From: Devosia oryziradicis
GTDB taxonomy: Bacteria; Pseudomonadota; Alphaproteobacteria; Rhizobiales; Devosiaceae
NCBI RefSeq assembly: GCF_016698645.1
Contig: NZ_CP068047.1
Location: 1,647,001-1,711,000 of the forward strand
Length of the DNA stretch: 64,000 bases
Reading direction: 5' to 3'
The notes under the pieces are model-generated. The model saw only the letters and a list, made by a program, of their open reading frames with translations, ran no database searches and was not told the origin of the DNA. Shown here in pieces: positions 1 through 64,000 of the stretch (position 1 is its first letter; every line of letters begins with the position of its first letter). Both the position numbers and the translations under genes were made by a program.

Positions 1-1422
<1,422 letters not shown>

Positions 1423-1435
1423 CATCGGAAAACCA

Positions 1436-3433
1436 ATGAAACCCATGTTGGTCCCCAACGGGGGCAGTATCACCCATCTCGGCGCCACGGTGACCGAGGT
1501 GGGTGTCAACTTTGCCGTCTATTCGGAAAGTGCCACCAACATCTGGGTGTCGATCTTCGACGAGACCGACCAGGAAACAGATCGGTTCGAGCTGGACGTC
1601 CGCCAGGACAATATCTTCGCCGGCCTGGTTTCCGGCCTGGGCGTGGGCACGCGCTATGGGCTGCGCGCCGATGGTCCGTATGATCCGGACCAGGGCTATT
1701 TCTTTGATCCGATGAAGCTGCTGGTCGATCCCTATGCCAAGCGGCTCGACCGTGTCTTCGTGCGCTCGCCCCGTTTGCGGCTGGATCGCTCGGAGGCGGT
1801 GGATACCGCGCCGCTGATCCCCAAGGCCATCGTCGTCGGCCTTGGAAACGAGAACATCCTGCCGCGCAAGAAGGCGCCTGGGATGTTCTACGAGATGAAC
1901 GTGCGTGGCTACACCATGCGTCATCCCGGCGTGCAGGGGCCGTTGCGCGGCACCATTGCGGCGCTGACGACGCAGCGGGTGATCGACCACCTGAAATATA
2001 TCGGCGTCGACACCCTGCAACTGATGCCGACTGCCGCCTGGATCGACGAGGGCCACCTCCCCGTACTGGGCCTGACCAATGCCTGGGGATACAATCCGGT
2101 GGCCTACTCGGCGGTCGACCCACGCCTGGCGCCGCGCGGACCGCAGGAACTGCGGAACATGACCGATCTCTATCGCAAGAACGGCATCTCGGTGATCCTG
2201 GACGTGGTGTACAACCACACCGGCGAAAGCGACGCCAATGGCCCGATGCTCAGCCTGATGGGGCTCGACGCCAAGACCTATTACCGGTTCGTCGAAGTCG
2301 ACGGCAAGCAGCACCTGGTCAACGATACGGGCACGGGCAATACGCTGCGCTGCGATCACCCGGCCACGCAGCGGCTGGTCATCGATTCCTTGCGCTACTG
2401 GGTCGAGGAAATGGGCGTCTCCGGCTTCCGCTTCGACCTGGCGACAGTGCTCGGCCGTGACCCGGGCTTCAACCCGAATGCCGAAATGCTGCAGAAGATC
2501 AAGGCGGACCCGGTGCTCAAGCAGTGCATCCTGGTCGCCGAACCCTGGGATCCGGGTCCGGGTGGCTATGGACTGGGCCAGTTCGGCAAGGAGTTTAAGG
2601 AGCACAACGACACCTATCGCGACGAAATTCGCGAGTTCTGGCGCGGCGAGAACGGCAAGATCGGCGCGCTGGCCGGCAAGGTTGCAGGGTCGGCCGAAAT
2701 CTTCAATTTCGCAGGCCGCAAGCCGAGCCACGGTGTCAATCTGCTGGCCGTGCATGATGGTTTCACGCTGCGCGACCTGGTGAGCTACCAGGACAAGCAC
2801 AACGACGCCAACGGCGAAGGGAACCGGGACGGCCACAATCACAACGCGTCGTGGAATTGCGGTGTCGAGGGCGAGACCGACGACCCCGGCATTATCGCGG
2901 CGCGAAAGCGCGACGTTCGTGCCATGCTGGCGACGCTGCTGCTGTCCCGGGGCGTGCCGCTGCTGCAGCAGGGCGACGAGATGTATCGGACCCAGCACGG
3001 CAACAACAATGCCTATGCCCAGGACAATGAAATCACCTGGGTCGACTGGGAAGGTGCCGATGGAGACCTCGTCGACTTCGTGGCGGCGATGTCCAAGTTC
3101 CGCAAGGCCCACGTGGCATTGACACATGACCACTTCCTGTCCGGCCAGGACAAGGCCGGTATCCGGGACGTGGTCTGGCTGCACCCTGACGGTCGCGAGA
3201 TGAACGAAGGTGACTGGAACGATTCCGGCGCCTCGGTGCTTGGCATGCACCTCCGGCACAAGGATGACGAGGTCCTGGTCTGGTTCAACCGGCGGGTCGA
3301 GCCGGTGGTGGCAAGGTTGCCCGAAGGCGGCTGGCAGGTCGGAATCCTGTCCGAAGCCACCGCCAGTGTCCCCGTCGCGGATGGCACTGCGACACTGTCG
3401 CCTCGCTCGGTCATTGCCCTCGTGCGGGCATGA
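1436..3433 (+). CDS. glgX: Glycogen debranching enzyme GlgX
   Basis: GH13 isoamylase-type enzyme that hydrolyses alpha-1,6 branches in phosphorylase-trimmed glycogen. An N-terminal CBM48-like beta domain precedes the TIM barrel. All four conserved GH13 regions are visible: DVVYNHT near residue 255, FRFDLA with the nucleophile Asp near 331, VAEPWD with the acid Glu near 366, and AVHDGFTL near 438. The frame stays open upstream into pgm. I chose the ATG at 1436 because it lies just after the pgm stop, has a weak GGAAAA upstream and gives a normal N-terminus. The product is about 665 residues. Its last bases overlap the next gene by ATGA. Confidence 0.93.
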   Translation: MKPMLVPNGGSITHLGATVTEVGVNFAVYSESATNIWVSIFDETDQETDRFELDVRQDNIFAGLVSGLGVGTRYGLRADGPYDPDQGYFFDPMKLLVDPYAKRLDRVFVRSPRLRLDRSEAVDTAPLIPKAIVVGLGNENILPRKKAPGMFYEMNVRGYTMRHPGVQGPLRGTIAALTTQRVIDHLKYIGVDTLQLMPTAAWIDEGHLPVLGLTNAWGYNPVAYSAVDPRLAPRGPQELRNMTDLYRKNGISVILDVVYNHTGESDANGPMLSLMGLDAKTYYRFVEVDGKQHLVNDTGTGNTLRCDHPATQRLVIDSLRYWVEEMGVSGFRFDLATVLGRDPGFNPNAEMLQKIKADPVLKQCILVAEPWDPGPGGYGLGQFGKEFKEHNDTYRDEIREFWRGENGKIGALAGKVAGSAEIFNFAGRKPSHGVNLLAVHDGFTLRDLVSYQDKHNDANGEGNRDGHNHNASWNCGVEGETDDPGIIAARKRDVRAMLATLLLSRGVPLLQQGDEMYRTQHGNNNAYAQDNEITWVDWEGADGDLVDFVAAMSKFRKAHVALTHDHFLSGQDKAGIRDVVWLHPDGREMNEGDWNDSGASVLGMHLRHKDDEVLVWFNRRVEPVVARLPEGGWQVGILSEATASVPVADGTATLSPRSVIALVRA

Positions 3434-4158
3434 TCGTCGGACAGCTCAGTGACATCCACGCCGATGGCAGCGCCGAAGCGCTGCAACGGCTGGATGTGGT
3501 GCTGGGCTGGCTGGGACCGCTGCGACCCGACGCAGTCATTGTCAGTGGCGACCTGGCGGAGTCCGATCATCAGCGCAGCTATCGCGCGGTGCGCCAACGG
3601 CTGGAGAACCTCGGCGCACCGTTCTTCGTGGTGCCCGGCAATATGGACGACCACGGCCTCATGATGGAGGCATTCGGCGATCTTTACGGTTGGTCCAGCC
3701 CGCGGCCACTCAATGTCGTTGGTTCGCTGCGTGACCTGCGCCTCATCGGGCTCGACGTGACCGTGTCCGGTGCGCACCATGGCGATGCGCGCCCCGTGCT
3801 GGATTGGCTGTCACGGGAACTCAATTCGGACGACCCCCCAGCACTGATCTTTCAGCATCAGCACCCTTTCAAAACCGGCATCGACGGCAAGGACCGCAAT
3901 ATCTGCTTTGGCGGCGACGAACTTGCCAGGGTGATCGAGAATGCCCGCAGTCCCGTCATTGCGCTGACTTGTGGTCACGTGCACCGGCCCATGTTTACAC
4001 GCTTCGCTGAACGCCCAGCCACTATGGCCCCGTCCGTGGCACGCGCGAACCGGCTGCGACTTGACGGTCGGGAGAGCAATATCAGCGACCCCCCCGGCTT
4101 GCTGGTCCACCACTGGTCTGAGGGCCGCCTGGTCAGCCATGCGGTGGCGGTGCACTAA
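3430..4158 (+). CDS. Metallophosphoesterase, CpdA-like
   Basis: Calcineurin-like phosphoesterase of about 242 residues. The metal ligand motifs of the family appear in order: an N-terminal GQLSDIHADG (DxH), VSGDLAES (GDxxE/D-like), a GNMDDH motif (GNHD equivalent), and a late CGHVHRP (GHxH). This resembles cyclic-AMP phosphodiesterase CpdA and related class III nucleotide phosphodiesterases. The substrate cannot be deduced. It starts in a four-base ATGA overlap with glgX, so it is probably translated from the same message. Its stop overlaps the stop of the convergent acetyltransferase gene. Confidence 0.82.
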   Translation: MIVGQLSDIHADGSAEALQRLDVVLGWLGPLRPDAVIVSGDLAESDHQRSYRAVRQRLENLGAPFFVVPGNMDDHGLMMEAFGDLYGWSSPRPLNVVGSLRDLRLIGLDVTVSGAHHGDARPVLDWLSRELNSDDPPALIFQHQHPFKTGIDGKDRNICFGGDELARVIENARSPVIALTCGHVHRPMFTRFAERPATMAPSVARANRLRLDGRESNISDPPGLLVHHWSEGRLVSHAVAVH

Positions 4159-4622
4159 AGCGGCACTTCGACCATGCCGGCGCGCCGGTATAGGCTGAGG
4201 GCAGGGGCGTTGGCCGCGCCGACCTTGAGATCGACATGCGACAGGCCCCTGTTTCGAAACTCCGCGAAGGCTTCAGCCAGCAGGGCGTCACCAATGCCTC
4301 GGCCGCGCCAGGGTGGCACCACGGCGAGGTCCTTGATGAACCCCGATGTCCAGCACTGCGCGAGGCCGACGGGATTTCCTGCTGCGTCGAGCGCAACAAA
4401 CACCAGCGCCGGATCATATTCGCTGTCCGCGGTGAGCAATGTCCACCAGTCCCCGAAGGCGGGTGGGACAGTGCCGAAGCCGTTCCGATAGGCGTCGGCA
4501 AGAATGGCATGGACCAAGTGCGGGCGGTTTTGGTTCACCCTCGCCGGGCGTATGCCTTCAGGCCATGTGGGGGGTGACAGGGGAGGCACCAGGTCCTTGC
4601 GCATGCGGAGAATAGGGCTCAC
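4155..4622 (-). CDS. GNAT-family N-acetyltransferase
   Basis: Protein of about 150 residues with the GNAT fold. The acetyl-CoA pyrophosphate loop is seen as PPWRGRGIGDAL (Q/RxxGxG/A type), preceded by the beta strand FIKDLAVV and followed by SLYRRAGM near the C-terminus. It transfers an acetyl group from acetyl-CoA to an unknown amine. The frame has TTG at 4628, GTG at 4622 and ATG at 4604 as possible starts and none has a clear ribosome site. GTG is used here as a compromise. It is convergent with the phosphoesterase gene, overlapping by four bases. Confidence 0.8.
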   Translation of the reverse strand: MSPILRMRKDLVPPLSPPTWPEGIRPARVNQNRPHLVHAILADAYRNGFGTVPPAFGDWWTLLTADSEYDPALVFVALDAAGNPVGLAQCWTSGFIKDLAVVPPWRGRGIGDALLAEAFAEFRNRGLSHVDLKVGAANAPALSLYRRAGMVEVPL

Positions 4623-4830
4623 GGACAATCCTTACCAAGGTTACCGATGGTCCACATTTGGAGTGCTTCCATAATCCACCGGAAAGCCGAAATCATGCCC
4701 CGACAATTCCCAAGATCGATCCAAAATCCGCCGTGGCGCGGCAGCGATATAGCACCCGTCGACGCGATGTCACGCCGATGACCGCTCGCAGAACCTGCGG
4801 CCTAATCTCGTAATCGTATGGAGCTTTCAA

Positions 4831-5256
4831 ATGAACCCGATGCGTTCCGTATCGGCGGCAGTGCTGCTCGCTGCCATTGTTGCTGTTCCCGGCACCGCCG
4901 CCTTCGCTGCCACGATGCCGGCGGATACCGCCAAGCTGACCGTTGGCGCCAAGACCGACCTTGTCCCCGTGGGTAACCTGGTGGACATGATCGGCAGCTG
5001 GACGGCCGGCGACCTGGCCTTCCTCGACAAGGCGACCAGCATCAAGACCTACGATACCAAGGCACTCTACCCGGCGGCCGAGCAGGCCAAGATCGCGAGC
5101 GCGGAAACTGCCAAGGCGAGCCAGCTGGGCAAGTTCCGTGAGGCCATCCGGTCCGATGCCGCACTCAATGGCTGGTTTGCCGCCAACCACATCGACGTCA
5201 ACCGGGTGATCGCCGTGGCCGATCCGCACGGCAATCCCGAGATTTTCCTGTACTAG
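4831..5256 (+). CDS. Exported protein of unknown function
   Basis: Small protein of 141 residues with a clear Sec signal peptide: a short basic start, a hydrophobic run rich in Ala, Val and Leu, and a probable cleavage after AAFA around residue 26. The mature part is soluble, Ala- and Lys-rich, and contains no cysteine. I do not recognise the family. The two genes nearest are on the opposite strand, so it appears monocistronic. A good intrinsic terminator follows at 5323. Periplasmic location is inferred from the signal peptide. Confidence 0.75.
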   Translation: MNPMRSVSAAVLLAAIVAVPGTAAFAATMPADTAKLTVGAKTDLVPVGNLVDMIGSWTAGDLAFLDKATSIKTYDTKALYPAAEQAKIASAETAKASQLGKFREAIRSDAALNGWFAANHIDVNRVIAVADPHGNPEIFLY

Positions 5257-5322
5257 GGCGCCTGTACCCCGGGCCTTGCCAGCCCGCGCCCTGAGCCTGG
5301 TGCGTCCCCGAGCCAGGCCAAC

Positions 5323-5353
5323 GCGCCGGATCCTGAAGGGTCCGGCGCTTTTG
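5323..5353 (+). terminator. Intrinsic terminator after the exported protein gene
   Basis: GC-rich inverted repeat GCGCCGGATCC / GGGTCCGGCGC with a TGAA loop, followed by TTTT and TGT. It lies about 70 bases past the stop at 5256 and before the convergent ureG stop at 5380. Confidence 0.8.
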
Positions 5354-5379
5354 TGTTACGCTGAGCCGTTGCGCAGAAC

Positions 5380-6012
5380 TTATTCGGCCGCCTGGCTATC
5401 CACGAAACCGCCGGTTTTTTCGATCCAGTCGATGATCTGGTCCAGGCTTTCGCGGCGCAGCAGGTCGGTGAAGACATAGGGGCGTCCGTCGCGGACCTTC
5501 CGGGTGTCGCTTTCCATCACTTCGAGACTTGCGCCGACATAGGGAGCCAGGTCGGTATGGGTAATGACCAGCAGGTCGGAGCGCGAGATGGCCGGGCCGC
5601 CCTTGCGCGGCACCTTTTCGCCCTGGGCGACCGAGATCACATAGATGGTGATGTCGGCAAGGTCGGGCGAGAAAGTGGCCGCGAGATTATCCCCGCCACT
5701 CTCGATCAGGATGATGTCGAGGTCGGGGAACTTGCGATTGAGATCGTCGATGGCCGCCAGGTTCAGCGAGGCGTCCTCGCGGATGGCGGTATGGGGACAG
5801 CCGCCCGTTTCGACGCCGACGATGCGGTCTTCCGAGATAGCCTGGACACGCGCCAGGATCATCGCGTCCTCGCGAGTGTAGATGTCGTTGGTGACGACGG
5901 CCATCGAGTAGCGATCGCGCATTGCCTTGAGCAGCATTTCGCACAGCGTCGTCTTGCCCGAGCCGACGGGGCCGCCAATGCCGATGCGCAGGGGACCGTT
6001 GAGAGATTTCAT
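5380..6012 (-). CDS. ureG: Urease accessory GTPase UreG
   Basis: SIMIBI-class GTPase that delivers nickel to apo-urease together with UreD and UreF. Length 210 residues is normal. The P-loop [10 protein letters not shown] is at 13-22, the CPH metal-binding motif at 72-74 (Cys72, His74) and [13 protein letters not shown] around 104-116. The base-specificity G4 motif, usually NKxD followed by LAP in this family, reads THTD at 151-154. The surrounding residues are entirely normal (see findings). The gene is last in the ureE-ureF-DUF3995-ureG run. Its start overlaps the membrane-protein gene by four bases, so translation is probably coupled. Confidence 0.97.
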
Positions 6013-6440
6013 AGCAGCCTCAGGATGACGAGTGCGACAAAGCCCAGGCCCAGGAACAGGCAGAGCGGGGAATAGACCCTGGTGTCATTGAGCCGGAAGT
6101 TTGGTTCAGGCGTCTTGTGCGCCCACCAGGCGGTGTAGCCAATGACGCCGCGAGCGAGGAACACGGCTGCGAGCGGCAGGCCGAGCAGGCTCAAAGGAAG
6201 ACCGCCGCTGTCATGATCGGCGAGGGCCAGGGCCATGATCCCAGCGGCGAGGGTGGCCACCGCCACCGCGAATGAGGCAAGGCGCGGCGGCATGCGCTCG
6301 ATGCCCTCGAAGCCCACCACGGTCTGGGCCAGCAACTTCTCGCTGCGGATGGGCCATGTGCGGCCGATGGACCAGAGGAAGTGGGCCGTGGAGACCGCCA
6401 GCAGGACGATGAACATGAAGGCGGCGATCAGCATGCTCAT
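6009..6440 (-). CDS. DUF3995-like four-helix membrane protein in the urease operon
   Basis: Integral membrane protein of 143 residues with four hydrophobic segments, roughly residues 1-22, 57-75, 82-100 and 126-143. A conserved-looking [11 protein letters not shown] follows the first helix, with [11 protein letters not shown] near residue 110. This pattern resembles the DUF3995 family. It has four-base overlaps with both ureF upstream and ureG downstream, so it is co-expressed with the urease maturation genes. No function is established to my knowledge. A role in nickel or urea/ammonia movement would be speculation from position. Confidence 0.8.
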
Positions 6441-7099
6441 GAGCGGAAAATTCTCGTGGTCAGGGTTTCATGGGACATCTGGGCAATATCCGCGGCGTAG
6501 GCTACCGAGCCAATATCGTCGAGTGCGGCATGCTGGCACATCTCTGCTACCGAGGCTATTTCCGGCTCGAGATCGGCCATGATGGCGAGCCCATCGGACT
6601 GGCCGATCGGCACCAGGCGAACCGCGACCGATACCTGACCGTGGACGCTCGCCGTAAGCCAGGCGAGCAGTGCCGCGTTTACGGCAATGCCATGGCCGCC
6701 AGTAATTGCGCCGACGGCGATGGGATAGGGGCAGGGAGTCGGCATATTGGCGAGGACCGGTGTGGGCCAGGCGCGCGCCGCCGTGGCAAAGGCGGACCCG
6801 GTAGTCGTCGTCTCCTCGTGGCGTTCGCGCGCCGGGGTCAGGGCCAGGCAGAGATCGGCCAGGTCGCGGAGCTCCGTTGCATCGTGGGCAGCACGGTGGG
6901 CATGAGCGAACAGGATGGCATCGGTGCGAAGGCTCCCGTGGGAGAGCATGCCCCGGACCCAGGCTTGCGTGGTTGACCGGTCGTGTACCGTGCCTGACGC
7001 AATGGCGGATTCGAGGCCCGCAGACCAGGCGAATGCGCCGACTGGAAAGGCTGGAGAGAGCCAAGTCAGCAGTTTCTGCAGATCGCTGGTTTGGCTCAT
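6437..7099 (-). CDS. ureF: Urease accessory protein UreF
   Basis: All-helical nickel-incorporation chaperone of 220 residues that bridges UreD-urease and UreG. The N-terminal LSPAFPVGAFAWSAGLE signature, typical of UreF, is at residues 14-30. Later the sequence carries YPIAVG and HGIAVNAALLAWL, also typical. It overlaps ureE upstream and the DUF3995-like gene downstream by four bases each, so all four genes form one tightly coupled minus-strand unit. Confidence 0.95.
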   Translation of the reverse strand: MSQTSDLQKLLTWLSPAFPVGAFAWSAGLESAIASGTVHDRSTTQAWVRGMLSHGSLRTDAILFAHAHRAAHDATELRDLADLCLALTPARERHEETTTTGSAFATAARAWPTPVLANMPTPCPYPIAVGAITGGHGIAVNAALLAWLTASVHGQVSVAVRLVPIGQSDGLAIMADLEPEIASVAEMCQHAALDDIGSVAYAADIAQMSHETLTTRIFRS

Positions 7100-7566
7100 C
7101 GCGCCAGCAGGGCGTGGCCGTGGCCCTGGTCGCCATGGCTGTGATAGGCGCCGTGTTCGGCGAAGAACGGTTCGGTGACATCGCTCACGGCGGCGCCCAG
7201 GCCTATCAGCATGGCCTTAAGCACGTGGTCGCGCTTGATCAGGATGCGGTCCGCTTCGAGTTGGGCCGAGGTGTGACGATTGCCGATATGCCAGGCAAGG
7301 CGCACCAGATGGGCAGCGTCGCGACCGCGCACTTCGTAGAGCAGTTCCTCGGCGGCAACAACGCCCGCAAGCCGCCCGTCTTCGAGCTCGAGCGCGCTGT
7401 TGGGCTCCAGCGTGATGGTCTGGGGGAAGTCGACCATCACTTCGTCGCCACGCGTAAGGCGCAGCAGCTTGCGGCGCAGGCGGCGTTCGCTGTGGTCCAG
7501 GATCACCGTATCATAAGGAAGGCCGCGTCCATGATCGGGCGGCAGGAGGGAAACGACGCGCAGCAT
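7096..7566 (-). CDS. ureE: Urease accessory protein UreE (nickel metallochaperone)
   Basis: Nickel carrier of 156 residues. The N-terminal peptide-binding domain ends in WHIGNRH. The metal-binding domain contains RDHVLKAML with the bridging His expected at the dimer interface. A short His-containing tail (HGAYHSHGDQGHGH) can hold extra nickel. That tail is modest compared with the poly-His tails of Klebsiella-type UreE. It is the first gene of the ureE-F-DUF3995-G unit. I see no convincing promoter in the 139 bases upstream, which lie after the MliC-like gene. Confidence 0.95.
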   Translation of the reverse strand: MLRVVSLLPPDHGRGLPYDTVILDHSERRLRRKLLRLTRGDEVMVDFPQTITLEPNSALELEDGRLAGVVAAEELLYEVRGRDAAHLVRLAWHIGNRHTSAQLEADRILIKRDHVLKAMLIGLGAAVSDVTEPFFAEHGAYHSHGDQGHGHALLAR

Positions 7567-7705
7567 TGGCTCGGGCAGTCCGTGATCGAAGTCACCTTAC
7601 CGTATAGAAAAACCTGCCTGTCCAACAGGTGCGATGGACGATGTGCAGCTATACGGCGATGAGATGGTTGGGGCCTGTCGACCGAGCCAAGTTCGATGGC
7701 GGCCG

Positions 7706-8089
7706 CTAGGGCGTATTGGTCATCTCCGAACAGGTGAGTACTGGTTCTGCGTCATCGCCCAATGTCGCGTCATAAAGGCTAGCGTCGGCGCCCTTAGTCC
7801 ACCAAACCCATTGGCCGGCGGCGTATCGGGCGCCCGAGGCCGCGACGACGGATGCAAAGACGAGAGGCTCCGGTTCCCCCTCTATAGGGACCAGGGCGAG
7901 GAAATTCGGCGCGGCGTTGATGTAGGTGACGCTGAAGGGTTCGCCGGCCGAGCAGTCGTACTGCATCACCCGGCGCTCGAAATCGGATTGCGGATTCAAC
8001 TCGATCTGCAGTGAAGCCTGGGTGGCGAGTGCGGCGGTGGGCGCGAGCATGCTGGCGGTGAGCAGGGCGACGAGGGTGGACTTGATCAT
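7706..8089 (-). CDS. MliC-family lysozyme-inhibitor-like protein
   Basis: Small exported protein of about 127 residues. After a signal peptide (MIKSTLVALLTASML...) the mature part has the MliC pattern: YDCSAGEPFSVTY, then SGARYAAGQWVWWTKGADASLY and a final LTCSE. The two cysteines probably form a disulfide. MliC proteins bind and block c-type lysozyme in the periplasm or outer membrane. No lipobox is evident, so this looks soluble. The ATG at 8089 is chosen because GGAG lies six bases upstream; longer in-frame starts lack this. It is intercalated between the two halves of the urease cluster. Confidence 0.78.
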   Translation of the reverse strand: MIKSTLVALLTASMLAPTAALATQASLQIELNPQSDFERRVMQYDCSAGEPFSVTYINAAPNFLALVPIEGEPEPLVFASVVAASGARYAAGQWVWWTKGADASLYDATLGDDAEPVLTCSEMTNTP

Positions 8090-8159
8090 CACGATCTCCA
8101 TTGCAGTTCGGACCATGCTGCCGGCGACCCGCGGCGGAATTGGGTCAGACCGTTTCGGA

Positions 8160-8633
8160 TCAGGCGAGGTAGACAATGAGCAAGGCGCCGATGATGGCAA
8201 CCACGTCTTCGGTGAGCGCAGCTGGCAAGTCGCGCCCGAAAGCGCGCGCCAGGGTAGCGCGCAGGCTGGCGCCACCCAGCGTGCCGATAACTGCGCCGAC
8301 CGCCCCGGCAATGCCGCCGGCGATGAGGTAGGTCAGGCTCTCCCCATTGGGTACGACGGCCAGGCAAGCGCCCGCGAATAGACCCGCTAGGATGCGGACG
8401 CCGAATTGCGGTGGCGTCTTGCGGCTAGGAGTGCGCGGCAGCTTGTCGTTGACGATCTCGGCTGCAGCAAAGGCAATGAAAAGCCAGAGCGCGATTGGCG
8501 CGAGCAGAAAGGCGAATGTCGTGCCTTCCAGATAGATCCAGCCAAGGGCCCCGCCAATGGCAAGCGCCGCGATTGGCGTGACGGCACGAAGGCCGGCGAC
8601 GATACCAATAAGAATTGCCAGAACGTAGATCAT
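8160..8633 (-). CDS. DUF4126-like membrane protein
   Basis: Hydrophobic protein of 157 residues with about four to five membrane segments, Gly- and Ala-rich. Its start MIYVLAILIGIVAGLRAVTPIA and the later KTPPQFGVRILAG / GGASLRATL elements fit the DUF4126 family of predicted small integral membrane proteins. Function is unknown. It lies 62 bases downstream of the SDR gene on the same strand and may be co-transcribed with it. Confidence 0.72.
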   Translation of the reverse strand: MIYVLAILIGIVAGLRAVTPIAALAIGGALGWIYLEGTTFAFLLAPIALWLFIAFAAAEIVNDKLPRTPSRKTPPQFGVRILAGLFAGACLAVVPNGESLTYLIAGGIAGAVGAVIGTLGGASLRATLARAFGRDLPAALTEDVVAIIGALLIVYLA

Positions 8634-8695
8634 TTGCGGTGCCCCGGTTGACGCTGGGACTCAGCCTGCGTCAGCCGCGCGCGCCTGTCGAGAGG

Positions 8696-9532
8696 CTAAA
8701 GCGTCAACGGGACAGGTCGTTTCCCGTCGATGTCGGCAATGTCGTATTCCTGCGCCAGGGCAGCGGCGACATGGACGCCACCGGACTTGTCCATGAGCGC
8801 TGCGTCACGCCAGAGGCCGGCGATGACATGGCCGATGAACTGCGGGGATTCCGAATTGCTCATGTCGAAATACTCGGCGTTGCGCATGACCGCCTCGGTG
8901 CGGACGAGGCCGGGGTAGAGCGAAATCGCGGCCACGCCGTGTGGGCGAAGATCGTGTGCGAAGTCGGCGGCCATCTTGTCGGCGGCGGCCTTGGCGATGC
9001 CGTAGATGGCGTTGCCGTCATAGCGTTGGGCGGCCCAGAAGGAGATGTTGACGACAAGGCCCGACCGGCGTGCCACCATGCCGGGAGCCACGGCGCGTGC
9101 AGAGACAAAGGCCGCTCGTAGAGCGACGTCCATCATGCTCCGCCAGCGCCACATGGGCTGCTCCCAGAACGGTCGGATCCAGGTGAAGTCCTCACCCTCA
9201 ACCATGTTCTCGTAGCCAGGCCAGGCGTTGTTGACCAGAATGTCAATGGGACCATCAGTAGCGACGGTATCGGCAACCGCGCGCTCAGTTTGCGCATCGT
9301 CGGCATGATCGCAGACATGGATGGTCAGCGTGCCAGGTAGGGACGCTGCTTCAACCTGAAGGCCATCGAGGGAGCCCTCGAGCTGGGGATGGACTGCGGC
9401 CTGGCTGTCGGTGACGGTGCGCCCGGTGACATGCACCCGGGCTCCTTCCGCCAGCAGGGTCAGCGCAATGCCCCGCCCGATCCCGCGACTGGCGCCCGTG
9501 ACCAGACAGACCGCGTTGTTGGTATTGCCCAT
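8696..9532 (-). CDS. Short-chain dehydrogenase/reductase
   Basis: NAD(P)-dependent SDR of 278 residues. The Rossmann signature TGASRGIGRGIAL is at the N-terminus, NNAWPG replaces the usual NNAG motif, and the catalytic motif reads YGIAKAAADK (YxxxK). The start at 9532 is fixed by a strong GGAGG seven bases upstream. The upstream extension in the open frame (CSCYVPSES...) is not credible. The substrate is unknown. It is transcribed away from the divergent two-gene unit starting at 9674. Confidence 0.85.
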   Translation of the reverse strand: MGNTNNAVCLVTGASRGIGRGIALTLLAEGARVHVTGRTVTDSQAAVHPQLEGSLDGLQVEAASLPGTLTIHVCDHADDAQTERAVADTVATDGPIDILVNNAWPGYENMVEGEDFTWIRPFWEQPMWRWRSMMDVALRAAFVSARAVAPGMVARRSGLVVNISFWAAQRYDGNAIYGIAKAAADKMAADFAHDLRPHGVAAISLYPGLVRTEAVMRNAEYFDMSNSESPQFIGHVIAGLWRDAALMDKSGGVHVAAALAQEYDIADIDGKRPVPLTL

Positions 9533-9673
9533 TGCCAGTCCTCCCGACTCGGATGGAACATAGCATGAACACTGCGATTGAACACGAGCCACTGCGCGCC
9601 GCGTTGCGTATTCGTACTAAGTTCATTTCCCACACGAAATAAAGCGACATCGGCAGCACTCACGGGGGTGCAA

Positions 9674-10201
9674 ATGGCGGTTGGCGTCGAAAAACTGGAA
9701 GAGCTGCTGGAGCGCGGACTTTTCTCCACCATGCGGGCAAGCAATATCGACCTCGGTACCGGGCCGCTCTGCTCGGAATTCCACGCTATCCTGCGTAAAT
9801 TTCTCAACAGTATCGCGCGGCAATACCAGCCGGAGATCGATAGGCTGCTGCAGCAGGCGGTCACGCGTCACACCGAGACGGACCTGATCTCGTGGGTGGT
9901 TGCGGAAATGCGGAATCTGCAGTCGATTGCCTTTCAGAACTTCTACCACCGCATCTGCCACCACGAAAACCTCAATGCGGGTCAGCATCGCGTCGATTGC
10001 GTCATCGCGCATTCGCATGCCTACGCCCTATCTCAGGTTTTTCAGGAGGCCGTGGCGCAATGGAAAGAGGGGCATGCGGTACCGCCTTCGTCGCCAAAAT
10101 ACGTGCGAAGGTGGCATAGCCGCGACTGGGCGCCATGGCTGATCGACCTGTTTTTCCCGCATGACGATGATCCTCCCACTGGCCGACACAGGGCAGCCTA
10201 G
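9674..10201 (+). CDS. Hypothetical protein, first of a two-gene unit
   Basis: Protein of about 175 residues that I do not recognise. It is soluble, mostly helical in appearance, rich in His, Gln and aromatic residues, with HRICHHENLNAGQH near the middle and a Trp/Pro-rich C-terminus (RDWAPWLIDLFFPHDDD). No signal peptide or membrane segment is evident. I start it at the ATG at 9674, preceded by GGGGGTG; the frame is open 96 bases further upstream. It ends three bases before the following membrane-protein gene, so the two are probably translated from one message. Confidence 0.6.
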   Translation: MAVGVEKLEELLERGLFSTMRASNIDLGTGPLCSEFHAILRKFLNSIARQYQPEIDRLLQQAVTRHTETDLISWVVAEMRNLQSIAFQNFYHRICHHENLNAGQHRVDCVIAHSHAYALSQVFQEAVAQWKEGHAVPPSSPKYVRRWHSRDWAPWLIDLFFPHDDDPPTGRHRAA

Positions 10202-10204
10202 CCG

Positions 10205-10588
10205 ATGCAGGATGGTCACAAGGAAGCGGCCAAGGAGCTGATGGCGACGTTTCGGCTGCTGGTCGCGACATCCATCTCGTTTTTCGTGCTGTTCTTCAGC
10301 CTGCACACACAGGGCTTGCTGAGGCCAACCAACCCGGACCTTTTCAATGTCGGCTTGATATGCGCGCTGGCCTCGTCATTCCTGTCGGCGTGGCTCTTCC
10401 TGGTCGTGGTGGGCATGCTGCATCGCGAGGCGGACGGCATTGCTTACCGGCCTTCGGTGCGGGTGCTGGGCGGGGGTGCACTGCTGGCCTTTGTCGCCGC
10501 CATCGCATGCCTGGTGGCAGGCCAGTGGCCGGACGCCGGAACGACGTCGAGCCCTGCCGACGTGGCGTTTGCCAGCCCTGCCAACTAG
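10205..10588 (+). CDS. Small membrane protein of unknown function
   Basis: 127 residues with three predicted membrane helices: about 17-36, 46-70 and 84-106. The N-terminus is charged (MQDGHKEAAKEL) and the C-terminal tail is Ala/Ser-rich. I do not recognise a family. It begins three bases after the stop of the preceding hypothetical gene, and its stop directly abuts the convergent ureC stop. This pair is the plus-strand island that separates ureC from the rest of the urease accessory genes. Confidence 0.62.
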   Translation: MQDGHKEAAKELMATFRLLVATSISFFVLFFSLHTQGLLRPTNPDLFNVGLICALASSFLSAWLFLVVVGMLHREADGIAYRPSVRVLGGGALLAFVAAIACLVAGQWPDAGTTSSPADVAFASPAN

Positions 10589-12298
10589 CTAGAACAGGAA
10601 GTAGCGCTGGGCCATGGGCAGGACGGTGGCGGGTTCGCAAGTGAGCAATTCGCCGTCGGCATGGACCTCGTAGGTTTCGGGGTCGACCGAAATGTCCGGT
10701 GTCGCCGAATTGTGGACCATCGCATGTTTACCGATACCGCCACGGGTATTGGTGACGGGGAGCAACTGCTTGGCAACGCCCAGCTTGTCGCGCAGGCCAT
10801 CGTCATAGGCGGCCTGCGAGACGAACGTCACCGAGGAATTGGTGAGCAGCTTGCCGAAGCTGGCAAACATGGGCCGATAATGCATCGGCTGCGGGGTGGG
10901 GATCGACGCATTGGGATCGCCCATCGGTGCGGCGGCAATAGAGCCGCCCAGTAGCACCAGTTCGGGCTTCACGCCGAAGAAGGCGGGGTTCCACAGCACC
11001 AGGTCGGCGCGCTTGCCGACCGCTATGGAGCCAATGTGCTGGCTCATGCCGTGCGCGATGGCCGGATTGATGGTGTATTTGGCGATGTAGCGCTTGACGC
11101 GGAAATTGTCGTTGTCGCCGGTCTCTTCGGCGAGCTTGCCGCGCTGGCGCTTCATCTTGTCTGCGGTCTGCCAGCACCGGATCAGCACTTCGCCGACACG
11201 GCCCATGGCCTGGCTGTCGGACGAGATGACCGAGAGCGCGCCCATGTCATGCAGAATGTCTTCGGCAGCAATGGTCTCCTTGCGGATGCGCGACTCCGCG
11301 AATGCGACATCTTCGGGGATGGACGGCGACAGGTGGTGGCACACCATGAGCATGTCGAGATGCTCGGCAATGGTGTTCACCGTGTATGGACGCGTCGGGT
11401 TGGTCGAGGAGGGAATTACATTGGGGAGACCCGCGACCATGAGGATATCGGGGGCATGGCCGCCGCCGGCGCCTTCGGTGTGGAACGCATGGATAGTGCG
11501 GCCCTTGAACGCGCCGATGGTGTCCTCGACGAAGCCGGACTCATTGAGCGTGTCGGTGTGGATCATCACCTGGACGTCGTAGTCATCGGCAACCGACAGA
11601 CAGTTGTCGATAGTGGCGGGTGTGGTCCCCCAGTCCTCGTGCAGCTTGAGGCAGGATGCGCCGGCCAGGATCATTTCGGCCAGCGGCGCGGGACGGCTGG
11701 CATTGCCCTTGCCGGCCAGCGCCAGGTTCATCGGGAATCCGTCGAAGCTCTCGATCATGCGCTGGATGTGCCAGGCGCCGGTGCAGGTGGTGGCGAGGGT
11801 GCCATGCGCCGGACCCGTGCCGCCACCGAGCATGGTGGTGACGCCGCTCATCAGAGCCTCCTCGATCTGCTGGGGCGCGATGAAATGGATATGTGCATCC
11901 ATGGCGCCGGCGGTAAGGATACGGCCTTCGCCCGCAATGACTTCGGTAGAGGGGCCGATGATGATGGTTACGCCCGGCTGCGTGTCGGGATTGCCGGCCT
12001 TGCCGATCGAATGGATGCGGCCATCCTTGAGGCCCACATCGGCCTTGTAGATGCCCGATACGTCCACCACGAGCGCGTTGGTGATGACCGTATCTACGGC
12101 ACCCTCGGCCCGGGTACGCTGCGACTGTCCCATGCCGTCGCGGATGACCTTGCCACCGCCGAACTTCACCTCTTCGCCATAGATGGTGAAGTCCTTCTCG
12201 ACCTCGATGAAGAGCTCCGTATCGGCCAGCCGGACACGATCGCCGGTGGTGGGCCCATACATGTCGGCATAGGTGGCGCGGGAAATGCGAGCGGGCAT
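10589..12298 (-). CDS. ureC: Urease alpha (catalytic) subunit
   Basis: Hydrolyses urea to ammonia and carbamate at a dinuclear nickel site in the cytoplasm. The full normal length of 569 residues is present. All active-site residues can be located: nickel ligands His136 and His138 (DAHIHF), the carbamylated bridging Lys218 (CLKLHEDWG), His247 (IHTDT), His273 (HTEG) and Asp361 (SSDSQAMG). The mobile-flap pair Cys320-His321 (MVCHHL) is also intact. The enzyme is therefore expected to be active once loaded. ureA and ureB are separate genes upstream, as in other bacterial three-subunit ureases. Confidence 0.98.
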
Positions 12299-12309
12299 GG
12301 GGCCTCCGG

Positions 12310-12717
12310 TTAGTTGACTGGCGCAGGCCCATTCGGGGCATGCTTGCGATAATTGGCGAGGGCCGTGACGATAAGGTCGTCCAACAGGTCCCGGGCGGCT
12401 TGGATCTTCGGGTCTTCAGCGCCGATGGCGGCGATGGACAGACCCAGGGCCTGCAGGGCGTAGCCTTGCTTGTCCTGCCCCTTGGCCACGGCGGTCCGCC
12501 CTTCGGCATCGATCTGGGCGAGCAGGCCTACGGTTTCGACGGTGCTCAGCTTCGGTTTCAGGGCCGGCCATTCGGTCTCCTGGCCGGTCTTGCAGATCCA
12601 GTCTGCTCCGGCGCCGAGATAGAACATCGCTTCGCCATCCTGGGTGCCGCGTTCATGCAAATCGCGCAGGACCTCGGTGAGATTGTTGAGCAGGGCGGCT
12701 TCAGCCTGGGAATTCAT
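12310..12717 (-). CDS. Unknown 135-residue protein between ureB and ureC
   Basis: Soluble acidic protein of 135 residues. It has an N-terminal helix ([22 protein letters not shown]), a [13 protein letters not shown] segment and a C-terminal helical half ending in [12 protein letters not shown]. It contains one cysteine and no metal-rich stretch. I cannot assign a family. The Rhizobium meliloti urease locus is known to carry extra ORFs of unknown function between the subunit genes, so this may be an orthologue of one of them; that is inference. It sits 11 bases upstream of ureC and 56 downstream of ureB and must be co-transcribed with them. Confidence 0.75.
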
Positions 12718-12773
12718 GGTTGTTCCAATGTGCAGAGTTTCGGTTGCGCACCGTTTGCACTGTCTGCCTGTGT

Positions 12774-13082
12774 CTAGTCCAGAGCGCCCATGACCTGTTG
12801 CCGGAAGCCGTAGACGACCCGGTCGCCACCAAGCGGGATCAAACGAACTTCGCGCGCCTGGCCGGGCTCGAAGCGAACCGCCGTGCCGGCAGCAATATCG
12901 AGCCGCATGCCCCGAGCCTTTTCGCGGTCGAAGCTCAGCCCGGCATTGGTCTCGAAGAAGTGGTAATGCGATCCGACCTGGATGGGGCGGTCCCCGGTAT
13001 TGGCGACCTCCAGCACGATTTGCGGCGCGCCGACATTGAGCTCGATTTCACCGGATTTGGGGATGATTTCGCCTGGGATCAT
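12774..13082 (-). CDS. ureB: Urease beta subunit
   Basis: Structural subunit of 102 residues that packs around UreC in the (ABC)3 trimer. The typical start MIPGEI, the motif [17 protein letters not shown] and the following [17 protein letters not shown] are all present. The gene follows ureA by five bases, giving ureD-ureA-ureB in the usual order. The separate short subunit agrees with the bacterial three-chain organisation. Confidence 0.97.
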
Positions 13083-13087
13083 GAGAA

Positions 13088-13390
13088 CTACCGGATGGGT
13101 TGGTGGACGGTGACGAGTTTGGTGCCGTCCGGGAACGTTGCCTCGACCTGCACGTCGTGGATCATCTCGGCGATACCCTCCATCACCTGGGCACGGCTCA
13201 CCACATGGGCTCCGGCCTCCATCAATTCGGCCACCGGCCGGCCGTCGCGGGCGCCTTCCACCACGAAATCGGTGATCAGGGCGATGGCCTCGGGATGGTT
13301 CAGCTTGACCCCGCGCTCAAGGCGCTTGCGGGCGACAATGGCAGCCATGGCGATAAGCAGTTTGTCTTTTTCACGCGGGGTGAGATTCAT
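13088..13390 (-). CDS. ureA: Urease gamma subunit
   Basis: Smallest urease subunit, 100 residues. Family landmarks are [17 protein letters not shown], the [11 protein letters not shown] segment and a C-terminal [18 protein letters not shown]. Its length is exactly that expected for a separate gamma chain. It starts nine bases after the ureD stop and lies directly upstream of ureB in the same minus-strand operon. Confidence 0.97.
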
Positions 13391-13399
13391 GGTCGGGTC

Positions 13400-14212
13400 C
13401 TAGAGATGCCAGAGGCGGGGCAGCGAACCGGCCCCAGAAAGTTCGGATAGAATTGGGACGATCAGCCGCCGCAAGGCAAGTCCGCTCTGGGCCAGGACGC
13501 GGACCACCAGGCGCTCGCCGTTGGCACTGGCCGCAATACGGCTGTCGCCGGGGAGGACGGCGCGCAGCCGGGCGAGGGTGGCTGCGCATTGATCGGCAGA
13601 TGGCGCGACATGCAGCACCGAGGCGAAGGCACGACGGCCGGCCAGCAGGGAAAGGCCATTGCGCTCGGCGAGCGTGCCGTCCAGTCGTGTGGCTTCGGCA
13701 TGGATCAAGCGGCCGTTGCGGCGGATGCGCCAGTTGTCGCGCAGGCGAGCATCCAGTGCCATCTCGCCCATGGCGTCCCGTCCCAAGAGAACAGCTTCGA
13801 TCGCGGTGAGGCTGGCTGCCTCAGCCAAATCTATCTCGATGCGGCGATCGAGTTGGCTGGCGGCGAAGAGAATTGTTTCCTGGGGCAGCCAATCCAGATG
13901 TGCGCCTGCACCGACGCTGAGGCGGGTTTCGACGCGTGCCGGTCCGCCAATGGAGCGATAGATGCGCTCGCATGCCTGCGTGGTCAGGACCATGCGGCCT
14001 CCGGCAGCCAGCTCGGCTGACCACTGCATGTGGTCGCCGCCGGTCAGTCCGCCCGCGGTGTTGATGAGGACGGCTTCAAGCGCGCGGCTGTGGGTATTGG
14101 GCAAGCGGATCTTGGAGCAGCCGTCCTGATAAAGGGTAGCCAGGCGCGTGACGCCGTCGCGTTGCTGTGTGCCGATACGTCCATGGCCGCGTGCGCGCTG
14201 CAAGTCCTGCAT
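13400..14212 (-). CDS. ureD: Urease accessory protein UreD
   Basis: Scaffold protein that binds apo-urease and passes nickel from UreG through UreF. Landmarks are QRARGHGRIG at the start, YQDGCSKIRLP, the conserved INTAGGLTGGD and QACERIYRS. I use the ATG at 14212, giving 270 residues, because this matches where UreD homology begins. The frame continues to an ATG at 14293, but the best promoter would place the transcript start next to that codon. Either 14212, a TTG in between or leaderless use of 14293 remains possible. First gene of the ureDAB-orf-C unit. Confidence 0.93.
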   Translation of the reverse strand: MQDLQRARGHGRIGTQQRDGVTRLATLYQDGCSKIRLPNTHSRALEAVLINTAGGLTGGDHMQWSAELAAGGRMVLTTQACERIYRSIGGPARVETRLSVGAGAHLDWLPQETILFAASQLDRRIEIDLAEAASLTAIEAVLLGRDAMGEMALDARLRDNWRIRRNGRLIHAEATRLDGTLAERNGLSLLAGRRAFASVLHVAPSADQCAATLARLRAVLPGDSRIAASANGERLVVRVLAQSGLALRRLIVPILSELSGAGSLPRLWHL

Positions 14213-14303
14213 TGGAGCATGACTTGCTGTTTTCGCGAGATTTTCGGCAACGATTGTCAAGGCTCGGCGTTTCCTATGCGAGCAGGCGCTCATTCATTGA
14301 GAC

Positions 14304-14333
14304 ATTATAGAAGGCTGTTAAAATGCACATCAA
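14304..14333 (-). promoter_or_regulatory. Candidate sigma-70 promoter of ureD
   Basis: On the minus strand the sequence reads TTGATG, an 18-base spacer, then TATAAT. The -10 box occupies 14304-14309 and the -35 box 14328-14333, the latter inside the first codons of the divergent exported-protein gene. Transcription would start near 14297. Confidence 0.5.
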
Positions 14334-14664
14334 AACCATTGTTTCTGCTGTCGCCCTTTCTGCTGCCGTGACCTTTGGTGGCGTGGCTTATGCCCAGGAC
14401 GCCGCCCTTCCCACTATGATCGGCGAGCAGCAGCTCACCGCCGCCGACGCCCAGCGCGTCAAGACCTATTGCGAAGACCTGCAGAAGGCCGACACCCAGG
14501 CCGCAGATGCCGCTGCCTCTGACGCCGACAGCGACGCCAACACTGCCATGACCAGTGAGGAGTCCGAAGGCGAGGAAGGCGATGCCGCCGCAGCCGGCTC
14601 GGTCGACATGGATCTGATCACCGTCGAGGCTTGCACGGAAGCTGGCTTCATCACGGCTCCTTAA
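14323..14664 (+). CDS. Small acidic exported protein
   Basis: 113 residues with a clear signal peptide (MHIKTIVSAVALSAAVTF..., cleavage after VAYA near 24). The mature part contains two cysteines (TYCEDL and VEACTE) about 60 residues apart and a very acidic Ala/Asp/Glu/Ser stretch between them. It appears to be a periplasmic protein with a possible single disulfide. I do not know its role. It lies alone on the plus strand between ureD and urtE, which run the other way, and is followed by an intrinsic terminator. Confidence 0.75.
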   Translation: MHIKTIVSAVALSAAVTFGGVAYAQDAALPTMIGEQQLTAADAQRVKTYCEDLQKADTQAADAAASDADSDANTAMTSEESEGEEGDAAAAGSVDMDLITVEACTEAGFITAP

Positions 14665-14686
14665 TCGGATATTTCGGTATCAGTGA

Positions 14687-14713
14687 ACGCCCGGCATTTG
14701 CCGGGCGTTTTGC
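14687..14713 (+). terminator. Intrinsic terminator after the acidic exported protein gene
   Basis: Inverted repeat ACGCCCGGC / GCCGGGCGT with a short loop ATTT followed by TTT. It is 23 bases past the stop at 14664 and just before the convergent urtE stop at 14716. Confidence 0.8.
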
Positions 14714-14715
14714 GT

Positions 14716-15420
14716 TTAGACCATAAGATGACGCCTGACTTCCGGCAGGTCGAGGTCGCTCGCCGGACCCGAATGGCGGATTTCCCCTCGATCCATCACA
14801 TAAATGTCGTCCGCAATTTCTCGGCAGAAGTCGAGGAACTGTTCGACCAGCAGGATAGTCATACCCTTCTCGTCCCGCAGGAACTGCAGCGCGCGGCCGA
14901 TGTCCTTGATGATGGAAGGCTGAATGCCCTCGGTGGGCTCATCGAGCACCAAAACCTTGGGTCGGGTGACCAGGGCACGCCCAATGGCGAGCTGTTGCTG
15001 CTGGCCACCCGAGAGGTCACCACCGCGCCGGCCCAGCATGGACTTGAGCACGGGGAATAGCTCGAAGATGTAGGGCGGAATGTTCTTTTCCGCACGCGCC
15101 AGGCCGGCATACCCGGTTTCGAGATTCTCCTTGACCGTCAGCAGCGGAAAGATTTCCCGGCCTTGCGGCACATAGCCAATACCCATTCGCGCACGCTTAT
15201 AAGGCGGCGACTTTCGCAGAACCTCGTCGCCAAAGGTAATATCGCCAGCGGTGATATTGTTGATCCCGGTTATGGCGCGCAGGGTAGAGGACTTGCCGAC
15301 ACCGTTGCGACCGAGCACGGCGGTGATGCGTCCCGGCTGGCACGTGATCGAGATGGACTTGAGCGCCTGGGCGGCGCCGTAATGCAGGTCGATAGCGTTG
15401 ATGGAAAGGGCGGTGCTCAT
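14716..15420 (-). CDS. urtE: Urea ABC transporter ATP-binding protein UrtE
   Basis: One of two ATPases that power high-affinity urea import. 234 residues: Walker A GRNGVGKSS, Q-loop, signature LSGGQQQQLAIG, Walker B VLVLDEPTEGIQPSI and switch His in VEQF context (LLVEQFLDF). The IQPSI continuation is characteristic of LivF/UrtE-type subunits. It is the last gene of urtABCDE and overlaps urtD by four bases. Confidence 0.96.
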   Translation of the reverse strand: MSTALSINAIDLHYGAAQALKSISITCQPGRITAVLGRNGVGKSSTLRAITGINNITAGDITFGDEVLRKSPPYKRARMGIGYVPQGREIFPLLTVKENLETGYAGLARAEKNIPPYIFELFPVLKSMLGRRGGDLSGGQQQQLAIGRALVTRPKVLVLDEPTEGIQPSIIKDIGRALQFLRDEKGMTILLVEQFLDFCREIADDIYVMDRGEIRHSGPASDLDLPEVRRHLMV

Positions 15421-16175
15421 CGTCCCAGATACCTTTCGATGACGACCGGATTGGCGCTGACCTGATCCAGCGAGCCCTCGGCGAGCACTGAACCCTCGGC
15501 GAGGCAGGTGACGCGGGAGCCCAGTTCACGGACAAAGCTCATGTCGTGCTCGACCACCACTACGGAGCGAGTCCTGGCAATGTCCTTGAGCAGCTTGGCT
15601 GTTTCGACGGTTTCGGCATCTGTCATGCCGGCGACGGGCTCGTCGACCAGAAGAAGTTTGGGGTCCTGCGCCAGGAGCATGCCAATCTCAAGCCATTGCT
15701 TCTGGCCATGGCTCAGGTTGGCGGCGAAATCGTCCTTGCGATCGAGCAGACGCACGGTTTCGAGGATTTCGGTGATGCGGGCGATGTCTTCGTCACTGGC
15801 GGTGTAGAACAGCGCAGCAAAGACGCCGCGCGGCTTTTTCAGCGCCATTTCGATATTGTTCCACACGGTGTGGGACTCAAACACCGTGGGCTTCTGGAAC
15901 TTGCGGCCGATGCCCAGATTGGCGATTGCGGCTTCGTCCAGCCTGGTGAGATCGGTACGGCCGTCGAACAGTACCTGTCCATCATCGGGGCGGGTCTTGC
16001 CGGTAATGATGTCCATCATGGTGGTTTTGCCGGCGCCGTTGGGGCCGATGATGGCCAGCATTTCGGCCGGATGGACAATGATGGAGAGGTTGTTGATGGC
16101 TTTGAAACCGTCGAAGGCGACGGAGACGCCATCGAGGTAGAGCATCGTGCCCAGCTTTTCCTTGGCTTCGGACAT
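15417..16175 (-). CDS. urtD: Urea ABC transporter ATP-binding protein UrtD
   Basis: The second ATPase of the urea importer, 252 residues, LivG type. Walker A GPNGAGKTT, the Q-loop GRKFQKPTVFESHTV, a signature in the UrtD-style LSHGQKQWLEIGMLL and Walker B LLLVDEPVAGMTDAE are present. The LSHGQKQ form in place of LSGGQ is typical of UrtD. It overlaps urtE by four bases and begins five bases after the urtC stop. Confidence 0.96.
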   Translation of the reverse strand: MSEAKEKLGTMLYLDGVSVAFDGFKAINNLSIIVHPAEMLAIIGPNGAGKTTMMDIITGKTRPDDGQVLFDGRTDLTRLDEAAIANLGIGRKFQKPTVFESHTVWNNIEMALKKPRGVFAALFYTASDEDIARITEILETVRLLDRKDDFAANLSHGQKQWLEIGMLLAQDPKLLLVDEPVAGMTDAETVETAKLLKDIARTRSVVVVEHDMSFVRELGSRVTCLAEGSVLAEGSLDQVSANPVVIERYLGR

Positions 16176-16180
16176 GCGTC

Positions 16181-17347
16181 TTACTCCGCCGGCTTGGGTT
16201 GAGGATCGACGCCGGCCTCGATTTCCTGGGCCGAGGGGGAAAGCTGCTCCCGCTTGGTCGTTGCCGCGCGGTATTGGCCGATAAGGCCGACAATGCCCTT
16301 GGGCAGGAAGAGGGTTGTGACCACGAACAGCGCGCCGAGGGCGAAGAGCCAGTATTCGGGGAAGGCACCGGTGAAGTAGGATTTGCCAACGTTCACGAGG
16401 ATGCCGCCGATGATCGGGCCGATGATCGTGCCGCGGCCGCCGACGGCAGTCCAGATGACCACTTCGATGGAATTGGCCGGATCGAATTCCGACGGGTTGA
16501 TGATACCGACCTGAGGCACGTAGAGGGCCCCGGCAATGCCCGCGATGATGGCTGAGACGACGAAAGCAAAGAGCTTCACATATTCGACGCGGTAGCCGAT
16601 GAAGCGCGTGCGGCTTTCGGCATCGCGGACGGCAACCATAACCTTGCCGAGCTTGGAATTGACGATCATCGAGCAGGCGAGCACCGCCAAGGCCAAGGCG
16701 ATCGCCGAGGCGGCGAAGAGTGTGGCGCGGGTGCTCGGCGCCGAGATCGACTGGCCCAGAATGTCCTTGAAGTCAGTCAGGCCGTTATTGCCACCAAAGC
16801 CCATGTCGTTGCGGAAGAAAGCCAGCAGCAGGGCGTAGGTCATGGCCTGGGTGATGATGGAGAGGTAAACGCCAGTGACGCGGCTTCGGAACGCGAGGAA
16901 GCCGAAGACGAAGGCAAGGAGACCCGGGACGACCACCACGGCGATCATGGCGATCCAGAAATTGTCCATGCCGTACCAGTACCAAGGCAGTTCCTTCCAG
17001 TTCAGGAACACCATGAAGTCGGGTAGGATCGGATTGGCGTAGACCCCGCGCGTACCGATCTGGCGCATGAGGTACATGCCCATCGCGTAGCCGCCGATGG
17101 CGAAGAATGCACCATGGCCGAGCGAGAGAATGCCGCAATAGCCCCAGACCAGGTCGAGCGCCAGCGCGAGCATGGCGTAGGTCAGGTATTTGCCGAAGAG
17201 GGGCACGGCGTAGTTCGGCAGGCGGACCGGATTGCCTTCGGGCAGCAACAGGTTCGATGCCGGCACGAGGATGGCGACGGCCAACAGGATGGCGACGATC
17301 CAGATGGCCTTGCGGTCGAGGGCGCGGAACAGGGCTTGCGTAATCAT
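16181..17347 (-). CDS. urtC: Urea ABC transporter permease UrtC
   Basis: Inner-membrane permease of 388 residues, LivM type, with about ten hydrophobic segments. The conserved WGYCGILSLGHGAFFAIGGYAMGMY and a late VVTTLFLPKGIVGL are visible. A TAVGGRGTIIGPIIGG cytoplasmic loop should contact the ATPases. Together with UrtB it forms the urea channel. It overlaps urtB by four bases. Confidence 0.96.
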   Translation of the reverse strand: MITQALFRALDRKAIWIVAILLAVAILVPASNLLLPEGNPVRLPNYAVPLFGKYLTYAMLALALDLVWGYCGILSLGHGAFFAIGGYAMGMYLMRQIGTRGVYANPILPDFMVFLNWKELPWYWYGMDNFWIAMIAVVVVPGLLAFVFGFLAFRSRVTGVYLSIITQAMTYALLLAFFRNDMGFGGNNGLTDFKDILGQSISAPSTRATLFAASAIALALAVLACSMIVNSKLGKVMVAVRDAESRTRFIGYRVEYVKLFAFVVSAIIAGIAGALYVPQVGIINPSEFDPANSIEVVIWTAVGGRGTIIGPIIGGILVNVGKSYFTGAFPEYWLFALGALFVVTTLFLPKGIVGLIGQYRAATTKREQLSPSAQEIEAGVDPQPKPAE

Positions 17348-18972
17348 GCTTCGATCGAGCGTCCCTTGAGCGCGAAGAGGCCGCGCGGGCGGCGCTGGAT
17401 GAAGAGGATGATAAGGACGAGAATGATGATCTTGCCCAGCACGGCACCGGCATAGGGTTCGATGAACTTGTTGGCGATGCCCAGGGACATGGCGCCGACC
17501 AGGGTGCCCCAGAGATTGCCGACACCGCCAAACACAACGACCATGAAGCTATCGATGATGTAGCCCTGGCCGAGATTGGGCGAAACATTGCCGATCTGGC
17601 TGAGCGCCACGCCAGCCAGGCCAGCGATGCCGGAGCCCAGGCCGAAAGTCATGGCGTCGACCAGTGGAGTGCGGATGCCCATGGCCGATGCCATTCGGCG
17701 GTTCTGCGTGACGGCGCGCATATGCAGGCCAATGGCCGTGTACTTGAGCACAGCCAGCAATGCGACGAAGACGACCAGGGCAAAGATGACGATGTAGAAG
17801 CGGTTCCAGGTGATGGCCAGGCCGCCGAGATCGAAGGAACCCGACATCCAGGATGGGTTGCCGACCTCGCGGATATTGGCGGTGAAGATGCGCTGGATCG
17901 CCTGCTGGATGATGAGCGAGAGGCCCCAGGTGGCAAGCAGGGTCTCCAGCGGGCGCCCGTAGAGGAAGCGGATGATACCGCGTTCGATGATCACGCCGAC
18001 CATGCCAGTGAAGAGAAAGGCCAAGGGAAGGGCGATGGCCAGCGACCAGTCGAACAGTTCGGGCGCGTTCTGGCGGATGATCTCCTGGACCACGAAGGTT
18101 GTGTAGGCGCCGAGCATGACCATCTCGCCATGCGCCATGTTGATGACGCCCATCACGCCGAAGGTGATGGCAAGGCCAATTGCTGCCAGCAGCAGAACCG
18201 AGCCCAGCGAGACGCCGAACCAGACATTCTGCGCGATGTCCCAGACGGCGCGGTCGCGAGCGAGGCCGTCGATGGCGGACTGGATGGTCGGCTTGAGGTC
18301 TTCGGGAGCCGAAGCAAGCGCGGTGGTGAGCGTGTTGAGCGCGTCACGACCGCCGATCGCCTGGACAACTGGCACGGCGGCCGTCTTGTCCTCGATCGAA
18401 GCGTCGGGCGACTTGAGCATGATGACGGCGCGCGCCTGTTCCATCACGCGCTTGATGGTGGCGTCCGTCTCGGCCGATATAGCGCTGTCTAGTAGCTCGA
18501 GCTGCGCAGGATCGGCATCGCGGAGCACCGATTGGGCGGCCGCCAGGCGCACGCGTCCATCGTCGCTGAGCAGGGTCATCTGACCGATAGCGGTGCGGAG
18601 GACGCGACGCAGGCCGTTGTTGACCTTGACCTTGTCGCGGTCGCCATCGGCAAGCTCGGGGAGTTCGGCAGCCGTCACCGGATCTGTCGCGGCGCCTTTA
18701 CCACTGGAAGCCGACGTGAAAATGACCTTGCCGGTGGCTTCGTCGACATAAAGCTCGCCTTCGAGCAGGACTTCGAGGATCGGCACGACGCGCTGGTCGC
18801 CCGTCGCGACAAGCGCACCGATAGCGGTTTCGCGATCCTTGTAGTTGCCGGGGGCAAGGGCATCGACAAGCTGCGTCAATTCAGCATCGGCGATTTGGGC
18901 GTAGGCGGGCAGGGCGGCCACAGAAAGCCCAAGAAACATCATCAGCGCAGCGACTTGGCGGAGAAATTTCAT
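17344..18972 (-). CDS. urtB: Urea ABC transporter permease UrtB
   Basis: LivH-type permease of 542 residues. It begins with a signal peptide (MKFLRQVAALMMFLGLSVAALPAYA) and has an extra periplasmic domain of about 210 residues before the membrane part, which is normal for UrtB. Membrane part landmarks are NMAHGEMVMLGAYTTFV and VVFGGVGNLWGTLVGA. The N-terminal domain has repeated helices (AIGALVATGDQRVVPILEVLLEG; RLAAAQSVL) suggestive of HEAT-like repeats. It is separated from urtA by 190 bases that hold a palindromic repeat. Confidence 0.95.
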   Translation of the reverse strand: MKFLRQVAALMMFLGLSVAALPAYAQIADAELTQLVDALAPGNYKDRETAIGALVATGDQRVVPILEVLLEGELYVDEATGKVIFTSASSGKGAATDPVTAAELPELADGDRDKVKVNNGLRRVLRTAIGQMTLLSDDGRVRLAAAQSVLRDADPAQLELLDSAISAETDATIKRVMEQARAVIMLKSPDASIEDKTAAVPVVQAIGGRDALNTLTTALASAPEDLKPTIQSAIDGLARDRAVWDIAQNVWFGVSLGSVLLLAAIGLAITFGVMGVINMAHGEMVMLGAYTTFVVQEIIRQNAPELFDWSLAIALPLAFLFTGMVGVIIERGIIRFLYGRPLETLLATWGLSLIIQQAIQRIFTANIREVGNPSWMSGSFDLGGLAITWNRFYIVIFALVVFVALLAVLKYTAIGLHMRAVTQNRRMASAMGIRTPLVDAMTFGLGSGIAGLAGVALSQIGNVSPNLGQGYIIDSFMVVVFGGVGNLWGTLVGAMSLGIANKFIEPYAGAVLGKIIILVLIILFIQRRPRGLFALKGRSIEA

Positions 18973-19001
18973 GGTGGCCCCGATCGGATCGTAAACTCAG
19001 T

Positions 19002-19100
19002 GTCATTCCGGCGAAGGCCGGAATCCAGGTCCGCAGCTCGTCGCAACACCCAGCGTGAAGGTCATTCTCCGCATGGATCCCGGCCTTCGCCGGGATGACA
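19002..19100. repeat. Palindromic interspersed repeat between urtA and urtB
   Basis: Two outward arms, GTCATTCCGGCGAAGGCCGG and its near complement CCGGCCTTCGCCGGGATGAC, enclose about 55 variable bases. A second member of the same family is at 49177-49275. Such elements are abundant in alphaproteobacterial genomes. Here one sits inside an operon, where it could fold in the message and set the relative amounts of urtA and urtB-E. Confidence 0.85.
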
Positions 19101-19162
19101 TCGTGGGTTGCGCGAGTGACGAGGGCGGAATGCGCCGCCCTCGTCGAATTCATCGCGGGGCG

Positions 19163-20461
19163 TCAGGTACCCGAGCCGCCGCAGGTCTTGGTTTCGGTAT
19201 TGTAGTTGCCGCAATTGATCGGGGCGGTCCAATCGGCCTCGAGCATCTTGGATTCGGGCAGGAAGTCGGTCCAGGCGTCGCCGGGCACTTCTTCTTCGGT
19301 TTCCCACACGACGTCGAACTGGCCGTCAGCCTGGATTTCACCGATCAGCACCGGCTTGGTGATGTGATGGTTCGGGAGCATCTTGGCGACGCCGCCGGTC
19401 AGGTTGGGGGTTTCGAGGCCGATGATGGCGTCGAGCACGGCATCGGTATCGGTGGTGCCGGCCTTCTCAACGGCCTGGACCCAGAGGTTGAAGCCGATGA
19501 CGGTGGCTTCCATCGGGTCGTTGGTGACCTTTTCCGGGTTGTTCATGAAGGTCTGCCAGGCAGAGATGAATTCCTCGTTGGCGGGGACATCGACGGACTG
19601 GAAGTAGTTCCAGGCGGCCAGGTGGCCGACGAGCGGGGTGGTATCGAAGCCGGCGAGTTCTTCTTCACCGACCGAGAAGGCGACGACCGGGATGTCCTCG
19701 GCCTTGATGCCCTGGTTGGCGAGCTCCTTATAGAACGGCACGTTGGCGTCGCCGTTGATGGTCGAGACCACGGCAGTCTTCTTGCCGGTCGAGCCGAAGG
19801 TTTTGATGTCGGAGACGATGGTCTGCCAATCGGAGTGACCGAACGGCGTGTAGTTGATCATGATGTCTTCTTTGGCCACGCCCTTGTCCATGAGGTATTG
19901 CTCAAGGATCTTGTTGGTGGTCTGCGGATAGACGTAGTCGGTGCCGGCCAGGACCCAGCGCTCGACGCCTTCTTCGTTCATCAGGTAGTCGACGGCGGGG
20001 ATGGCCTGCTGGTTGGGAGCCGCACCGGTGTAGAACACGTTGCGCTGGGACTCTTCGCCTTCGTACTGCACGGGGTAGAAGAGGATGGAATTCAGTTCCT
20101 CAAAGACCGGCAGAACCGACTTGCGCGAGGACGACGTCCAGCAGCCGAAGACAGCGGCGACACCGTTCACTTCAATCAGTTCGCGCGCCTTTTCGGCAAA
20201 GAGCGGCCAGTCGGAGGCCGGGTCGACGACGACGGCTTCAAGCTGCTTGCCGAGGAGGCCGCCCTTCTTGTTCTGCTCGTCGATCAGGAACAGCATCGTG
20301 TCCTTGAGCGTCGTTTCGGAAATAGCCATCGTGCCCGACAGCGAATGCAGGACGCCGACCTTGATGGTCTCGTCCTGGGCGACTGCCGGAATAGCAACCG
20401 CGCTCATAGTCATAGCCACGCCCAGCCCCAGCCCCGCAAATGCGCGGTTTACTACTGTCAT
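19163..20461 (-). CDS. urtA: Urea ABC transporter substrate-binding protein UrtA
   Basis: Periplasmic urea receptor of 432 residues. The signal peptide (MTVVNRAFAGLGLGVAM...) is followed by IKVGVLHSLSGTMAISE, the hallmark start of UrtA mature proteins, then VFGCWTSSSRKSVLPVFE and LFYPVQYEGEE. No lipobox cysteine is present. The ATG at 20461 is selected because GGAGGT lies four bases upstream; the open frame extends 27 codons further but across the promoter. It is first in the urtABCDE operon and is preceded by a consensus sigma-54 promoter. Confidence 0.96.
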   Translation of the reverse strand: MTVVNRAFAGLGLGVAMTMSAVAIPAVAQDETIKVGVLHSLSGTMAISETTLKDTMLFLIDEQNKKGGLLGKQLEAVVVDPASDWPLFAEKARELIEVNGVAAVFGCWTSSSRKSVLPVFEELNSILFYPVQYEGEESQRNVFYTGAAPNQQAIPAVDYLMNEEGVERWVLAGTDYVYPQTTNKILEQYLMDKGVAKEDIMINYTPFGHSDWQTIVSDIKTFGSTGKKTAVVSTINGDANVPFYKELANQGIKAEDIPVVAFSVGEEELAGFDTTPLVGHLAAWNYFQSVDVPANEEFISAWQTFMNNPEKVTNDPMEATVIGFNLWVQAVEKAGTTDTDAVLDAIIGLETPNLTGGVAKMLPNHHITKPVLIGEIQADGQFDVVWETEEEVPGDAWTDFLPESKMLEADWTAPINCGNYNTETKTCGGSGT

Positions 20462-20502
20462 GTTTACCTCCGACAGATGTTTGTTTGCACCGCCGGAATA
20501 AT

Positions 20503-20518
20503 TGCAAAGGCCGTGCCA
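20503..20518 (-). promoter_or_regulatory. Sigma-54 promoter of urtABCDE
   Basis: On the minus strand the bases read TGGCACG-GCCT-TTGCA, a perfect match to the sigma-54 consensus, with ten bases between the GG at -24 and the GC at -12. The start would be near 20491, giving a leader of about 30 bases before the urtA ribosome site. This implies nitrogen-dependent control, most likely through NtrC. Confidence 0.85.
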
Positions 20519-20739
20519 CGCCTTGGCGGGCTGCGCTAACATATTGATTCAGCTGGACATCACTTGTTCGGCGCGATCCGGCCACGGAAGCGGACGACGT
20601 TAACCTTGCATTAAGTGCCTGTTTTCTAGGCGTCGCATTTTACGTATGGTCAATTTGTAGGCAGTGCGCTGCTGGCGTCAAATGAACTGCTCGAAAATCG
20701 GGCGGCGGGGTGACCTGCACGCTGCTATCGGGTAATCTT

Positions 20740-21038
20740 GCTCCACCGAAGTTCGACTTCGGCAGAGGTCGTTTGCACCAACAACCTCGGCCCCGCGCCT
20801 CCGGGCGTGGGGCTTACCCAGAGGCCGTCCCGCCACTTTTCAGGTTGTCGATCACAGATCGTATTCGTGGGAACCCTTGATGCCCGACGTCGTTGATGGA
20901 GCAAGCCGGCAGCCCAAGGGCCCGGGAAAGTTTGGTGCCGGAGTATTGGCACCAGCGATCGGCGGACTGCCGCAGAGGCTGACGCTCCTCTGTGGTGTCT
21001 CCGGTGGGGGCGCGAAACTTCGGTTTCGCGCCCTTTTT
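20740..21038 (+). ncRNA. Candidate structured RNA ending in a strong terminator
   Basis: About 300 bases without a credible ORF but with several stable hairpins on the plus strand: CCGAAGT-TCG-ACTTCGG near 20748, GCCCCGCGCC-TCCG-GGCGTGGGGC near 20790-20813, TGGTGCC...GGCACCA near 20935, and AGAGG...CCTCT near 20973. The UUCG-type tetraloops and final intrinsic terminator are what an independent small RNA would show. I considered 6S RNA but cannot align it from memory, so I leave it unassigned. The 5' end is a guess. A long 5' leader of the Lrp gene is excluded only if the terminator works constitutively. Confidence 0.4.
21008..21038 (+). terminator. Strong intrinsic terminator upstream of the Lrp gene
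   Basis: Perfect 11-bp stem GGGCGCGAAAC / GTTTCGCGCCC closed by a TTCG tetraloop and followed by TTTTT. It ends a plus-strand transcript that starts upstream, since no protein gene precedes it. Confidence 0.88.
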
Positions 21039-21131
21039 ACTTCGAGCAAAGGCGTCATTGAAAATGCTTGCGCTAGCCTGTGTCCATGCCGCACTACCGA
21101 ACAGAGTTCGGTGACGGAGTGTTTCGGGGCA

Positions 21132-21596
21132 ATGACATTGCAAGTGGACCCGATCGACCGCAAGCTCTTGCGCTTGCTCCAGACAGACAGTCGCAAGAGC
21201 GTTCAGGAACTCGGAGACCTGGTAGGGCTATCCGCTTCTGCATGTCATCGGCGGCTGAAGGCGCTTGAAGAGCGTGGCCTCATCGAAGGGTACAGGGCAA
21301 TTCTCAGTGCCGAGCGACTAGGCTACTCGATGCAGTTTTTCATCGAGGTGGGGCTGACCAGCCAGAGCGAGACGGCGCTGGAAGCCTTCGAGGCTGCCGT
21401 CCAGGATATTCCCGAGGTCCTCGAATGCCATCTCATGGCAGGACAATCGGACTACATCCTGCGCGTGGTATGTCAGGATCATGACGACTTCGAGCGTCTG
21501 CATCGCCGGCTGAGCGCGCGGCTGCCGGGCGTGGCGCGCATCCATTCCAATATGAGCATCCGGACCGTGAAGGTGCGGACGGGGCTTCCGATCTAG
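21132..21596 (+). CDS. Lrp/AsnC-family transcriptional regulator
   Basis: DNA-binding regulator of 154 residues. The N-terminal winged helix starts DPIDRKLLRLLQTDSRKS and contains LSASACHRRLKALEERGLI. The C-terminal RAM domain has VLECHLMAGQSDYILRVVCQD, which usually binds amino acids. I start at the ATG at 21132; the open frame upstream runs through the RNA region and is not coding. Its target is unknown. Neighbouring ilvE, an amino-acid aminotransferase, is one possibility. It overlaps the convergent MarR gene stop by four bases. Confidence 0.85.
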   Translation: MTLQVDPIDRKLLRLLQTDSRKSVQELGDLVGLSASACHRRLKALEERGLIEGYRAILSAERLGYSMQFFIEVGLTSQSETALEAFEAAVQDIPEVLECHLMAGQSDYILRVVCQDHDDFERLHRRLSARLPGVARIHSNMSIRTVKVRTGLPI

Positions 21597-22111
21597 AGGC
21601 CGACCGTCAGGTTCAGGCGATCCAGCACGGCGTGATCGGCGGGCTCGACCATGCCAACCAGGAAGCGGGTGACCACACGGCGTGAATCGGGGGGAAGGGC
21701 AGCAATTGCCGCCTGGATGCGGCTTGATTGCGTGGCTGACAAGGTGGCAAAAAACTGCCGGCCCTTGTCGGTCGCATACAACAGACGCTGTCGGCGGTCT
21801 GCGTGGCCGGTCTTCTGTTCGATATAGCCATTGTCGATCAACTGGCGCAGGACGCGAGCCAGGCTCTGCTTGGTGATCTTGAGGATATCGAGGAGGTCGG
21901 CCACTGGCATGCCGGGGCGGAGGTTGACGAAATAAAGCACGCGGTGATGCGCCCGGCCGAAGCCCTGGCGCTCGAGCAGCGCATCGGCATCGCCGGTGAA
22001 ATCGCGATAGGCGAAGAAGAACAGGCCCATGATGTCGAGGGGCAGCGCCTCACCGCCGGGCGGGGCGGAATTTATGTCAGCTATGTTGACATTTTTTTGG
22101 GTAACTGCCAT
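21593..22111 (-). CDS. MarR-family transcriptional regulator
   Basis: Regulator of 172 residues with a winged helix. ADLLDILKITKQSLARVLRQLIDNGYI is the recognition segment, followed by the wing KTGHADRRQRLLYATDKG. It is divergent from the aminotransferase gene with a 136-base gap, so it may control that gene and itself. The ligand cannot be inferred. Confidence 0.83.
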   Translation of the reverse strand: MAVTQKNVNIADINSAPPGGEALPLDIMGLFFFAYRDFTGDADALLERQGFGRAHHRVLYFVNLRPGMPVADLLDILKITKQSLARVLRQLIDNGYIEQKTGHADRRQRLLYATDKGRQFFATLSATQSSRIQAAIAALPPDSRRVVTRFLVGMVEPADHAVLDRLNLTVGL

Positions 22112-22247
22112 TGTCTTTCCATCAGGACGCCGTCACGTCTTATCCTCCAGCCTTTGTGGTTTGCCAAGGCCTTGGGCCTGAGGCATGATCGGCGCCAAAC
22201 CGCGACCGCAGCAGCAGCGGCGCACAGAAATACTCGGGAGAGGGATC

Positions 22248-23138
22248 ATGGCAGGCGTGCCCATGGACCAGCGCGAAGGCTGGATCTGGTTTGATGGCGA
22301 ATTCAAACCCTGGAAAGACGCGAAGATTCACGTGCTGACGCACGGGCTGCACTATGCCAGCTCGGTGTTCGAGGGCGAGAGGGCCTATGGCGGCGAGATC
22401 TTCAAGTCGCGCGAACATACCGAGCGGCTGATCCGTTCCGGCAAGACGCTGGATTTCACCATTCCGTGGTCGGTCGAGCAGATCGAAGAAGCCAAGCGCG
22501 AAGTACTGGCCAAGAATGGTCTGGTCGACGCCTATATCCGCCCGGTCGCGTGGCGCGGCTCGGAAGAGCTGAGCGTGCCCGCCCGCAACAATACCGTGCA
22601 TCTGGCGATCGCTGCATGGGTCTGGCCGAGCTATTTCTCGGTCGAGGAAAAGCTCAAGGGCATCCGGCTCGAATGGAGCAAGTGGAAGCGCCCGTCGCCG
22701 GAAACCATCCCGTCCTCGGCCAAGGCCGCCGGTCTCTATATGATCTGCACGCTCTCCAAGGACGCGGCGATGGCCAATGGCTATGCCGATTCCATGATGC
22801 TGGACTATCGCGGTTATGTGGCGGAAGCCACGGGTGCCAACGTGTTCTTCATCAAGGGCAAGGACATCACCACGCCCAAGCCGGACTGCTTCCTCAACGG
22901 CATCACCCGGCAGACGCTGATCGAACTGGCCAAGCGCAATGGCTACACCGTGACCGAGCGGCATATCATGCCCGAGGAACTGGTGAATTTTGACGAGTGC
23001 TTCCTCACCGGCACGGCCGCTGAAGTGACGCCGGTCAGTGAGATCGGGCAATACAAGTTCACGCCGGGTGAAGGTTGCCGCACGCTGATCGATGCCTATT
23101 CGGCCGAAGTGCAGCCCAAGCGGGTCGCTGCGGAATAA
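22248..23138 (+). CDS. ilvE: Branched-chain amino acid aminotransferase
   Basis: Class IV PLP enzyme of 296 residues that makes Val, Leu and Ile from their 2-oxo acids with glutamate. The N-terminal THGLHYASSVFEGERAY, the GYVAEATGANVFFIK segment with its conserved Glu that contacts the PLP pyridine nitrogen, and the late FLTGTAAEVTPV are diagnostic. The PLP lysine should be in SSAKAAGLY. The start at 22248 follows a GGGAGAGGG ribosome site; the open frame upstream is noncoding. A bidirectional terminator follows. Confidence 0.93.
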   Translation: MAGVPMDQREGWIWFDGEFKPWKDAKIHVLTHGLHYASSVFEGERAYGGEIFKSREHTERLIRSGKTLDFTIPWSVEQIEEAKREVLAKNGLVDAYIRPVAWRGSEELSVPARNNTVHLAIAAWVWPSYFSVEEKLKGIRLEWSKWKRPSPETIPSSAKAAGLYMICTLSKDAAMANGYADSMMLDYRGYVAEATGANVFFIKGKDITTPKPDCFLNGITRQTLIELAKRNGYTVTERHIMPEELVNFDECFLTGTAAEVTPVSEIGQYKFTPGEGCRTLIDAYSAEVQPKRVAAE

Positions 23139-23153
23139 GCGGAATCAATTTGT

Positions 23154-23185
23154 GAAAAAGCCGGGCCAAGTGCCCGGTTTTTTTG
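23154..23185 (+). terminator. Bidirectional terminator between ilvE and moaE
   Basis: AAAAAGCCGGGC-CAAGT-GCCCGGTTTTTTT. The A-run on the left arm gives U-runs on both strands, so it can end ilvE on the plus strand and moaE on the minus strand. Confidence 0.88.
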
Positions 23186-23191
23186 TTGTTG

Positions 23192-23638
23192 TCACGCCCA
23201 CCGCGCCTTGGCCGCGTCGTCTTCGGCTTTGGCCTCCACCCAGTGTGTCCCGTTCGGACCGGTTTCCTGCTTCCAGAATGGTGCGTCCGTTTTGAGATAG
23301 TCCATAAGGAACTCGGCGCCCTTGAACGCGGCGTCGCGGTGAGGCGAGAGGGTCATGACCTGGACGATAGGTTCGCCGGGGGCGAGTGTGCCGTAGCGAT
23401 GGATGACGGTCGCTCGGAGCAGGTCGAAGCGGCCAGTGGCCTCGGTGACGATGGCTTTGAGCTGATTGATGGCGAGCTCGGGATAGCACTCAAGCGTCAG
23501 GGCGGTGATCGGGTCGTCCGGCTTGCTCCGCACCACCCCAGTGAAGGTGGCGGCAGCACCGGCGCCGTTACTGGCCGAGAGGAAGGCGTTGAGCTCCGCC
23601 CCGGGGTCGAAACGTTCGGTCTGAACACGGACGTCCAT
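23192..23638 (-). CDS. moaE: Molybdopterin synthase catalytic subunit MoaE
   Basis: Large subunit of molybdopterin synthase, 148 residues, which adds two sulfurs to precursor Z. Family landmarks are AAATFTGVVRSKPDD, LTLECYPEL, VIHRYGTLAPGEPIVQV, SPHRDAAFKGAEFLMDYLKTDAPFWKQE with the catalytic Lys residues. It lies one base after the moaD stop, in the order pgsA-moaD-moaE on the minus strand. Confidence 0.95.
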   Translation of the reverse strand: MDVRVQTERFDPGAELNAFLSASNGAGAAATFTGVVRSKPDDPITALTLECYPELAINQLKAIVTEATGRFDLLRATVIHRYGTLAPGEPIVQVMTLSPHRDAAFKGAEFLMDYLKTDAPFWKQETGPNGTHWVEAKAEDDAAKARWA

Positions 23639-23639
23639 G

Positions 23640-23891
23640 TCAGCCGCCGGTCATCGGCGGGAACAGGGCAACGACGCCGGCGCCGGCAATGGGCGCGGCC
23701 TGCGTAACCAACTTGGCGTCAATGGCTGCCTTGATAAGGGCACGCTTTTCGACCGCATGGGCGAAGGCTTCGTCGCGACCGGCTAGCCAGTCGATCAAGT
23801 CGGCGACGGTCACCACCGCGGGCGGCGGCGATACCTCCTCTTCGCCGCGATTGAGGCGTTCGCGCAGCCAGGCGAAGTAGAGGATCTTCAT
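23640..23891 (-). CDS. moaD: Molybdopterin synthase sulfur carrier subunit MoaD
   Basis: Ubiquitin-like sulfur carrier of 83 residues starting MKILYFAWLRERLNR and ending in FPPMTGG. The terminal Gly-Gly is thiocarboxylated by MoeB and inserted into the MoaE active site. The start at 23891 overlaps the end of pgsA by four bases. The longer open frame upstream belongs to the pgsA region in another frame and is not coding. Confidence 0.93.
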   Translation of the reverse strand: MKILYFAWLRERLNRGEEEVSPPPAVVTVADLIDWLAGRDEAFAHAVEKRALIKAAIDAKLVTQAAPIAGAGVVALFPPMTGG

Positions 23892-24454
23892 TTCTGCTCC
23901 TCGACGAGGTGCGGCCAGCTGGCGCGGAGATATTGGAACCCCGTCCACAGCGTCAGAGCGCCGGCGATCCAAAGGAGGATGTCGCTGACCAGGCCGAAAC
24001 CCGGCACGATGCGCTCGAACAGCACCACGGCCAGGGCGACTAACTGGATGGTGGTCTTCCATTTGGCCAGCCAGGTGACAGGCAGCACAACAGTGATGTT
24101 GCCGAGGAATTCGCGAAGGCCGGGGATGAAAAACTCGCGGAACAGGATCGCGCAGGCGGGGATCATGTCCCAGCCGGAGAAGCTACCGTCCCAGGCGAGG
24201 GCCGCGATCAGAATGCCCACCAGCAGCTTGTCGGCAATGGGGTCGAGCATGCGGCCGAGCGGGGAATATTGATTCCAGGCGCGCGCGAGGTAGCCGTCGA
24301 GCCAGTCGCTGGCGGCGGCGACGACATAGATGATGAGAGCCACCAGGCGCAACACGACGTCGCCCTGCATCACCAGCGCGACGATCGGAATGATCGCCAA
24401 AATGCGGGCGATGGTGATGAGGTTGGGAACAAGCGTGAGCGGGTTTCTGGCCAT
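23888..24454 (-). CDS. pgsA: CDP-diacylglycerol-glycerol-3-phosphate 3-phosphatidyltransferase
   Basis: Inner-membrane enzyme of 188 residues for the committed step of phosphatidylglycerol synthesis. The CDP-alcohol phosphatidyltransferase signature is complete: DWLDGYLARAWNQYSPLGRMLDPIADK (DGxxAR...G...D...D). About five membrane helices are seen. It begins the pgsA-moaD-moaE run with four-base coupling to moaD. Confidence 0.95.
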   Translation of the reverse strand: MARNPLTLVPNLITIARILAIIPIVALVMQGDVVLRLVALIIYVVAAASDWLDGYLARAWNQYSPLGRMLDPIADKLLVGILIAALAWDGSFSGWDMIPACAILFREFFIPGLREFLGNITVVLPVTWLAKWKTTIQLVALAVVLFERIVPGFGLVSDILLWIAGALTLWTGFQYLRASWPHLVEEQK

Positions 24455-24490
24455 GGACGGACAGAACAGGAATGGGTGAGGAGGGTCAAG

Positions 24491-24527
24491 GCTCTTCCCC
24501 GCTCCCGTGAGGTGAGAGGGGAAGAGC
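24491..24527. repeat. Inverted repeat between pgsA and the DAHP synthase gene
   Basis: Perfect 10-bp arms GCTCTTCCCC / GGGGAAGAGC around a 17-base loop, just past the stop of the DAHP synthase gene. No T-run follows on either strand, so it may stabilise a 3' end rather than terminate by itself. Confidence 0.6.
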
Positions 24528-24535
24528 TTGTCGAA

Positions 24536-25609
24536 CTATGCGACCTGCTGGTTCGTCGCGGCCCGGCGCTGCGTCACGGCTTCGGCCAGGGCCTCCAGTG
24601 CCGTCACGGTCGTATCCCAATCGATGCAGCCATCGGTGATGGACTGGCCATAGACCAGCTCGCGACCCTCGACGAGGTCCTGGCGGCCTGCAACGAGATT
24701 GGATTCGATCATGACGCCGATGATACGACGGTCGCCGGCAGCCAGCTGGGCGCCGATGTCTGCCAGTACCAGTGGCTGGTTTTCCGGGTTCTTGGACGAA
24801 TTGGCGTGACTGGCATCGATCATGACGGTGGGCTGCAAGCCCGCCTTTTCGGCGGCGGTTGCGGCAGCATCGACGCTCGCTGCGTCATAGTTCGGGGTTT
24901 TGCCGCCGCGCAGGATGATGTGGCAGTCGTCATTGCCCGTGGTGGCCGCAATGGCGGAACGGCCGTCCTTGGTCACCGCCAGGAAATGGTGCGGCTGGCT
25001 GGCTGAGCTCACCGCGTCGAGGGCGATCTTGACGTTGCCGTCGGTGCCGTTCTTGAAGCCGACCGGGCAGGAAAGACCCGAGGCGAGCTCGCGATGGATC
25101 TGGCTCTCGGTGGTGCGGGCACCGATGGCGGCCCAGCTGACCAAGTCGGCAATGTATTGCGGGGTGGTCATGTCGAGGAATTCGCAGGCGGCGGGCAGGC
25201 CGAGATTGGCGATATCGAGCAGCAGCGCTCGCGCGGTATGAAGTCCCGTGTCGATGTCGAAGCTGCCATCGAGGTTGGGGTCGTTGATCAGGCCCTTCCA
25301 GCCGACGGTGGTGCGGGGCTTCTCGAAATACACCCGCATGATGATTTCCAGCCGGTCGCCCAGAGACTCGCGCAGTGCCACGAGGCGCCTGGCATAGTCC
25401 AGCGCCGCAGCAGAATCATGGATGGAGCAGGGACCGACGATGACGGCCAGACGGTCGTCGGCGCCTCCCAGGATTTTGTGGAAGGCGTGGCGGGCGCTGA
25501 GTACTGTGCGCGTGGCAGGGTCCGTACGCGGATGCTGGCGCATGACCTCGATCGGCGTGGTGAGCGGTTTTATTTCGGTGATGCGAAGGTCGTCGGTGGA
25601 CTTGAGCAC
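24536..25609 (-). CDS. 3-deoxy-7-phosphoheptulonate (DAHP) synthase, class I
   Basis: First enzyme of the shikimate pathway, condensing phosphoenolpyruvate and erythrose 4-phosphate; 357 residues, AroF/G/H type. Landmarks are IVGPCSIHD (with the metal Cys), RVYFEKPRTTVGWKG, AIGARTTESQIHRELASG, GFKNGTDG, LRGGKTPNYD, and DASHANSSKNP. The GTG at 25609 is the best start, with GAGGAG eight bases upstream. A longer frame starts inside the terminator hairpin and is not credible. A leader peptide rich in Tyr, Phe and Trp and a terminator precede it, so expression should respond to aromatic amino acids. It sits between uvrC and pgsA. Confidence 0.95.
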   Translation of the reverse strand: MLKSTDDLRITEIKPLTTPIEVMRQHPRTDPATRTVLSARHAFHKILGGADDRLAVIVGPCSIHDSAAALDYARRLVALRESLGDRLEIIMRVYFEKPRTTVGWKGLINDPNLDGSFDIDTGLHTARALLLDIANLGLPAACEFLDMTTPQYIADLVSWAAIGARTTESQIHRELASGLSCPVGFKNGTDGNVKIALDAVSSASQPHHFLAVTKDGRSAIAATTGNDDCHIILRGGKTPNYDAASVDAAATAAEKAGLQPTVMIDASHANSSKNPENQPLVLADIGAQLAAGDRRIIGVMIESNLVAGRQDLVEGRELVYGQSITDGCIDWDTTVTALEALAEAVTQRRAATNQQVA

Positions 25610-25646
25610 TTGGTGGTCTCCTCGGGAATTCTGGGAGGCGGCCAAC

Positions 25647-25676
25647 AAAAAAGCCGCCTCGGATCGGGGGCGGCTG
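25647..25676 (-). terminator. Attenuator terminator before the DAHP synthase gene
   Basis: On the minus strand AGCCGCC (25669-25675) and GGCGGCT (25652-25658) form a 7-bp stem followed by TTTTTT. It lies 30 bases after the leader-peptide stop and 38 bases before the DAHP synthase start, the normal position of an attenuator. Confidence 0.85.
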
Positions 25677-25705
25677 GCTTCGGGTTTGGTCGTATCTTTG
25701 TGAGA

Positions 25706-25783
25706 TCAGATCAAGCGCGCGGTAGCCTCCGCCGGGAGCGGATAGCTAAACCAAAACGAATACGCGGCGGCGGAACGGATCAT
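25706..25783 (-). CDS. Aromatic leader peptide of the DAHP synthase attenuator
   Basis: A 25-codon ORF, MIRSAAAYSFWFSYPLPAEA and five further residues. Codons 8-14 read Tyr-Ser-Phe-Trp-Phe-Ser-Tyr. Segments that can pair are: 1 (25768-25774, TCCGCCG) with 2 (25728-25734, CGGCGGA); 2 extended (25724-25733, GGCGGAGGCT) with the AGCC-AGCCGCC arm; and that arm with the U-tailed terminator strand. Ribosome stalling at the aromatic codons would cover segment 1 and release 2 to block the terminator. There is no Shine-Dalgarno sequence. The candidate promoter places transcription start at the ATG itself. Confidence 0.85.
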   Translation of the reverse strand: MIRSAAAYSFWFSYPLPAEATARLI

Positions 25784-25790
25784 GGCACGG

Positions 25791-25820
25791 TTTGTAGCGC
25801 GGGATTTCGCGGTTTGTCGA
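25791..25820 (-). promoter_or_regulatory. Candidate promoter of the aromatic leader and DAHP synthase gene
   Basis: Minus strand TCGACA (25815-25820), 18-base spacer, TACAAA (25791-25796). Seven bases separate the -10 box from the leader ATG, so the message would start at or next to the AUG. The boxes are individually weak matches. Confidence 0.4.
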
Positions 25821-25851
25821 GTCCGACTTTTCGGGCCAGCGTTAGACCGAG

Positions 25852-27732
25852 CTACTCCACCCGATTGAAGTGATCGTAGATCAGCTGCGCCATGGCCTTG
25901 GAGATGGTCGGTACGGCTTCAAGATCGGCCAGGCTGGCGCGGCCGACGGCCTTGGCGGAACCGAAGTGGTTCAGCAGCGCGCGCTTGCGGGTGGGGCCGA
26001 TGCCCTCGATCTCATCCAGCGGGTTCTTGATGGCGGCCTTGTTGCGCTTGGCGCGGTGGGTGCCAATGGCGAAGCGGTGGGCTTCGTCGCGGAGGCGCTG
26101 CACGTAGTAAAGCACGGGGTCACGATGCGGCAGCATGAAGGGCTCCCGGCCCTCCATGTGAAATTTCTCGCGTCCGGCATCGCGCTCCTCGCCCTTGGCG
26201 ATGCCGATGAAGGTCACTTCCTTAGGCAGGTTCAGGCCGGCAATTACCTCGCGGACGGCGTTCAGCTGACCGGCGCCGCCGTCGATGAACACAACGTCGG
26301 GCCAATCGGGCATGCCGGTGTTTTCATCCTCGGCGTCGTTTTCGCTCTCGTTGGCGAGGCGCGTGAAACGCCGGGTCAGCACTTCACGCATCATGCCGAA
26401 GTCGTCGCCGGCGACGATGTCGGATTTTATGTTGAACGTGCGATAGTGCTTCTTGGAGAAGCCTTCCTCTCCGGCCACCACCATTGCGCCGACCATGTTG
26501 GTGCCCGAGATATGCGAGTTGTCGTAGGTTTCGATACGCCGTGGCACATCATCGAGGCCGAAGGTCTCGGCGACGCCTTCAAGCAAGGCGCGGTTGGTGG
26601 CACCCTCGGCAAGCTGGCGGCCGAGTGCCTCCCGGGCATTGTTGAGGGCGTGATTGACCAGGTCGCGTTTCTCACCGCGCCTGGGCTGCTCGATATAGAC
26701 CCTGCGGCCGGCGCGCGTTGACAGTGCCTCTTCCATCAGCGCCGGTTCGGACAGTTCGTGGCTGACAAGGACGAGGCGGGCGGGTGTTCTGTTCTCATAA
26801 AACTGGCCGATAAAGGCTTCGAGTACCTCTGCATCGGACAGGCTGGCATCGGCGCGTGGGCGATAGGGATAGTTGCCCCAGTTCTGGAAGGCACGGAAGA
26901 AGAAGACCTGCACGCAGAACTGGCCACCCTCATGGTGGATGGCAAAGACGTCCGCTTCCTCGACCGTTTTGGCAGTAGCGCCCCCCTGCGACTGGATAAG
27001 CGCCAGAGCCGACAGACGATCGCGGAGCAGCGCGGCCCGTTCGAAGTCGAGCTGCTCGGCGGCCTGGTTCATGTCGCGCTGCAGATGGTCGCGCACACCC
27101 TGCGACTTGCCCGACAGGAACTGGCGGGCGTCCTCGACCAACTCGCCATAGGCCTCGAGCGAGACCTCGCGCGTACAAGGGCCGGCGCAGCGCTTGATCT
27201 GGTGTTGCAAACAAGGCCGAGTGCGCGCGGCGTAAAAGCTGTCCGAGCAATTGCGCAGCAGGAACGCCTTCTGTAGGGATGCAATGGTGCGGCCCACAGC
27301 AGTTGCCGAGGCAAAGGGGCCGAAATAGTGGCCTTGCCTGCGCCGGGTTCCCCGATGCTTGGTGAGCTCGGGTGCCTCGTGATCGGTGGCGATCAGGATG
27401 TAGGGGAAGCTCTTGTCGTCGCGCAGCAGCACGTTGAAGCGGGGCTTGAGCCGCTTGATCATGTTGGCTTCGAGCAGCAGCGCTTCAGACTCAGTCTCGG
27501 TGCGCACGAATTCCATGCTCACCGTGGCGGCGATCATCCGCTGGAGGCGGACCTCAAGCCCATCGGGGCGGGTATAATTGGTGACTCGCGCCTTGAGGTT
27601 GCGGGCCTTGCCCACATACATCACTTCGCCTTCGGCATCGAGCATGCGGTAGACGCCCGGGGCTGCGGGAAGCGTGCGAACAAAGGCGCGGATGACCTCG
27701 TGGCCGGATGCAGGCGGAGGGCTGTCGCTCAT
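25852..27732 (-). CDS. uvrC: Excinuclease ABC subunit C
   Basis: Dual-incision nuclease of nucleotide excision repair, 626 residues. The N-terminal GIY-YIG domain (PGVYRMLD...[14 protein letters not shown]), cysteine-containing CIQ-like [26 protein letters not shown], a UVR motif near [21 protein letters not shown], the RNase-H-like domain ([29 protein letters not shown]) and C-terminal helix-hairpin-helix ([20 protein letters not shown]) are present. The ATG at 27732 overlaps the upstream SDR stop as ATGA, which supports it over the in-frame start at 27768. Confidence 0.97.
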
Positions 27733-28511
27733 TTCCGTCTCGGCGTGGGCTTGCGGCGCGCCGGCCATTCAAGATGCTGGCCGCCATCGAGGGTGATCAT
27801 CTGCCCCGTCATGGCGCCAAGCGTCAGCACCGCGACAACCCCGTCAGCAATGCCATCGGGGTCGGCGCTGCGGCCCAGCGGCAATTCGCTGACGCGCTTG
27901 GCATGGACGTCCAGCGACACGCCGGGCGGCGGTACGGTCGGGCCGGGGGCAATGGCATTGACGCGGATGCGCGGGGCCAGCGACTGGGCCAGGGTGCGAG
28001 TCATGGTCCAGAGCACGGCCTTGCTGAGGGTATAGCTGAAAAAGGCAGGCGACAGGTCCAGTACGCGCTCGTCGATGATGTTGATGATGTTGCCCGTTTC
28101 CGTTTCAGGAAGCTGGGCAGCGAAGTCGCGCGCGAGAAATGCAGGCGCTTCGGCATGAACGGCGAAATGGGCGTCCCAAAGCGCTTCGTCAAGATCGGCC
28201 ACGGAGTCGCGCTCGAACAGGGACGCGTTGTTGACCAGCAAGGTCAGCGGACCGAAGACAGCGCGGGCAGTCCCGATCAGTCCATTGCGTTGCGCACGAT
28301 CAGCCAGATCGGCCTGGATGGTCATGGCCAGCCCCCCGGCGGCCCGGATATCGGACACGACTGCATCGGCCTTGTCAGCCGAACTGCGGTAGTGAACGAG
28401 CACCGCCCAACCGTCGCGGGCGAGACGGCGCGCGATGGCGGCGCCGATGCGGTCGGCTGCGCCGGTGACAAGCGCAACGGCGCGGGGCGGGGAAGATGGG
28501 CGATTCGACAT
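27729..28511 (-). CDS. Short-chain dehydrogenase, pteridine-reductase-like
   Basis: SDR of 260 residues. [20 protein letters not shown] is the cofactor loop, [11 protein letters not shown] the NNA motif, and [19 protein letters not shown] the YxxxK motif. The TGAADRIG loop and NNASLFERD are typical of the pteridine-reductase/FolM-like subgroup, so dihydromonapterin or dihydrofolate reduction is possible. The start at 28511 gives a normal N-terminus; 28541 is an alternative. It overlaps uvrC by four bases, so the two are co-transcribed. Confidence 0.83.
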
Positions 28512-28839
28512 GATGGGCTTTGGCACCTTTGGGCGGACCATAGGCCGCTTTGGCGACTTAGTTCAACGTTTGGCCCAGCACCGATTTATTCGGAGCTGCT
28601 GACAGGTTCGGACAGGAGCATTGTCCTCTGGTTCAAGCCGCTTCAAGCGCCGTATCCATACACTGGATCCTGTGGGCTTTCCGGGAGCGTTGCGGTGCTG
28701 CCGGCACTGGGGCGACAGCACCGCAATTGCCGGCATCATTAACTCGGCTATGGCCAAGGCATGAGCTTTGCGATAGCGCTTCGAATGCTCCGGCTGCGTC
28801 CGTCCGGGGCGTTTCATTCTGCATTTTGATTGTGCTCCC
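28512..28839. other. Intergenic region between divergent SDR and EamA genes
   Basis: No gene is evident. The one clear element is an 11-bp perfect inverted repeat, TTGCGGTGCTG / CAGCACCGCAA (28690-28726, 15-base loop), without a T-run. Promoters for the two divergent genes must lie here but I cannot pick convincing boxes. The long minus-strand open frame crossing this region is a shadow of the EamA gene. Confidence 0.5.
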
Positions 28840-29766
28840 ATGTCTTCGCCCATTGCAGCTGACGCCCGTGCCGACAACGTCGGCCGCGCCATTGTCCTGA
28901 CGCTTATTACCATCGGCGTGTTTGGCGTGCAGGACGCGATTTCCAAGATACTGGTGCAGACCTATTCGCCGTTCCAGATCACCATGATGCGCTACTGGGG
29001 CTTTGCGGTTTTTTCGCTGTTGCTGGTGATGCGCCAAGCGCCCTTGCGGCAAGCCCTCAACTCGAAGGTGCCGCTGTGGCAGGTGCTGCGCGGCGTATTG
29101 CTGATGGCCGATATCTGGTTCTTTGCCCTGGCGTTGCGTACGGTTCCGCTGGGCGAACTGCAGGCCATCACTGTGGTTTATCCCCTGCTGGTGACGCTTT
29201 TTGCCATCCCTATCCTTGGGGAGAAGGTCGGCATCTTCCGCTTCGTGGCGGTGGGTGCAGGCTTCGCGGGGGCCCTGGTGATCGTCAGGCCAGGCGGACT
29301 GCCGCTCGATTGGGGCGTTGGTTTTGCGCTGATTTCGGCGACGCTTTATTCCATCTACATCGTCATCACCCGCAAGGTTGGCCAGCATGACAGCGCCGCG
29401 ACCAGCATGACCTATACGGCGCTTATCGGTCTGGTGATGTCGGCCATGGTCGGCGTGTTTTTCTGGCAGCCGATGGGATGGGGCGACTTCGCCCTCGTCG
29501 TCACCGTGATGGCAACGACATGTGCGGGGCATGGGCTAATGGTCTATGCGCTGAGCATGGCGCCGGCCAGTGTCGTGCAGCCGTTCAACTATTTCTCGCT
29601 GCCTTGGGCGATCGCCCTCAGCGCCGTAGTTTTCGGGCACTGGATCGATCCGATCTCCATGATCGGCGCAGCAATCATCGTGGCGGCAGGACTGGTCGTG
29701 ATGGCGCGCGAACGCGTCAAGCGCGTTGCTGTCGTCGCCGATCCCGCTATGCCCGGGCGGGAATGA
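28840..29766 (+). CDS. EamA/DMT-superfamily transporter
   Basis: Ten-helix inner-membrane transporter of 308 residues made of two EamA repeats (roughly 17-145 and 157-290). Typical elements are LRGVLLMADIWFFALALRTVPLGELQAITVVYPLLVTLFAIPILGEKV and its counterpart VVQPFNYFSLPWAIALSAVVFGHWIDP. Such proteins export metabolites or amino acids; the substrate is unknown. It is monocistronic and convergent with the next gene. Confidence 0.88.
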   Translation: MSSPIAADARADNVGRAIVLTLITIGVFGVQDAISKILVQTYSPFQITMMRYWGFAVFSLLLVMRQAPLRQALNSKVPLWQVLRGVLLMADIWFFALALRTVPLGELQAITVVYPLLVTLFAIPILGEKVGIFRFVAVGAGFAGALVIVRPGGLPLDWGVGFALISATLYSIYIVITRKVGQHDSAATSMTYTALIGLVMSAMVGVFFWQPMGWGDFALVVTVMATTCAGHGLMVYALSMAPASVVQPFNYFSLPWAIALSAVVFGHWIDPISMIGAAIIVAAGLVVMARERVKRVAVVADPAMPGRE

Positions 29767-29771
29767 GGGGC

Positions 29772-29792
29772 GGGAGACGCGATGCGTCTCCC
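29772..29792. repeat. Hairpin between convergent genes
   Basis: Perfect 9-bp arms GGGAGACGC / GCGTCTCCC with a GAT loop, between the stops of the EamA gene and the pyridoxamine-oxidase-like gene. No T-run; probably protects or ends both messages. Confidence 0.6.
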
Positions 29793-29801
29793 GGAAGGTT
29801 C

Positions 29802-30593
29802 CTACAGTACAACCTTGGCGTTCTCACCGATCTTGGGGGTACGACCGGTCACAGCTGCCGCGAGCATCGAGATGGTGGTGACGATGCGGCCGGGGCTGTC
29901 CCAGAGTTCGGCATCCTGCGGGGTGACCTTGATCACCCGGATCGCCGGGTCTTCCGGGCTATCCCACCAGGCCTTCGCGAATGGGCTCCACAGTTCCTTG
30001 ATCTTGGCGCGATCGTTCGAAACAGTGGCCTTGCCCGACAGCGCCACAAACTTGGAATGCTTGTGGTCGGCGAAGCTCACGCTGACATGGGGGAATTCGG
30101 CGACCTGATCGTCCTTTTCGCCGTTCACGTCGGTCAGGAAGTAGATGGCGCCTTCGTCCTTTTCGACCGTCGCGGCGAGCGGGCGCGCACGCTGCTCCTT
30201 GCCGTCCCAGGTCACGAACATGGCGATGCCGATCCGCTTGGCGAGTTCCCAGATGCGTTCGACGTGATCGTCATGTTCCTTGGCGGTCATGCTGGAGTCG
30301 CGTGACTGCCGGTTCGCGGGCGCGGTAGCGCGTTCGGCGACCTTGGTGGCCGTGGCCTTCTTGGCGGGCTTGGCGCTGGTGGGCTTGGCAGCGGCCTTTG
30401 CCTTGAGCGTGCGGGCGGCGTCGGAATTGCCGGCCGGCTTGCTGTCCGACTTGGGCTTACCGGCCGACTTGACTGAAGCGGTGGCGGGCTTTGCCGCGGC
30501 GGCGTTCTTGGCCGTGGAGGTTGGTCTTGCCGCAACTGCGGCAGGGGTCGCGGTGCGGGCAGACTTGTCTTGGGTGGTTGCGGCAGTTGCCAT
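29802..30593 (-). CDS. Lys/Ala-rich tail fused to a pyridoxamine 5'-phosphate oxidase-like domain
   Basis: 263 residues in two unlike parts. Residues 1-100 are low complexity, almost only Ala, Lys, Thr, Pro and Ser with repeated AKP/TAK units, resembling histone-H1-like bacterial tails. Residues 105-263 form a split-barrel flavin-binding domain of the general-stress/PNPOx type (IWELAKRIGIAMFVTWDG, RPLAA, IYFLTDVNGEKDDQVAEFPHVSVSFAD). The ATG at 30593 has AGGAG eight bases upstream and so the tail is part of the protein. The domain is a paralogue of the gene at 46805, which lacks the tail. Flavin, heme or F420 binding is not decidable. Confidence 0.8.
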   Translation of the reverse strand: MATAATTQDKSARTATPAAVAARPTSTAKNAAAAKPATASVKSAGKPKSDSKPAGNSDAARTLKAKAAAKPTSAKPAKKATATKVAERATAPANRQSRDSSMTAKEHDDHVERIWELAKRIGIAMFVTWDGKEQRARPLAATVEKDEGAIYFLTDVNGEKDDQVAEFPHVSVSFADHKHSKFVALSGKATVSNDRAKIKELWSPFAKAWWDSPEDPAIRVIKVTPQDAELWDSPGRIVTTISMLAAAVTGRTPKIGENAKVVL

Positions 30594-30654
30594 TGTGCAA
30601 TCTCCTCTGGTTGGCTTGATAACGAGCCAGGTGCCAGCGGGTTGCTTGGACAGT

Positions 30655-30680
30655 AAAACGCCGCCCCGAAGGGCGGCGTT
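30655..30680 (-). terminator. Terminator of the SH3-domain gene
   Basis: Minus strand AACGCCGCCC-TTCG-GGGCGGCGTT then TTTT overlapping the stem end. The 10-bp stem is perfect, with a UUCG loop, immediately past the stop at 30688. Confidence 0.85.
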
Positions 30681-30687
30681 GCGTTGG

Positions 30688-31131
30688 CTAGTTGCCGATG
30701 CAGAAGTATCCGTTTGGTCCGTTGAAGCAGACACTGCCATTGTTACCCGGACGGGTCGGCCAGGGCTGAGGCTGCGGCCACGGGCGCGGATTCCAGTGCG
30801 GCGGACGCGGGGGACGCGGGTTCCAGTGGGGCGGACGATCCCAACCCCAATCGTCGTCATCCTGCCAGCCGCCGCTGCGGCTGAGGTAGTTGGCGGAAAC
30901 CCAGCCGTCGGGACCGCGCTTTTCGATGTAGCACCAGCTGCCGCGGCATTCGATGACGTCGACCTGCTGGCCGGCGCGCAGCGTGTCCACACGGCTGTAG
31001 CCGGTGCCGGGACCCGAACGCACATTGACGTTGCCGGTGGCGTAAGCCTGCGCTGCAAAGGCGGATGCGGTCGTCGCCAAAAGCGCCAGCGCCGCTATGC
31101 CTCCAGCCATGAGTTTCTTGCTCAGAGCCAT
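30688..31131 (-). CDS. Exported SH3-domain protein with Pro/Trp-rich tail
   Basis: 147 residues. A signal peptide (MALSKKLMAGGIAALALLATTASAFA) is followed by a bacterial SH3 domain, residues about 28-85 (GNVNVRSGPGTGYSRVDTLRAGQQVDVIECRGSWCYIEKRGPDGWVSANYL). The C-terminal third is Trp-, Pro-, Arg- and Asn-rich with repeated PPHWNPRP units and ends CFNGPNGYFCIGN with two cysteines. A cell-envelope role such as peptidoglycan binding is usual for the family. Start fixed by AGGAG seven bases upstream. Confidence 0.85.
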   Translation of the reverse strand: MALSKKLMAGGIAALALLATTASAFAAQAYATGNVNVRSGPGTGYSRVDTLRAGQQVDVIECRGSWCYIEKRGPDGWVSANYLSRSGGWQDDDDWGWDRPPHWNPRPPRPPHWNPRPWPQPQPWPTRPGNNGSVCFNGPNGYFCIGN

Positions 31132-31228
31132 TGTCGATCTCCTTGGTTCAAGTGGCACGTAAATGCCTGTGAACCCTAAAGAACGCCATTGAGCCTGAAC
31201 CGAACCTGAATGAAACCTTCAGGTAAGC

Positions 31229-31651
31229 CTAGAGTCGCAACAGCTCGACGAAGCGCTTCAGGCGTTCGCCAAGTTTTTTGCGCTGCTTGGGCTTGAGCTC
31301 GCCCATCAGGGCTTCCTCCAGCTGCGTCCAGTGGTCGACCAACCCATTGCGGATACGAACGCCGCGCTCGCTGAGGGCCACGCCCGGCGCGAGTTCGGGA
31401 CCAACCGCTTGGCGGGTCACTAGTTCGCGGTCGAGCAGCCTGGACAGGCGCGTGCTCAGGGCGACCTCACTGATGCCAAGTTCGGCCGCCAGATCAGCCT
31501 CCGTCGTGCCGGCCCGACCCAGCTCGAACAGCACGGCATCATCGCCAGGCTCCAGACCACGTTCCATCAGCGGCAAAAGCAAAGCCTTGTGCGCAAGCTG
31601 CCCGGCCTCGATGAGCCGGTAAAGCGTGGATCGGGATGAAGGTCTGGACAT
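31229..31651 (-). CDS. MarR-like winged-helix regulator
   Basis: 140-residue DNA-binding protein. The core EADLAAELGISEVALSTRLSRLLDRELVTRQAVGPELAPGVALSERG has the MarR helix-turn-helix and wing, and the C-terminal half is a charged helix (LKPKQRKKLGERLKRFVELL) for dimerisation. It is divergent from the LysR gene at 31798 with 146 bases between. Target unknown. Confidence 0.75.
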   Translation of the reverse strand: MSRPSSRSTLYRLIEAGQLAHKALLLPLMERGLEPGDDAVLFELGRAGTTEADLAAELGISEVALSTRLSRLLDRELVTRQAVGPELAPGVALSERGVRIRNGLVDHWTQLEEALMGELKPKQRKKLGERLKRFVELLRL

Positions 31652-31797
31652 GGGCGGGAAAATAGTCCGAACTCCTCGGGCGCGTCGATTGGCGTTTCCA
31701 TCCTATCGTTAATCGTGGAACGACCAAGGCCGCTTATTGTTCGCTCCATGCAGATGAGTTATGCGTTCATTACGTCGCTAGCGTGAACGGAAGTACC

Positions 31798-32697
31798 ATG
31801 ACGCAGGATCTCGCCCGCATCCGCGCTTTCGTTCAGGTATTTGATTCCGGCGGGTTTTCTTCCGCTGCCCGCCAGCACGGACGCTCCAAGGCCCTGCTCA
31901 GCAAATATGTCACCGACCTCGAGGACTATCTCGGGGTGCGGTTGATGAACCGCACCACCCGCAAGCTGAGCCTGACCGAGGCTGGCGAGGCCTATTATCG
32001 CGAAGCCAGCGCGCTGCTGCAGCAGCTGGACGACCTCGACGCCACCATCACTGACCAGACGGCGGAGCCGCGCGGACTGTTGCGCGTTTCGGCCCCGCGA
32101 AATTTCGGCGAGTCGACGCTGGCCCCGGCAATCTACGAATACCTCAAGAAACACCCCAAGGTGTCGCTGGACCTGCGGCTTGAGGATCGTTACGTCGACC
32201 TGGTCGACGAGGGGATCGATGTGGCCCTGCGCATATCGACGCTCGCGGATTCCTCGCTGATTGCGCGCAAGATTGCCGATATGCATGTTGTGGTCGGTGC
32301 GTCACCAGCACTGCTCAAGCAGCATGGTACGCCCAAGCACCCCGAAGACCTCCGCCACCTGCCATGCATCGTCGATGTCAATCTGCAGGGCCAGTCGAAC
32401 TGGCGCTTCGTAGAGGATGGCAAGACCATCTCGGTGCCGGTCAACGGGCCCCTGCGCGTGAACTCGCCACTCGCGGCACGACAGGCGGCGGTGATGGGCC
32501 TTGGATTTGTCGTATTGCCCTCCTACCTCGCCGACCCGATGGTCGCCGGCGGCGAACTGGTGCCTGTGCTGGCTCACTACCTGCCGACGGGCCAGACGTT
32601 GCAGGCAGTCTACCCGCATCGGCGGCACCTTGCCGGCAAGGTGAGGGCGCTGATCGATCACCTCGTCGAGTGGTTCCAGAACCACCCAGTGAGCTAG
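31798..32697 (+). CDS. LysR-family transcriptional regulator
   Basis: 299 residues: N-terminal helix-turn-helix (LARIRAFVQVFDSGGFSSAARQHGRSKALLSKYVTDLEDYLGVRLMNRTTRKLSLTEAGEAYY) and a type 2 periplasmic-binding-like effector domain. The LMNRTTRKLSLTEAG region and short C-terminus fit the CrgA/DmlR-like subgroup. The ATG at 31798 is chosen because GGAAG lies four bases upstream; a GTG at 31783 is in frame. The nickel-transporter gene follows after nine bases, so it may be in the same transcript. Confidence 0.9.
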   Translation: MTQDLARIRAFVQVFDSGGFSSAARQHGRSKALLSKYVTDLEDYLGVRLMNRTTRKLSLTEAGEAYYREASALLQQLDDLDATITDQTAEPRGLLRVSAPRNFGESTLAPAIYEYLKKHPKVSLDLRLEDRYVDLVDEGIDVALRISTLADSSLIARKIADMHVVVGASPALLKQHGTPKHPEDLRHLPCIVDVNLQGQSNWRFVEDGKTISVPVNGPLRVNSPLAARQAAVMGLGFVVLPSYLADPMVAGGELVPVLAHYLPTGQTLQAVYPHRRHLAGKVRALIDHLVEWFQNHPVS

Positions 32698-32705
32698 AGG
32701 CGGGC

Positions 32706-34382
32706 ATGAAGTTTCGCGATGTTGGACGCCGGCTTGCCGGCGCGGCGATCGGTCTGTGCGCGCTGACGCTGCCGGCCGTCGCGCATCCGCATATCCTCAT
32801 CGACGCCAAGGTCCGCATCACCTTCGACGCCAGCGGCGCCGTGGTCGGGCTGCACCACGAATGGACGTTCGATACTGCGTTCTCGGCCTGGGTGATCCAG
32901 GGCCTCGATACCAACGGCGATCGTGAGACGAGCCCCGAGGAACTGCAGGGGCTTGCCGACGAGAACATGACCGGCCTGGCCGAATATGGCTTCTACACCA
33001 TCGCGGGCGACACCGCCGAACCGCTGCAATTCGAGCCAGTGGGTGACCAGCGCATGGTCTATGCAGATGGACGCACGACGCTCAGTTACTCGCTGGCGAC
33101 GGTGCAGCCGCATCCGCTGGGGGAGCGGTTCGAGCTTGGGGTGTACGACCCCGAATACTACGTGGCGATCACCTTTGCCGATGCCAGTGATGTCACGCTG
33201 GAAAATGCGCCGGATGGCTGCGCCGTGACGCTGGAGCCGCCCAAGGAGATGGCTCCTGACGTCGAGCAGCGGCTGTACGCGCTGGGGCCCGATGTCACCG
33301 AATTGCCGCCGGACCTGGCTGCCGCCATGCGCGGCACGCAGGGGCTGATCGTGGTGAGCTGCGACGGCGCGCCTGCCGCAGCGCCGGCAACGGCATTGGA
33401 CGCGGTGACGGAGGTTGCCGAGGCCAAGCCGGCCATGCCGTTTGGCGGGCCGCCGCCTGAGCCGGGTCTCAATCTGCCCCGGACAGGGTTTTTCGGCTGG
33501 CTGCAGACGCAGCAGCGCGATTTCTATGCGGCGATGACCAGCTCGCTGGACGCGTTGCGCACGGACTGGACGGCATTCTGGGTGCTGGGTGGGCTGAGTT
33601 TTCTCTATGGCATCTTCCACGCTGCCGGGCCGGGCCATGGCAAGGTAGTGATCTCGTCCTATGTGCTGGCCAACGAAACGCAGTTGCGGCGCGGGGTTCT
33701 GCTCAGCGTGTTGTCGGCGCTGCTGCAATCGGCGGTGGCAGTGGTGTTCGTGCTGATCGCGGCGGGACTGCTTGGCATGACCAGCATCGCCATGGGCGAC
33801 GCGGCCAACTGGATCGGCATCGCCTCCTACGCGATGGTCGCCTTGCTGGGACTGTGGCTGGTGCTGCGCAAAGTGTTCGGCTGGGGACATAGCCACCAGC
33901 ATGAGGATATGGCCAGCAAGGCGCACGGACACCTGCACGACCACGGTGGGCACGATCACGGGCACCACGCGCACGATCATCGCCATCATGATGACCACCA
34001 TCACCATGACCACGATCACGATGACCATGCCGGGCATGCGCACATCGTGGGGCCCGAAGCCACGACGGGCAGTTTGCGCGAGCAGTTGAGCGTGGTGCTA
34101 GCCGTGGGGCTGAGGCCATGCTCGGGAGCGCTGGTGGTATTGGTGTTCGCATTGTCGCAAGGCCTGCTGCCTGCTGGCATCGCCGCGGTCTTCCTCATGG
34201 GGGCTGGCACGGCGATCACCGTGGCGCTGTTGGCGACGCTGGCCGTGACGGCCAAGGGTCTGGCGCGGCGGATCGGCGGCGTGGACAACCCGGTGACCGG
34301 TGCCGTCGTCTGGTGGGTGGAACTATTGGGAGCGGCCGCCGTGCTGGCGTTTGGCGTGCTGCTGGTGATTGCCAGTCTCTAG
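32706..34382 (+). CDS. DUF1007-NicO fusion, nickel/cobalt transporter
   Basis: 558 residues. After a signal peptide comes a periplasmic DUF1007 domain (about 27-220; HPHILIDAKVRITF... VYDPEYYVAITF). From about residue 275 follows a six-helix NicO/RcnA-type permease with FLYGIFHAAGPGHGKVVISSYVL (the HAxxPGHGK metal motif), a His/Asp-rich cytoplasmic loop of some 50 residues around 400-450, and VGLRPCSGALVVLVFAL. These proteins move Ni or Co across the inner membrane; direction is uncertain. Usually DUF1007 and NicO are neighbouring genes; here they are one chain. A link with nickel supply for urease is plausible. Confidence 0.88.
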   Translation: MKFRDVGRRLAGAAIGLCALTLPAVAHPHILIDAKVRITFDASGAVVGLHHEWTFDTAFSAWVIQGLDTNGDRETSPEELQGLADENMTGLAEYGFYTIAGDTAEPLQFEPVGDQRMVYADGRTTLSYSLATVQPHPLGERFELGVYDPEYYVAITFADASDVTLENAPDGCAVTLEPPKEMAPDVEQRLYALGPDVTELPPDLAAAMRGTQGLIVVSCDGAPAAAPATALDAVTEVAEAKPAMPFGGPPPEPGLNLPRTGFFGWLQTQQRDFYAAMTSSLDALRTDWTAFWVLGGLSFLYGIFHAAGPGHGKVVISSYVLANETQLRRGVLLSVLSALLQSAVAVVFVLIAAGLLGMTSIAMGDAANWIGIASYAMVALLGLWLVLRKVFGWGHSHQHEDMASKAHGHLHDHGGHDHGHHAHDHRHHDDHHHHDHDHDDHAGHAHIVGPEATTGSLREQLSVVLAVGLRPCSGALVVLVFALSQGLLPAGIAAVFLMGAGTAITVALLATLAVTAKGLARRIGGVDNPVTGAVVWWVELLGAAAVLAFGVLLVIASL

Positions 34383-34426
34383 CCGACGCGACCCATCGCC
34401 GCCTTGCGGATGACGAGGGAGGGGTT

Positions 34427-35491
34427 ATGGTGCGCCAGCCTAGAACTCCTCCAAACTGGCGCTCCATGTCCGATCATCGCCCTGCCAATCATCCACCTGT
34501 CCAAAAGCCGAAGATCGGCGTGGTCCTGCTCAACCTGGGTACACCCGACGCCACCGACTACTGGAGCGTGCGGCGCTACCTCAAGGAATTCCTCAGCGAC
34601 CCGCGCGTCATCGAGACGCCGAAGTGGTTGTGGTGGCCGATCCTCAACTTGGTGATCCTGAGCTTCCGGCCGCAGAAGAGCGGCCATGCCTATGGGCAGA
34701 TCTGGGACAAGGAGAAGAACGAGAGCCCGTTGCGGGTGATCACGCGCAACCAGACTGAGGCGCTGGCGCAACGTCTGGCCGGACACGGCGAAATCGTGGT
34801 CGACTTCGCCATGCGCTATGGCAACCCCTCGACAAAGAGTGTTCTGGAAAAGATGCAGGCGGCGGGATGCCAGAAGATCCTGCTGGTGCCGCTCTACCCG
34901 CAATATTCCGCCACGACGACGGCGACCGCCAATGACAAGGCGTTCGAAGCGTTGAGCAAGATGCGTTGGCAACCGGCCGTGCGCACCGCGCCGGCCTATT
35001 TCGAGGACCCGAAATATATCGAGACGCTGGGCAACTCGATCCGCGATGGCGTCGCGGCATTGGATTTCGAGCCGGACCTGGTGATCACCAGCTATCACGG
35101 CATGCCCGTCGAATATCTGGAGCGGGGCGACCCCTACCATTGCCAGTGTTTCAAGACGACGCGGCTGGTGCGCGAATATCTGGGCTGGGACAAATCCAAG
35201 CTGATGGTCACCTTCCAGAGCCGTTTTGGCCCAACCAAGTGGCTGGAGCCTTATACCGACGTGACGCTCGAGGCGCTTCCGGGCAAGGGCGTCAAGACGG
35301 TGGCGATCCTGGCGCCGGCCTTTTCGGCGGACTGTATCGAAACGCTGGAAGAGATCGCCATGCAGGGCAAGGAAACGTTCATGGAAGCGGGGGGCGAGAA
35401 GTTCGCCTATATCCCGTGCCTGAACGACAGCCCCGGCGGCATGGACATGATCGAGGCGATGGTCCGGCGCGAGTTGAGCGGGTGGGTTTGA
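34427..35491 (+). CDS. hemH: Ferrochelatase
   Basis: Inserts Fe(II) into protoporphyrin IX, the last step of heme synthesis. About 354 residues. Landmarks are IGVVLLNLGTPDATDYWSVRRYLKEFLSDPRVIE, MRYGNPS, VPLYPQYSATTTAT, the catalytic-His segment VITSYHGMPVEYLERGDPYHCQC, TFQSRFGPTKWLEPYTD and APAFSADCIETLEEI. The ATG at 34427 follows a GAGGGAGGGG ribosome site; an internal ATG at 34466 would give a more conventional length. The gene is followed by a palindromic repeat cluster. Confidence 0.95.
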   Translation: MVRQPRTPPNWRSMSDHRPANHPPVQKPKIGVVLLNLGTPDATDYWSVRRYLKEFLSDPRVIETPKWLWWPILNLVILSFRPQKSGHAYGQIWDKEKNESPLRVITRNQTEALAQRLAGHGEIVVDFAMRYGNPSTKSVLEKMQAAGCQKILLVPLYPQYSATTTATANDKAFEALSKMRWQPAVRTAPAYFEDPKYIETLGNSIRDGVAALDFEPDLVITSYHGMPVEYLERGDPYHCQCFKTTRLVREYLGWDKSKLMVTFQSRFGPTKWLEPYTDVTLEALPGKGVKTVAILAPAFSADCIETLEEIAMQGKETFMEAGGEKFAYIPCLNDSPGGMDMIEAMVRRELSGWV

Positions 35492-35493
35492 TC

Positions 35494-35624
35494 TTACCTC
35501 TCCCCTCTGGGGAGAGGTCGGCGGCGAGCCGCCGGGTGAGGGGACTTTACTGGGTGAGGTATATGCCGAAGCACCCCTCACCCGACCCTGCGGGTCGACC
35601 TCTCCCCGGAGGGGCGAGGTAAGG
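35494..35624. repeat. Compound palindromic repeat between hemH and a GntR gene
   Basis: Two outer arms of the CCTCTCCCC...GGGGAGAGG type and inner arms GGCGGCGAGCCGCC and CCCGACCCTGCGGGTCG, with CCCTCACCCG / CGGGTGAGGGG matching across the element. It fills the whole gap between two convergent stops and probably acts as an RNA end-stabilising or terminating structure. Related short pieces occur at 24491 and 62397. Confidence 0.75.
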
Positions 35625-35632
35625 AAGGGGCG

Positions 35633-36355
35633 CTAGCCCTTCCGTCCCTCGATGATCGCCTTGACCTCGCGTTCGACCGTATCGAGCAGGCGGTTGATTG
35701 CGTCCAGGGCCTGGTCCACGTCCGCGGCGAGGATGGCGTCGGCCAGTTCGCGGTGGATGGGGAAGGAATCCAGACCGAAGGCGTCGGCCGTGAAGGGGGA
35801 TGAGCCGCCGCGTTCCAGCGCGTGGTCGAGGTTCATCAGCAGCTGGCCATACATCGGGTTGCCGGTGGCGTCGTAGATGGCGCCGTGGAAGGCGTGGTCG
35901 GCCTTGCGCCATGGGCGGCCGGCATTGACCTCGATCAGCAGGACATCGCAGAGCTCGCTGATCTGCCGGCGCTGGGCCGGGGTAGCTTTCTCCGTCGCCT
36001 TACGGACGACGTCGTTTTCGAGCGTACGGCGGATTTCCATCAGGCGGAGCAGGGCTTCGCCCTCGAGGCGCACCATCGTCGGCACCAGGCCGCGCGAGGT
36101 CTGGACGCGAGCGGACAGGTACGTGCCGTCGCCGCGGCGGCGGCGGATGATGCCGAGGCCCTCCCATCGGTTGAGGGCTTCGCGGATGGTGGAGCGACCG
36201 ACGCCGAGCGTGGCGGCAAGGGAGACTTCAGGGGGCAGGCGATCGCCGATCTTGAGGCCGGAGCGCTCGACCATGTCGGCCAGCGCGTCGAGCACCGCAA
36301 CGCCACGCGTGCGGGTTTCGAGCGGCTCGAGATAGCTCAACGCCTCTGGTCTCAC
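35633..36355 (-). CDS. FadR-type GntR-family regulator
   Basis: 240 residues. Winged helix at the N-terminus (IGDRLPPEVSLAATLGVGRSTIREALNRWEGLGIIRRRRGDGTYLS) and an all-helical FCD ligand domain (MEIRRTLENDVVRKA, DHAFHGAIYDATGNPMYGQLL, HRELADAILAADVDQA) that usually binds a carboxylate through a metal. The GTG at 36355 has GGGAGG ten bases upstream. It closes the operon of the dipeptide-type ABC transporter and class V PLP enzyme, so it is the likely regulator of that pathway. Confidence 0.88.
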   Translation of the reverse strand: MRPEALSYLEPLETRTRGVAVLDALADMVERSGLKIGDRLPPEVSLAATLGVGRSTIREALNRWEGLGIIRRRRGDGTYLSARVQTSRGLVPTMVRLEGEALLRLMEIRRTLENDVVRKATEKATPAQRRQISELCDVLLIEVNAGRPWRKADHAFHGAIYDATGNPMYGQLLMNLDHALERGGSSPFTADAFGLDSFPIHRELADAILAADVDQALDAINRLLDTVEREVKAIIEGRKG

Positions 36356-36416
36356 TGCGCCAAATCCTCCCGGCGTGTGCGTTCGGCAGCACACACACCA
36401 CAGTTCGCGGCTTTTG

Positions 36417-37625
36417 TCAGCCTCGCGATGACAGGCGCGGTGCCGAGCCGGATTTGAGATCGAGCAGGTCGGTCAGCGCGTCGATGAGCAAATCCATCTG
36501 CGGCTTGGAATTGTAGCCCTGCACCGACAGGCGGACGATGCAGGTGTCCTGCCATTTGAAGACCGGAATTTCGATGCGGTACCTATCGTAGAGATCAACC
36601 TTGAGCTTGTCGGTGTCGCATTCCGGGATCGGCATGGCGATCATCTGCGGAGCGCTGAACTGGGGGGCGCTGAGCGGGGGCAGGCCAGTGCGTTCGCCGA
36701 GGCGCTGGGCCGTATCGAGCGCCAGGGCATGGCAATGAGCCTGCACGGCTTCCCAGTCGTTGTCGCGGCGATAGTCAAGCGCGGCGGGGACGGTGAGCCA
36801 CGGCGCGGGGTCGCGGGTGCCCTGCATTTCGAGTTCGTCGATGAAGGGCGAATTGCCGAAGGCGCCCTTGGCGCCGGGTTCCTTGGATTTATCGGTCCAG
36901 CCGTGGCTGATCACCAGCGGATCGATCAGGCCCTGCACTTCGGGGCGCGCATGGAGGAAGGCCGAGCCCTTGGGCGCCATCATCCACTTGTGGCAATTGC
37001 CGGAGTAGAAATCGGCACCGAGCTTGTCGAGTTCGAGCTTGATGTGGCCCGGCGTGTGGGCGCCGTCGATGACGCTCCAGATGCCGCGCTTGCGGGCTTC
37101 GGCGATCGAGCGCTCGATGGGGAAGAGCAGGGCCGTCGGCGAAGTGATGTGGCTAAGGAACAGCACGCGCGTGCGGTCGGTCATGCCGGCAATGATGGTA
37201 TCGGTGAACTGCGCCTCGGTCATGAGCGGCATGGGCACCTTGACCACGACCACTTCGGCGCCGGTCTTGCGGCAGACGTAGGCCCAGGTCTTTTCCAGTG
37301 CGGAGTATTCGTGGTCGGTGGTGAGGATCTGGTCGCCCGGCTTAAGATCGAGCGACTGGGCGACGATGTTGAGGCCGAGCGTGGCATTGGTCAGGCCGAC
37401 GATATTGTCCTGCGTCGTGCCCAGTTCGGTGGCCAGGGCGATGCGGGGCTGGCGCATGGTCTCGGTCAGGTTGCGGCCGAGGAACTCGACGGGCTGGCGC
37501 TCGAGTTCGAGCTGCCACTCCTGGTATTTGGCAAAGACTGGGCGCGGACAAGCACCGAACGAGCCGTGGTTGAGAAAGACGACATCCTCACGGATGAGGA
37601 ACTGCCGGGCGAGATTTTCAGACAA
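36417..37625 (-). CDS. Class V aminotransferase-fold PLP enzyme (isopenicillin-N-epimerase-like)
   Basis: 402 residues with the class V fold. The PLP lysine is Lys213 in SGNCHKWMMAPKG and Asp187 of VIDGAHTPG contacts the pyridine nitrogen. FLNHGSFGACPRPV at the start and the HKW context fit the isopenicillin-N-epimerase / cysteine-desulfurase-like subgroup. In such operons these enzymes act on imported amino acids or peptides, for example as racemases or lyases. The actual substrate is unknown. The gene starts one base past the stop of the permease gene, so it is co-translated with the transporter. Confidence 0.88.
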   Translation of the reverse strand: MSENLARQFLIREDVVFLNHGSFGACPRPVFAKYQEWQLELERQPVEFLGRNLTETMRQPRIALATELGTTQDNIVGLTNATLGLNIVAQSLDLKPGDQILTTDHEYSALEKTWAYVCRKTGAEVVVVKVPMPLMTEAQFTDTIIAGMTDRTRVLFLSHITSPTALLFPIERSIAEARKRGIWSVIDGAHTPGHIKLELDKLGADFYSGNCHKWMMAPKGSAFLHARPEVQGLIDPLVISHGWTDKSKEPGAKGAFGNSPFIDELEMQGTRDPAPWLTVPAALDYRRDNDWEAVQAHCHALALDTAQRLGERTGLPPLSAPQFSAPQMIAMPIPECDTDKLKVDLYDRYRIEIPVFKWQDTCIVRLSVQGYNSKPQMDLLIDALTDLLDLKSGSAPRLSSRG

Positions 37626-37626
37626 T

Positions 37627-38511
37627 TCAGCGGCCTTTCAAAGTCGGGTCGAGCGCATCGCGCAAGCCGTCGCCGAACAGCGAGGTCGCGAGGACGGTGA
37701 TGGCGAGCGCGGCCGTGGGGAAGACCGCCAGGTGCCAATAGAAGAACATGAAGTCGATGCCCTCGTTGATCATCTGGCCCCAGGTTGGCGTCGGCGGGGG
37801 AACACCCACGCCGAGGAAGCTCAGCGAGGCTTCGAGCATCATGGCGAGCGGGATGGAGAGGACGAAGCCGATGATGATCGGGCTGATGGAATTGGGGATG
37901 AGGTGGCGGCGGATGATGTACCAGGGCGAGGCGCCGAGCGCCTGGGCGGCGCGGACGAATTCCTTCTCGCGGAAGGATTTGACCTGGGCGCGGACGAGGA
38001 GGCAGACCTGTACCCAGCCGAAGAGCGCGGCGATGAAGACGATGGTGCCGTAGCCGCCCCGGGTGATGGCGCCGAGCAGCAGGGCGGCGAGCAGCGGCGG
38101 GACGACCGAGAAGACTTCGATGATGCGCATGATCACCCAGTCAATGCGGCCGCCGAAATAGCCGGCGAGGGCGCCGAGCGGGATGCCCACGAGAACGCTG
38201 AACAGGGCGGCGGTGAAGCCGATGGTGAGCGAGACACGGGCGCCGTAGACGATACGCGAATAGAAATCGCGCCCCAGATTGTCGATGCCGAACCAGTGCG
38301 TTGCCGACGGAAAGGCTAGCGCTTCGGTGAGGAAGCTCTGCGCTTCGGGGTCATAGGGCGTGATGAGCGGCGCGAAGATCGCCATCAGGATCAGAATGCC
38401 GAGCACCGTGCCGCCGATGACGGCGGCCTTGTTGGAGAGGAAGCGGCGCCAGGCGAACCAGAGCGGGCTGCGCTGGCCGGAGGCGGAGACGGGCGCTGTG
38501 GTGTCGGTCAT
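37627..38511 (-). CDS. Dipeptide-type ABC transporter permease (DppC-like)
   Basis: 294 residues with a cytoplasmic N-terminus and six membrane helices. The DppC/OppC N-terminal region is present (WRRFLSNKAAVIGGTVLGILILMAIFAPLITPYDP), as is HWFGIDNLGRDFYSRIVYGARVSLTIG. The EAA loop is FVRAAQALGASPWYIIRRHLIPNSI. The ATG at 38511 overlaps the preceding permease gene by four bases. The much longer open frame to 39279 is a shadow of that permease. Confidence 0.93.
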   Translation of the reverse strand: MTDTTAPVSASGQRSPLWFAWRRFLSNKAAVIGGTVLGILILMAIFAPLITPYDPEAQSFLTEALAFPSATHWFGIDNLGRDFYSRIVYGARVSLTIGFTAALFSVLVGIPLGALAGYFGGRIDWVIMRIIEVFSVVPPLLAALLLGAITRGGYGTIVFIAALFGWVQVCLLVRAQVKSFREKEFVRAAQALGASPWYIIRRHLIPNSISPIIIGFVLSIPLAMMLEASLSFLGVGVPPPTPTWGQMINEGIDFMFFYWHLAVFPTAALAITVLATSLFGDGLRDALDPTLKGR

Positions 38512-39437
38512 TCCGTGCCTCCCGTGCGGATGCGCGGATTGAGCAGAGCATAGGCAAGGTCGGACAGCAGATAGGCCAGGCAGTACATGAACGTGATCAG
38601 CAGCATCAGCGCCATCTGCAGCGTATAGTCGCGCACCTCGATGGAGGAGACGAAGTAGGCGCCAAGGCCGGGCACGCGGAACATGGCCTCGACGAAGATC
38701 GAGCCGGTGGCGGTGCCGATGAACATGGGCAGAAATACTGTCACCAGCGGGATGGCCGAGTTGCGCATGACGTGCTGGAAGATGATGCGACGCTCGCTCA
38801 GTCCCTTGGCGCGCAACACGGTGACGAAGGGCCGGTTCAGCGTGTCGAGCATGGCCGAGCGCGTGTAGCGCGCATAGGTCGCCAGCGGGATCAGGGCGTA
38901 GCAGATGATCGGCAGGATCCAGCGGTTGGGCTGGGGCCAGCCGCTGGCCGGCAGCCAGTTGAGCCAGACCGCAAAGATCAGGATCAGCAGCATGGAGGTG
39001 ACGAAGACTGGGATGGTGAGGCCCAGTGTTGCTACGGTGGAAGCGAGGTAGTCGATCCACGAATTGCGGTTGAGGGCGGCAGCCATGCCGAGGAGGATGC
39101 CTAGGGGCGCGCCGATCAGTACGCCGGAGCCGCCCAGGATGAGGCTCGGGACCCAGGCCCGGGAGATCAGTTCGACCACGGTTTCGCCGGGGCTCTGGAA
39201 AGGCACGCCGAAATCGAGGTGGAGCACGCCCCACATGTAGTTGAGATACTGGACATGCAGTGGCTGATCGAGTCCCCACTGCGCCATCATCTTGGCGCGC
39301 ACGGCCTCGGAAACCGGCATGTCATTGGCATCGAACGGACCGCCGGGGACGGAGTGCATCATCAGGAAGATGATGATGGAGACCACGATGAAGGTGAACG
39401 CGACCGAGAGGATGCGGCGGATGATGTGGGCGATCAT
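38508..39437 (-). CDS. Dipeptide-type ABC transporter permease (DppB-like)
   Basis: 309 residues, six helices, DppB/OppB family: start MIAHIIRRILSVAFTFIVVSIIIFLMMHSVPGGPFD, then RYTRSAMLDTLNRPFVTVLRAKGLSERRIIFQHVMRNSAIPLVT as EAA loop. It forms the membrane channel with the DppC-like protein. It lies ten bases after the stop of the fused ATPase gene. Confidence 0.93.
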   Translation of the reverse strand: MIAHIIRRILSVAFTFIVVSIIIFLMMHSVPGGPFDANDMPVSEAVRAKMMAQWGLDQPLHVQYLNYMWGVLHLDFGVPFQSPGETVVELISRAWVPSLILGGSGVLIGAPLGILLGMAAALNRNSWIDYLASTVATLGLTIPVFVTSMLLILIFAVWLNWLPASGWPQPNRWILPIICYALIPLATYARYTRSAMLDTLNRPFVTVLRAKGLSERRIIFQHVMRNSAIPLVTVFLPMFIGTATGSIFVEAMFRVPGLGAYFVSSIEVRDYTLQMALMLLITFMYCLAYLLSDLAYALLNPRIRTGGTE

Positions 39438-39447
39438 GGCTGGCTCC

Positions 39448-41205
39448 TCACGTCGTCACGATGGCCTCGACCCGGTGGCCCGGGGCGATGGTGACCAGTT
39501 GCGGGGTGGCATTGGGAGCCGCGCCGGTCTGGATGACGGTGAAGCGCGGGGTCTGGGCCTTGATCTCGTCGGCCGAGAGAAAGGTGCGCACGCCCCGCTC
39601 CCGGGGATCGGTGGCTGGAATAGCGTCGAGCAAGGCGCGCGTATAGGGGTGCTGCGGCTCGGCGAACAGGCGCTCGGTTGGGCCTTCCTCGACGACGCGG
39701 CCGCGATACATGACGACGACGCTGTCGGTCAGCGACTTGACGGTCGAGAGGTCGTGGCTGATGAAGAGGATGGAAAGGCCCAGTTCGGCCTGCAGCTTCT
39801 TGAGCAGGTTGATGATCTGCGCCTTGACCGTGACGTCGAGCGCGGAGGTCGGTTCGTCGGCGACGAGGACTGAGGGTTCGAGGATCAGCGCCCGGGCGAT
39901 GGCGACGCGCTGGCGCTGGCCGCCGGAGAGTTCGTGCGGATAGCGGCTGCCGAAGCTGCGGGGCAGGCCGACGCGTTCAAGCCAGCCGAGGGCTTTTTCC
40001 GTCTGCTCGCGCGATGTGCCCAGCCCATGGATATGCAGGGGCTCGGCGATGATCTGGGTCAGCGTCAGCATGGGATCGAGGGCCGAATAGCTGTCCTGGA
40101 ACACGATCTGCATGCGCTTGCGGAAGGGGATGAGCGCTGCTGGATCAAGCCCCGAAATGTCGGTGCCATCGACCAAAATCTGGCCCCTGGATGGTTCGGT
40201 GAGACGCATGGCCATGAGGCCGGTCGTGGTTTTGCCGGAACCGGATTCGCCGACGATAGCGACGATGCGATTACGTGGCAGCACGACATCGACAGCCTGG
40301 ACCGCCTGGAATTCGCCGTGGGTGATCCGGAAGCCATTGCGGCGGCGGATCGGGTAGGCCTTGGCGAGGCCGCGCAGTTCTAGCGCAGGCGCGATGGCCT
40401 CGGGGTCACCCTTGGAGGGCTCGAAGCGGGAATGGAGGCTGGCCAGCAGGGTCTTGGTGTAGTCGTGGCGCGGCGCCTCGAAAATCTGGGCGACCGAACC
40501 TTCTTCCATCACCTCGCCGCCATACATGACCAGCACGCGATCCACCGTTTCGGCAATGACGCCCAGGTCGTGCGTGATCATGATCAGTGCCATGCCGAAT
40601 TCGGCCTGCACTTTCTTGATGAGCTGGAGGATTTGCGCCTGGATGGTGACGTCGAGCGCGGTGGTCGGCTCGTCGGCGATAAGCACCTTGGGTCGGCAGG
40701 AAAGGGCCATGGCGATCATGGCGCGTTGCAGCATGCCGCCGGACAGCTGGTGCGGATAGTATTTGACGACGTCGGCGGCGTTCTTGATCTCGACGCGGAG
40801 CAGGAGTTGCTCGGCCTCGGCCAGGGCCTCGCGCTTGCCTATGTCGCGGTGGGCCTGGATGGTTTCGGCGATCTGGTGGCCGATGGTGAAGACCGGATCG
40901 AAAGCGGTCATCGGATCCTGGAAGATCATGGCAGCGGAGCGACCGCGTATGCGCTTGAGGTCTTCCTTGTCCGCTTTCAGCACATCGATGCCGTCGAGTG
41001 TCATCTTGGCCGCTGTGACCTTGGCGGTCGTCGGCAACAGGCGGAGCAGGGCACCGCAACTGACCGACTTGCCTGAGCCGCTTTCGCCGACGATGCCCAG
41101 GCTTTCGCCCTCGTTGACCGTAAAGCTCACGCCACGGACGGCATCGATCTGGCCATCATACTGGCTGAAGCTGACCCGGAGGCCTTCGATTTCGACGAGA
41201 GGCAT
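39448..41205 (-). CDS. Fused double ATPase of a dipeptide-type ABC transporter (DppD-DppF fusion)
   Basis: 585 residues containing two complete nucleotide-binding domains. The first has [24 protein letters not shown] and [14 protein letters not shown]. The second has [26 protein letters not shown] and [14 protein letters not shown], and each is followed by an oligopeptide-transporter C-terminal extension. In the Dpp family these are often two genes; here one chain supplies both. The start at 41205 has AAGGG seven bases upstream. Powers uptake through the two downstream permeases. Confidence 0.93.
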
Positions 41206-41268
41206 GAAGCGGCCCTTGGTGGAGGGCACTCCCCGACATAAGCCGGGGAGCGCATTGATCGATCGCGA

Positions 41269-42873
41269 CTACTGCTTGGTAATGTGCGTGAAGAAGTAGT
41301 GGCCGAGGCGGTCGAGCTGGGTGAAGCCGAGCGAGTTGGGCTGGACGCCATCACCTGTGATCTGATCGGAGACCACGGCGATGGTGACGGGGTGTACGAG
41401 CGGGACGATGAGGCCCTGGTCGATCATGACCTGCTCGGCTTCAGCGTACAGCTTGTAGCGGGTATCCCAGTCGCTCTCGGAGTCGGCCTTGGCGACGATC
41501 TCGTCATATTCCGGAATGAAGTAGCCGTGGCGGCCGCCATTGTAGAAGATGCCGTAGAAGTTCGACGGATCGAGATAGTCGTACTCATAGGGCGCGATGA
41601 AGATGTTGTTCTTCTTGCCGCGCAGGCCATCCATCCATTCCGGGCCGGGCAAGGCGCGGATGTTGAGGCTGATGCCCAGGACTTCCTTGAATTCTGCCTG
41701 GAGATACTGCGCCATGGCCGGGATGATGGCGCCATTATAGCCGCCCTCCTCGCGGTACCAGATTTCCACCTCCGGGAAGCCTTCGCCATTGGGGAAGCCG
41801 GCATCGGCGAGGAACTGCTTGGCCTTTTCGGGGTCGAAAGTGGCTTGGGCAACGACATCGGGATTGTAGCCAGGATAGCCGGGCGGCAGGATCGAGCCTG
41901 CCGGAATGGCAATGTCCTTGAGGACAGTGGTCGTCAGTTCCTCGCGGTTGACGGCGTAGTAGAAGGCGCGGCGGACATTGACATCGTTGAACGGCGCAGC
42001 ATCGAGGTCATAGGAGATGTACGAGGTCGCAAAGACGGCGTTCTTGCGGATGCCGTCGGGATAACGCTGGGTCGCTACCGGCACTTGGCCGGTATTGAGG
42101 AACGAATAATCGGCGTCACCGGCGAGGAAAGCCGGTAGGCCGACTTCAGGTGCATTGAGCGTCGGATCGAGTTCGAGGCGATCGATCTGCGGCGCCCAGG
42201 GGCCGGTATAAGTATCGGACTTGGTGAAGACGACCGAGTTGTTCGACTTTTCCCAGCTCTCGATTTCGAACGGGCCGGACGAAACGATGTTGGCCACGTC
42301 GAGGGCCCAGTCATCGCCGAGTTCGTCGACCTTGTGCTTGGGAACCGGGTACCAGAGGCTCGTGACCGACGGGAAGTAGGGCTTGGGCGCGACGGTGGTG
42401 ACTTCAATGGTGAGGTCATCGACGGCCTTGAGACCAAGGGTGGAAACGTCGGCGGTCCCCTCGGTGACTTCCTTCCAACCCTTGATGCCGCCGGCAAAGT
42501 CCCAGTACCAGGCGAAATCATAGCCCGAGGTGGCGGCGCGCTGCAGCGCGAAGACGAAGTCTTCGGCCGTCAGTGGTTCGCCATCGGACCAGACAAGGCC
42601 CGAGCGGAGCTTGAAGGTCCAGGTCAGGCCATCCTCGGACTGCGACCAGCTTTCGGCTGCCATCGGGGTCAGCTCGAACTCCTTGTCGAAGGTCGCGATC
42701 GGGATCTGCAGCAGCTCGGAGCCGGTGCCTCGATCATACACGGTCTTCATGTAGTCCATGTAGGTGCCGGCGGTGCTGCCGCTCGGGGCCACCACAGTGG
42801 TCTGGGCGAGTGCCGGGGCCGACAATGCCGTGGCGACGGCGAGCCCCCCGGCGATCTTGAGCAATGCGTTCAT
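41269..42873 (-). CDS. Dipeptide-type ABC transporter substrate-binding protein
   Basis: SBP family 5 periplasmic receptor of 534 residues. The signal peptide MNALLKIAGGLAVATALSAPALA precedes a typical body with FELTPMAAESWSQSEDGLTWTFKLRSGLVWSDGEPLTAEDFVFALQRA and DVNVRRAFYYAVNREEL. Family 5 proteins bind oligopeptides, opines, glutathione, nickel and others, so the ligand is open. Start at 42873 supported by AGGAGGGAG. It is the first gene of the six-gene minus-strand operon ending with the FadR-type regulator. Confidence 0.93.
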   Translation of the reverse strand: MNALLKIAGGLAVATALSAPALAQTTVVAPSGSTAGTYMDYMKTVYDRGTGSELLQIPIATFDKEFELTPMAAESWSQSEDGLTWTFKLRSGLVWSDGEPLTAEDFVFALQRAATSGYDFAWYWDFAGGIKGWKEVTEGTADVSTLGLKAVDDLTIEVTTVAPKPYFPSVTSLWYPVPKHKVDELGDDWALDVANIVSSGPFEIESWEKSNNSVVFTKSDTYTGPWAPQIDRLELDPTLNAPEVGLPAFLAGDADYSFLNTGQVPVATQRYPDGIRKNAVFATSYISYDLDAAPFNDVNVRRAFYYAVNREELTTTVLKDIAIPAGSILPPGYPGYNPDVVAQATFDPEKAKQFLADAGFPNGEGFPEVEIWYREEGGYNGAIIPAMAQYLQAEFKEVLGISLNIRALPGPEWMDGLRGKKNNIFIAPYEYDYLDPSNFYGIFYNGGRHGYFIPEYDEIVAKADSESDWDTRYKLYAEAEQVMIDQGLIVPLVHPVTIAVVSDQITGDGVQPNSLGFTQLDRLGHYFFTHITKQ

Positions 42874-43005
42874 TAAGCTCCCTCCTTGTTGCAGAGCCAG
42901 TTTCTGGACGTTTCCCTCATGCCGGCGCTGGCAGGCGCCGATCATTTTTCGTGTCGACTTGCGTCGCTTTGGCGGCGCCCTTTCCCTCGGCAGCTGCCTA
43001 ATGAC

Positions 43006-43020
43006 ATATGTCTGACAAAT
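43006..43020. promoter_or_regulatory. Operator-like palindrome upstream of the ABC transporter operon
   Basis: ATATGTCTGACAAAT contains TGTC-T-GACA, close to the TTGTnnGACAA-type sites of FadR-subfamily regulators. It lies about 135 bases upstream of the binding-protein start. The FadR-type gene at the far end of the operon is the natural candidate to bind it. Confidence 0.4.
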
Positions 43021-43065
43021 ACATCTGGGGTTGGCAAGGCGGTCTGTGGATAGGTGCTCACTTTC

Positions 43066-45468
43066 TCAATGGCCGTGTCGAGAGTGGGGGGCGATGATGC
43101 TCCTCGCCGCGTTTTCGATGGCGGCCGCATCGATACCGAAATGGGCGTAGAGGTCATTGACCGTGCCGGTCTGGCCGAAATGCTCGACGCCCAGCGTGAT
43201 CGTGCGGTGGCCCAGGACGCTTCCGAGCCAGCCCAGCGTTGCGGGATGGGCATCGATGGCGGTAACGAGGCCGGCGCGATGAGGGATTTCGGCCAGCAGG
43301 GTCTCGATATGGCTGGTGGCACTGTGGTCGCCGTGCAGACGAGCGCGCTGGGCGGCATGCCAGCCGGCATTGAGGCGGTCGGCCGAGGTGACGGCGAGGA
43401 TGGCCACATTGCGCCGGTCGCCCCCGATGGCGGCCGCTGCCGCGATGGCTTCGCTGGCGAGGACGCCCTGATAGGCGATGACCACCTCGCATTGCGGGGT
43501 TGGCGGTTTCAGCCAATAGGCACCGCGGATGATGCCATCGCTGAGGGCTTTGTCCACGCTGCGTGACGGTTGCTCGATGCTGCGGGTCGACAATCGCAGA
43601 TAGACAGAGCCGCCGGTGACATCGCGTGGCCAGTCGGCCAGGTCGGGGCGGGCATCGCCCGAGCGCTGCATGTAGTCGAAGGCCCAATCCATGATGACAG
43701 AGAGTTCGTCGGCAAAGGCGGGTTCGAAGCTGGCGAGGCCATCCTGCGCCATGCCGACCAGCGGGCTTGCAATGGATTGGTGTGCGCCGCCTTCGCCGGC
43801 CAGTGAAACGCCCGATGGCGTGGCGACGAGCAGGAAGCGCGCATCCTGGTAGCAGGCATAGTTGAGGGCATCGAGGCCGCGCGAGATGAAGGGATCATAG
43901 AGCGTGCCAATGGGCAGCAGGCGTTCGCCGAACAGCTCATGGCTGAGCCCGGCGGCGCCGAGCGCGAGAAACAGGTTCATCTCGGCAATGCCGAGTTCGA
44001 GATGCTGGCCCTCGGGCGTGAAGCGCCATTTCTGGGCGCTGGGAATGGCCTCCTTCTGGAAGACGTCGACCATTTCCCTAGCGGCGTAGAGATTGCGGCG
44101 ATTGACCCAGGTGCCCAGGTTGGTCGAGACCGTAACGTCGGGCGAGGTGGTTATGATGCGACGCGCGAGGTCGCTGTCGGTCTTGGCGATGGCGTCGAGG
44201 ATCTTGCCGAAAGCGGTCTGGGTCGAGGTCGCGCCAATGCCGACAAGTTGCGGGCCGATGGTGGCGACGGCGGGCGAAGTCAGGCGGCGGGGGGCTGTGG
44301 TGTTGAACGGCACCTCGGCGAGGAAACGCTCGATAGCGGCGGGATCAGCCAGGCCTTCGAACTTGTCCCATTCGTGGCCCTCGCGGACGCGCATCGACTG
44401 GCGCAGGGTATCGATCTGCGCCCCGGTCATCTGGCCAGCATGATTGTCCTTGTGGCCAGCCAAGGGGGTGGCCCAGCCCTTGACGGTATAAGCGATGAAG
44501 ACCGTTGGCTTGTCGCTGCCGGCCGCCTCGAACTGCTCAAGCAGGCTTTGCGTGCAATGACCGCCCAGATTGGCCATGAGCTCGGCGAGCTCGGCATCGC
44601 TGCGGCGCGCGATGAGGGCGGTGACGTCCCCCTGGTCGCCGATCTCGTCATTGAGACGCTCGCGCCAGGCCGCACCGCCGCGGAACATCAGCGCCGAGTA
44701 AACCGCGTTGGGAGCGGCATCGATCCACTTCTTGAGCCTGTCGCCGCCCGGCTCGGCGAAGGCAGCCCGTTGCAATGCGCCGTATTTCAGCGTGACCACA
44801 TTCCAGTCGAAGGCGCGGAAGATGGCTTCGATACGATCATAGAGCCCCTCGCGGACCACCCCGTCGAGGCTCTGGCGGTTGTAGTCGATGACCCACCAGG
44901 TGTTGCGCAGGCCGTGTTTCCAGCCCTCGAGCAGGCATTCATAGACATTGCCCTCGTCGAGTTCGGCATCGCCCACGAGAGCAACCATGCGGCCTTCGGG
45001 CCGCGACTTGTCGGCCCAGGGTTTGGCGCGGACATAATCCTGGATCAGGCTGGCAAAGGCGGTGAAGGCGACGCCGAGGCCCACCGAGCCGGTGGAGATA
45101 TCGACGTCATCGGTGTCCTTGGTGCGGCTGGGATAGGACTGGGCGCCGCCGAAGGCGCGGAAGTTTTGCAGCTTTTCGAGGGTCTGCTTGCCGAACAGAT
45201 ACTGGATGGCGTGGAAGACCGGCGCGGCATGGGGTTTGACAGCGACGCGATCCTCAGGTTTCAGCACGCCGAAATAGAGTGTCGCCATTATGGCGGCCAT
45301 GGAGGCGGAGCTCGCCTGGTGGCCGCCGACCTTTACGCCATCGACATTGGGGCGGATGTGGTTGGCGTGGTGGATCATCCAGTTGGACAGCCACAGCGAC
45401 TTGCGCGTCAGCGCCTCGATCGGGGCGATGCGCGTGTCCGTCGATCCGCTCATGCCGCCCTGATCCAT
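43066..45468 (-). CDS. Pyruvate-dehydrogenase-E1-like thiamine diphosphate enzyme (MdeB-like)
   Basis: 800 residues with the transketolase-like order: TPP domain, pyrimidine domain, C-terminal domain. The TPP motif is GDAELDEGNVYECLLEGWKHGLRNTWWVIDYNRQSLDG (GDx~28N). The second domain has HLELGIAEMNLFLALGAAGLSHELFGERLLPIGTLYDPFI. It resembles homodimeric E1 (AceE) but is about 90 residues shorter, lacking the usual N-terminal region that contacts E2. Similar proteins include MdeB, linked to 2-oxobutyrate from methionine breakdown. An AGGAGGT ribosome site fixes the start. Divergent from an Lrp gene. Confidence 0.85.
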   Translation of the reverse strand: MDQGGMSGSTDTRIAPIEALTRKSLWLSNWMIHHANHIRPNVDGVKVGGHQASSASMAAIMATLYFGVLKPEDRVAVKPHAAPVFHAIQYLFGKQTLEKLQNFRAFGGAQSYPSRTKDTDDVDISTGSVGLGVAFTAFASLIQDYVRAKPWADKSRPEGRMVALVGDAELDEGNVYECLLEGWKHGLRNTWWVIDYNRQSLDGVVREGLYDRIEAIFRAFDWNVVTLKYGALQRAAFAEPGGDRLKKWIDAAPNAVYSALMFRGGAAWRERLNDEIGDQGDVTALIARRSDAELAELMANLGGHCTQSLLEQFEAAGSDKPTVFIAYTVKGWATPLAGHKDNHAGQMTGAQIDTLRQSMRVREGHEWDKFEGLADPAAIERFLAEVPFNTTAPRRLTSPAVATIGPQLVGIGATSTQTAFGKILDAIAKTDSDLARRIITTSPDVTVSTNLGTWVNRRNLYAAREMVDVFQKEAIPSAQKWRFTPEGQHLELGIAEMNLFLALGAAGLSHELFGERLLPIGTLYDPFISRGLDALNYACYQDARFLLVATPSGVSLAGEGGAHQSIASPLVGMAQDGLASFEPAFADELSVIMDWAFDYMQRSGDARPDLADWPRDVTGGSVYLRLSTRSIEQPSRSVDKALSDGIIRGAYWLKPPTPQCEVVIAYQGVLASEAIAAAAAIGGDRRNVAILAVTSADRLNAGWHAAQRARLHGDHSATSHIETLLAEIPHRAGLVTAIDAHPATLGWLGSVLGHRTITLGVEHFGQTGTVNDLYAHFGIDAAAIENAARSIIAPHSRHGH

Positions 45469-45580
45469 GTGACCTCCTTGTCATTGCCATGACTTTGCGC
45501 CTTGCGGGGTGGCAGTTCTCGTCTATTTTGACCGTGTTGGCGCCGCCCTGCGCAGGATTTTGCAAGTTCGGAGGATGAAA

Positions 45581-46057
45581 GTGGCGGAAAGCTCCAAGAT
45601 TGACCTCAGTACCCTCGACCGCAAGATCCTGCGTGCTCTGCAGGAGGATGGGCGGATGACCATCCAGGCCTTGGCGGACCGGGTAGGGCTATCGGCTTCG
45701 CCCTGCCTGCGCAGGATACGCCAGATGGAGAAGGCGGGCATAATTGCCGGCTACAGCGCGACGGTGGACCAGAAGGCGGTCGGCCTGCCGGTTTCGGTTT
45801 TCATCTCGATCAAGCTGGAGCGGCAGCGGGCGCGGGAACTCGATGCCTTCGCGGCAGCGATCGGCGGCTGGCCCGAAGTGATGGAATGTTACCTGATGAC
45901 CGGGCAGTTCGACTTCCTGTTGCGCGTCGTTTGCGCCGATCTCGAAGCCTATGAGCATTTCCTGCGCGAGAAGCTGACGCAGGTGGAGGGTGTGGCCTCG
46001 ATCGAGAGCAGTTTCTCGCTGGGCCAGGTCAAGGCGTCGCGGGTGCTACCGCTGTGA
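45581..46057 (+). CDS. Lrp/AsnC-family regulator divergent from the E1-like gene
   Basis: 158 residues, winged helix (LSTLDRKILRALQEDGRMTIQALADRVGLSASPCLRRIRQMEKAGII) plus RAM domain (VMECYLMTGQFDFLLRVVCADLEAYEHFL). The GGAGG at 45570-45574 touches the ATG at 45575, which it cannot serve, but is six bases before the in-frame GTG at 45581, so GTG is the likely start. Divergent placement matches the mdeB/mdeR pattern of Pseudomonas, where the Lrp-type protein controls the amino-acid catabolic gene. Confidence 0.87.
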   Translation: MAESSKIDLSTLDRKILRALQEDGRMTIQALADRVGLSASPCLRRIRQMEKAGIIAGYSATVDQKAVGLPVSVFISIKLERQRARELDAFAAAIGGWPEVMECYLMTGQFDFLLRVVCADLEAYEHFLREKLTQVEGVASIESSFSLGQVKASRVLPL

Positions 46058-46062
46058 TTTTG

Positions 46063-46419
46063 CTACCAACCAGGGCCGGCGAAATCGGGCGGGGTGACAT
46101 TGACCAGGCCGCGGCCGACGATCCAGCTGCGCTCGACCCAGCCAGTATCCGGGATGTGGCACCATTGCGCCGAACCATTGCCCCAGAGCGGATAACCCGC
46201 ATCGCCCAGCGTGCCGCGGCGCGAGTCGCCGTCGACCTGGGTACACTCGTCAATCGGGATTTCGGTGCCGTCGGCGAGGCGGCCGACCACGGGATAGCTG
46301 TGATGTGGGCCGGTGTGGATGGCGATGTTGCCGCCGGAGACGCGGGCGGTGATCGTCATGGCCTGCGCGGGCAGCGCGGCGATGAGGGTGACGAGGGCGG
46401 CGAGCAGGAGGGGGCGCAT
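46063..46419 (-). CDS. Exported SH3-like protein
   Basis: 118 residues: signal peptide MRPLLLAALVTLIAALPAQA, then a single small SH3-type domain (IAIHTGPHHSYPVVGRLADGTEIPIDECTQVDGDSRRG...WCHIPDTGWVERSWIVGRGLVNV). The two cysteines, in DECTQ and WCHIP, match the disulfide position of the SH3 protein at 30688. The function is presumably in the envelope. The long upstream open frame overlaps the next gene in another frame and is not coding. Confidence 0.78.
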   Translation of the reverse strand: MRPLLLAALVTLIAALPAQAMTITARVSGGNIAIHTGPHHSYPVVGRLADGTEIPIDECTQVDGDSRRGTLGDAGYPLWGNGSAQWCHIPDTGWVERSWIVGRGLVNVTPPDFAGPGW

Positions 46420-46459
46420 GCCCCTCAGATGCACCGTCCGGGCGCTGGTTTCAAGGCGG

Positions 46460-46729
46460 TCAGTAGCGCAGCGGACGGCGACGCTTGATGGCCGCGATGC
46501 GCTCGGCGTCGCCCTCATTGAGATGGCGGCCACGCTCGAGGATTTCGAGCGTGTATTCTTCATAGGTGAGGCCCAGGGCCTGGGCGCGGCGGGCGCGCAT
46601 GACGGCGATGGCATAGGGGGTGTCGTAGGCCGCCTTGATGGCGGCGCCCCATTCGAACCAGTGGCCGATGCCGTTGCGGCCCCAGGGTGGGGCATCGTCA
46701 TCGAGCGGTGGGCCGTTGTTGGACAGCAT
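46460..46729 (-). CDS. Hypothetical protein, 89 residues
   Basis: Small soluble protein with a Pro/Asp-rich start (MLSNNGPPLDDDAPPWG), an aromatic middle (NGIGHWFEWGAAIKAAYDTPYAIAVMRARRAQALGLTYEEYTLEILERG) and a basic end (AAIKRRRPLRY). The helical YEEYTLEILERG part hints at a nucleic-acid or protein contact, but I do not recognise the family. Codon use fits the neighbours. A TTG at 46765 is an alternative start. Confidence 0.6.
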   Translation of the reverse strand: MLSNNGPPLDDDAPPWGRNGIGHWFEWGAAIKAAYDTPYAIAVMRARRAQALGLTYEEYTLEILERGRHLNEGDAERIAAIKRRRPLRY

Positions 46730-46804
46730 GCCCCGATCATGCGGGGCGCCGGCCCGATCGTCCAACCAATGTTTTCGATCGTACGCATCGGGCCGGCTTA
46801 TCGC

Positions 46805-47311
46805 TTATAGCGGGACCTGGGCGTTTTCGCCCACGTCGGCGCCCTTGCCGGTGACGGCGGAGGCCAGCATGATGGCGGTGGTGACGAGGCGGTTGGGGCT
46901 GTCCCACAGCTCGCCATCTTCGGGGGTCACCGTCATCAGCCGAATGGCCGGATCGCGTTCGCTCTCCCACCAGGCCTTGTCGAAATCGGTCCACAGCTCG
47001 TGGATCTTGGCGCGGTCATTGCTGACCTCGGCCTTGCCCGACACCACGACATACTTGTTGGACTTGGTATCGCTCCAGGCCAGCGAGACGAAGGGGAAGC
47101 GCTCGACCTGGCCGTTTTTCTGGCCCGATTCATCGACCAGGAAATAGATGGCGTGCTCGTCGCGCTTCACCCGGGCGCTGAGGGGGCGGGAGCGCTGGCG
47201 CTCGCCATCCCAGGTGGTGAACATGCAGAAATCGATCTTCTCGGCCAGCTCCCAGATGCGATCCTGGATTTCGGCCGGCGTCTTGTCGGTGCTGTTGTCG
47301 TCCTTGGACAT
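46805..47311 (-). CDS. Pyridoxamine 5'-phosphate oxidase-like protein (general stress type)
   Basis: 168-residue split-barrel flavin-binding-fold protein: IWELAEKIDFCMFTTWDGERQRSRPLSA, IYFLVDESGQKNGQVERFPFVSLAWSD, KYVVVSGKAEVSNDRAKIHELW and a C-terminal VGENAQVPL. It is a clear paralogue of residues 105-263 of the gene at 29802, with the same ending pattern, but without the Lys/Ala tail. GGAG nine bases before the ATG at 47311 fixes the start. Confidence 0.86.
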   Translation of the reverse strand: MSKDDNSTDKTPAEIQDRIWELAEKIDFCMFTTWDGERQRSRPLSARVKRDEHAIYFLVDESGQKNGQVERFPFVSLAWSDTKSNKYVVVSGKAEVSNDRAKIHELWTDFDKAWWESERDPAIRLMTVTPEDGELWDSPNRLVTTAIMLASAVTGKGADVGENAQVPL

Positions 47312-47377
47312 TTGTTGGCGCTCCACTGTTGGGTGGAGGGCAACGGCCAGGGCGGGCACCGGTTGCCGCCGGCCCGA

Positions 47378-47575
47378 TCACGACTGGCGGATGGTGAGCA
47401 TGTTGCTGTCGCGGATGATCACCAGCTCATAGGGCTTGCTCAGGCGGAAGCGGCCATATTCGGGGTCGAATTCGGCGAAGCGGAAGCCGGCTTCGGCCAT
47501 CTGGCTGGCCTCCGCCAAAGTGAGCGGCAGTTCGCGCGTGGTGCGATTGGCGAGCTCGGTGGTAAAGGTGGGCAT
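47378..47575 (-). CDS. Small hypothetical protein with decayed copies nearby
   Basis: 65 residues, MPTFTTELANRTTRELPLTL then EASQMAEAGFRFAEFDPEYGRFRLSKPYELVIIRDSN and a short end. A beta-rich, probably single-domain protein; I do not recognise the family. Two degraded relatives of the same gene lie at 48963-49062 and 49378-49552, showing that it has been duplicated locally and then decayed. This also supports that it is a real gene. Confidence 0.65.
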   Translation of the reverse strand: MPTFTTELANRTTRELPLTLAEASQMAEAGFRFAEFDPEYGRFRLSKPYELVIIRDSNMLTIRQS

Positions 47576-47652
47576 GGCGACCTCGACAGGTTGTGTTCCT
47601 GTTATGTTCTAGCGCAGGTGGGCGGAAGAGTCGAGGGTCGACAGGTTGCCGA

Positions 47653-48015
47653 TCATCGTTCGGTGGTGGTGTCGAGGATGCGCAGGGCCTTGGCTTGCTT
47701 GCGGCCCTCTTCGGTCAGGTGCGCATAGCGCTCCTCGAAGGCGAGGCAGGCGGCAGTCAGCTGCGCGACGAGGATGGCGAGATCGGCCTGGCTCATGGTG
47801 GTTTCGAGGCTGACCTGGACGAAGTGCGGCAGGTCGGCATGGCGGCGGAACAGCCGGTTGGCGCGATTGAACAGGCCATTGAGCGTGAACAGCGTATGCG
47901 CATTGCAGACGCCGGACGGTTTGGCGACGCGCAGCACGTAGTTGAAGGCGGCGAGGTCGCGGTTGAGCCGGTTGTAGCTGGCAATGCCGCGATTGCCGAG
48001 TTGGGGTAGGGTCAC
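47653..48015 (-). CDS. Hypothetical protein, 120 residues
   Basis: Helical, soluble protein starting MTLPQLGNRGIASYNRLNRDLAAF, containing LFTLNGLFNRANRLFRRHADLPHFVQVSLETTMSQADLAILVAQLTAACLAFEERYAHL. The GTG at 48015 has AGGAGG five bases upstream, fixing the start; the longer frame is not credible. No family recognised. It marks the edge of the noncoding repeat-rich stretch. Confidence 0.6.
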   Translation of the reverse strand: MTLPQLGNRGIASYNRLNRDLAAFNYVLRVAKPSGVCNAHTLFTLNGLFNRANRLFRRHADLPHFVQVSLETTMSQADLAILVAQLTAACLAFEERYAHLTEEGRKQAKALRILDTTTER

Positions 48016-48469
48016 GGTCGCCTCCTTGCGATGAGGCGGAGCATGATAGGGCGGCCGAAGCGGGCGGGGATAAGTGGGGCGAATGAGCGAGGTTGGGGAC
48101 GTGCCGAAATGGCGCCCGGCCAAGAATGCGGCGTCGCGCTTATACGGAGTGCGGGCACCCGTCGGGCGCAAGATGCGCCCGAGGACGGGTAATGGGCGGC
48201 CTTTGACTCGATCCAGTTACTAACTCAGGGAGCCAAGGGCCGCCCATCACGGATCTGGAGCTTCCTCACTGGGTCCGGTATCGAGCGGGACTATTGTTGC
48301 AAGCCCGGTTGCCGACTTTCTGCCCAGCCAAACGGGCGCCCCCGTCTCCAGCCTCCCCACCCGAACCCTGCGTCGGGGCCGCGTGTTGGCGGGGATGGGT
48401 GCAGTATGGGGGAGGTGTAGGGGGCGGGGATAAGTTTTTTTGGGTAGCGCGAAATCTCCCTAACCAGAG

Positions 48470-48555
48470 CGTCACCCTCGGGCTTGATCCGAGGGTGCTG
48501 CACGCACTCTGACATCGAAAAGTACAGGGCCCTCGGGTCAAGCCCGAGGGTGACG
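48470..48555. repeat. Palindromic repeat, GTCACCCTCGGGCTTGA family
   Basis: Outer arms GCGTCACCCTCGGG and CCCGAGGGTGACGC enclose two further stem-loops, including CCCTCGGGCTTGATCCGAGGG. A dispersed element type common in alphaproteobacteria, distinct from the CATTCCGGCGAAGGCC family. Confidence 0.8.
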
Positions 48556-48604
48556 CGCGGTGGGGTGATGCAAGGTGGCGACAATTCAGAAACAGCAAAT
48601 CTGA

Positions 48605-48626
48605 TGCAACTGGGACCTACCTGCCA
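48605..48626. repeat. 21-bp quasi-palindrome, copy A (degenerate)
   Basis: TGCAACTGGGACCTACCTGC, weaker match to the consensus of the three other copies at 48665, 48878 and 49287. Confidence 0.55.
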
Positions 48627-48664
48627 TTGCATTCCAAATGCGACGCCTGGGGTGATGCACCAAG

Positions 48665-48685
48665 TGCAATTAGGACCTATTTGCA
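48665..48685. repeat. 21-bp quasi-palindrome, copy B
   Basis: TGCAATTAGGACCTATTTGC and a final A. Near-perfect dyad: TGCAA-x-TAGG-x-CCTA-x-TTGCA. Confidence 0.75.
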
Positions 48686-48877
48686 ACACGGAGGCCGTGA
48701 AGTGGGGAGGGTGCGAGCAAAGGGAGGCGGGAGAGAGTGGTAGGCGGCGGAGGTAGGAGCAAGGGTGGGGACGGCCGGGAGGTGTTGTCATGCTAATCCT
48801 TGTTCCGGCGCGCAGCATAGTCCCGCTCCGGTGCGCGGGGAGAAGTTTACGCGGATAAGCTGCGCCCGCCTCCGCAT

Positions 48878-48898
48878 TGCAATCAGGACCTATTTGCA
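48878..48898. repeat. 21-bp quasi-palindrome, copy C
   Basis: TGCAATCAGGACCTATTTGC and a final A; one base different from copy B. Confidence 0.75.
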
Positions 48899-48962
48899 AC
48901 TTGGGTGGACGTGGGTGGTGTTTGGACTGTGGGATGGAGGCAGGATTTAGGGGGAGTTAGGG

Positions 48963-49062
48963 CGTGACTGGCTGGGTTCGGCCAGGGTGAGCGGCAGCGC
49001 GCGCGTCGTGCGGTTGGCGAGGGTGGTTGGGTGAAGGTGGGCATGGCGACCCCGACAGGATA
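48963..49062 (-). pseudogene. N-terminal fragment of a copy of the 47378 gene
   Basis: The minus strand from 49062 reads a near copy of the upstream bases and first 22 codons of the gene at 47378: a CCTGTCGGGGTCGCC leader, ATG, MPTFT, then, after a one-base shift, the equivalent of LANRTTRALPLTLAE. Homology stops near 48963 and the remaining two thirds are absent. Confidence 0.75.
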
Positions 49063-49176
49063 AGTTCTGGTGTGTGTGTCGGGGGCGGAGTCGGGAGGGT
49101 GGTAATCACAAGGTGAGTGGGATGCGTGCTGCTGACGGGTGCCTGTCTTGGTGACGAGTATCGCCTCCAGCGCGGT

Positions 49177-49275
49177 GTCATTCCGGCGAAGGCCGGAATC
49201 CATGCGGTGAGCTATCCACAATCTGGTTGTGGCGTGTCGCCACGGACCTGGATACCGGCCTTCGCCGGAATGACA
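49177..49275. repeat. Palindromic interspersed repeat, same family as 19002-19100
   Basis: Arms GTCATTCCGGCGAAGGCCGG and CCGGCCTTCGCCGGAATGAC enclosing about 60 variable bases. Confidence 0.85.
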
Positions 49276-49286
49276 TCAAGGAGTTG

Positions 49287-49307
49287 TGCAATTCGGACCT
49301 ATTTGCA
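49287..49307. repeat. 21-bp quasi-palindrome, copy D
   Basis: TGCAATTCGGACCTATTTGC and a final A; directly beside the end of the palindromic repeat at 49275. Confidence 0.75.
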
Positions 49308-49377
49308 ACAAGGGTGGCGCGGGTTGCTGGGAGAGAGGGGATAGGCGGAACGGGGCGGCGGGCTGGACGGGCGGCAG

Positions 49378-49552
49378 CTACTGGCGGATGGTCAGGGTGT
49401 TGGTGTCGCGGATGATCACCTGCTCATAGGGCATGCTCAGGCGGTAGCGGCCATATTCGGGGGCGAATTCGGCAAATTCGAGCTCGGCCTCGGCCATCTG
49501 GCTGGCTTCGGCCCGTGTGAGCGGCAGCTCGCGCGTCGCGGTTGGCGAGGGT
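49378..49552 (-). pseudogene. Frameshifted, 5'-truncated copy of the 47378 gene
   Basis: Reading the minus strand, LANR is followed by a two-base deletion, after which the original frame continues as ELPLTRAEASQMAEAELEF, then AEFAPEYGRYRLSMPYEQV and IIRDTNTLTIRQ to a TAG stop at 49378. This matches residues 8-64 of the 47378 protein at roughly 80 percent by eye. The first codons are missing. Confidence 0.82.
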
Positions 49553-49599
49553 AGAGCGCATTAGGAGTGTGTAGAAAATACCGCATGACAATCAGCGAG

Positions 49600-49745
49600 C
49601 CGACAGTTACAAAACGGGATAAGAACAGCAGGTGGCCCTAAAGCCGCCGCAAACGACAACGTCTAGGGAGGACGTCGGCAAGAGCCTAGCGCTGTGTAAG
49701 ACCGATGGTTTGTCGACTACTAGGCAGGGCGAGTCCCTGCTTTTT
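49600..49745 (+). ncRNA. Candidate small RNA beside the restriction genes
   Basis: A sequence of lower GC content than its surroundings with successive hairpins: GGTGGC-CCTAAA-GCCGCC (49631-49648), ACGTC-TAGGGAG-GACGT (49659-49675), and a final GCAGGG-CGAGT-CCCTGC followed by TTTTT. GCCTAG (49684) can pair with CTAGGC (49720), which competes with the last hairpin. No ORF is plausible. It could be a regulator of the adjacent restriction genes or a remnant of a mobile element. The 5' end is a guess. Confidence 0.33.
49724..49745 (+). terminator. Intrinsic terminator of the candidate small RNA
   Basis: GCAGGG / CCCTGC stem with CGAGT loop, then TTTTT. It points away from the minus-strand restriction gene, so it must serve a plus-strand transcript. 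Confidence 0.7.
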
Positions 49746-49752
49746 GTTTGCC

Positions 49753-50838
49753 CTAAATTCCCTCGTCGTAAAACGCTGTCATGGCCGTCGCAAACCAAAA
49801 CAGCTGGTCTTCGGAGAAATCATCGCGAACCCAGTCGGGAAGGCTGTTCCTGGGAAACTGCAGCTTGGCCAACGATGCTGAAAGCCTCAGAAGGCGCGCA
49901 TTGATGCGCGCTTCGATACCGGCCTCTTCTATACCGCCACTTAGGGCCTTTGACAGAGCAAGTAATATTTCTAGAAAGACATGCTTGGCAGTTTCGACAG
50001 CATTCGGCTGTCCAATGAATGACCAGAATTCGCGGCCGATGCATCGATAGACGCGGATAGACCTAGTCGCGCTGTCTATGAGAATTCCGGGCTTGTTCCC
50101 CGGATCCTCTTCAACGAATCCCTGGTCAAGAAGTTTTATAAGTATTTGATTTTCTTTATTATTTGTGGTTTTGTCGGTTCCGTACGTAAGTCCTAATACT
50201 ATGTCAAGACTGGTAACATTTGGATAAGTATTTTTTGTCTCGGTCATCCATGTTTTGTGGTTCGTCACTATAGCTGTGGTCATCCCGGCGACTTGCGTGT
50301 CGTTGATTGTGTTCGGGCCACTCTTGATTGAAGTAATAAAGCGGCGGCTGCCAACCACGCATGATCGGTCGATTTCGCGCCACACTGACCCGACGCGCTT
50401 TTGAGCCCGCGCTTCGCGATCCAACCCTGCAAGTGCGGCGAACTCTGCTACCTTTTCCGGTGCATCGGTCCACCTATGGTCGGCAATCAAAGGGTACTGG
50501 CCTACAAAAGCAGCTTCGATCTGTTTACCGAACGAAGTCTCCAATGCCATGTAGAGCTTGCTATTAAAGAGAAAGTCGCCGAACTTTGCTGGGTCCGACA
50601 AACCCATCACGCTCGCGGACGTCATCAAAACGTATGGATTTGTTCTGTAGTCGGACAAACCCTCGCGCTTTTCGAAGGCCGCGGGTAGATTGGTGCTTAT
50701 GTATCCTCGAAGCGAGTTACTGAGAGCATCCACCCGGCCTTCGTCCACCAACTTGAAAAGTGCGACGATCTCGGCAGTGTCAAAGACGTGTCGTCTCGAC
50801 CTTAGTGCATTGGAAAAAGGTAAAGCTCCTCTCGCCAT
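49753..50838 (-). CDS. Candidate type II restriction endonuclease
   Basis: 361 residues, no signal peptide. The central motif FITSIKSGPNTINDTQVAGM (about 157-176) resembles the (I/L)KSGPxTIN core of TdeIII/PmeII-type restriction enzymes, with an upstream ETSFGKQIEAAF helix. Lower GC content than the neighbours. It starts five bases after the stop of a C5-cytosine methyltransferase gene on the same strand, which is the strongest argument that it is the cognate nuclease. ATG 50838 is chosen; a TTG at 50847 overlaps the methyltransferase stop. The recognition site cannot be read from the sequence. Confidence 0.68.
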   Translation of the reverse strand: MARGALPFSNALRSRRHVFDTAEIVALFKLVDEGRVDALSNSLRGYISTNLPAAFEKREGLSDYRTNPYVLMTSASVMGLSDPAKFGDFLFNSKLYMALETSFGKQIEAAFVGQYPLIADHRWTDAPEKVAEFAALAGLDREARAQKRVGSVWREIDRSCVVGSRRFITSIKSGPNTINDTQVAGMTTAIVTNHKTWMTETKNTYPNVTSLDIVLGLTYGTDKTTNNKENQILIKLLDQGFVEEDPGNKPGILIDSATRSIRVYRCIGREFWSFIGQPNAVETAKHVFLEILLALSKALSGGIEEAGIEARINARLLRLSASLAKLQFPRNSLPDWVRDDFSEDQLFWFATAMTAFYDEGI

Positions 50839-50843
50839 ATCTT

Positions 50844-52184
50844 TCAACCTATCGCTGACACACGGCGTACCGTTTGAGGTGGCTCGTACGAAACCCCATT
50901 ATTGACGCCCCCATCTTCCCAAACCATTGTTTTGCCGGCCTTATACCACTGCCTAGTTCGTACGTGAGATTGGACGTAGACTATCCGAAACTCCTTTGGC
51001 GGAGCCTCCACTTTCCAATTTTTTGTAGCTAGACGGTCGAAAGCGCCGGCGACAACATTGCCAGCGACTCTCCCAAGTCTTACTGGAACTGCGTTTCCGA
51101 CCTGAGCGTACTGTTGCGCCGCAGTGCCTGAAAACTCCCAATCTTGTGGGAACTCCTGAATGGCGGCGTATTCTCGGAGCGTAAGCGCCCTTAGCTCCGT
51201 TGGATGGCAGAGAGACGTGCTAGCGTGGTTGGGCATAGTTACCAGCGTGGGGCTGGGCAAATCGAAATTAAGCCGCCGCCACCAACCTGATCGCCCTCCT
51301 TTTGCGTGCCACGCTTTGCCCATAGAGAGTCTCTGCAGTTCTTCAGGGAGACTTCTCCAGTTCGATCCCGGCGGAACTTCCTTCAAGAAAGACTTCTTGC
51401 GATCGCTGAAATCCATAATAACGTCACCAACGTCGGTCAGGCCGCCTATAGCGTCCCTGAGCGTTCTCCAGGGAAGTAGCGACGTATCGTCGTCAAAAAG
51501 AGTTGACTCTTCTATCCGCTCTGGTCCGTGGGTGGGGTCAGGAAATTCGGTTACTTCACCATACCTATTGCCGATGAATATCACTCTCTCGCGCAATTGA
51601 GGGGCGCCATAGTTCACGGCGTTTACTTCGAAGCAGTCCATATGATATGGCGTCTGTAGTTTACGCAGGTCATCAGCAAACAGTCTGACCACCGAGCCAG
51701 GTAGTTCATCCGGCGCAAGTTCAGAATCCTTCCGATTAGCGATGGGTCGATGCCGCAACGCGGCGGACAGCAGGCCTCTCACGTTCTCGATAATGAAGAA
51801 TTTGGGCTGCAAGGCCTCCACGAACCGTAGAAAATCCCAGAGCAGCGTTCCCCTGGGATCTTGTACCGTTCCTCGTCGCCCAGCTGTGCTGAATGACTGG
51901 CACGGGGGGCCGCCGACAATGAGGTCAATTTCTCCCGGCTTGATGCCACAGCGCTTCATCACTAGTTGAGGATCTAGTGATGACATGTCCGCCTCGAACA
52001 CCTGTAGGTTCTTGCTTAGCCTGCCCTTCGTTTGATTGAGACGTATCGTGTCGCAGAAGGCGCGTTCCTTTTCGACACATGCAATTAGCTCAAACCGGCC
52101 GGTGCTCTCCAACCCAAGATCGAGGCCCATCGCGCCTGAAAACAGAGACAGAACGGTATATTTTTGGGGCAAGGCGCGACTCAC
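50844..52184 (-). CDS. DNA (cytosine-5-)-methyltransferase, Dcm family
   Basis: 446 residues. C5 motifs in order: I VLSLFSGAMGLDLGLE (11-26), IV GGPPCQSFSTAGRRG with catalytic Cys95, VI IIENVRG (131-137), VIII GAPQLRERVIFIGNR, and X YAQVGNAVPVRLG. The target-recognition region lies between motif VIII and IX (about 215-330). Protects self DNA from the adjacent candidate nuclease. GTG start at 52184 without a clear ribosome site. GC content is visibly lower than in flanking core genes, a sign of horizontal transfer. Confidence 0.93.
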   Translation of the reverse strand: MSRALPQKYTVLSLFSGAMGLDLGLESTGRFELIACVEKERAFCDTIRLNQTKGRLSKNLQVFEADMSSLDPQLVMKRCGIKPGEIDLIVGGPPCQSFSTAGRRGTVQDPRGTLLWDFLRFVEALQPKFFIIENVRGLLSAALRHRPIANRKDSELAPDELPGSVVRLFADDLRKLQTPYHMDCFEVNAVNYGAPQLRERVIFIGNRYGEVTEFPDPTHGPERIEESTLFDDDTSLLPWRTLRDAIGGLTDVGDVIMDFSDRKKSFLKEVPPGSNWRSLPEELQRLSMGKAWHAKGGRSGWWRRLNFDLPSPTLVTMPNHASTSLCHPTELRALTLREYAAIQEFPQDWEFSGTAAQQYAQVGNAVPVRLGRVAGNVVAGAFDRLATKNWKVEAPPKEFRIVYVQSHVRTRQWYKAGKTMVWEDGGVNNGVSYEPPQTVRRVSAIG

Positions 52185-52312
52185 GGATTATTACGAGTAC
52201 GTTCAACAATCTGCTTGCTTTTGGCCAGCGAGATAGTCGTTTTCACACCGGTCATTTCATGCCGGGACGACGTGGAGGTAGGTCCGCAAAAGAGCGGCAC
52301 GTGGCTGCCCGC

Positions 52313-54907
<2,595 letters not shown>

Positions 54908-55049
54908 GGGACTACCAATGCTCTGGGGGTGCGACTCACATGGGGAACGAGGCGCGGATGTTCAATGTTCCCCTGAGCTTATCGGGGAATGAACGGAGAG
55001 GGAACGGGGGCTGCTGACAGCCCGAGTCAGCAGCGATCGCCCGGCCGGC

Positions 55050-55277
55050 TCACGGCCGATCCTCGACCCGGCGATAGAGCCTGACCATGGTGGTGGGCTG
55101 CCCCTCCTGCTGGAAATAGACCCGGCAGCGCAGGTCCTTGCGCTGGCCGCTGCGCACCAGCACTTCGCCGATAGCAAGCCGCGCGGCCTCCTCTGGCGAC
55201 CGGGCGCTGGCAACAAACAGTTCCTGGGGATTTTCCGGGTCGGTCCGCAAATCGACGATGCGAAATCTGGCGCTCAT
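55050..55277 (-). CDS. Small hypothetical protein, 75 residues
   Basis: MSARFRIVDLRTDPENPQEL followed by FVASARSPEEAARLAIGEVLVRSGQRKDLRCRVYFQ and a short basic end with MVRLYRRVED. A compact alpha/beta domain without cysteine motif or signal peptide; the pattern of strand-helix-strand suggests a small binding domain. I do not recognise it. Divergent from the Crp/Fnr gene, 143 bases away. Confidence 0.6.
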   Translation of the reverse strand: MSARFRIVDLRTDPENPQELFVASARSPEEAARLAIGEVLVRSGQRKDLRCRVYFQQEGQPTTMVRLYRRVEDRP

Positions 55278-55420
55278 GATTCCGCCATTAGCATGCGACG
55301 AAGCCGCGCAAATTAACCTGGGTTAAGCTCCGGGGAAGAGAGAAGTGTAACGATTGCGGGCAACCAAGTTGCGCCCCGGCTGTTTCCCCGGCGACGACGA
55401 TAGTCTTTCCGGATGAGGTC

Positions 55421-56170
55421 ATGTCGATAGAGCGCACTTCCGTGGAAATGCTCCTCCAGCCGTTTTTCCGCAAGATGCAGATCCGCGACAAGCTGGGGAT
55501 CGAGGAGCAGCAGGCGCTGGCCGCCGCTGCGGACCAACGTCTCGACTTCACCCAGGGGCAGGACCTGGTGAAGGAGGGCGACCGCCCGACGCGGAGCATG
55601 CTGGTGACCAATGGCTTCACCTGCCGCTACGGCGTGGCGCCCGGCGGCGACCGGCAGATCACCGCCATCCACCTGCCCGGTGATTTCGTCGACCTGCACA
55701 GTTTCCTGCTCAAGGAAATGGACCATTCGGTCGGTGCGCTCACCGACTGCAAGGTCATCACTTTCCCGCACGAGAACCTGGTGCGGGTAACCGAGCGCTT
55801 TCCGCACCTGACGCGCCTCCTGTGGCTGATGACCCTCTTGGACGGGGCGATCCACCGCGAATGGCTGCTGGGCATGGGGCGCCTGTCGGCACCGCAGCGG
55901 ACGGCGCACCGCATTTGCGAAACCTATACCAGGCTCAACGCCCTGGGACTGGCGGAGAACCACCGCTTCGTCTTCCCCATTACCCAGGCGGCGCTGGCCG
56001 ATGCGGTGGGCATCACGCCGGTGCATGTCAATCGTGTGCTGCAGGATCTGCGGCAGCGCGGCCTGATCGGCTGGGACAAGGGCATGATGGAAATCCGCGA
56101 CTGGAACACGCTGGCGCGTGAGGCCCAGTTCGACAACCTCTACCTTCATCTTGTGGAAGAGCCCCGCTGA
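55421..56170 (+). CDS. Crp/Fnr-family transcriptional regulator
   Basis: 249 residues: N-terminal cyclic-nucleotide-binding-like barrel (VKEGDRPTRSMLVTNGFTCRYGVAPGGDRQITAIHLPGDFVDLHSFLLKEMDHSV) and C-terminal helix-turn-helix (TQAALADAVGITPVHVNRVLQDLRQRGLIGWDKGMMEI). No four-cysteine cluster of Fnr is present, and the barrel differs from true Crp, so the signal is unknown. Starts behind GATGAGGTC. Its stop overlaps the next gene's start (TGATG). Confidence 0.9.
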   Translation: MSIERTSVEMLLQPFFRKMQIRDKLGIEEQQALAAAADQRLDFTQGQDLVKEGDRPTRSMLVTNGFTCRYGVAPGGDRQITAIHLPGDFVDLHSFLLKEMDHSVGALTDCKVITFPHENLVRVTERFPHLTRLLWLMTLLDGAIHREWLLGMGRLSAPQRTAHRICETYTRLNALGLAENHRFVFPITQAALADAVGITPVHVNRVLQDLRQRGLIGWDKGMMEIRDWNTLAREAQFDNLYLHLVEEPR

Positions 56171-56409
56171 TGCCGCACTATTTCTTCGATATCCACGACG
56201 GCGAGGGCGTATTTACCGACGAGGTGGGCATGGACCTGCCCGACATGGATACGGCGATCCGCGAGGCCCGGCGCGCCCTGGCCGACATGGTCCGCGACGC
56301 GCTGCGCGACCAGGACGGCGCCAAGGTGCTGATCTGCATCCGCGACGGCGCCGACGGACCTGTCATGCTCTCGGTATCGCTGACCACCGACCGGCCAAAC
56401 GGGGGATAG
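56170..56409 (+). CDS. DUF6894-like small protein
   Basis: 79 residues beginning MPHYFFDIHDGEGVFTDEVG and containing DMDTAIREARRALADMVRDAL. The PxYFFDihdG start and central Ala-rich helix fit the DUF6894 family found next to regulators in Hyphomicrobiales. Function unknown. Starts in a one-base overlap with the Crp/Fnr stop, so it is co-expressed with it. Confidence 0.78.
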   Translation: MPHYFFDIHDGEGVFTDEVGMDLPDMDTAIREARRALADMVRDALRDQDGAKVLICIRDGADGPVMLSVSLTTDRPNGG

Positions 56410-56411
56410 GC

Positions 56412-57008
56412 TCAGCGCGGAATGAAGTAGCGGGTTTGGCCGTCAAGCTGACCGGAGCGCGCGAGGCCGATGGTGGTGAGGGTTTGCAGCAGGGTTTCGA
56501 TGCGGTCGCGGCGCTTGGGCGTGTTGCGGCCATCGAAGGTGGCGGAGAGGGATTCCGTCGGGACCGGGGCGGGGGCCTTGCGGAGGAGGTCGACGAGGAT
56601 GTTGATCTGCTCGGTATCGCTCGTGGGCCATTTGGGCTTGTCGCTTGATGGGACGATGGCGAGATCGGCTTCCTGCTGCACGCCGTCGGGGCGGGCGACT
56701 TTGTGGCCCAGCTTGGGGATCTGGTAATCGGGGCGGAGCCAGCGGACGAGGCCGCGGGCTTCCTCGGCTGCGCGTTCCTGGTTGAGGGCGACGAGGCGGG
56801 TCAGCAGCTCGTCCTCGGCGGCCATTTGGTCGTCGGTCTTGTAGGGGCTGGGCGTGGTGGCACCGGGGCGGCCGACGAGGCGCGGGGCGAGGTCGGACCA
56901 GCCATAGGCGGCAAAGACGAGCGTGTCGATCTCGTCGTAGATATCCCTCAGGATGGCGATGTGACCGGCGTCGTAGATGTCGCGTTCCTTGTCGGAAAGC
57001 GGTTCGAT
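56412..57008 (-). pseudogene. C-terminal remnant of an MmeI-like restriction-methyltransferase gene
   Basis: In one minus-strand frame from 57008 to 56412 the sequence encodes IEPLSDKERDIYDAGHIAIL, then RDIYDEIDTLVFAAYGW, SDLAPRLVGRPG and, from the ATG at 56825, the last 137 residues, ending in QTRYFIPR. YDEIDxxVFxAYGW and LVALNxERAxEEARGLVRWLRP are typical of the C-terminus of MmeI-like/class I DNA methyltransferases. An in-frame stop at 57009-57011 precedes it and the catalytic body is absent. The matching N-terminus is at 59520-60213. The short ORF from 56825 could still be translated. Confidence 0.82.
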
Positions 57009-57019
57009 CTAATGACGTA

Positions 57020-57940
57020 TCAGTCGCTCCTTCGGGGTGCGTAGTCTAGGTTTGGGAGCATGAACGCGGGCGACGCCGCGTCCCATTCCAACCGACGTGT
57101 CACACGGGAGAGATCAGGTGCACTCACGACGAATCGTTCGTCGTAGCGGGCAAAGAGCGTGTCGAAGAACCCACCCAATACGAGGGGGCTGTCGGGGAAG
57201 GGGAAACTATCAAGCAAGGTACTGCGCTGTGACCCATGCATCTCGACCAGACCAAAGCCAATTGCCTCATATCGGCTGACATCGTTACGTATGCCACGGC
57301 GGCCAACCAGTTCACGAAGGGCGTTATGAAAACGCACAATACCGGCTACCGGCTCGCCGCCTTCGGTCATGGCGATATCATTGGCGGCCAAAGTTTTGGT
57401 GCCTTCTGAAGCGTCGTCCATTCCAGGCGAAGCTTCAGCCGCGTCGTTGAACGCGGTTTCAACGAGGCGATTTGCGCGGAGGAGCACGAGGTAGCCTAGC
57501 ACGAGGGCCGGATAGGTGATGTGCAAATTGGTGCACTCACCTATCGTTTCCTCCATGCGGTTGGTGAGGTTGCGAAATGCTCCAGTTACGCCCTTGCAGG
57601 AGACCGCAAGTACGGGCCCAATCCCATCCTTGGTCACGACGACGTCAACGTTCTTGGTTTTCAAACCGCCGAGAACTGTGCGCTCGCCCCCGCCCGCCAT
57701 GGAAGGGTCGTAGTGAAGTACCGGTGCGCGGCCTGACCGGCGTTCTACGCGGAACGGCGGGCGCGGAACGATATCGTCTGGATCAAAGCCGCCTTCGAGC
57801 ACGAGCCTACATGCGACATGCCAATGCAGCGGCTTAATATGGTTGGCACTCTGGGTTTTGCCGGTGAACTCAGCAAACGCCGCCAAGGCCTCAGACTGGC
57901 TAGTCCACTGGCAGCTCTTTGTGTCTACGTCAGTCGCCAT
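57020..57940 (-). CDS. Candidate restriction endonuclease of the inserted R-M pair
   Basis: 306 residues. Possible PD-(D/E)xK core: Asp99 in TKNVDVVVTKDG and, after a strand, LAVSCKG with Lys116, where Ser replaces the usual Glu/Asp, followed by GAFRNLTNRMEE. It overlaps the methyltransferase gene by 11 bases, and GGAGG four bases before the ATG at 57940 fixes the start. Context, size and the motif make it the probable nuclease partner. I cannot place it in a named family. Lower GC content than the flanks. Confidence 0.65.
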   Translation of the reverse strand: MATDVDTKSCQWTSQSEALAAFAEFTGKTQSANHIKPLHWHVACRLVLEGGFDPDDIVPRPPFRVERRSGRAPVLHYDPSMAGGGERTVLGGLKTKNVDVVVTKDGIGPVLAVSCKGVTGAFRNLTNRMEETIGECTNLHITYPALVLGYLVLLRANRLVETAFNDAAEASPGMDDASEGTKTLAANDIAMTEGGEPVAGIVRFHNALRELVGRRGIRNDVSRYEAIGFGLVEMHGSQRSTLLDSFPFPDSPLVLGGFFDTLFARYDERFVVSAPDLSRVTRRLEWDAASPAFMLPNLDYAPRRSD

Positions 57941-59408
57941 AGTGCCTCCAGCGGTGGAGAGTCTTGACCGCGTCTTCCAATGCCTCTTTATTCGCCTCCC
58001 CAGTCGCATTGTCCGAAGGAAAGAGAATGCGGCTCGCTTCCCCTGGCTCAAGTTTCAACATGCCACCACCGAGAGCGTGACCTTCGAGCTCACAACTTAG
58101 TCGGAGGAAAGGTGTTGACCACTGTGGGAACAATTTCCTTGCCAGAGCTTTGTCACGCACGCGAACTGAATGAACGCTGTTTGTGCAAGTTACGCCAGCC
58201 AAATTCTGCACCAAGTTTGCCGCTCGGCCGGACATGTAGCTCAGCATGAAGTCGGGAATCTGCACGTCGGGAACGGCATACCAAGGGGTGCGATTTCGAC
58301 ACTTATAACCGAGTCTGGCTTCACGCCCGGCGCCGCTGTCGAGATACGCTTGCACACTGGTCGGAAGATCCTGCCCGCGATTTAGGCGAAGCAACAGAAC
58401 TTTCTCGTCAGCCTTCGTCCAAGATTCCACAGTCGCCGCTGTTATCTGGCTGGCAGGCATAACCCGGCCACTACGCAGGCTAGGATGGAGGAGTTCAGTT
58501 GGAATTTTCCAACGATTCACTTCGGAGGGGCGGAGGTGAAAAAAGTCGTTGTCGCCGCTAACGTAGCCAATGCCTACGGTAGCAAAATCGCCAAGCCGCC
58601 TGCTCGCAGAATCCTTAGATGCGGCCGCATAGATATCGCGAATTTCTCGTGGCAACAGGTATGCACGCAGCCGCCGCGCCCACACGGCGCGCCATTCATG
58701 AACATCGATTTGGACCGTGGGTCTTGGCCGATGCCTGCTAGGCTTAAATTCGTCACAGACAGTAAAATCGATATGCGTCGTGGAGCCGCCCTGCCCCTCC
58801 GCATAGAGCAACCAGCAATCCTCGGAAAGTTGGGGAAACAGCTTGTTCCGGATCGCAATGATCTGCACCCCAGAAAACGAACTCACCAGGTATTCCAACA
58901 GTGGCGCCGCATATGGAGCATGCCCAATTTCGGCTGGCACCACAAACGCCATGCGGCCGCCCGGTTTCAGTAAAGCGGCCGTCGCGACGAGGAAAGGTGC
59001 CCACGATGATGCTAAACCCGAGAACGGTGCGCCATGACGAGCGCATAGATTCAGAGCGCGGCGCCGAACCTCACCTTTGAAACTCTGGTAGCGAATGAAC
59101 GGTGGGTTTCCTGCTGCACATTCAAAGCGCTCGTTCGTTTCGCCGGCCCATGCAAAAAAGTCGCCCTTGTGAACAAGGGCAGACGGCGCAACACTAATTG
59201 CAGCTTGTGCAGAAACGGGATTCTGCTCAATGCCCACAGAATTGGGGTGAGCTGAAAGAAACTGCCCATCACCACAAGACGGATCAAGTAGCCTGTCTGT
59301 AGGCTTTCGGAGCGCCCACGAAACTAGCGATTGGGCGACGTCGTGAGGAGTGAAATAGGCACCCGATTGTTTTTGATCAGAAATCGGCGGCTCATCGTCT
59401 AGCATCAC
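57930..59408 (-). CDS. N6-adenine DNA methyltransferase, gamma class (TaqI-like)
   Basis: 492 residues. Motif X GAYFTPHDVAQSLVSWAL (16-33), motif I LLDPSCGDGQFL (40-51), and motif IV NPPFIRYQ (101-108), the (N/D)PP(Y/F) catalytic loop. A C-terminal TaqI-like recognition domain follows from about residue 245. This architecture matches M.TaqI and related enzymes that methylate adenine. It precedes and overlaps the candidate nuclease gene. Base composition differs from the surrounding core genes. Confidence 0.9.
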   Translation of the reverse strand: MMLDDEPPISDQKQSGAYFTPHDVAQSLVSWALRKPTDRLLDPSCGDGQFLSAHPNSVGIEQNPVSAQAAISVAPSALVHKGDFFAWAGETNERFECAAGNPPFIRYQSFKGEVRRRALNLCARHGAPFSGLASSWAPFLVATAALLKPGGRMAFVVPAEIGHAPYAAPLLEYLVSSFSGVQIIAIRNKLFPQLSEDCWLLYAEGQGGSTTHIDFTVCDEFKPSRHRPRPTVQIDVHEWRAVWARRLRAYLLPREIRDIYAAASKDSASRRLGDFATVGIGYVSGDNDFFHLRPSEVNRWKIPTELLHPSLRSGRVMPASQITAATVESWTKADEKVLLLRLNRGQDLPTSVQAYLDSGAGREARLGYKCRNRTPWYAVPDVQIPDFMLSYMSGRAANLVQNLAGVTCTNSVHSVRVRDKALARKLFPQWSTPFLRLSCELEGHALGGGMLKLEPGEASRILFPSDNATGEANKEALEDAVKTLHRWRHYGD

Positions 59409-59519
59409 GTCCCCCTAGCTCAAGCGTGTAGTAGTTCTAACCGTGCTCCACACGCTCCTTAGTCAGAACATACCAGGAACGTCGGTTGTGTAAACTGGGT
59501 ACTTGGCTTGCTTGAGATC

Positions 59520-60213
59520 GCGAGCTTCCTGCCCTCCAGGCGCTGATGATGGACAGGCGGCCGGCAATGTCGCGGGTGACTTCGGCGGATTTCTTGGCTG
59601 GGTCGAGGCTGTGCGGAAAGGTCCAGACGGCCTTGAGGCGGGCCTGGATGGCGGGGTCGCGCAGGTGGTCCATCTCGATGCGGAAGCCCTGCGCATCGGG
59701 GAACTGGGCGTAGTTCTTGCCCTGGCCGGAAAAGTCGGCATAGAGCTCGATGACGTGGCCGACATCGACCAGGATGACGAAGGGCGGGTAGCCGTGTTCT
59801 ACCGGCAGGTGGCGGGTGTAGTCGACGGCCTGGGTATAGGCGGCGCGCATGACGCGGTCCCAGCCGCGCGAGCCACGGCGGGCGTGGCCGAGCTTGCGGG
59901 ACTGGGCCTCGGAGCCGAAGAGGCTGGCCTGGCGCTCGTCCTCGGCCTGGCGGCGGGCGGATTGCTTGGCTTCGAGCACGAAGCTGCCGCGCTTGTAGCA
60001 ATCGACATAGAGCTTGGTGGTGGAGCCGTCGGGATGGCGATAATCGAGGCTGCGCTCGAAGACGTAGTCGTTGCGGGCGTTGGCTTCCTGGCTCATGGCG
60101 GGGCGGGGTACGCCCAACACGTCACAAAGGCCGGTGACAAAGAGCTGGTAATTGGCGCGTTCGGAGCCGCCCGAGGCGGTGGCTTCGGCGATCAGGTCAT
60201 CAAGTGTCGTCAA
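59520..60213 (-). pseudogene. N-terminal remnant of an MmeI-like restriction-methyltransferase gene
   Basis: From a TTG at 60213 (GGGAGG ten bases upstream) the minus strand encodes about 228 residues of an MmeI-type N-terminus: LFVTGLCDVLGVPRP, YRHPDGSTTKLYVDCYKRGS, then FVLEAKQSARRQ, which gives D-x9-E-x-K exactly as in MmeI nucleases, and PPFVILVDVGHVIELYADF. Homology ends near 59520 (TRDIAGRLSII); the frame runs on to 59437 with unrelated residues. The helicase-like, methyltransferase and recognition domains are gone. The C-terminal end of the same gene is at 56412-57008. Confidence 0.85.
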
Positions 60214-60355
60214 TCGCCGGCGGCCTCCCCACGGGCGACACTATTGCCGCAGGTTGGCGGGGGAGGGAAGGGGGATGCCGCTCGCGTGCCTGTGTTCGCG
60301 GTGGACTGGGCGGTCTGGTTGAGTTTTTGGCGCTTTGAGACTATAGGCTTGCGCC

Positions 60356-62381
<2,026 letters not shown>

Positions 62382-62392
<11 letters not shown>

Positions 62393-63716
62393 CGGGCTTC
62401 ACCTCTCCCTTGGGGGAGAGGGGTGAAGACTGCCGCACCATCACGGCCGCGAAGAAGCCATCGGTGTCGTGCTGGGCCGGGGTCAGCGACAGATAGTAGG
62501 GCTGGGCCGAGGGCAGGCCTGGCGCGGCTTCGCCCAGGGGCACCAGCTTGAAATCGGGATGCGAGGCGAGGAAGATCGTTACCTGCTCTTCGTTTTCTTC
62601 CGAGAGCAGCGAACAGGTGGCGTAGACCAGGCGGCCGCCTGGTTTCACCAGCCGGGCGGCGCTGGCGAGGATTTTGGCTTGTAGCGCCACCAGGTGGCCT
62701 ACGCCCTGCTCGTCCTCGGGGCGCCAGCGGGCGTCGGGATTGCGGCGCCAGGTGCCGGTGCCGCTGCAGGGGGCGTCAACCAGGACACGATCGAAGCCCA
62801 GCTTGTGGCGCTTGACCCATTTGTCGGTTTCGCTGCTGAGGAGCCTTGTCTGGATATTGTGCAGTCCGGCGCGGCGGAAGCGTTCGGCGGCGCGCTCCAG
62901 GCGGCCCTCATTGATGTCGCATGCGACGACATGGCCTTTGTTGGCCATCTGCGCCGCGATAGCCAGGGTCTTGCCGCCGGCTCCGGCACAGAAATCGACC
63001 ACGCGGTCGCCGGGGCGCGCGTCGACCAGCATGGCGACCAGTTGGCTGCCTTCATCCTGGATTTCCACCGCACCACTCTTGAGCATGGGCAGGTTGGCCA
63101 GCGACAGGCGCTCGGGCATGCGGATGCCCAGCGGCGCCATAGTGGTTGGCGCTGGCTTGAGGCCAAGGTCGCGCAGCGCGGCGAGCATGTCGTCGCGCGT
63201 CGACTTGATCGGATTGACGCGCAGGTCGAGCGGCGCCGGCGTCAGCATGCCGGCCATTTCGGCGGCAAAGGTCGGCCCGAAGCGGCGCTGCAGGGGTTCG
63301 AGGGCCCAGTCCGGACATTCGAGGCGCACCGCATCGGGCATGTCCGGGTGGTCGACGCTGCCGCCCTGCAGTTTGGCCAGCATGGCGCGCTCGGGTTCGG
63401 TAAGGGCTGATGGCGACGAGCGATCGCCGTTAAACAGGCTGCGCAACTGATCGGGCGACTGCCCCGATAACGCCAGCCAGGCGATGAGCCGGTGGCGCGG
63501 GATGTCCTTGCGGCCGATCCGTTCGAGCCACCAGCCCAGGCGGGCATGATGGCGCAGCAGGGTATAGAGCAGTTCGATGATCTGGCCGCGATCGGCGTCG
63601 CCGATCTGGCGGCGCGCGCGGAACCAGGCGGAGATGACCGCGTCGGCAGGGCGGGCGACGTCCGCGACTTCCTGCATCAGTTCAATGGTGGCTTGCAGGC
63701 GGGCGGCAGGGGTCAC
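62382..63716 (-). CDS. RsmB/NOP-family RNA (cytosine-5) methyltransferase
   Basis: 444 residues. N-terminal NusB-like helical domain and C-terminal SAM domain: [65 protein letters not shown] with the first catalytic Cys, and [17 protein letters not shown] with the second. 16S rRNA C967 is the RsmB target; the exact target here is inferred. The last twelve codons run through a palindrome (62397-62428) of the CCTCTCCC type. Confidence 0.92.
62397..62428. repeat. Palindrome at the convergent ends of the YgiQ and RsmB genes
   Basis: CTTCACCTCTCCC / GGGAGAGGGGTGAAG, nearly perfect, short loop. It is past the YgiQ stop but inside the RsmB reading frame; related to the repeat arms at 35494. Confidence 0.75.
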
Positions 63717-63883
63717 GGCAATCTAGGTGGCACGGGGCTGTTGCCGACGTCTTAGCGCAGGCGGACCGATTTGGCACTGGCTTGATTGGTCCGCAAAAAA
63801 TCTGCATTGGCGCTGTCGAAACGGCGTGCACCCTTTCGTCGTAAGGGCATGAGCGGCGCACAGCCACGGGCTCGGAGATGAAA

Positions 63884-64000
63884 ATGAAGATAGCAGGTTG
63901 GATATTGAGTGCGCTAATTGCGCTGTTCCTCGCAGGAGCTTCGGCGGCACCGAAGTTCATGGGCATCGCGGCAGCGACCGATGCGATGACCGTGGTAGGC
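63884..64000 (+). CDS. DoxX-like membrane protein, 3' end missing
   Basis: Only the first 39 codons are in the window: MKIAGWILSALIALFLAGAS followed by AAPKFMGIAAATDAMTVVG. The first-helix pattern with SAAPKFMGI is typical of DoxX-like (DUF417/DoxX) four-helix proteins. GGAG lies six bases before the ATG at 63884; the nearer ATG at 63878 touches the ribosome site and is less likely. Confidence 0.7.
   Translation, partial: MKIAGWILSALIALFLAGASAAPKFMGIAAATDAMTVVG

Follow-up and report, generated by a model that had tools for sequence, protein, structure and literature searches.

How did the two ends of one restriction-modification (RM) gene come to flank a second, probably complete RM system? 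The question is raised by a locus in the window, a 64,000-nucleotide stretch of the genome of Devosia oryziradicis, in which four consecutive pieces of coding sequence lie on one strand. The features of the locus are:

52313..54907, minus strand: uvrB, the conserved anchor of the variable interval that holds the chimera
55421..56409, plus strand: Crp-family regulator and DUF6894 gene, local neighbors inside the interval
56412..57010, minus strand: C-terminal remnant of the MmeI-like Type IIG/IIL gene, with a TAG at the joint followed by 198 open codons
57011..59529: replacement segment of 2519 bp, without a match to intact MmeI-like genes
57020..57940, minus strand: R, a probable restriction endonuclease of Type II with 306 aa, some of its residues conserved in relatives
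57930..59408, minus strand: M, gamma-methyltransferase with M.TaqI, Pfam, and PADLOC matches
59530..60213, minus strand: N-terminal remnant of the same MmeI-like gene, comprising the nuclease domain and the part that follows it
60356..62392, plus strand: YgiQ-type radical SAM gene, local neighbor

The interrupted MmeI-like gene

Sequence comparison confirms the original prediction that both outer pieces derive from a single MmeI-like Type IIG/IIL gene, 59530-60213 being its N-terminal end and 56412-57010 its C-terminal end. PADLOC profile PDLC03627 is matched by the N piece at positions 3-219 of 1136 (E 2.9e-74) and by the C piece at positions 969-1128 (E 1.1e-38), and at E 0.001 they are the only matches to this profile in their genome. 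The N piece also matches Pfam MmeI_N (PF20464, E 1.1e-17); the C piece has zero Pfam matches at E 0.1. In a DNA alignment the two pieces are colinear with one intact 1203-codon gene of the congener G004, to which window positions 59530-60204 are 88.3% and positions 56402-57010 are 85.9% identical. This alignment, together with ten family genomes in which the gene is in one open frame, refutes both an origin of the fragments from different proteins and the possibility that they are independent complete genes.

The N piece covers nucleotides 22-700 and the C piece nucleotides 3014-3610 of the 3612 nucleotides of the G004 gene, and therefore 2313 bp, or 771 codons, are missing. A large gap had been foreseen correctly, although its size had been put at about 500 residues. 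The loss refutes simple insertion, and replacement is the right description of the result. Intact relatives contain, in order, MmeI_N, a spacer, a methyltransferase, and a target recognition domain (TRD). The helical spacer, gamma-methyltransferase, and TRD of a working Type IIL chain are absent together with the 771 codons, leaving, as had been proposed, a nuclease domain without its methyltransferase. The N piece keeps the D-x9-E-x-K nuclease motif, DCYKRGSFVLEAK, from residue 71, as predicted; the nuclease residues of MmeI are D70, E80, and K82 (PMC4833311). The N piece thus resembles MmeI, an enzyme of Type IIL, itself a subgroup of Type IIG, in both MmeI_N and this motif, whereas the window's gene differs from MmeI in having no spacer, methyltransferase, or TRD.

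The C-side joint is at 57010, in agreement with the limit of 57008 given earlier, and the N-side joint is at about 59530, roughly 10 bp or more from the range of 59440-59520 in which it had been expected. In-frame homology of the N piece extends over 223 codons, at 59545-60213. Past 59545 the loss of 4 nt shifts the frame, and the open reading frame continues to 59437, for a total of 258 aa, of which the last 35 residues are out of frame or unrelated. Short homologies had been suggested for the joints, and none beyond chance were found there: the joints share one 8-mer, and at least one shared 8-mer also occurs in 39% of random pairs. Target duplication was likewise rejected, as the remnants share no part of the MmeI-like gene.

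The methyltransferase and its probable endonuclease partner

The segment between the remnants is foreign in composition. Its GC content is 56.4%, whereas the remnants have 66.7% and 66.1%. It is not the only low-GC stretch, as 10 of 246 segments of 2.5 kb have a GC content no higher. The GC3 values of M and R are 55.4 and 64.5, versus 85-89 in the remnants, uvrB, and ygiQ. The reading frames of M and R are both complete and lie on the strand of the remnants, which bears out the predicted pair of a complete gamma-methyltransferase and a candidate nuclease in the same orientation. M matches M.TaqI (E 1.4e-10), PADLOC PDLC03267 (E 6.3e-91), and the Pfam families Eco57I, M_Eco57I_C, and N6_Mtase, and its translation contains an NPPF motif and the class motifs of a complete DNA methyltransferase. 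The likelier start of M is the ATG at 59405, which has AGGGGG ahead of it. The ATG of R overlaps the stop of M, which suggests coupled translation of the two genes.

R is a probable Type II restriction endonuclease, as judged from conservation and profile matches. Among 38 aligned proteins of the R family, D99, S114, E130, and E131 are invariant and K116 is nearly so. PADLOC profile PDLC03540 is matched by 27 of the 38 and PDLC03558 by 17 (best E 4.2e-6); the R of the window itself matches PDLC03540 weakly (E 0.0026). In Pfam the window protein stays below thresholds with nothing solid, and one of the 38 relatives weakly reaches XhoI (E 0.039). One cluster, P0109, carries the UniRef name Restriction endonuclease, and a search by sequence found no solved relative. 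The unit presumably resembles Type II pairs of the XhoI/PaeR7I kind, in that its gamma-methyltransferase precedes a protein resembling the REase_II profiles PDLC03540 and PDLC03558; it differs from them in that R has 306 aa and falls below Pfam thresholds.

Gene order in relatives indicates that the M-R pair is a standing unit. M adjoins R in 31 of 32 relatives' loci, counting M as matched in part only in L040 and as 30% identical in L041. R is present in three of 136 family genomes, and R or part of it is found on 18 plasmids, 12 of them typed conjugative; eight of the 18 carry at least 80% of R. The nearest cassette among 12 loci compared by DNA, L019, is 73.7% identical.

Chromosomal setting and recurrence in relatives

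The chimera is located in a variable interval between uvrB and DoxX, which are 0.2-12.3 kb apart in the 21 of 41 regions where both were found. Three of 75 genus genomes match the start of the YgiQ gene; besides the window's own genome these are G028 and G075, whose DNA ahead of the gene does not match the window. The DUF6894 and YgiQ genes are not the neighbors found in relatives, and intact MmeI-like copies were therefore located at other places rather than, as had been anticipated, between these two genes in sister genomes. Three such copies, in G075, G040, and G099, are within the uvrB-DoxX interval or beside uvrB. The intact gene of the nearest relative by sequence, G004, is near lepA, and the state before replacement is for this reason not seen in relatives with the window's own neighbors. 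As a variable interval that takes up defense genes, the region is similar to the defense islands and hotspots beside core genes; it differs from hotspots in general in being a specific site, uvrB to DoxX, in the present genus. No published uvrB defense hotspot was found in the literature searched.

Fifteen MmeI-like loci are present across the 136 family genomes. Ten are intact, in one open frame, and in three an RM gene is located in or at a broken MmeI-like gene. Besides the window, these include the uvrB locus of the congener G073, in which the core of a different MmeI-like gene has been replaced by a methyltransferase-Mrr nuclease fusion. Both ends of the old gene flank the RM gene, which makes G073 an independent second case; its joint is at about aa 1031 of the G040 protein. 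G097 belongs to a different genus; there a Type ISP gene directly adjoins the surviving MmeI-like C-terminus and occupies the place of all the rest, a third, partial case. The C-side alignments start at aa 995 (window) and 992 (G097) of the G075 protein, both within one short linker ahead of the C-terminal domain, the G097 joint being uncertain by some residues because the linker varies.

Reading frames inspected by eye show no RM gene adjoining the C-terminal pieces of G353, G261, and G466 or the N-terminal pieces of G076 and G856, and none was seen beside a frameshifted MmeI-like gene in G016. G402 and G268 were rejected as cases because their partial genes are at contig edges. The MmeI-like match in G233 spans residues 14-835 only. 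In G045 an HNH nuclease gene adjoins all that is left of an MmeI-like gene, its last 28 residues, which is suggestive and was left uncounted. Three pairs of N and C fragments, P0242 with P0140 and two others, are probably each on one metagenome contig, as judged from equal lengths, and could be further cases.

Probable replacement of one RM system by another

Recurrent nested RM replacement is the best supported explanation: the core of a resident MmeI-like enzyme very probably gave way to a Type II RM unit of foreign origin, made up of two genes, in a process that has occurred repeatedly. The resident would have been a single-polypeptide Type IIG/IIL RM enzyme encoded in the variable interval next to uvrB. 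The gamma-methyltransferase and endonuclease unit would have landed inside its gene in the same orientation, with loss of the spacer, methyltransferase, and TRD. We infer illegitimate end-joining as the route, and no more firmly than this because the joints hold no repeat beyond chance. The event is recent enough for both remnants to remain open. The M-R pair is probably the present working system, in which the predicted M would methylate its own site and the predicted R would cut unmodified DNA. Both remnants of the MmeI-like gene most likely persist as debris, because a nuclease domain without TRD and methyltransferase cannot be placed on a site. The locus is one instance of a recurring process, seen also in the methyltransferase-Mrr fusion of G073 and the Type ISP gene of G097.

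That the 258-aa N fragment, the C fragment, or both are kept as accessory subunits of M-R in a working four-piece operon is very unlikely. All four pieces are on one strand, the D-x9-E-x-K motif is intact, and the N piece, with its shifted tail excluded from the counts, shows no clear excess of nonsynonymous change (nonsynonymous to synonymous 4:17 on the window branch, 3:22 on the G004 branch). However, low rates of change need no selection, since the event is recent, and the N piece has a frameshifted tail, the C piece is preceded by a TAG at the joint, and no MmeI-like N or C piece adjoins any of the other 32 M-R loci within the flanking DNA examined. A tendency toward more amino-acid change is also seen for the C piece, with 12.7 to 20.3 versus 3.5 to 17.5 (counts rounded, Fisher p 0.14). 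Replacement in two steps, with an internal deletion of the MmeI-like gene and a later insertion of M-R, is a possible course that we consider rather unlikely. Broken MmeI-like genes without an adjoining RM gene do exist (G016, G076, G856, G353, G261, and G466), but where both ends survive, in the window's own genome (G000) and in G073, the gap is filled by RM genes in the same orientation, and the 15 family loci include no N-C deletion that lacks an insert. No point was found in favor of an assembly chimera or misjoined contigs, which is extremely improbable given that the assembly consists of a single contig with 98.53% completeness and 0.07% contamination, and that the pattern recurs in the independent genome G073, also one contig.

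Within the preferred reading of nested replacement, MmeI-like genes might act as sockets for incoming RM systems, the newcomer taking over the transcription unit; we regard this extension as speculative and, on balance, unlikely. Breaking such a gene would disarm the resident at once without self-killing, because methyltransferase, nuclease, and specificity share one chain. The interdomain linker before the C-terminal domain would then be the preferred joint, a pattern noticed after the fact in two of the three cases (window and G097), the joint of G073 being further on.

RM genes behave like mobile units, moving into genomes and bringing about rearrangements (PMC3031569). No report of RM genes replacing MmeI-like cores was found, going by titles and the openings of abstracts. 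Work by Nobusato in 2000 and Furuta in 2010 reportedly describes RM units that insert with long target duplication, as well as rearrangements linked to RM genes. The present case differs from insertion with such duplication in having another RM gene as its target, in the deletion of that gene's core, and in the absence of duplication.

RM systems are regarded as competitors for hosts that resist being replaced. The states before and after such a replacement can be read here in related genomes, twice at one locus and with unrelated challengers, which opens two ideas to testing: that Type IIG enzymes, with their one chain, are evicted more readily than two-gene systems, and that a vacated gene serves as an expression source for the incoming RM system. 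With G073 having undergone a comparable replacement independently, in the corresponding chromosomal region, bacterial immune-gene turnover can be read directly from these genomes.

Organization of the composite locus

The composite locus occupies positions 56412–60213 on the minus strand. It contains complete M and R genes between two remnants of an MmeI-like Type IIG/IIL gene, in the following 5'→3' order:

59530–60213, minus strand, N-terminal remnant (N piece)
57930–59408, minus strand, gamma-methyltransferase gene M
57020–57940, minus strand, partner gene R, a probable Type II endonuclease of 306 aa, overlapping the stop of M
56412–57010, minus strand, C-terminal remnant (C piece)

The N piece contains the Pfam domain MmeI_N (E = 1.1e-17) and covers positions 3–219 of the PADLOC Type IIG profile PDLC03627; the C piece covers positions 969–1128 of the 1136 in the same profile. 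Only these two places in the genome match the PDLC03627 family. The congener G004 has an intact MmeI-like gene of 1203 codons, with which window positions 59530–60204 and 56402–57010 are colinear at 88.3% and 85.9% DNA identity, respectively. The remnants correspond to positions 22–700 (N) and 3014–3610 (C) of its 3612. As the original prediction held, the colinearity and the common profile indicate that the pieces are opposite ends of a single MmeI-like gene. Comparisons with G060, G100, and G075 agree with this; DNA similarity to G075 extends as far as position 60278, some 65 bp ahead of the N-piece reading frame.

Relative to the G004 gene, 2313 bp are absent from the window. The loss had been predicted, but at about 500 residues instead of the 771 codons found. 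In the intact relative from G075, Pfam finds the spacer, methyltransferase, and TRD in this part. The missing DNA is replaced by 2519 bp. On the C side the joint, at 57010, comes directly after R (stop codon 57020–57022) and has a TAG. On the N side the joint lies near 59530. A gap of 4 nt marks the end of in-frame homology at 59545, after which the N frame stays open for another 35 codons. The short homologies suggested for the joints did not emerge: no repeats beyond chance were found there, the one shared 8-mer comparing with at least one in 39% of random stretch pairs.

The replacement unit and the age of the remnants

M is assigned to the gamma-class adenine methyltransferases by its matches to M.TaqI (E = 1.4e-10) and PADLOC PDLC03267 (E = 6.3e-91); its ATG at 59405 is preceded by AGGGGG. 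R has 2653 homologues, and among the 120 listed those named by their source are hypothetical, except P0109, a Restriction endonuclease by its UniRef name. M lies just upstream of R in 31 of 32 R loci, counting L040, where M is matched only in part, and L041, where it is 30% identical; the exception, L050, has part of R without M. None of the 32 has MmeI-like pieces in the flanking DNA covered, which reaches at most 8 kb to either side. Whole or partial R occurs on 18 plasmids, 12 of them typed as conjugative, with at least 80% of R on eight; no match was found in phage records. In the congener G039, the coordinates of R coincide with those on plasmid CP104975 of Devosia sp. A8/3-2.

In an alignment of 38 R proteins, D99, S114, E130, and E131 never vary and K116 hardly does, a spacing seen in PD-(D/E)XK enzymes whose acidic residue sits on a helix. 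The restriction-enzyme profiles PDLC03540 and PDLC03558 are matched by 27 and 17 of the 38, respectively (best E = 4.2e-6). A Pfam search of the R proteins yields no solid match. R is thus a probable rather than a proven nuclease. The GC content of the replacement is 56.4%, in contrast to 66.7% in the C remnant and 66.1% in the N remnant, and GC3 is 55.4 in M and 64.5 in R, compared to 85–89 in the remnants, uvrB, and ygiQ. The replacement is an RM unit that looks foreign.

The dN/dS ratio relative to G004 is 0.137 for the N remnant with its shifted tail, about 0.10 without it (dN 0.048, dS 0.49), and 0.130 for the C remnant. Nonsynonymous and synonymous changes in the in-frame N part number 4 and 17 on the window branch and 3 and 22 on the G004 branch; in the C remnant they number 12.7 and 20.3, and 3.5 and 17.5, respectively (Fisher p = 0.14, rounded counts). 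This substitution pattern fits a recent replacement. It is possible that the N piece is still in use. An active free nuclease fragment is unlikely, because the spacer of MmeI ties the nuclease domain to the site-binding methyltransferase and TRD (PMC4833311).

Related loci and their chromosomal setting

The replacement of MmeI-like sequence by RM genes is recurrent in the family. The congener G073 has a different MmeI-like gene, 82–84% identical to that of G040 and 52% to the G004 type (N part). It retains residues 18–416 and about 1031–1176, and its gap holds, on the same strand, one 529-aa gene with N6_N4 methylase and Mrr nuclease domains, without a match in the rest of the 136 family genomes (E 1e-60). 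In G097, from another genus, a Type ISP gene in two ORFs stops where an MmeI-like C-terminus starts (residues 992–1193 of the G075 protein); no MmeI-like N-terminus was found in the surrounding 26 kb.

With a floor of about 45% identity, 15 MmeI-like loci were counted in the 136 family genomes, a tally that leaves out 17 of 32 matching genomes, which have only weaker, more distant matches. Ten loci are intact (G075, G004, G109, G060, G100, G099, G051, G120, G098, and G040), and in two, that of the window's genome (G000) and G073, both ends flank an RM gene. G016 is frameshifted, G097 has only the C end, beside an RM gene, and G076 only the N end. A search of 397 genomes at order level and 385 at class level gave no more N/C end pairs around an insert; it scored two candidates per genome, with limits of 1e-20 and 1e-25 that are too strict to catch a C piece like that of G073 (8.9e-15 in the family search).

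Separate pieces also occur elsewhere. A stand-alone MmeI-like C-terminal piece lies at 4036–4905 of locus L127 (G353), amid genes labeled by eye as phage terminase- and portal-like. The protein pairs P0242/P0140, P0325/P0185, and P0280/P0170 are separate MmeI-like N pieces of 402–410 aa and C pieces of 217–250 aa; each pair probably shares one contig, because the longest contigs are equal in size. Four N pieces were read, and three of them (P0242, P0280, and P0247) stop no more than about 25 residues past the motif IIEPL. The pairs are possibly further core losses.

The survey upstream of uvrB took in 41 regions, one from the window and the rest from 40 of 68 further genomes in which uvrB was matched. 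A DoxX-type gene lies within the stretch in 21 regions, 218 bp to 12.3 kb from uvrB. Besides those of the window, MmeI-like genes or pieces in this interval comprise intact copies in G040 and G075 (the latter sharing 73% amino-acid identity with the G004 protein), a frameshifted gene in G016, a replaced one in G073, and a short remnant in G045. In G099, of another genus, the gene adjoins uvrB in the opposite orientation. In G004, the nearest relative whose copy is intact, the MmeI-like gene lies near lepA, which indicates that it also moves. Comparison with relatives identifies the Crp, DUF6894, and YgiQ genes as local neighbours only.

The G016 gene near uvrB (L012/L121) consists of three colinear pieces in differing frames, and is either a decaying copy or affected by sequence errors. 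In G045 (L116, uvrB-left coordinates 913–1986) an HNH nuclease gene adjoins the last 28 MmeI-like residues, perhaps another eviction. The window has RM genes on both flanks of uvrB: a second RM pair lies beyond it, at 49753–52184 (minus strand), where a C5-cytosine methyltransferase gene (PF00145) overlaps a gene for an EcoO109I-like endonuclease (PF14511, E = 4.9e-8). This pair falls in the 2-kb step with the lowest GC content in the window (52.4%).

Proposed mechanism and implications

The loss, the incoming genes, their foreign look, and the recurrence of the pattern are observed. A mobile RM unit may have been joined into the resident gene by double-strand-break repair or another illegitimate route. 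Alternatively, a deletion in the resident gene could have come first and the RM insert later. Nobusato 2000 and Furuta 2010 reportedly describe the movement and insertion of RM units and the rearrangements that they cause. Such behaviour is also known from PMC3031569. RM mobility and rearrangement are thus already known, and what appears new is the repeated replacement of an MmeI-like core by unrelated RM systems at one locus, of which no description was found in the portions of the literature searched. One-chain enzymes may be easy victims of replacement, because methylation, cutting, and specificity would vanish together and no free nuclease would stay to kill the cell, an idea that builds on post-segregational killing by RM systems (PMC3031569).
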